12,207 bases of DNA from an uncultured Oscillospiraceae bacterium. GTDB lineage: Bacteria > Bacillota > Clostridia > Oscillospirales > Ruminococcaceae. A model generated the notes under the pieces. It did not search any database. It had not been told where the DNA came from and saw nothing but the letters and a program-made list of their open reading frames with translations. The stretch covers positions 1 to 12,207 of the forward strand of contig CAKSGA010000071.1 of NCBI GenBank assembly GCA_934454435.1, given 5' to 3'. The translations under genes and the position numbers were made by a program. Shown here piece by piece: positions 1 to 12,207 of the stretch (position 1 is its first letter; every line of letters begins with the position of its first letter).

Positions 1-2115
1 ATGATAGAGCTGCCAAGGCTGGACGACCAGAAATACACTGAAATAGTCGAAGCGGCAAAGCGTCGTATACCCGTGATATTCCCGGAGTGGACGGACTTCA
101 ACGAGCACGACCCGGGTATCACGATTATAGAGCTGTTTGCATGGCTCAAAGAAATGCAGCAGTACACCCTTGACAGAATACCGGACAGCACCCGGGAGGC
201 TATGCTGCTCCTCGCCGGAGCAGAGCCCCGCAGACCGGCGCCCGCAAAGACAAGGCTCGGGTTCAGCGGTGAGGTCCCGGGGCGGCTCCCGGCAGGCAGC
301 AGTGCAGTTTCTGCGGACGGCACGAAGTTCACGCTGACGGAGCCCTTCGTCAGCCAGGAATTCTCAGTGCGCAGCGTGTTCATGCGCAGCGCAGAGGGCT
401 TCGTGGACGTAACTGGCATTTCCGCAGAGCCGGGCACGGCTTTCTATCCTTTCGGTGCGGAGCTTGACTGCGCCGGGCGTTCCCTCTTCATACAGACCGA
501 TGCCCCGGTACAGGAGCTCACGCTGGATATCATCGCTGACGACCGCTGCGAGGTTGCGAGAAATCCCTACGACAGCGATGACGGAGCGCCCCGGAGGATA
601 GTCTGGGAGTACTCCACGGCAGGCAGGTTCAGGGAGTGCACAGTGCTGCGGGACGAAACCCACGGGCTGTCGTTTTCCGGCAGGCTCACGCTGCACACGG
701 GCGATGATATGGCGGCGTGTCAGGCGGAAGTCCCGGCGGCGGGGATCTGGCTGCGTGCCAGGGTGGAGTACGGCGGCTGCGAGGATATGCCGCTGCTGTC
801 AGGGATATTCACGAACACTGTTGAGCTCACCCAGAAGCACCGTGAGAGCGCATTCAGGGACGTGTTCCTGGAGGACGGCAGAGCAGAGGTGGAGGACGTA
901 CTGGCGGTCAGCGGTCAGCGAATGGTGATGCTTCGTGACGAGCACGGCTGGCTCGATATCCCCAACCCGGAGGAAGAGATCACGGGCAGCAGGGTGCGGT
1001 TTGACCTTTCGCAGTACTCCGGAATGACATCAGGGGACGGCAGCCCGGATGTCCGTGTGATATTCTGCACGAACGATTTCGGAAACAGGATCGCATTTTC
1101 CTCGGACGGACTTTCCTGCCAGGAGTTCCCGTTCGACCCGGAGGGCACGCTGATTTCTGAGGACCTGCATGTTATGGTCCGGGACAGGAGCGACAGCAGC
1201 TTCCCCAGGTGGAATGAATATTCATATATTGACGACCTTGCCCGGGCTGGAGCCTACGACCGGGTGTTCACATACGATGAAAAGCGCAGGGTCATCGCAT
1301 TCGGAGATAACGAGAACGGGGAAGTTCCGCCGATCGGGAATGATAATATACTGATAATTTCCTGCTCCCTGACCAGTGGGGCTCACGGAAATATCTCGGC
1401 GGGAAACCTCAGCGAGATACGTACTGAGAGCGGCAGCTTCGCCGTTACCCAGCCGATGGCTGCGGGCGGGGGCTGCGACCGGGAAAGCTATGAGGCTTCC
1501 CTGAGAAGGTTCCGCTATGAGCTTTCCGACTGCCGCAGGGCTGTTTCTGCAGAGGACTGCCGCAGGCTGGCGCTGAGAACTCCCGGTCTGCGCATTGCGG
1601 ACGTCAGGGCGATACCATTCTTCGACCCGGACGATCAGTACGCACCCAAGGAAAAGCTGCGGGACGTTATGACCCTTGCGGTGCTCCCATACAGCAGGAG
1701 CAGGTTCCCGGTGCCGGATGAGGGGTTCCTTGCTGCGGTAAGGAACCACATGGAAAAAAGCCGTCTGCTCACTGTGGAGCTCAAGACCTGCGCACCGCTG
1801 TATGTCATGATAAACATCAGTGCGGAGATCATCTGCGGTTCCAGCGAGGTGGGTCAGGTAAGGAAGAATGCGGAGCAGCTCCTGCGGGGAATGTTCAGCA
1901 TTTACTCCGGCGACGGCAGGAGCAGGTTCGGCGAGCCGGTGCGTGAGGCCGACCTCATAGCCGGGCTGTGCAGCGTTGAGGGAGTCCTTGCGGTGAAGTA
2001 CCTGAATATGACCACCGACCGCCCGGAGTGCAGACGCACTTCCGCAGGCATAGAGATACCGCCGCATGCGATAGCGTGCTGCGGCGCCGTGGAACTCATC
2101 ACGGCAGAAAGATAA
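1..2115 (+). CDS. Baseplate J / Afp11-like baseplate wedge protein of a contractile injection system
   Basis: Encodes 704 residues, in the usual range for 'putative baseplate assembly proteins' of contractile injection systems, relatives of phage T4 gp6/P2 gpJ that build the baseplate wedges linking hub to sheath. The N-terminus carries the family block: a start like IELPRLDD, then EWTDFNEHDPGITIIELFAW at residues 29-48. The C-terminal third has the Baseplate-J signature: GNISAG near residues 462-467, an AAGGGCDRES glycine turn at 487-496, and RAVSAED at 513-519, the last matching the usual RAVT..D helix start. The middle is beta-rich and more divergent. The ATG is the first base of the window, so an upstream start or ribosome binding site cannot be judged; the family-like N-terminus makes it plausible. 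The TAA stop at 2113 lies 24 nt before the next gene. Family call is secure; position in the particle is by homology. Confidence 0.92.
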   Translation: MIELPRLDDQKYTEIVEAAKRRIPVIFPEWTDFNEHDPGITIIELFAWLKEMQQYTLDRIPDSTREAMLLLAGAEPRRPAPAKTRLGFSGEVPGRLPAGSSAVSADGTKFTLTEPFVSQEFSVRSVFMRSAEGFVDVTGISAEPGTAFYPFGAELDCAGRSLFIQTDAPVQELTLDIIADDRCEVARNPYDSDDGAPRRIVWEYSTAGRFRECTVLRDETHGLSFSGRLTLHTGDDMAACQAEVPAAGIWLRARVEYGGCEDMPLLSGIFTNTVELTQKHRESAFRDVFLEDGRAEVEDVLAVSGQRMVMLRDEHGWLDIPNPEEEITGSRVRFDLSQYSGMTSGDGSPDVRVIFCTNDFGNRIAFSSDGLSCQEFPFDPEGTLISEDLHVMVRDRSDSSFPRWNEYSYIDDLARAGAYDRVFTYDEKRRVIAFGDNENGEVPPIGNDNILIISCSLTSGAHGNISAGNLSEIRTESGSFAVTQPMAAGGGCDRESYEASLRRFRYELSDCRRAVSAEDCRRLALRTPGLRIADVRAIPFFDPDDQYAPKEKLRDVMTLAVLPYSRSRFPVPDEGFLAAVRNHMEKSRLLTVELKTCAPLYVMINISAEIICGSSEVGQVRKNAEQLLRGMFSIYSGDGRSRFGEPVREADLIAGLCSVEGVLAVKYLNMTTDRPECRRTSAGIEIPPHAIACCGAVELITAER

Positions 2116-2127
2116 ACCGACGGAAAT

Positions 2128-2132
2128 GGAGG
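2128..2132 (+). promoter_or_regulatory. Ribosome binding site supporting a TTG start
   Basis: GGAGG lies 7 nt upstream of a TTG at 2140. The next in-frame ATG (2209) has no comparable site and would remove a conserved-looking N-terminal strand, so the TTG is chosen as the start of the tail protein I gene. Confidence 0.7.
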
Positions 2133-2139
2133 AATAGCC

Positions 2140-3282
2140 TTGAACAGATCAAGATCGTACATAACGCTCAACCGTCCGTCGGAGTGGCAGCGCTGCCTGC
2201 TGAGCGGCATGGAGATATCCGGCGGCAGCGTGGTTTCAGCCGGTAGCCGGGCGGAATGCACGATGATAACCGGCTCGGCGGACTCCACGGAGCATGGGTT
2301 CATGTGGCGCAGCCTGGAGCTGTCGGCGCATTCCGGCGAGAACACGATAATAAGGGTCAGCGCCTATGCGGCGGACACCACGGTCATTTCGGCGGGGGGA
2401 AGAACCCTGGAGCTCGACAGCCTCCTCAGGGACGGCACAGTCAGCCCGGAAGAACGCCTGGGGATTATCTCGGGGCTGTTTACACCGATAGGCACTAATT
2501 ACACCGACGTCCCGGTGAACCTGCGTGGAAGATACATCTGGATAAAGCTGGACTTCATGATGCTGGACCGGGAGCCGGTGGAGGTCACGAAGCTGAAGCT
2601 GCTGCTGAAAAGCGAGAGCATGATGCAGTATCTCCCGGAGATGTACCGTGCTGCGGACGGCGAAAACGGCTTTATGACCCGCTTCATGTCGATATTCGAC
2701 AGCATATTCTTCGATATGGACGAGCGGATAGAAAAGGCACGCAGCTCGCTGGATCCCCGCATTGCGGAGGGCGACATGCTGCGTTATCTTGCGGACTGGA
2801 TAATGACCGAGGACGCCGCATATCTCAGCACTGAGGAGCTTCGTGAAAAGATACGCCGCACCGCCCGGGAATACCGCAGCATCGGCACCCGCCAGGGACT
2901 TTCTGACTGGATAGAGCAGGAATACGGCGTAAAGCCGAACATAATCGAGCATTTCAGCGTCAAGAAGCTGGTGAGCGGGGGAAAAGACCGGGAAGTATAC
3001 CGGCGGCTGTTCGGTACTGATCCGTATAAATTCTACGTCCTGCTGCCGGAAAAGACCTTTGCGGACACGCATGCGGCGAACATTTTCACCGAAAAGCTGA
3101 AAAACAGGATACCGGCGTATACGGAGGCAGAGGTCGTTATCCTGAAACGGAACGTTATCCTTGAGAACCACACTTATCTCGGCGTGAACTCAGTCATCAG
3201 CGGATATTCCTGTGCGGAAGCCGACGCAGGCAGTATCGCCGGAGATATTATTTTAGGAGGAAGCAACGATGAAGAACAGTAA
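2140..3282 (+). CDS. Phage tail protein I / Afp12-like baseplate protein
   Basis: Encodes 380 residues beginning at a TTG with a good Shine-Dalgarno sequence. The C-terminal half is a phage tail protein I domain of the kind that pairs with Baseplate J proteins at the outer baseplate (P2 gpI, Afp12/Pvc12 class). Visible family marks are QYLPEMYR at 163-170, a helical segment with FMSIFDSIFFDMDERIE, a DPR followed by LRYLADW, then a helix ending in YRSIGTRQGLSDWIEQEYG around 246-264; the xGTRxGL motif is typical. The first 160 residues are a beta-rich, WxRxLxL-type domain not found in the short phage gpI proteins and may be a sandwich that contacts other baseplate or fibre parts (inference). 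It follows the baseplate J gene by 24 nt and its end overlaps the next gene by 14 nt, the expected order in such loci. Confidence 0.9.
   Translation: MNRSRSYITLNRPSEWQRCLLSGMEISGGSVVSAGSRAECTMITGSADSTEHGFMWRSLELSAHSGENTIIRVSAYAADTTVISAGGRTLELDSLLRDGTVSPEERLGIISGLFTPIGTNYTDVPVNLRGRYIWIKLDFMMLDREPVEVTKLKLLLKSESMMQYLPEMYRAADGENGFMTRFMSIFDSIFFDMDERIEKARSSLDPRIAEGDMLRYLADWIMTEDAAYLSTEELREKIRRTAREYRSIGTRQGLSDWIEQEYGVKPNIIEHFSVKKLVSGGKDREVYRRLFGTDPYKFYVLLPEKTFADTHAANIFTEKLKNRIPAYTEAEVVILKRNVILENHTYLGVNSVISGYSCAEADAGSIAGDIILGGSNDEEQ
3255..3260 (+). promoter_or_regulatory. Ribosome binding site inside the end of the upstream gene
   Basis: AGGAGG sits 8 nt before the ATG at 3269 and lies within the last codons of the tail protein I gene. 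Together with the 14 nt overlap it implies translational coupling of the two products. Confidence 0.7.
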
Positions 3283-5089
3283 TTTCTTTCCGCTTGAGCG
3301 AAACAGATATTTCTACGGAAAAATGCTGACGGCGAGGGATTTTGAAACGGAGCAGCGCTATTTCAACAACAAGCGCAGGCTGCTCAACAGGACGCTTTAC
3401 GGCGCAGGCGTGGTTTGCGGACTCGGCGTCTGCCGCAATGATGACGTTTCTTTCTCTGTAGAAACTGGCATGGCGCTGGACTACATGGGCAGGGAGATAT
3501 GCGTTCCCGCCCCGGTGATAAGAAAACTGCGCATGGTGGAGGGCTGCGAGAGCCTTGAGAAGTCCGACCGTGCATACCTCTGCCTACAGTATGCCCAGGA
3601 GGAGCGTGAGCCGGTCAACAACATCGGCGCAGCGGACAGCGGCAGCGAGCAGTACAACAAGATAGAGGAGAGCTACAGGCTGTACCTCTCCACCGACGAG
3701 CCCGACCTTTCCGAGATATGCGGAGGGGCAGGCGTCAACAGCGTGTCTGTGGTGTACAGCTCCCATGGGCTGAGGATAGTCAGGGTGGTCCCGAAGCTGG
3801 CGGTTTCCGGCAACGAGCTGACGGTCAGATTTATCGTGATCAAGGGGATTGACGACCCGCAGGTCTCCTTTGCGTATTCGTTCAGCGCAGACTATTTCCA
3901 CTCCGGCGGGGACGAGGTTTCAAGGCTGAGCTTCACCGAAGATACCAGCCTGCACGGCGATGTGTTCAACGTGGATTTCACGTTCAGCTGCGCCGAGGCT
4001 GCGGATATCTCCGTGCCTCTCCATAAGGACAGGGCGGTGATAACCGTCCAGATGGGCGATATCACGGATAAGGTGCAGGTAGAAGCGCCTGAGATATATC
4101 TTTGCAGGGACGCCGAAAGCTGTTCCCTCATGCGTGAAACCCGAATGAGCACACTCGAAAAGCACATCGGCGGTGAGAATACTCCCATATATCTTGCAAA
4201 GGTGGACTGCATGAATATCGGCACGGGGTTCATCATCAGGCACATCACGCCGCTGCCCTTTGCACAGCGTGTGAATTCCGTAATGTTTGACGAGCACACC
4301 TCTGCTGTCCCGGAGCCGGTACAGACGTCCTCCGCAAAGCCGGAGAATATCCTGCGTGGCGGTGTTGCGACCGAGGTGGAAACTCTGGAGTACTGGCAGA
4401 AGCCCCAGGTCTCTGCGGTCTACAGCAATAAGGATAAGCGCCTGAACTTCCGGTTCGGGATCCCCTCTGCGGAAGCCTACGACTATGCGACTTCCTCCGG
4501 CGTGTGCGATATCCCGATATCCGGCGCCATTCGTGTGAACGCAAAGTTCTTTTCAGAGGATATACCGCATAACCTCGGCATAGGCGATGTCAGCATAACG
4601 GTTTCGGTGGAGTATGACGACGGCGGCGACAGGAAGCTGCTGTTCGGCGATGGCGAAATATTTGCGGCAAAGAACGAAAAGTCAGTTCCGAAGATACAGG
4701 CGGCAGCGCTTCTCAGCCCTGATAAGGGGACGTTCCGCATCGGGATACGCCTGTCGGATTATGTTGAGGGCCACAGCGTGAGGGTACGCTGGTTTGCTTA
4801 CAAACCCACCAGGGACACGGCGCAGATGAGATACCGTGACAATATCGTGATACGCATCAGCCCGGATATCCAGAAGCTCAAGCCCCTTGAGAGGGTACGC
4901 TTCATGGCAGAGGTAAGCGGCACGGAGGACAAATCAGTCACATGGTCGGTCAGCGATCCCGAGGGCGGAAGCATTGACGACAACGGACTTTACCAGGCGC
5001 CCTCCGTTGAGGGGACCTATGAGATCGTTGCATGCAGCAATGCGGACGGTGAGAGCAGGACCTCGGCTTTCGTGCTGGTAGAGGAGTAA
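3269..5089 (+). CDS. CIS-associated protein with conserved N-terminal block and C-terminal Ig-like domain
   Basis: Encodes 606 residues, no signal peptide and no membrane segment. Residues 12-54 form a strongly patterned block (NRYFYGKMLTARDFETEQRY, then NKRRLLNRTLYGAGVVCGL) followed by a beta segment with ETGMALDYMGREI. I recall this 'YFxGKLLTxxDFxxEQxYxxxKRRLxNRxLxGxGxVCGL' pattern in uncharacterised proteins encoded beside baseplate genes in non-enterobacterial CIS loci; no activity is known to me. The centre (about 150-520) is beta-rich. The last ~80 residues (528-606) look like a bacterial Ig-like fold: VTWSV with W559, a GSIDDNGLYQAP turn, and a closing ATxSAFVLV-like strand. It overlaps the tail protein I gene by 14 nt, suggesting a particle component made in matched amounts, perhaps a baseplate rim or fibre-like part. 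The particle role is inferred from position only. Confidence 0.8.
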   Translation: MKNSNFFPLERNRYFYGKMLTARDFETEQRYFNNKRRLLNRTLYGAGVVCGLGVCRNDDVSFSVETGMALDYMGREICVPAPVIRKLRMVEGCESLEKSDRAYLCLQYAQEEREPVNNIGAADSGSEQYNKIEESYRLYLSTDEPDLSEICGGAGVNSVSVVYSSHGLRIVRVVPKLAVSGNELTVRFIVIKGIDDPQVSFAYSFSADYFHSGGDEVSRLSFTEDTSLHGDVFNVDFTFSCAEAADISVPLHKDRAVITVQMGDITDKVQVEAPEIYLCRDAESCSLMRETRMSTLEKHIGGENTPIYLAKVDCMNIGTGFIIRHITPLPFAQRVNSVMFDEHTSAVPEPVQTSSAKPENILRGGVATEVETLEYWQKPQVSAVYSNKDKRLNFRFGIPSAEAYDYATSSGVCDIPISGAIRVNAKFFSEDIPHNLGIGDVSITVSVEYDDGGDRKLLFGDGEIFAAKNEKSVPKIQAAALLSPDKGTFRIGIRLSDYVEGHSVRVRWFAYKPTRDTAQMRYRDNIVIRISPDIQKLKPLERVRFMAEVSGTEDKSVTWSVSDPEGGSIDDNGLYQAPSVEGTYEIVACSNADGESRTSAFVLVEE

Positions 5090-5098
5090 TTTACACCC

Positions 5099-5106
5099 GG
5101 GAGGTG
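5099..5106 (+). promoter_or_regulatory. Ribosome binding site choosing a TTG start
   Basis: GGGAGGTG (core GGAGG at 5100-5104) is 9 nt from a TTG at 5114 but 15 nt from the in-frame ATG at 5120. The spacing favours the TTG, adding only two residues. Confidence 0.55.
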
Positions 5107-5113
5107 CAGTGGT

Positions 5114-5848
5114 TTGCAGATGATCATCGACAGCGGAAGGTATAAAGTCACGGAAGTACTGAGATCGCACACCGGCTTTGAAGCAGCGCTCTGCTGTGAT
5201 GTTACGGTGAGCTCCGACAGTAAATTCATCGTTGATCAGTACAGCAATATGGCGTATATCCGTGAGTTGCTGCCGCTGTTCTACGACCTTGAGAAAAAGC
5301 GTTTCAAGGGGCTCCGCAGACTTGTCACCGCAAGCGGGAGCTTCTCGGCAGTGTTCGTGTATCATTCAGGGACGCCGTTTGAGGAGTATTTCAGCGTTCC
5401 CTCCCGGGACTATGAAAAGACGATAAAATTTGCGGACAGCATGCTCTGCGGCGCACTGGAGTTCGACCTTGCGGACGACCGCACCGCAGCCTGCGGACTT
5501 ATGATGGAAAACGCCGTGGTCGATGAGATGGAAAATCAGGTGCACTTCAACCTGCTGCTGGACCCTGACATTACCGGCGGAAGCAACTTCCGCACGGTAC
5601 GGCTCGGGAAAATGCTGGACAGAATGTTCCGCAGGGACAGGTACTTCCCGGACGAGATAGGCGGACTGATAGACGCAATGTGCGAGGGAGAATACAGCAG
5701 CTGCGCCGCAGCCTATTCCGCCTGGAGAGGCATTCAGCAGTCAGCGGAAAAGACCCGGGAGCAGTATCTACGGGAAGGCCTGTTCGCATACCTGGGCAGA
5801 AAGGTCCGCACCAGAAAAAAACAGCGCAGGAAGCGTAGAAATGCATAG
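5114..5848 (+). CDS. Uncharacterised 244-residue protein, possible degenerate kinase-like fold
   Basis: Encodes 244 residues, soluble, with no signal or membrane segment. I do not recognise a named family with confidence. The order of elements resembles a eukaryotic-type protein kinase that has lost its motifs. A RYKVTEVL start with a short T-G-F-E turn looks like a glycine-loop hairpin (10-25), FSAVFVYHSGTPFEEYF resembles the hinge and first C-lobe helix, and MMENAVVDEMENQVHFN (130-146) resembles a catalytic loop with ENxxVD but no HRD; FNL stands where DFG would be. No VAIK-type lysine is apparent (DQY follows FIV). The last ~20 residues are extremely basic (RTRKKQRRKRR), suitable for binding acidic lipid heads, nucleic acid or an acidic partner. 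The gene sits between structural CIS genes and the membrane receptor, 24 and 28 nt away. An adaptor role is speculation. Confidence 0.75.
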   Translation: MQMIIDSGRYKVTEVLRSHTGFEAALCCDVTVSSDSKFIVDQYSNMAYIRELLPLFYDLEKKRFKGLRRLVTASGSFSAVFVYHSGTPFEEYFSVPSRDYEKTIKFADSMLCGALEFDLADDRTAACGLMMENAVVDEMENQVHFNLLLDPDITGGSNFRTVRLGKMLDRMFRRDRYFPDEIGGLIDAMCEGEYSSCAAAYSAWRGIQQSAEKTREQYLREGLFAYLGRKVRTRKKQRRKRRNA

Positions 5849-5863
5849 GCCCTGTCAGAAAAC

Positions 5864-5868
5864 GGAGG
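5864..5868 (+). promoter_or_regulatory. Ribosome binding site that decides the receptor gene start
   Basis: GGAGG at 5864-5868 is 8 nt upstream of the ATG at 5877. An earlier in-frame ATG at 5841 overlaps the previous gene, has no clear Shine-Dalgarno sequence and would add 12 polar residues in front of a clean membrane signal-anchor, so 5877 is preferred. Confidence 0.75.
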
Positions 5869-5876
5869 AATTCAGC

Positions 5877-8630
5877 ATGGTAAAAAAGACGATAAGCTTT
5901 ATCGTTATACTTCTTATATTCTGCACGACAGGGGCGGCTCTGCTCATCGGCACCTCGAACTTCGGACTGGGGTTCGGCGGTATCACTGAAAAGACAGTAA
6001 GCAGCACCTACGCCCTGGACCGAGCAGGGGATATCTACTACATAAGCGACAGCGGAACGAATAAAAACCTTGTGTGTATCGACTCGGCGGGCAAGCGCCT
6101 GTTCGAGAAGCGGCTCTCGCCGGAGGTGTTCGGCAGCAGCTTCGCACCGGCGGGGATATACGTCGAGCATGACAAGGGGATATACCTCACAACATATGAG
6201 TTCGACCCGAAAACGCTGTTCATCACCCGGGCGGTGGTACATAGCTTTTACGAGGACGGTACCTATGCCGGGGAGGTCTTTTCGCAAAAGACCTCAAGGT
6301 ACATGAACGGGCAGTCAGTGCTGATCTCTTCATTCAGCGAGGACGACAATTCCGTATACTTTGCGCTGCTTGACAATGGCTCCGCCGAGGTGTTCTCAGT
6401 CCTGAAGAACAACTCAGAGCCTGCAGCGAAGATAGCGGGTTATGAGCTCCCGGACCGTGATATCTATGGAGCATACACATTCTCTGACGGCAGCGTTGCG
6501 CTCGGGCTCGAGGGCGGGCTTTCCATACTCGACCGCAGCGGCGGGCGCAGCCTTGGCAACGTAAGGCAGGGTGCAGTTTTCGACCGCTTCTGGAACGGTA
6601 TCGATCTTGTCTACATGATGGACTCGGCGACCGGAGATATCTTCACGCTTTCAAAGGACCTGTCGATCTCTGCGGCGCTTTCCGGAAGCAGGATAATCAA
6701 CGCCGAGGAAGCACTGACCCCAGCTGATCTCACCAGTGTTTCCGTGGGCATAACCGGTAACATATTCGGCTGCATACATGATGAGAGCGAGCGGCTGTAT
6801 TACGGCAGCTTCTCGGTGATGTCAAGAATATTCACCGATGATGTTGACCGCAGCACGCAGATAAATTCCATACTCACACTGGCGGCGGTGGCGGTCGGCG
6901 TGATACTGCTGACGATACTCACCTGGGACTTCTACGTCAGCATTCTTAAAATGCACCTTTCGATACTGCTCCGGCAGTCGCTGCTGATGATAATGCTGAT
7001 TTTCATCGTGCTGTATTCCCTTTCGTATCTCATAATAATCCCCCAGGTGGAGAACATCGTTACCGGAAACTACAGCCACGAAGCACAGCTCATCGCAAAT
7101 TCCTTTGAGGACTCCATGAAGGGTGCAGCCGGGGACGCTCCCAGGTATTCCGACTATGAGGAGCTGTTTGCAGCAGAGGGCAGAGCGGCGGCCTGTGCAG
7201 ACCCGGAGGACGGTTCCGAGGGCAATGATGAAAAGCCGCAGGTCCATCTTGCTGAAATAAAGGACGGCAGAATGCGCCTTATCGCTTCTACCAACCTTTA
7301 CCCTGCGGGGACCTCCGCAGACCGGCTCGCTTACGGCATGAACCTTACCGGCGAAGCAGAGCGCATGACCTCGGACGAGAGCTTCTTCATGAAGAACGGT
7401 ATCGAGGGCGACAAGATGTTCCTTCTCCGCAGGACCTCCGTCCCGGTGACAACGAATGACGTCTACCTTATCGTGGGTATTCGCATAAGCAGCCTTTCCA
7501 GTGCAGTGGAGAATATCCAGCGGCTGATAAACCTGTTCCTTGTCGGAGGCGGACTGGTGCTCGTAGTGATCTTCATGATCATTGAGAACATCACAGCCGG
7601 CGCAGTGCGCAAGCTGAAGCGCTCCGTGGACAGTATAGCGGCGGGCGAGTATAACGTTCCTATAAACATCAGCACCGGCGACGAGATCGAGGAGCTGTCG
7701 AAGTCGGTAAGGGCGCTTTCCGACCACATCGTTGAAAAGACCACCAGCCTTGAAAAGCTGAACAATTCCTACTACCGCTTCGTTCCGCTGAGCTTCCTGA
7801 AGAACCTCGGAGAAACACAGATAGAGCGTGTGGACAAATCTCTGCATTCCAAGCGCCGAATGGCTGTTCTGCTGCTGCGGTTCAATATGTCGGACGCTGA
7901 AAAGATGATGGGCTCCCAGGATATTTTCGAGAGCATAAACGGCGTGTTCGAGCAGCTTATCCCCATAATCGGCGAGAACGGAGGCACGGCGTATAATTTC
8001 CTGTACAACGGTTTCAGTGCGATATTCAACAAGTCCGATGACGCCCTGCGTGCGGCTATCAAGATGAGAGAGTCCGCAGCGGCTTACAACGAGGTCTGCC
8101 GAATACGTGGCAAGCGTACCGCAGATGTTCGTGTGGTAATAAGCGAGGGCGATGTGCTCCTTGGCTTTATCGGCGATGATAAGCGAATGGAGCCCTCCGC
8201 AGTGTCCGGTGTTATCACCGGGGCTGAGGAGATCGAGAAGCTCTGTGACGACAGCGGGCTTTACATAGTCTGCACCGAGGAAGCGTTCCGCACCCTGCCC
8301 GCTGAGAGATACCGCAGCAGGCGTATAGGCGAATTTGCGGCCTCGGGTACCGGTACGACCAGCCTGTACGATATGTTCGACAGCGACCCATATGCGATGA
8401 TAAAGCTCAAGGAGCAGTTCAGCGCTGAGTTCGCAGCGGCGGTGGAGCTCTTTGAAAAGGGCGACTTCATAAGCGCCCGCACCCGCTTCATGAATATCGT
8501 GAAATACGCCCCGGACGACGGTGCGGCAAGAAACTACCTCTACCTTGCGGAGCACAATATAAACTCCGGCAGGCGCAGGCTCACCTATCGCATTTATGAT
8601 GAAAGCACCTCTGCATGGAAGGACATGTGA
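5877..8630 (+). CDS. Multi-pass membrane receptor: two extracytoplasmic regions, HAMP, degenerate class III cyclase domain
   Basis: Encodes 917 residues from the ATG at 5877. Order: membrane helix at ~5-25; a ~300-residue extracytoplasmic region with repeated Y.sDsGT/D-G beta hairpins resembling a propeller sensor; helices at ~331-352 and ~362-390 joined by a short loop; a second extracytoplasmic region (~392-550) resembling Cache sensors; a helix at ~552-574; a HAMP linker (~577-630, with GDEIEEL at 601-607); YRFVP (633-637); a cyclase fold (~655-835); and a C-terminal TPR-like helical pair (~845-900). In adenylate/guanylate cyclases the first metal aspartate follows VLFS; here the stretch is VLLLRF with R668. 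The second, in the G-D-A turn, is N711. The nucleotide Asn/Arg positions read T781 and E785. No catalysis is therefore expected; a signalling or scaffold role is inferred. It lies 28 nt after the small basic protein gene and 3 nt before the MORN gene. Confidence 0.88.
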   Translation: MVKKTISFIVILLIFCTTGAALLIGTSNFGLGFGGITEKTVSSTYALDRAGDIYYISDSGTNKNLVCIDSAGKRLFEKRLSPEVFGSSFAPAGIYVEHDKGIYLTTYEFDPKTLFITRAVVHSFYEDGTYAGEVFSQKTSRYMNGQSVLISSFSEDDNSVYFALLDNGSAEVFSVLKNNSEPAAKIAGYELPDRDIYGAYTFSDGSVALGLEGGLSILDRSGGRSLGNVRQGAVFDRFWNGIDLVYMMDSATGDIFTLSKDLSISAALSGSRIINAEEALTPADLTSVSVGITGNIFGCIHDESERLYYGSFSVMSRIFTDDVDRSTQINSILTLAAVAVGVILLTILTWDFYVSILKMHLSILLRQSLLMIMLIFIVLYSLSYLIIIPQVENIVTGNYSHEAQLIANSFEDSMKGAAGDAPRYSDYEELFAAEGRAAACADPEDGSEGNDEKPQVHLAEIKDGRMRLIASTNLYPAGTSADRLAYGMNLTGEAERMTSDESFFMKNGIEGDKMFLLRRTSVPVTTNDVYLIVGIRISSLSSAVENIQRLINLFLVGGGLVLVVIFMIIENITAGAVRKLKRSVDSIAAGEYNVPINISTGDEIEELSKSVRALSDHIVEKTTSLEKLNNSYYRFVPLSFLKNLGETQIERVDKSLHSKRRMAVLLLRFNMSDAEKMMGSQDIFESINGVFEQLIPIIGENGGTAYNFLYNGFSAIFNKSDDALRAAIKMRESAAAYNEVCRIRGKRTADVRVVISEGDVLLGFIGDDKRMEPSAVSGVITGAEEIEKLCDDSGLYIVCTEEAFRTLPAERYRSRRIGEFAASGTGTTSLYDMFDSDPYAMIKLKEQFSAEFAAAVELFEKGDFISARTRFMNIVKYAPDDGAARNYLYLAEHNINSGRRRLTYRIYDESTSAWKDM

Positions 8631-8633
8631 TTT

Positions 8634-10355
8634 ATGATCAAGAAGCTCACTAACGGGATAGCGCTGATAATACGAGTGCTTAAAAATGCGCTGCTCCGCC
8701 CTTTCCGGGTGGTGAGCAGCAAGTTCAAGTATATGTTCAGCGCTGGCAGGGTGACGTCAGAGATACCTGGGGCGGTGGTGAAGCTCCCAAAACTCGCCCG
8801 GCGCAAGCCTGAGAAGCGTGAGGACTATTTCGACTGGGGCAGGATATACATTGCGAAGTCGCTGGTGCTGGTGGCCTCAGTCATTGTGATCGCTGCGGTG
8901 CTGCTTTACATTTTCGTTCTACACCCGCTGTTCATGAGCTGGTGGTGGGTAAAAGACATGTACTGTGACGAACAGGCGGTGACTTCCTACAGCGGCCGTG
9001 TGCGGCTGTTCTATGACAAGGAATTCACGGAACTGAAATTCGAGGGGCGGCTGAAAGACGGCAGCGCCATCGAATACGGCCAGGAATTCTGGGAAAACGG
9101 CAGACCGAAGTACGCCGGCGACTATGAAAAGGGCATTTACAGCGGCAGCGGTGTGCTGTATCTTGAGGACGGCTCGGTGCAGTACCGTGGTGAGTTCGGC
9201 AATGGAAAATACAACGGCGCCGGGGAGCTTTTCTGGGACGGAAAGGTCTGGTCGGGGGAGTTCAGAAACGGCGATCTCCAGGGCAGCGGCACGATATCCC
9301 GGGACGGCGTGGTGCTGTTCACGGGGACTTTTACGGACGGTGCTGCGGAGGGAAGCTGCAAGGAGAATTACGATGATGGCTCCCTGCATTACAGCGGCAG
9401 CTTCAGCGGCGGAGTTCCCCACGGCGAGGTCCTGGAATACTACCCTGACGGCACGCTGAAATATAACGGTCAGTTCACCGCAGGGGAGTACAACGGCAGC
9501 GGCACGCTTTATTCCGTGGACGGCGAAAAGCTCTACAGCGGTTCCTTTGAGATGGGCGAATACTCCGGCAGCGGCACACTGTATCAGGACGGCTCACGGC
9601 TGTATACCGGAGAGTTCGAGAACGGCGTTTACAGCGGCAGCGGGACCCTATACGGCTCTGACGGGACGGTCACTTCCGGCACATTCAGTGATGGCGGGAT
9701 AAGCGGCGCAGCAGTACGCACATTTCCTAACGGAATGAAGTACGAGGGCTGCTTCGCCGGGGGTCAGCCTTCCGGCGCAGGAAGCCTTACGGACGCAGCC
9801 GGGAACACGGTGTACACGGGCAAGTTTCTTGACGGTGACATAGACTACGGTTCCGTGACGGGTCTGGACGCTTCGCAGGCGGCCGAGTATTTTCCCGGGG
9901 CGGTGAGGACGGTCTCAGACGACTGCTTCCGCCTTACTGATAAGTCCGGAGTTATACTGGAATGCAGCTTTGCAGCCGGCGATGAGCCCGCAGCGGTGAG
10001 AGCGGTCTATGCGCTGCCTATCGGCGGGGCTTCTGTGAAGATAAACTCCGCAGGCGATATCAGCGCCCCGTCAGCGGTATCTGTTACAGGGACGGAGGGA
10101 ACTCTCCCGGTTCAGGCGCAGCTCCTAGGGATTGCTGAGCAGACCGTGACGTGCTACACCGTGACATATCCCGAAACCGTTGTGTACTGGTGGGTGGGCT
10201 CCGGCGGGGAGCTGCTGATGAAGTCTGCGCACCAGGCAGGCGGCGGGACGGCCGGTCCGGCGGACGCAGATCCGGAGCAGGACAGTACGGATATCGGAAA
10301 GCTGTTTGAGGACATCGGACTCGACATTGAAGATTTTGAGAGCCTTGGCTTCTGA
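8634..10355 (+). CDS. Single-pass membrane protein with about 12 MORN-type repeats
   Basis: Encodes 573 residues. Residues 1-70 are basic and cytoplasmic-like (many K/R, with RRKPEKREDYFDWG just before the membrane). One strong membrane helix spans ~73-97 and is followed by an aromatic MSWWWV patch. By the positive-inside rule the rest is outside the membrane. Residues 136-406 hold about 12 tandem MORN-type repeats of 22-24 residues, consensus (S/T)GxFxxGxYxGSGTLYxxDGxxxY. Residues ~407-540 form a non-repetitive beta-rich domain, and the tail is acidic (ADADPEQDSTD, FEDIGLDIEDFE). MORN repeats make elongated beta-meander rods that bind proteins or lipids; the similar YwqK-type repeats of predicted antitoxins belong to the same broad class but are not usually membrane anchored. 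The start follows the receptor stop by 3 nt with GGAAGGA at 8617-8623. A spacer or anchor role for the CIS is inferred from context. Confidence 0.87.
   Translation: MIKKLTNGIALIIRVLKNALLRPFRVVSSKFKYMFSAGRVTSEIPGAVVKLPKLARRKPEKREDYFDWGRIYIAKSLVLVASVIVIAAVLLYIFVLHPLFMSWWWVKDMYCDEQAVTSYSGRVRLFYDKEFTELKFEGRLKDGSAIEYGQEFWENGRPKYAGDYEKGIYSGSGVLYLEDGSVQYRGEFGNGKYNGAGELFWDGKVWSGEFRNGDLQGSGTISRDGVVLFTGTFTDGAAEGSCKENYDDGSLHYSGSFSGGVPHGEVLEYYPDGTLKYNGQFTAGEYNGSGTLYSVDGEKLYSGSFEMGEYSGSGTLYQDGSRLYTGEFENGVYSGSGTLYGSDGTVTSGTFSDGGISGAAVRTFPNGMKYEGCFAGGQPSGAGSLTDAAGNTVYTGKFLDGDIDYGSVTGLDASQAAEYFPGAVRTVSDDCFRLTDKSGVILECSFAAGDEPAAVRAVYALPIGGASVKINSAGDISAPSAVSVTGTEGTLPVQAQLLGIAEQTVTCYTVTYPETVVYWWVGSGGELLMKSAHQAGGGTAGPADADPEQDSTDIGKLFEDIGLDIEDFESLGF
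9039..9851 (+). repeat. Tandem degenerate MORN-repeat coding array
   Basis: About 12 in-frame units of 66-72 bases encode the MORN repeats. Units around 9480-9660 are the most alike, each carrying a near-identical GGCAGCGG(C/G)AC block for Gly-Ser-Gly-Thr, which suggests recent internal duplication. The outer units have diverged. The repeats are protein-level; there are no constant spacers. Confidence 0.8.
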
Positions 10356-10366
10356 GAGGTGAGGTA

Positions 10367-11641
10367 ATGAAACGTTATACAGCGGTCCTTGCGGCGGCGT
10401 CTGCGGGGCTGTTCATAACAGCGAATGCGGCAGCTTACGGGCTGTTCTGTGAGAACTCCACGGCAGTTCCTGCCATGGCGGGGTATGCTGATCAGATGGT
10501 TTCCGTCAGCGAGAGGTTTGAAGCTGCGCTGACCGCTCCGGAGCTCCCGGAGGGCACGGAGGAAGCCCAGCCCGGGGAGACCGCCGCTGATCTTTACTGC
10601 CAGCGAATGGAACTGTACAGCGGTTTCACGCAGGAGCTTTCCGGGCAGGAATATTCCCTTGCGGGAAAGCTGATAGATTATGACCTCATGCTGAAAAGGC
10701 TTGAGCACGGCACCGGGCAGTATTCAAAGCTGAAATCGAATGCCGGGAAGCTCGCCGCCGGGTATCTCGTAGGCGAATGCACGAAGCAGGAAGCGGACGA
10801 AGCCGAAAAACAGCGCAGCGACAAGTATTTCGAGCTTGAAAGCCTGCTGTTCGAGATAAGTACGCTGAAATCTGATATCGAGAGCATGACCGGTGAAACG
10901 CTGAAGTCGGATTTTGATTTCAGTGCGGCGTACCTTATTACAGACGCATTGAAGCTCTCCGCAGAGGAGCTTTCAGCGTGGGGAGCTCCCGGGACGATAT
11001 GCGCTCCCGCCGGAGCTGAAACGGCTCAGGAGAGTTCGGACATCACCTCGCAGTACACCGCCGCAGTCAAGAACTACTACGCCCTGGGCGAAGCACTCAG
11101 GAACTATGTGGACGCTGCCAGGTCCTGTGAAACGGCGCAGCAGGATTACCGCCTGGGAACAGTCACGGCCTCACAGCTTGAGGCAGCGGAGGACGCATTC
11201 GGCGAGGCAAAGCTGGCGGCTCTCTCAGCAAAGGCGGACTATGCGAAGTCGCTGCTGGAGCTGGACAGCGCAAGCGGCGGAGCGCTCACGGCGGGCAGCG
11301 GCGTCAGCGGAGGTCTGGCAGAAGCGTTACGCAGCGTGCTCCCGGAAAGCCTGCGTGGTAGCGGTATGTGGCTTACCCGCAGGAGCGGGGACAGGGTCAT
11401 GCTGAGCGTAGGCTCCATGCCCGTGGAATTCGACCCGGAAAAGGACAGCGGCGAAGTCGAGGTCAGCTATAACGGGACGCTACTGGGAACCGCAGCGGTG
11501 GGTCAGGGCGTTGTCTTTGAAGCCCCGGAGCCCGCTGAGGGAGTCCGCTTCGCCGAGGTGGTAATACGCAGGAACGGCAAAACAGCGGGGAAATTCCGCA
11601 TAGATATCTATTCGCCCTTCGGTGAATTTTTGGAGGAATGA
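10367..11641 (+). CDS. Secreted helical protein with two TolC-type repeats
   Basis: Encodes 424 residues. The N-terminus is a classic signal peptide (MKRYTAVLAAASAGLFITAN, then AAAYG), probably cut near residue 23. The mature part is mostly long amphipathic helices. Two copies of the outer-membrane-efflux/TolC motif occur 128 residues apart: YLVGECT at 133-139 and YRLGTVT at 261-267. Each is followed by a long heptad helix (QEADEAEKQRSDKYFELESL; SQLEAAEDAFGEAKLAAL), and the first ends in the family-like MTGETLKSDFDF. I see no clear amphipathic strands for a TolC beta-barrel, and residues ~320-424 instead make a beta-rich C-terminal domain. In TolC such repeats trimerise into a periplasm-spanning tunnel. 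The gene starts 11 nt after the MORN gene with GAGAGGTG at 10354-10361, and its stop is 1 nt from the Pvc16-like gene. An export or envelope-conduit role is inferred; it could instead be a coiled-coil cell-wall protein. Confidence 0.83.
   Translation: MKRYTAVLAAASAGLFITANAAAYGLFCENSTAVPAMAGYADQMVSVSERFEAALTAPELPEGTEEAQPGETAADLYCQRMELYSGFTQELSGQEYSLAGKLIDYDLMLKRLEHGTGQYSKLKSNAGKLAAGYLVGECTKQEADEAEKQRSDKYFELESLLFEISTLKSDIESMTGETLKSDFDFSAAYLITDALKLSAEELSAWGAPGTICAPAGAETAQESSDITSQYTAAVKNYYALGEALRNYVDAARSCETAQQDYRLGTVTASQLEAAEDAFGEAKLAALSAKADYAKSLLELDSASGGALTAGSGVSGGLAEALRSVLPESLRGSGMWLTRRSGDRVMLSVGSMPVEFDPEKDSGEVEVSYNGTLLGTAAVGQGVVFEAPEPAEGVRFAEVVIRRNGKTAGKFRIDIYSPFGEFLEE
11632..11636 (+). promoter_or_regulatory. 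Ribosome binding site of the Pvc16-like gene
   Basis: GGAGG lies in the last codons of the TolC-like gene, 6 nt before the ATG at 11643. An ATG at 11638 is followed at once by a stop in its own frame, so 11643 is the start. The arrangement implies translational coupling. Confidence 0.7.
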
Positions 11642-11642
11642 A

Positions 11643-12207
11643 ATGACAGAATACACCGTGATCTACGAAGCCGGCGAATCCCTGGCGGAGCTGCTGCGCA
11701 GCGGGCTCACGCCGGAGCCGGTGGTGAAGCGTGAGAACATCGGGCTCTGCGAGCCGCAGTCCCCGGAGGATTTTCAGCTGACGATATGGATATACAACAT
11801 TGAAATGATAAAAGATACCGGTGCCCGCACCGGATTCCAGCCCGACCCGGAGGACCCGGCAATGGAGCGCTTCGCACCCATGCAGATGAAGCTGCACCTG
11901 CTCGTTTCGGCACATTCTAAGGCTCCGGCAATACAGAAATGCGCTGATGAATACCGTATCCTCGGCAGGGCGATGCAGGTGATAAGGGACACGCCGTCCA
12001 TTCCGCCGGATCACCTGGTCGGCTCCCTGGCGGAGCAGACCGAGCCGGTACTGCTGGAGATAGTGCCGCTGAACGGCGAGGAGCTTTCCCGGGTGTGGAA
12101 CAATTCCAGCAAGACTATCCGTCCGTCTTTCGGCGTAGATATCACGCAGGTTTTCATGAGTTCCACCAGGACAAGGGAGGTCGCTCCCCGTATCACGAAG
12201 GCTCAGT
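11643..12207 (+). CDS. Pvc16/Afp16-like (DUF4255) CIS terminator/cap protein, 5' part only
   Basis: 188 codons plus one base are visible before the window ends, with no stop. The sequence has the layout of the Pvc16 N-terminal (DUF4255) domain: an N-terminal helix with an LxELLRSGL pattern, a central strand LTIWIYNIEM (46-55), a second strand QMKLHLLVSAH (81-91), the hallmark LGRAMQV helix (107-113), and then VLLEIVPLNGEELSRVWNN leading to RPSFGVDI (160-167). DUF4255 proteins are conserved in extracellular contractile injection systems; Afp16/Pvc16 is thought to terminate or cap the tube and sheath at the end opposite the baseplate. Its presence 1 nt after the TolC-like gene shows that the envelope module is embedded within the CIS locus rather than simply flanking it. 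Whether the protein has a normal C-terminus cannot be seen. Confidence 0.88.
   Translation, partial: MTEYTVIYEAGESLAELLRSGLTPEPVVKRENIGLCEPQSPEDFQLTIWIYNIEMIKDTGARTGFQPDPEDPAMERFAPMQMKLHLLVSAHSKAPAIQKCADEYRILGRAMQVIRDTPSIPPDHLVGSLAEQTEPVLLEIVPLNGEELSRVWNNSSKTIRPSFGVDITQVFMSSTRTREVAPRITKAQ

Follow-up and report, generated by a model that had tools for sequence, protein, structure and literature searches.

How an intracellular contractile injection system (CIS) makes contact with the membrane, and how its firing is decided, are largely open questions in Gram-positive bacteria. CisA of the Streptomyces CIS is one answer, a single-pass protein with a substrate-binding-like outer domain (PMC12237407). 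Degenerate kinases occur in two other Gram-positive secretion machines: EssB/YukC is a membrane pseudokinase that scaffolds T7SSb (PMC12599244), and its structural equivalent in a Gram-positive T4SS is TraF (PMC13037476). Like CisA (PMC12237407), the protein described here is a CIS-encoded membrane protein of Gram-positive bacteria whose gene lies near baseplate genes, and we propose the same job for it. Unlike CisA, it contains four hydrophobic segments, its C-terminus resembles a cyclase, and it does not belong to the CisA family. The T6SS trans-envelope complex is comparable in the role that we propose, keeping a contractile machine at the membrane, and the envelope type differs.

A preliminary description of this DNA had called a membrane receptor ending in a dead cyclase inside a CIS operon an arrangement not known to have been described. 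We likewise found no description of it in the openly licensed literature, from which a few papers were examined in full text. The words "cyclase" and "pseudokinase" are absent from the main text of PMC12237407, cyclase is unmentioned in the main text of PMC8213781 and PMC10598620, and the two cyclase mentions in PMC8894135 both refer to a two-hybrid reporter. The sole match for "HAMP domain" together with "contractile injection system", PMC10599522, is concerned with Geobacter biofilms. Other bacterial cyclase-like proteins are treated in PMC4886424.

The window, by which we mean the whole stretch of 12,207 nucleotides that was analysed, carries eight tightly packed genes on the plus strand, with spacings from -20 to 28 bp. 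As shown in Table 1, it belongs to a CIS locus, with baseplate, CIS12-like, CIS13-like and Pvc16 proteins, and it is too short to hold sheath and tube as well. The corresponding locus of a close relative (G266) contains a sheath, two gp19-type tubes, CIS_tube, an AAA protein and eCIS_core. The membrane MORN protein has a basic N-terminus and a single membrane segment (residues 77-95) followed by the MORN repeats. The tblastn matches of the probably exported protein are confined to close relatives (G783, G763, G755, G758 and G266). In PHROGs, the receptor gave weak matches of unknown function only, and the pseudokinase and the exported protein gave none.

Table 1. Genes of the window and regions of the receptor (window coordinates).
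Feature	Position	Strand	Evidence or remark
Baseplate protein	1..2115	+	Baseplate_J, TIGR02243
Tail_TIGR02242 / CIS12-like baseplate protein	2140..3282	+	
CIS13-like protein	3269..5089	+	C-terminal Ig-like match below cut-off
Pseudokinase, 244 aa	5114..5848	+	kinase-like fold without HRD Asp
Pseudocyclase receptor, 917 aa	5877..8630	+	four hydrophobic segments, HAMP, cyclase-like domain, tail
Receptor: first extracytoplasmic domain, residues 41-320	5997..6836	+	mostly beta (DSSP of model); hydropathy
Receptor: second and third membrane segments, residues 325-395	6849..7061	+	
Receptor: second extracytoplasmic domain, residues 396-545	7062..7511	+	lowest mean conservation, 0.475
Receptor: HAMP, residues 577-619	7605..7733	+	PF00672, 31.5 bits
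Receptor: linker with RFVP motif, residues 625-655	7749..7841	+	highest conservation of the protein, 0.833
Receptor: class III cyclase-like domain, residues 655-842	7839..8402	+	
Receptor: helical tail, residues 843-896	8403..8564	+	TPR-like by helix pattern
Membrane MORN protein, 573 aa	8634..10355	+	PF02493, 74 bits
Probably exported protein, 424 aa	10367..11641	+	signal-peptide-like start, judged by eye
Pvc16-like protein, cut by window end	11622..12206	+	PF14065, 88.9 bits

Hydropathy placed the hydrophobic segments of the receptor at residues 1-19, 331-349, 361-379 and 551-569, which gives a four-pass layout. In the AlphaFold2 model (mean pLDDT 81, pTM 0.57), the first outer domain is mostly beta and the second is mixed; long helices cross the membrane, and there is a cyclase-like domain with a helical tail. 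The C-terminal domain is a class III cyclase by homology and by fold, and the closest known folds are the class III cyclases Cya2 (2w01), CyaC (1wc1) and CyaB (3r5g). Mean conservation, computed without seven homologue rows, was 0.769 in the tail over residues 836-896. The first outer domain looks propeller-like by its strand pattern only. Two relatives of the receptor (L036 and L037) gave weak Cache matches, below the cut-off, in the second outer domain.

The cyclase-like domain of the receptor has lost the active site. At six aligned positions, which we take to be the canonical class III catalytic sites with the roles given here, the Leptolyngbya cyclase reads D, K, D, D, N, R and the receptor reads R, N, N, G, T, E. 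In contrast to the class III adenylate and guanylate cyclases, the receptor thus lacks the pair of metal-binding Asp (replaced by R668 and N711), the base-contact Lys and Asp (N707 and G778) and the Asn/Arg transition-state pair (T781 and E785). The preliminary description had reported R668, N711, T781 and E785 in a kept cyclase fold, and both the alignment and the model confirmed them. The metal Asp pair of class III cyclases belongs in the first strand and at the hairpin turn. The model predicts R668 in that strand and N711 at that turn, with D673 and D720/D721 elsewhere, so the predicted strand positions do not support nearby acidic residues as substitute metal ligands. The case considered against a dead site, in which D673 or the DD after NKS would fill the metal site, was therefore not borne out by the model.

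The loss is a property of the family. Among 91 database homologues, the first metal site was occupied by R (72), N (10), S (5), H (1) and E (1), with two gaps and no Asp; the second held N (66), D (16), S (3), E (2), G (1) and A (1), again with two gaps. P0091 is misaligned at the sites and is the source of the E at the first site and of one of the 16 D at the second, which leaves Asp at the second site in 15 of the 91. P0074 and P0080 are gapped at the catalytic sites, so 89 of the 91 show a letter at the first site. No homologue has Arg at the Arg site. In the CIS loci that were read, the first metal Asp is missing from all 20 receptor copies, replaced by R, N, S, W, H, T, L, G, V or Q; the copy of G224 aligns poorly at the sites, and its first-site letter is Q or T depending on the alignment. 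The linkage to CIS, like the dead site, the kept fold and the selection on it, extends over a family and is not a matter of a single gene, and none of the 20 copies was a close homologue with both aspartates, the other case that had been considered against the dead site. That homologues elsewhere in CIS loci share the losses holds for the first metal Asp and does not hold throughout, since the copy of G612 retains the second metal Asp, the base Asp and the Arg. We hold the cyclase homology of the receptor, the loss of its catalytic residues and its linkage to CIS with very high confidence.

The 244-residue protein encoded directly upstream of the receptor is kinase-like in sequence and fold. 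It lacks the residues of an active kinase (VAIK Lys, HRD Asp and DFG): the alignments place Gly128 at the position of the HRD Asp, the loop Asn (N133) is kept, and the DFG is unrecognisable by eye. We consider with high confidence that this gene encodes a degenerate protein kinase. EssB was absent among the matches listed for the protein in sequence and fold searches. Like EssB/YukC and TraF, it is a degenerate kinase that, in its relatives from several other CIS loci, is followed by one C-terminal membrane segment and an outer tail. Unlike them, the window version has no membrane segment, and its partners are a CIS and a pseudocyclase receptor. In the pseudokinases of G203 and G409, a Lys is present that may correspond to that of VAIK.

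A pseudokinase profile matched 15 loci, of which nine had gone into making it. Thirteen of the 15 have the pseudokinase gene between CIS13 and the receptor. The gene was not found at the loci of G026, G338, G321 and G646, and the contigs of G321 and G646 end before its place; no MORN match was obtained at the G696 locus. CIS13, pseudokinase, pseudocyclase and membrane MORN protein form a recurrent set in Clostridial CIS loci, mostly directly after the baseplate genes. Because the 244-residue neighbour is a pseudokinase, a point absent from the preliminary description, the unit is a pair of pseudoenzymes with a membrane MORN protein.

Further copies of the receptor were collected by class-, family- and genus-level searches of relatives with an E-value cut of 1e-40. 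Homologues of CIS12, CIS13, baseplate, MORN or Pvc16 proteins lie around these copies as far as the contigs or stretches reach, and 20 loci with a receptor beside CIS genes were read. Most CIS copies have the four-segment layout; those of G203 and G696 have two hydrophobic segments, and that of G321 is a 320-residue frame without the membrane part. The order of the locus differs as well, with the receptor beyond Pvc16 in G203, G409, G646 and G321 and other arrangements in G338 and G026. Since the 1e-40 cut misses divergent copies, rates were drawn only from an even sample of 391 genomes, all belonging to one class, in which Pvc16 occurs in 15 genomes and 16 loci.

This sample was searched with a broad C-terminal profile. 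Its 16 source sequences were dead CIS copies, and seven came from sampled genomes, so the search favours such copies. With a cut-off of E 1e-8 it yielded 40 relatives, spread over 29 genomes. Nine of the relatives are CIS-linked (G001, G026, G088, G161, G203, G224, G266, G321 and G338), and none of the nine has the first metal Asp or the Arg. The other 31, counted as not CIS-linked when the genome had no Pvc16 match or the relative lay on another contig or more than 80 kb from Pvc16 (some of the neighbourhoods were read), have the first metal Asp in 30 cases and the Arg in 23. Fisher's exact test on the first metal Asp, CIS-linked against other, gave 3.7e-8, a value that is not a count of independent events since the copies are related. 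The lone Asp exception, in a 0.9-Mb genome (G006), has Asn at the first and Glu at the second metal site; apart from this half-changed copy, the dead copies of the sampled genomes all lie in CIS loci. At the Arg site, the seven relatives whose genomes measure 0.8-1.2 Mb carry Lys and that of G347 carries His, so we keep the word "intact" for DKDDNR or nearly so. The receptor is missing from seven of the 16 Pvc16 loci, namely those of G137, G200, G202, G243, G295 and G367, which gave no profile match, and a second locus of G026. These loci match the CIS12 and CIS13 of the window weakly or not at all, and the receptor therefore marks one kind of CIS.

Live relatives with the same architecture exist away from CIS. 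Clostridial four-pass receptor cyclases of 929-939 residues in G059 (DKDDNR), G086 (DKDENR) and G201 (DKDNNR) resemble the receptor in layout and in the spacing of the segments, and their outer regions are related to those of the CIS family (hhalign E 2.4e-8 with the window's family and 8e-12 with distant CIS copies). Unlike the receptor, they have active-site residues, and the CIS gene set of the window gave no match in the 20 kb read around them; Pvc16 gave none in the three genomes.

In a tree of 58 rows with the catalytic columns removed, the 26 dead rows group in a single clade (98/90) that includes neither the live receptors nor the small-genome cyclases. Divergent copies (G224, G161, G088 and L081_0) and near copies (P0005 and G755) were left out of the tree, and long branches were flagged, among them G338, G589, G696 and the join of the live receptors with the small-genome cyclases. 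P0019, P0033, P0041 and P0063 are labelled as CIS with contigs unseen. The loci of six dead rows (P0076, P0083, P0087, P0089, P0090 and P0092; P0087 is from Desulfitobacterium and P0083 from Desulfosporosinus) were likewise unseen, so an exclusive linkage of the dead form to CIS is shown for the even sample alone. The simplest reading of the tree is a single early loss of the active site in the CIS-linked lineage, followed by long conservation.

Selection has kept the fold without decay, as the preliminary description had thought probable. Full-length open frames occur in many species, and the comparison of G755 with G758 gave dN 0.040, dS 2.1 and a ratio of 0.019 for the cyclase part and a ratio of 0.022 for the tail, with dS near saturation in both. 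The ratio of the cyclase part was 0.23 or lower in all computable pairs, dS being undefined for many of the 15.

These data suggest that certain Clostridia use dead enzymes to hold or trigger CIS at the membrane. Since the module takes the position of CisA in most loci and includes a pseudokinase, with a partly similar membrane layout, we propose a receptor complex. Our preferred reading, which we hold to be somewhat the better bet, is that this non-catalytic complex may hold an intracellular Clostridial CIS or license its firing. The receptor would descend from a HAMP receptor cyclase that lost its active site early in the CIS-linked lineage. Its outer domains may sense the envelope or bind the wall, and a signal would pass from the fourth membrane helix through HAMP and the RFVP linker to a presumably dimeric pseudocyclase and its helical tail. 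Pseudocyclase, tail and pseudokinase together would form a protein-binding switch that docks the baseplate, on its CIS12/CIS13 side, at the cytoplasmic membrane, and the switch would license firing by releasing or triggering the baseplate upon an outside cue. The membrane MORN protein would belong to the same complex. Docking and dimerisation, both offered in the preliminary description as non-catalytic jobs, fit the data better, as does signal relay; of the jobs offered there, sensing of a nucleotide or cyclic nucleotide at the old site is the least likely, since the domain also lacks the Lys and Asp that contact the base.

More tentatively, pseudokinase, pseudocyclase and membrane MORN protein may define a Clostridial class of membrane-anchored CIS of its own. 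In function, this trans-envelope complex would then correspond to the T6SS membrane complex or to CisA, with a second-messenger receptor turned by evolution into a mechanical or docking switch. The module is a defined candidate set in a phylum other than that of Streptomyces, encoded with baseplate genes, and it is a clean case of an enzyme evolving into a receptor part, with live sisters away from CIS and dead copies inside CIS loci. If the proposal is true, contractile machines would be the third Gram-positive secretion class with a pseudokinase, after those of EssB/YukC and TraF.

The receptor could instead be a plain sensory regulator that governs how the CIS is synthesised or assembled, by way of cytoplasmic protein partners, and never contacts the particle. 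Its signalling-receptor architecture, HAMP included, would suit such a role, and so would neighbours of the receptor in some loci: G266 has a dCache-like protein (E 1.7e-6, below the cut-off), G783 and G266 both have a PF04392 substrate-binding protein, and G646 has a MatE-HATPase_c_2 protein. In four loci, moreover, the receptor does not adjoin the baseplate genes. In the window, however, its gene lies among structural genes of the same strand, 28 bp 3' of the preceding gene and 3 bp 5' of the following one; none of the eight window proteins has a transcription-factor match in Pfam, and the partner is a pseudokinase of the secretion-hub kind. On balance we consider a plain regulator rather unlikely.

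Ligand binding persists in many pseudoenzymes, and the domain might still bind a nucleotide or cyclic nucleotide and report it to the CIS. Asn at position 781 in 54 of the 91 homologues and the second metal Asp in the 15 counted above would agree with this; the base-contact residues speak against it, with Lys at 707 in none of the 91 and Asp at 778 in two, and we consider such binding improbable. Very improbable, in our view, is that the receptor serves as the regulatory partner in a heterodimer, paired with a live class III cyclase from another locus whose cyclic-nucleotide output would be tied to the CIS. Class III cyclases do act as dimers, an intact DKDDNR relative is encoded elsewhere in five of the nine sampled CIS genomes (G026, G088, G161, G203 and G266), and G338 has another PF00211 protein. 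The active site of these enzymes is split into two half-sites, however, and residues of both are lost in the window domain, which could therefore complete neither; furthermore, G001, G224 and G321 gave no PF00211 match at E 0.001, G001 and G321 appearing fragmented, to judge by how many contigs they have. That the gene is decaying or a chance neighbour with no CIS function is scarcely credible, the lone hint being one TAG in the G001 copy, which is truncated and lies where a contig begins, against the open frames, conservation and dN/dS values given above, which rule out pseudogene decay, and the CIS genes beside 20 copies.

PF04122 cell-wall-binding repeats were seen in Desulfosporosinus-type homologues, whose locus was not seen; in P0083 they lie, by eye, between membrane segments 3 and 4, as would suit an outer part in contact with the wall. 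We rejected a viral or plasmid origin for the receptor: no relative was present in viral_contigs or the phage records, and the nine plasmid matches are distant cyclases with 22.6-28.2% identity.

Five homologues of the pseudocyclase receptor (P0078, P0081, P0082, P0083 and P0088; 1222-1227 aa) contain PF04122 cell-wall-binding repeats, which in P0083 were placed by eye between membrane segments three and four. The genome G026 has two CIS loci on contig C1, at 3.19 and 3.55-3.57 Mb, and the receptor is present in one and absent from the other. Pvc16 is absent from the 0.9-Mb genome of G006, and the metal-site residues of its relative point to a possible separate loss of activity there.

Other genes of the loci are listed in the table. 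The repeat protein of G783 is possibly a tape-measure variant. In G783 and G266, a membrane protein and a PF04392 substrate-binding protein lie 3' of Pvc16 and make up an additional sensory-type set within the CIS locus; G783 additionally has a GNAT acetyltransferase there. For the probably exported protein of the window, tblastn matches were confined to close relatives (G783, G763, G755, G758 and G266).

Features of the CIS loci, the window and G006 (L, stretch read around a locus)
Feature	Position	Strand	Remarks
1490-aa protein	L021:1177-5649		Many near-identical short repeats; within G783 CIS locus
Sensory-type set, G783	L022:5275-8277		3' of Pvc16
Sensory-type set, G266	L027:9014-11237		3' of Pvc16; membrane protein dCache-like, below cut-off
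MatE transporter	L033:13203-14966	+	C-terminal HATPase_c_2 domain; close to G646 CIS genes
Wadjet JetA	L038:5691-7094	-	PF18982, 408.7 bits; close to G026 CIS module
Relative (L131)	G006:C2:147837-148622		Asn at first metal site, Glu at second
Probably exported protein	window 10367-11641		OEP hit weak and under the cut-off (E 0.0075)
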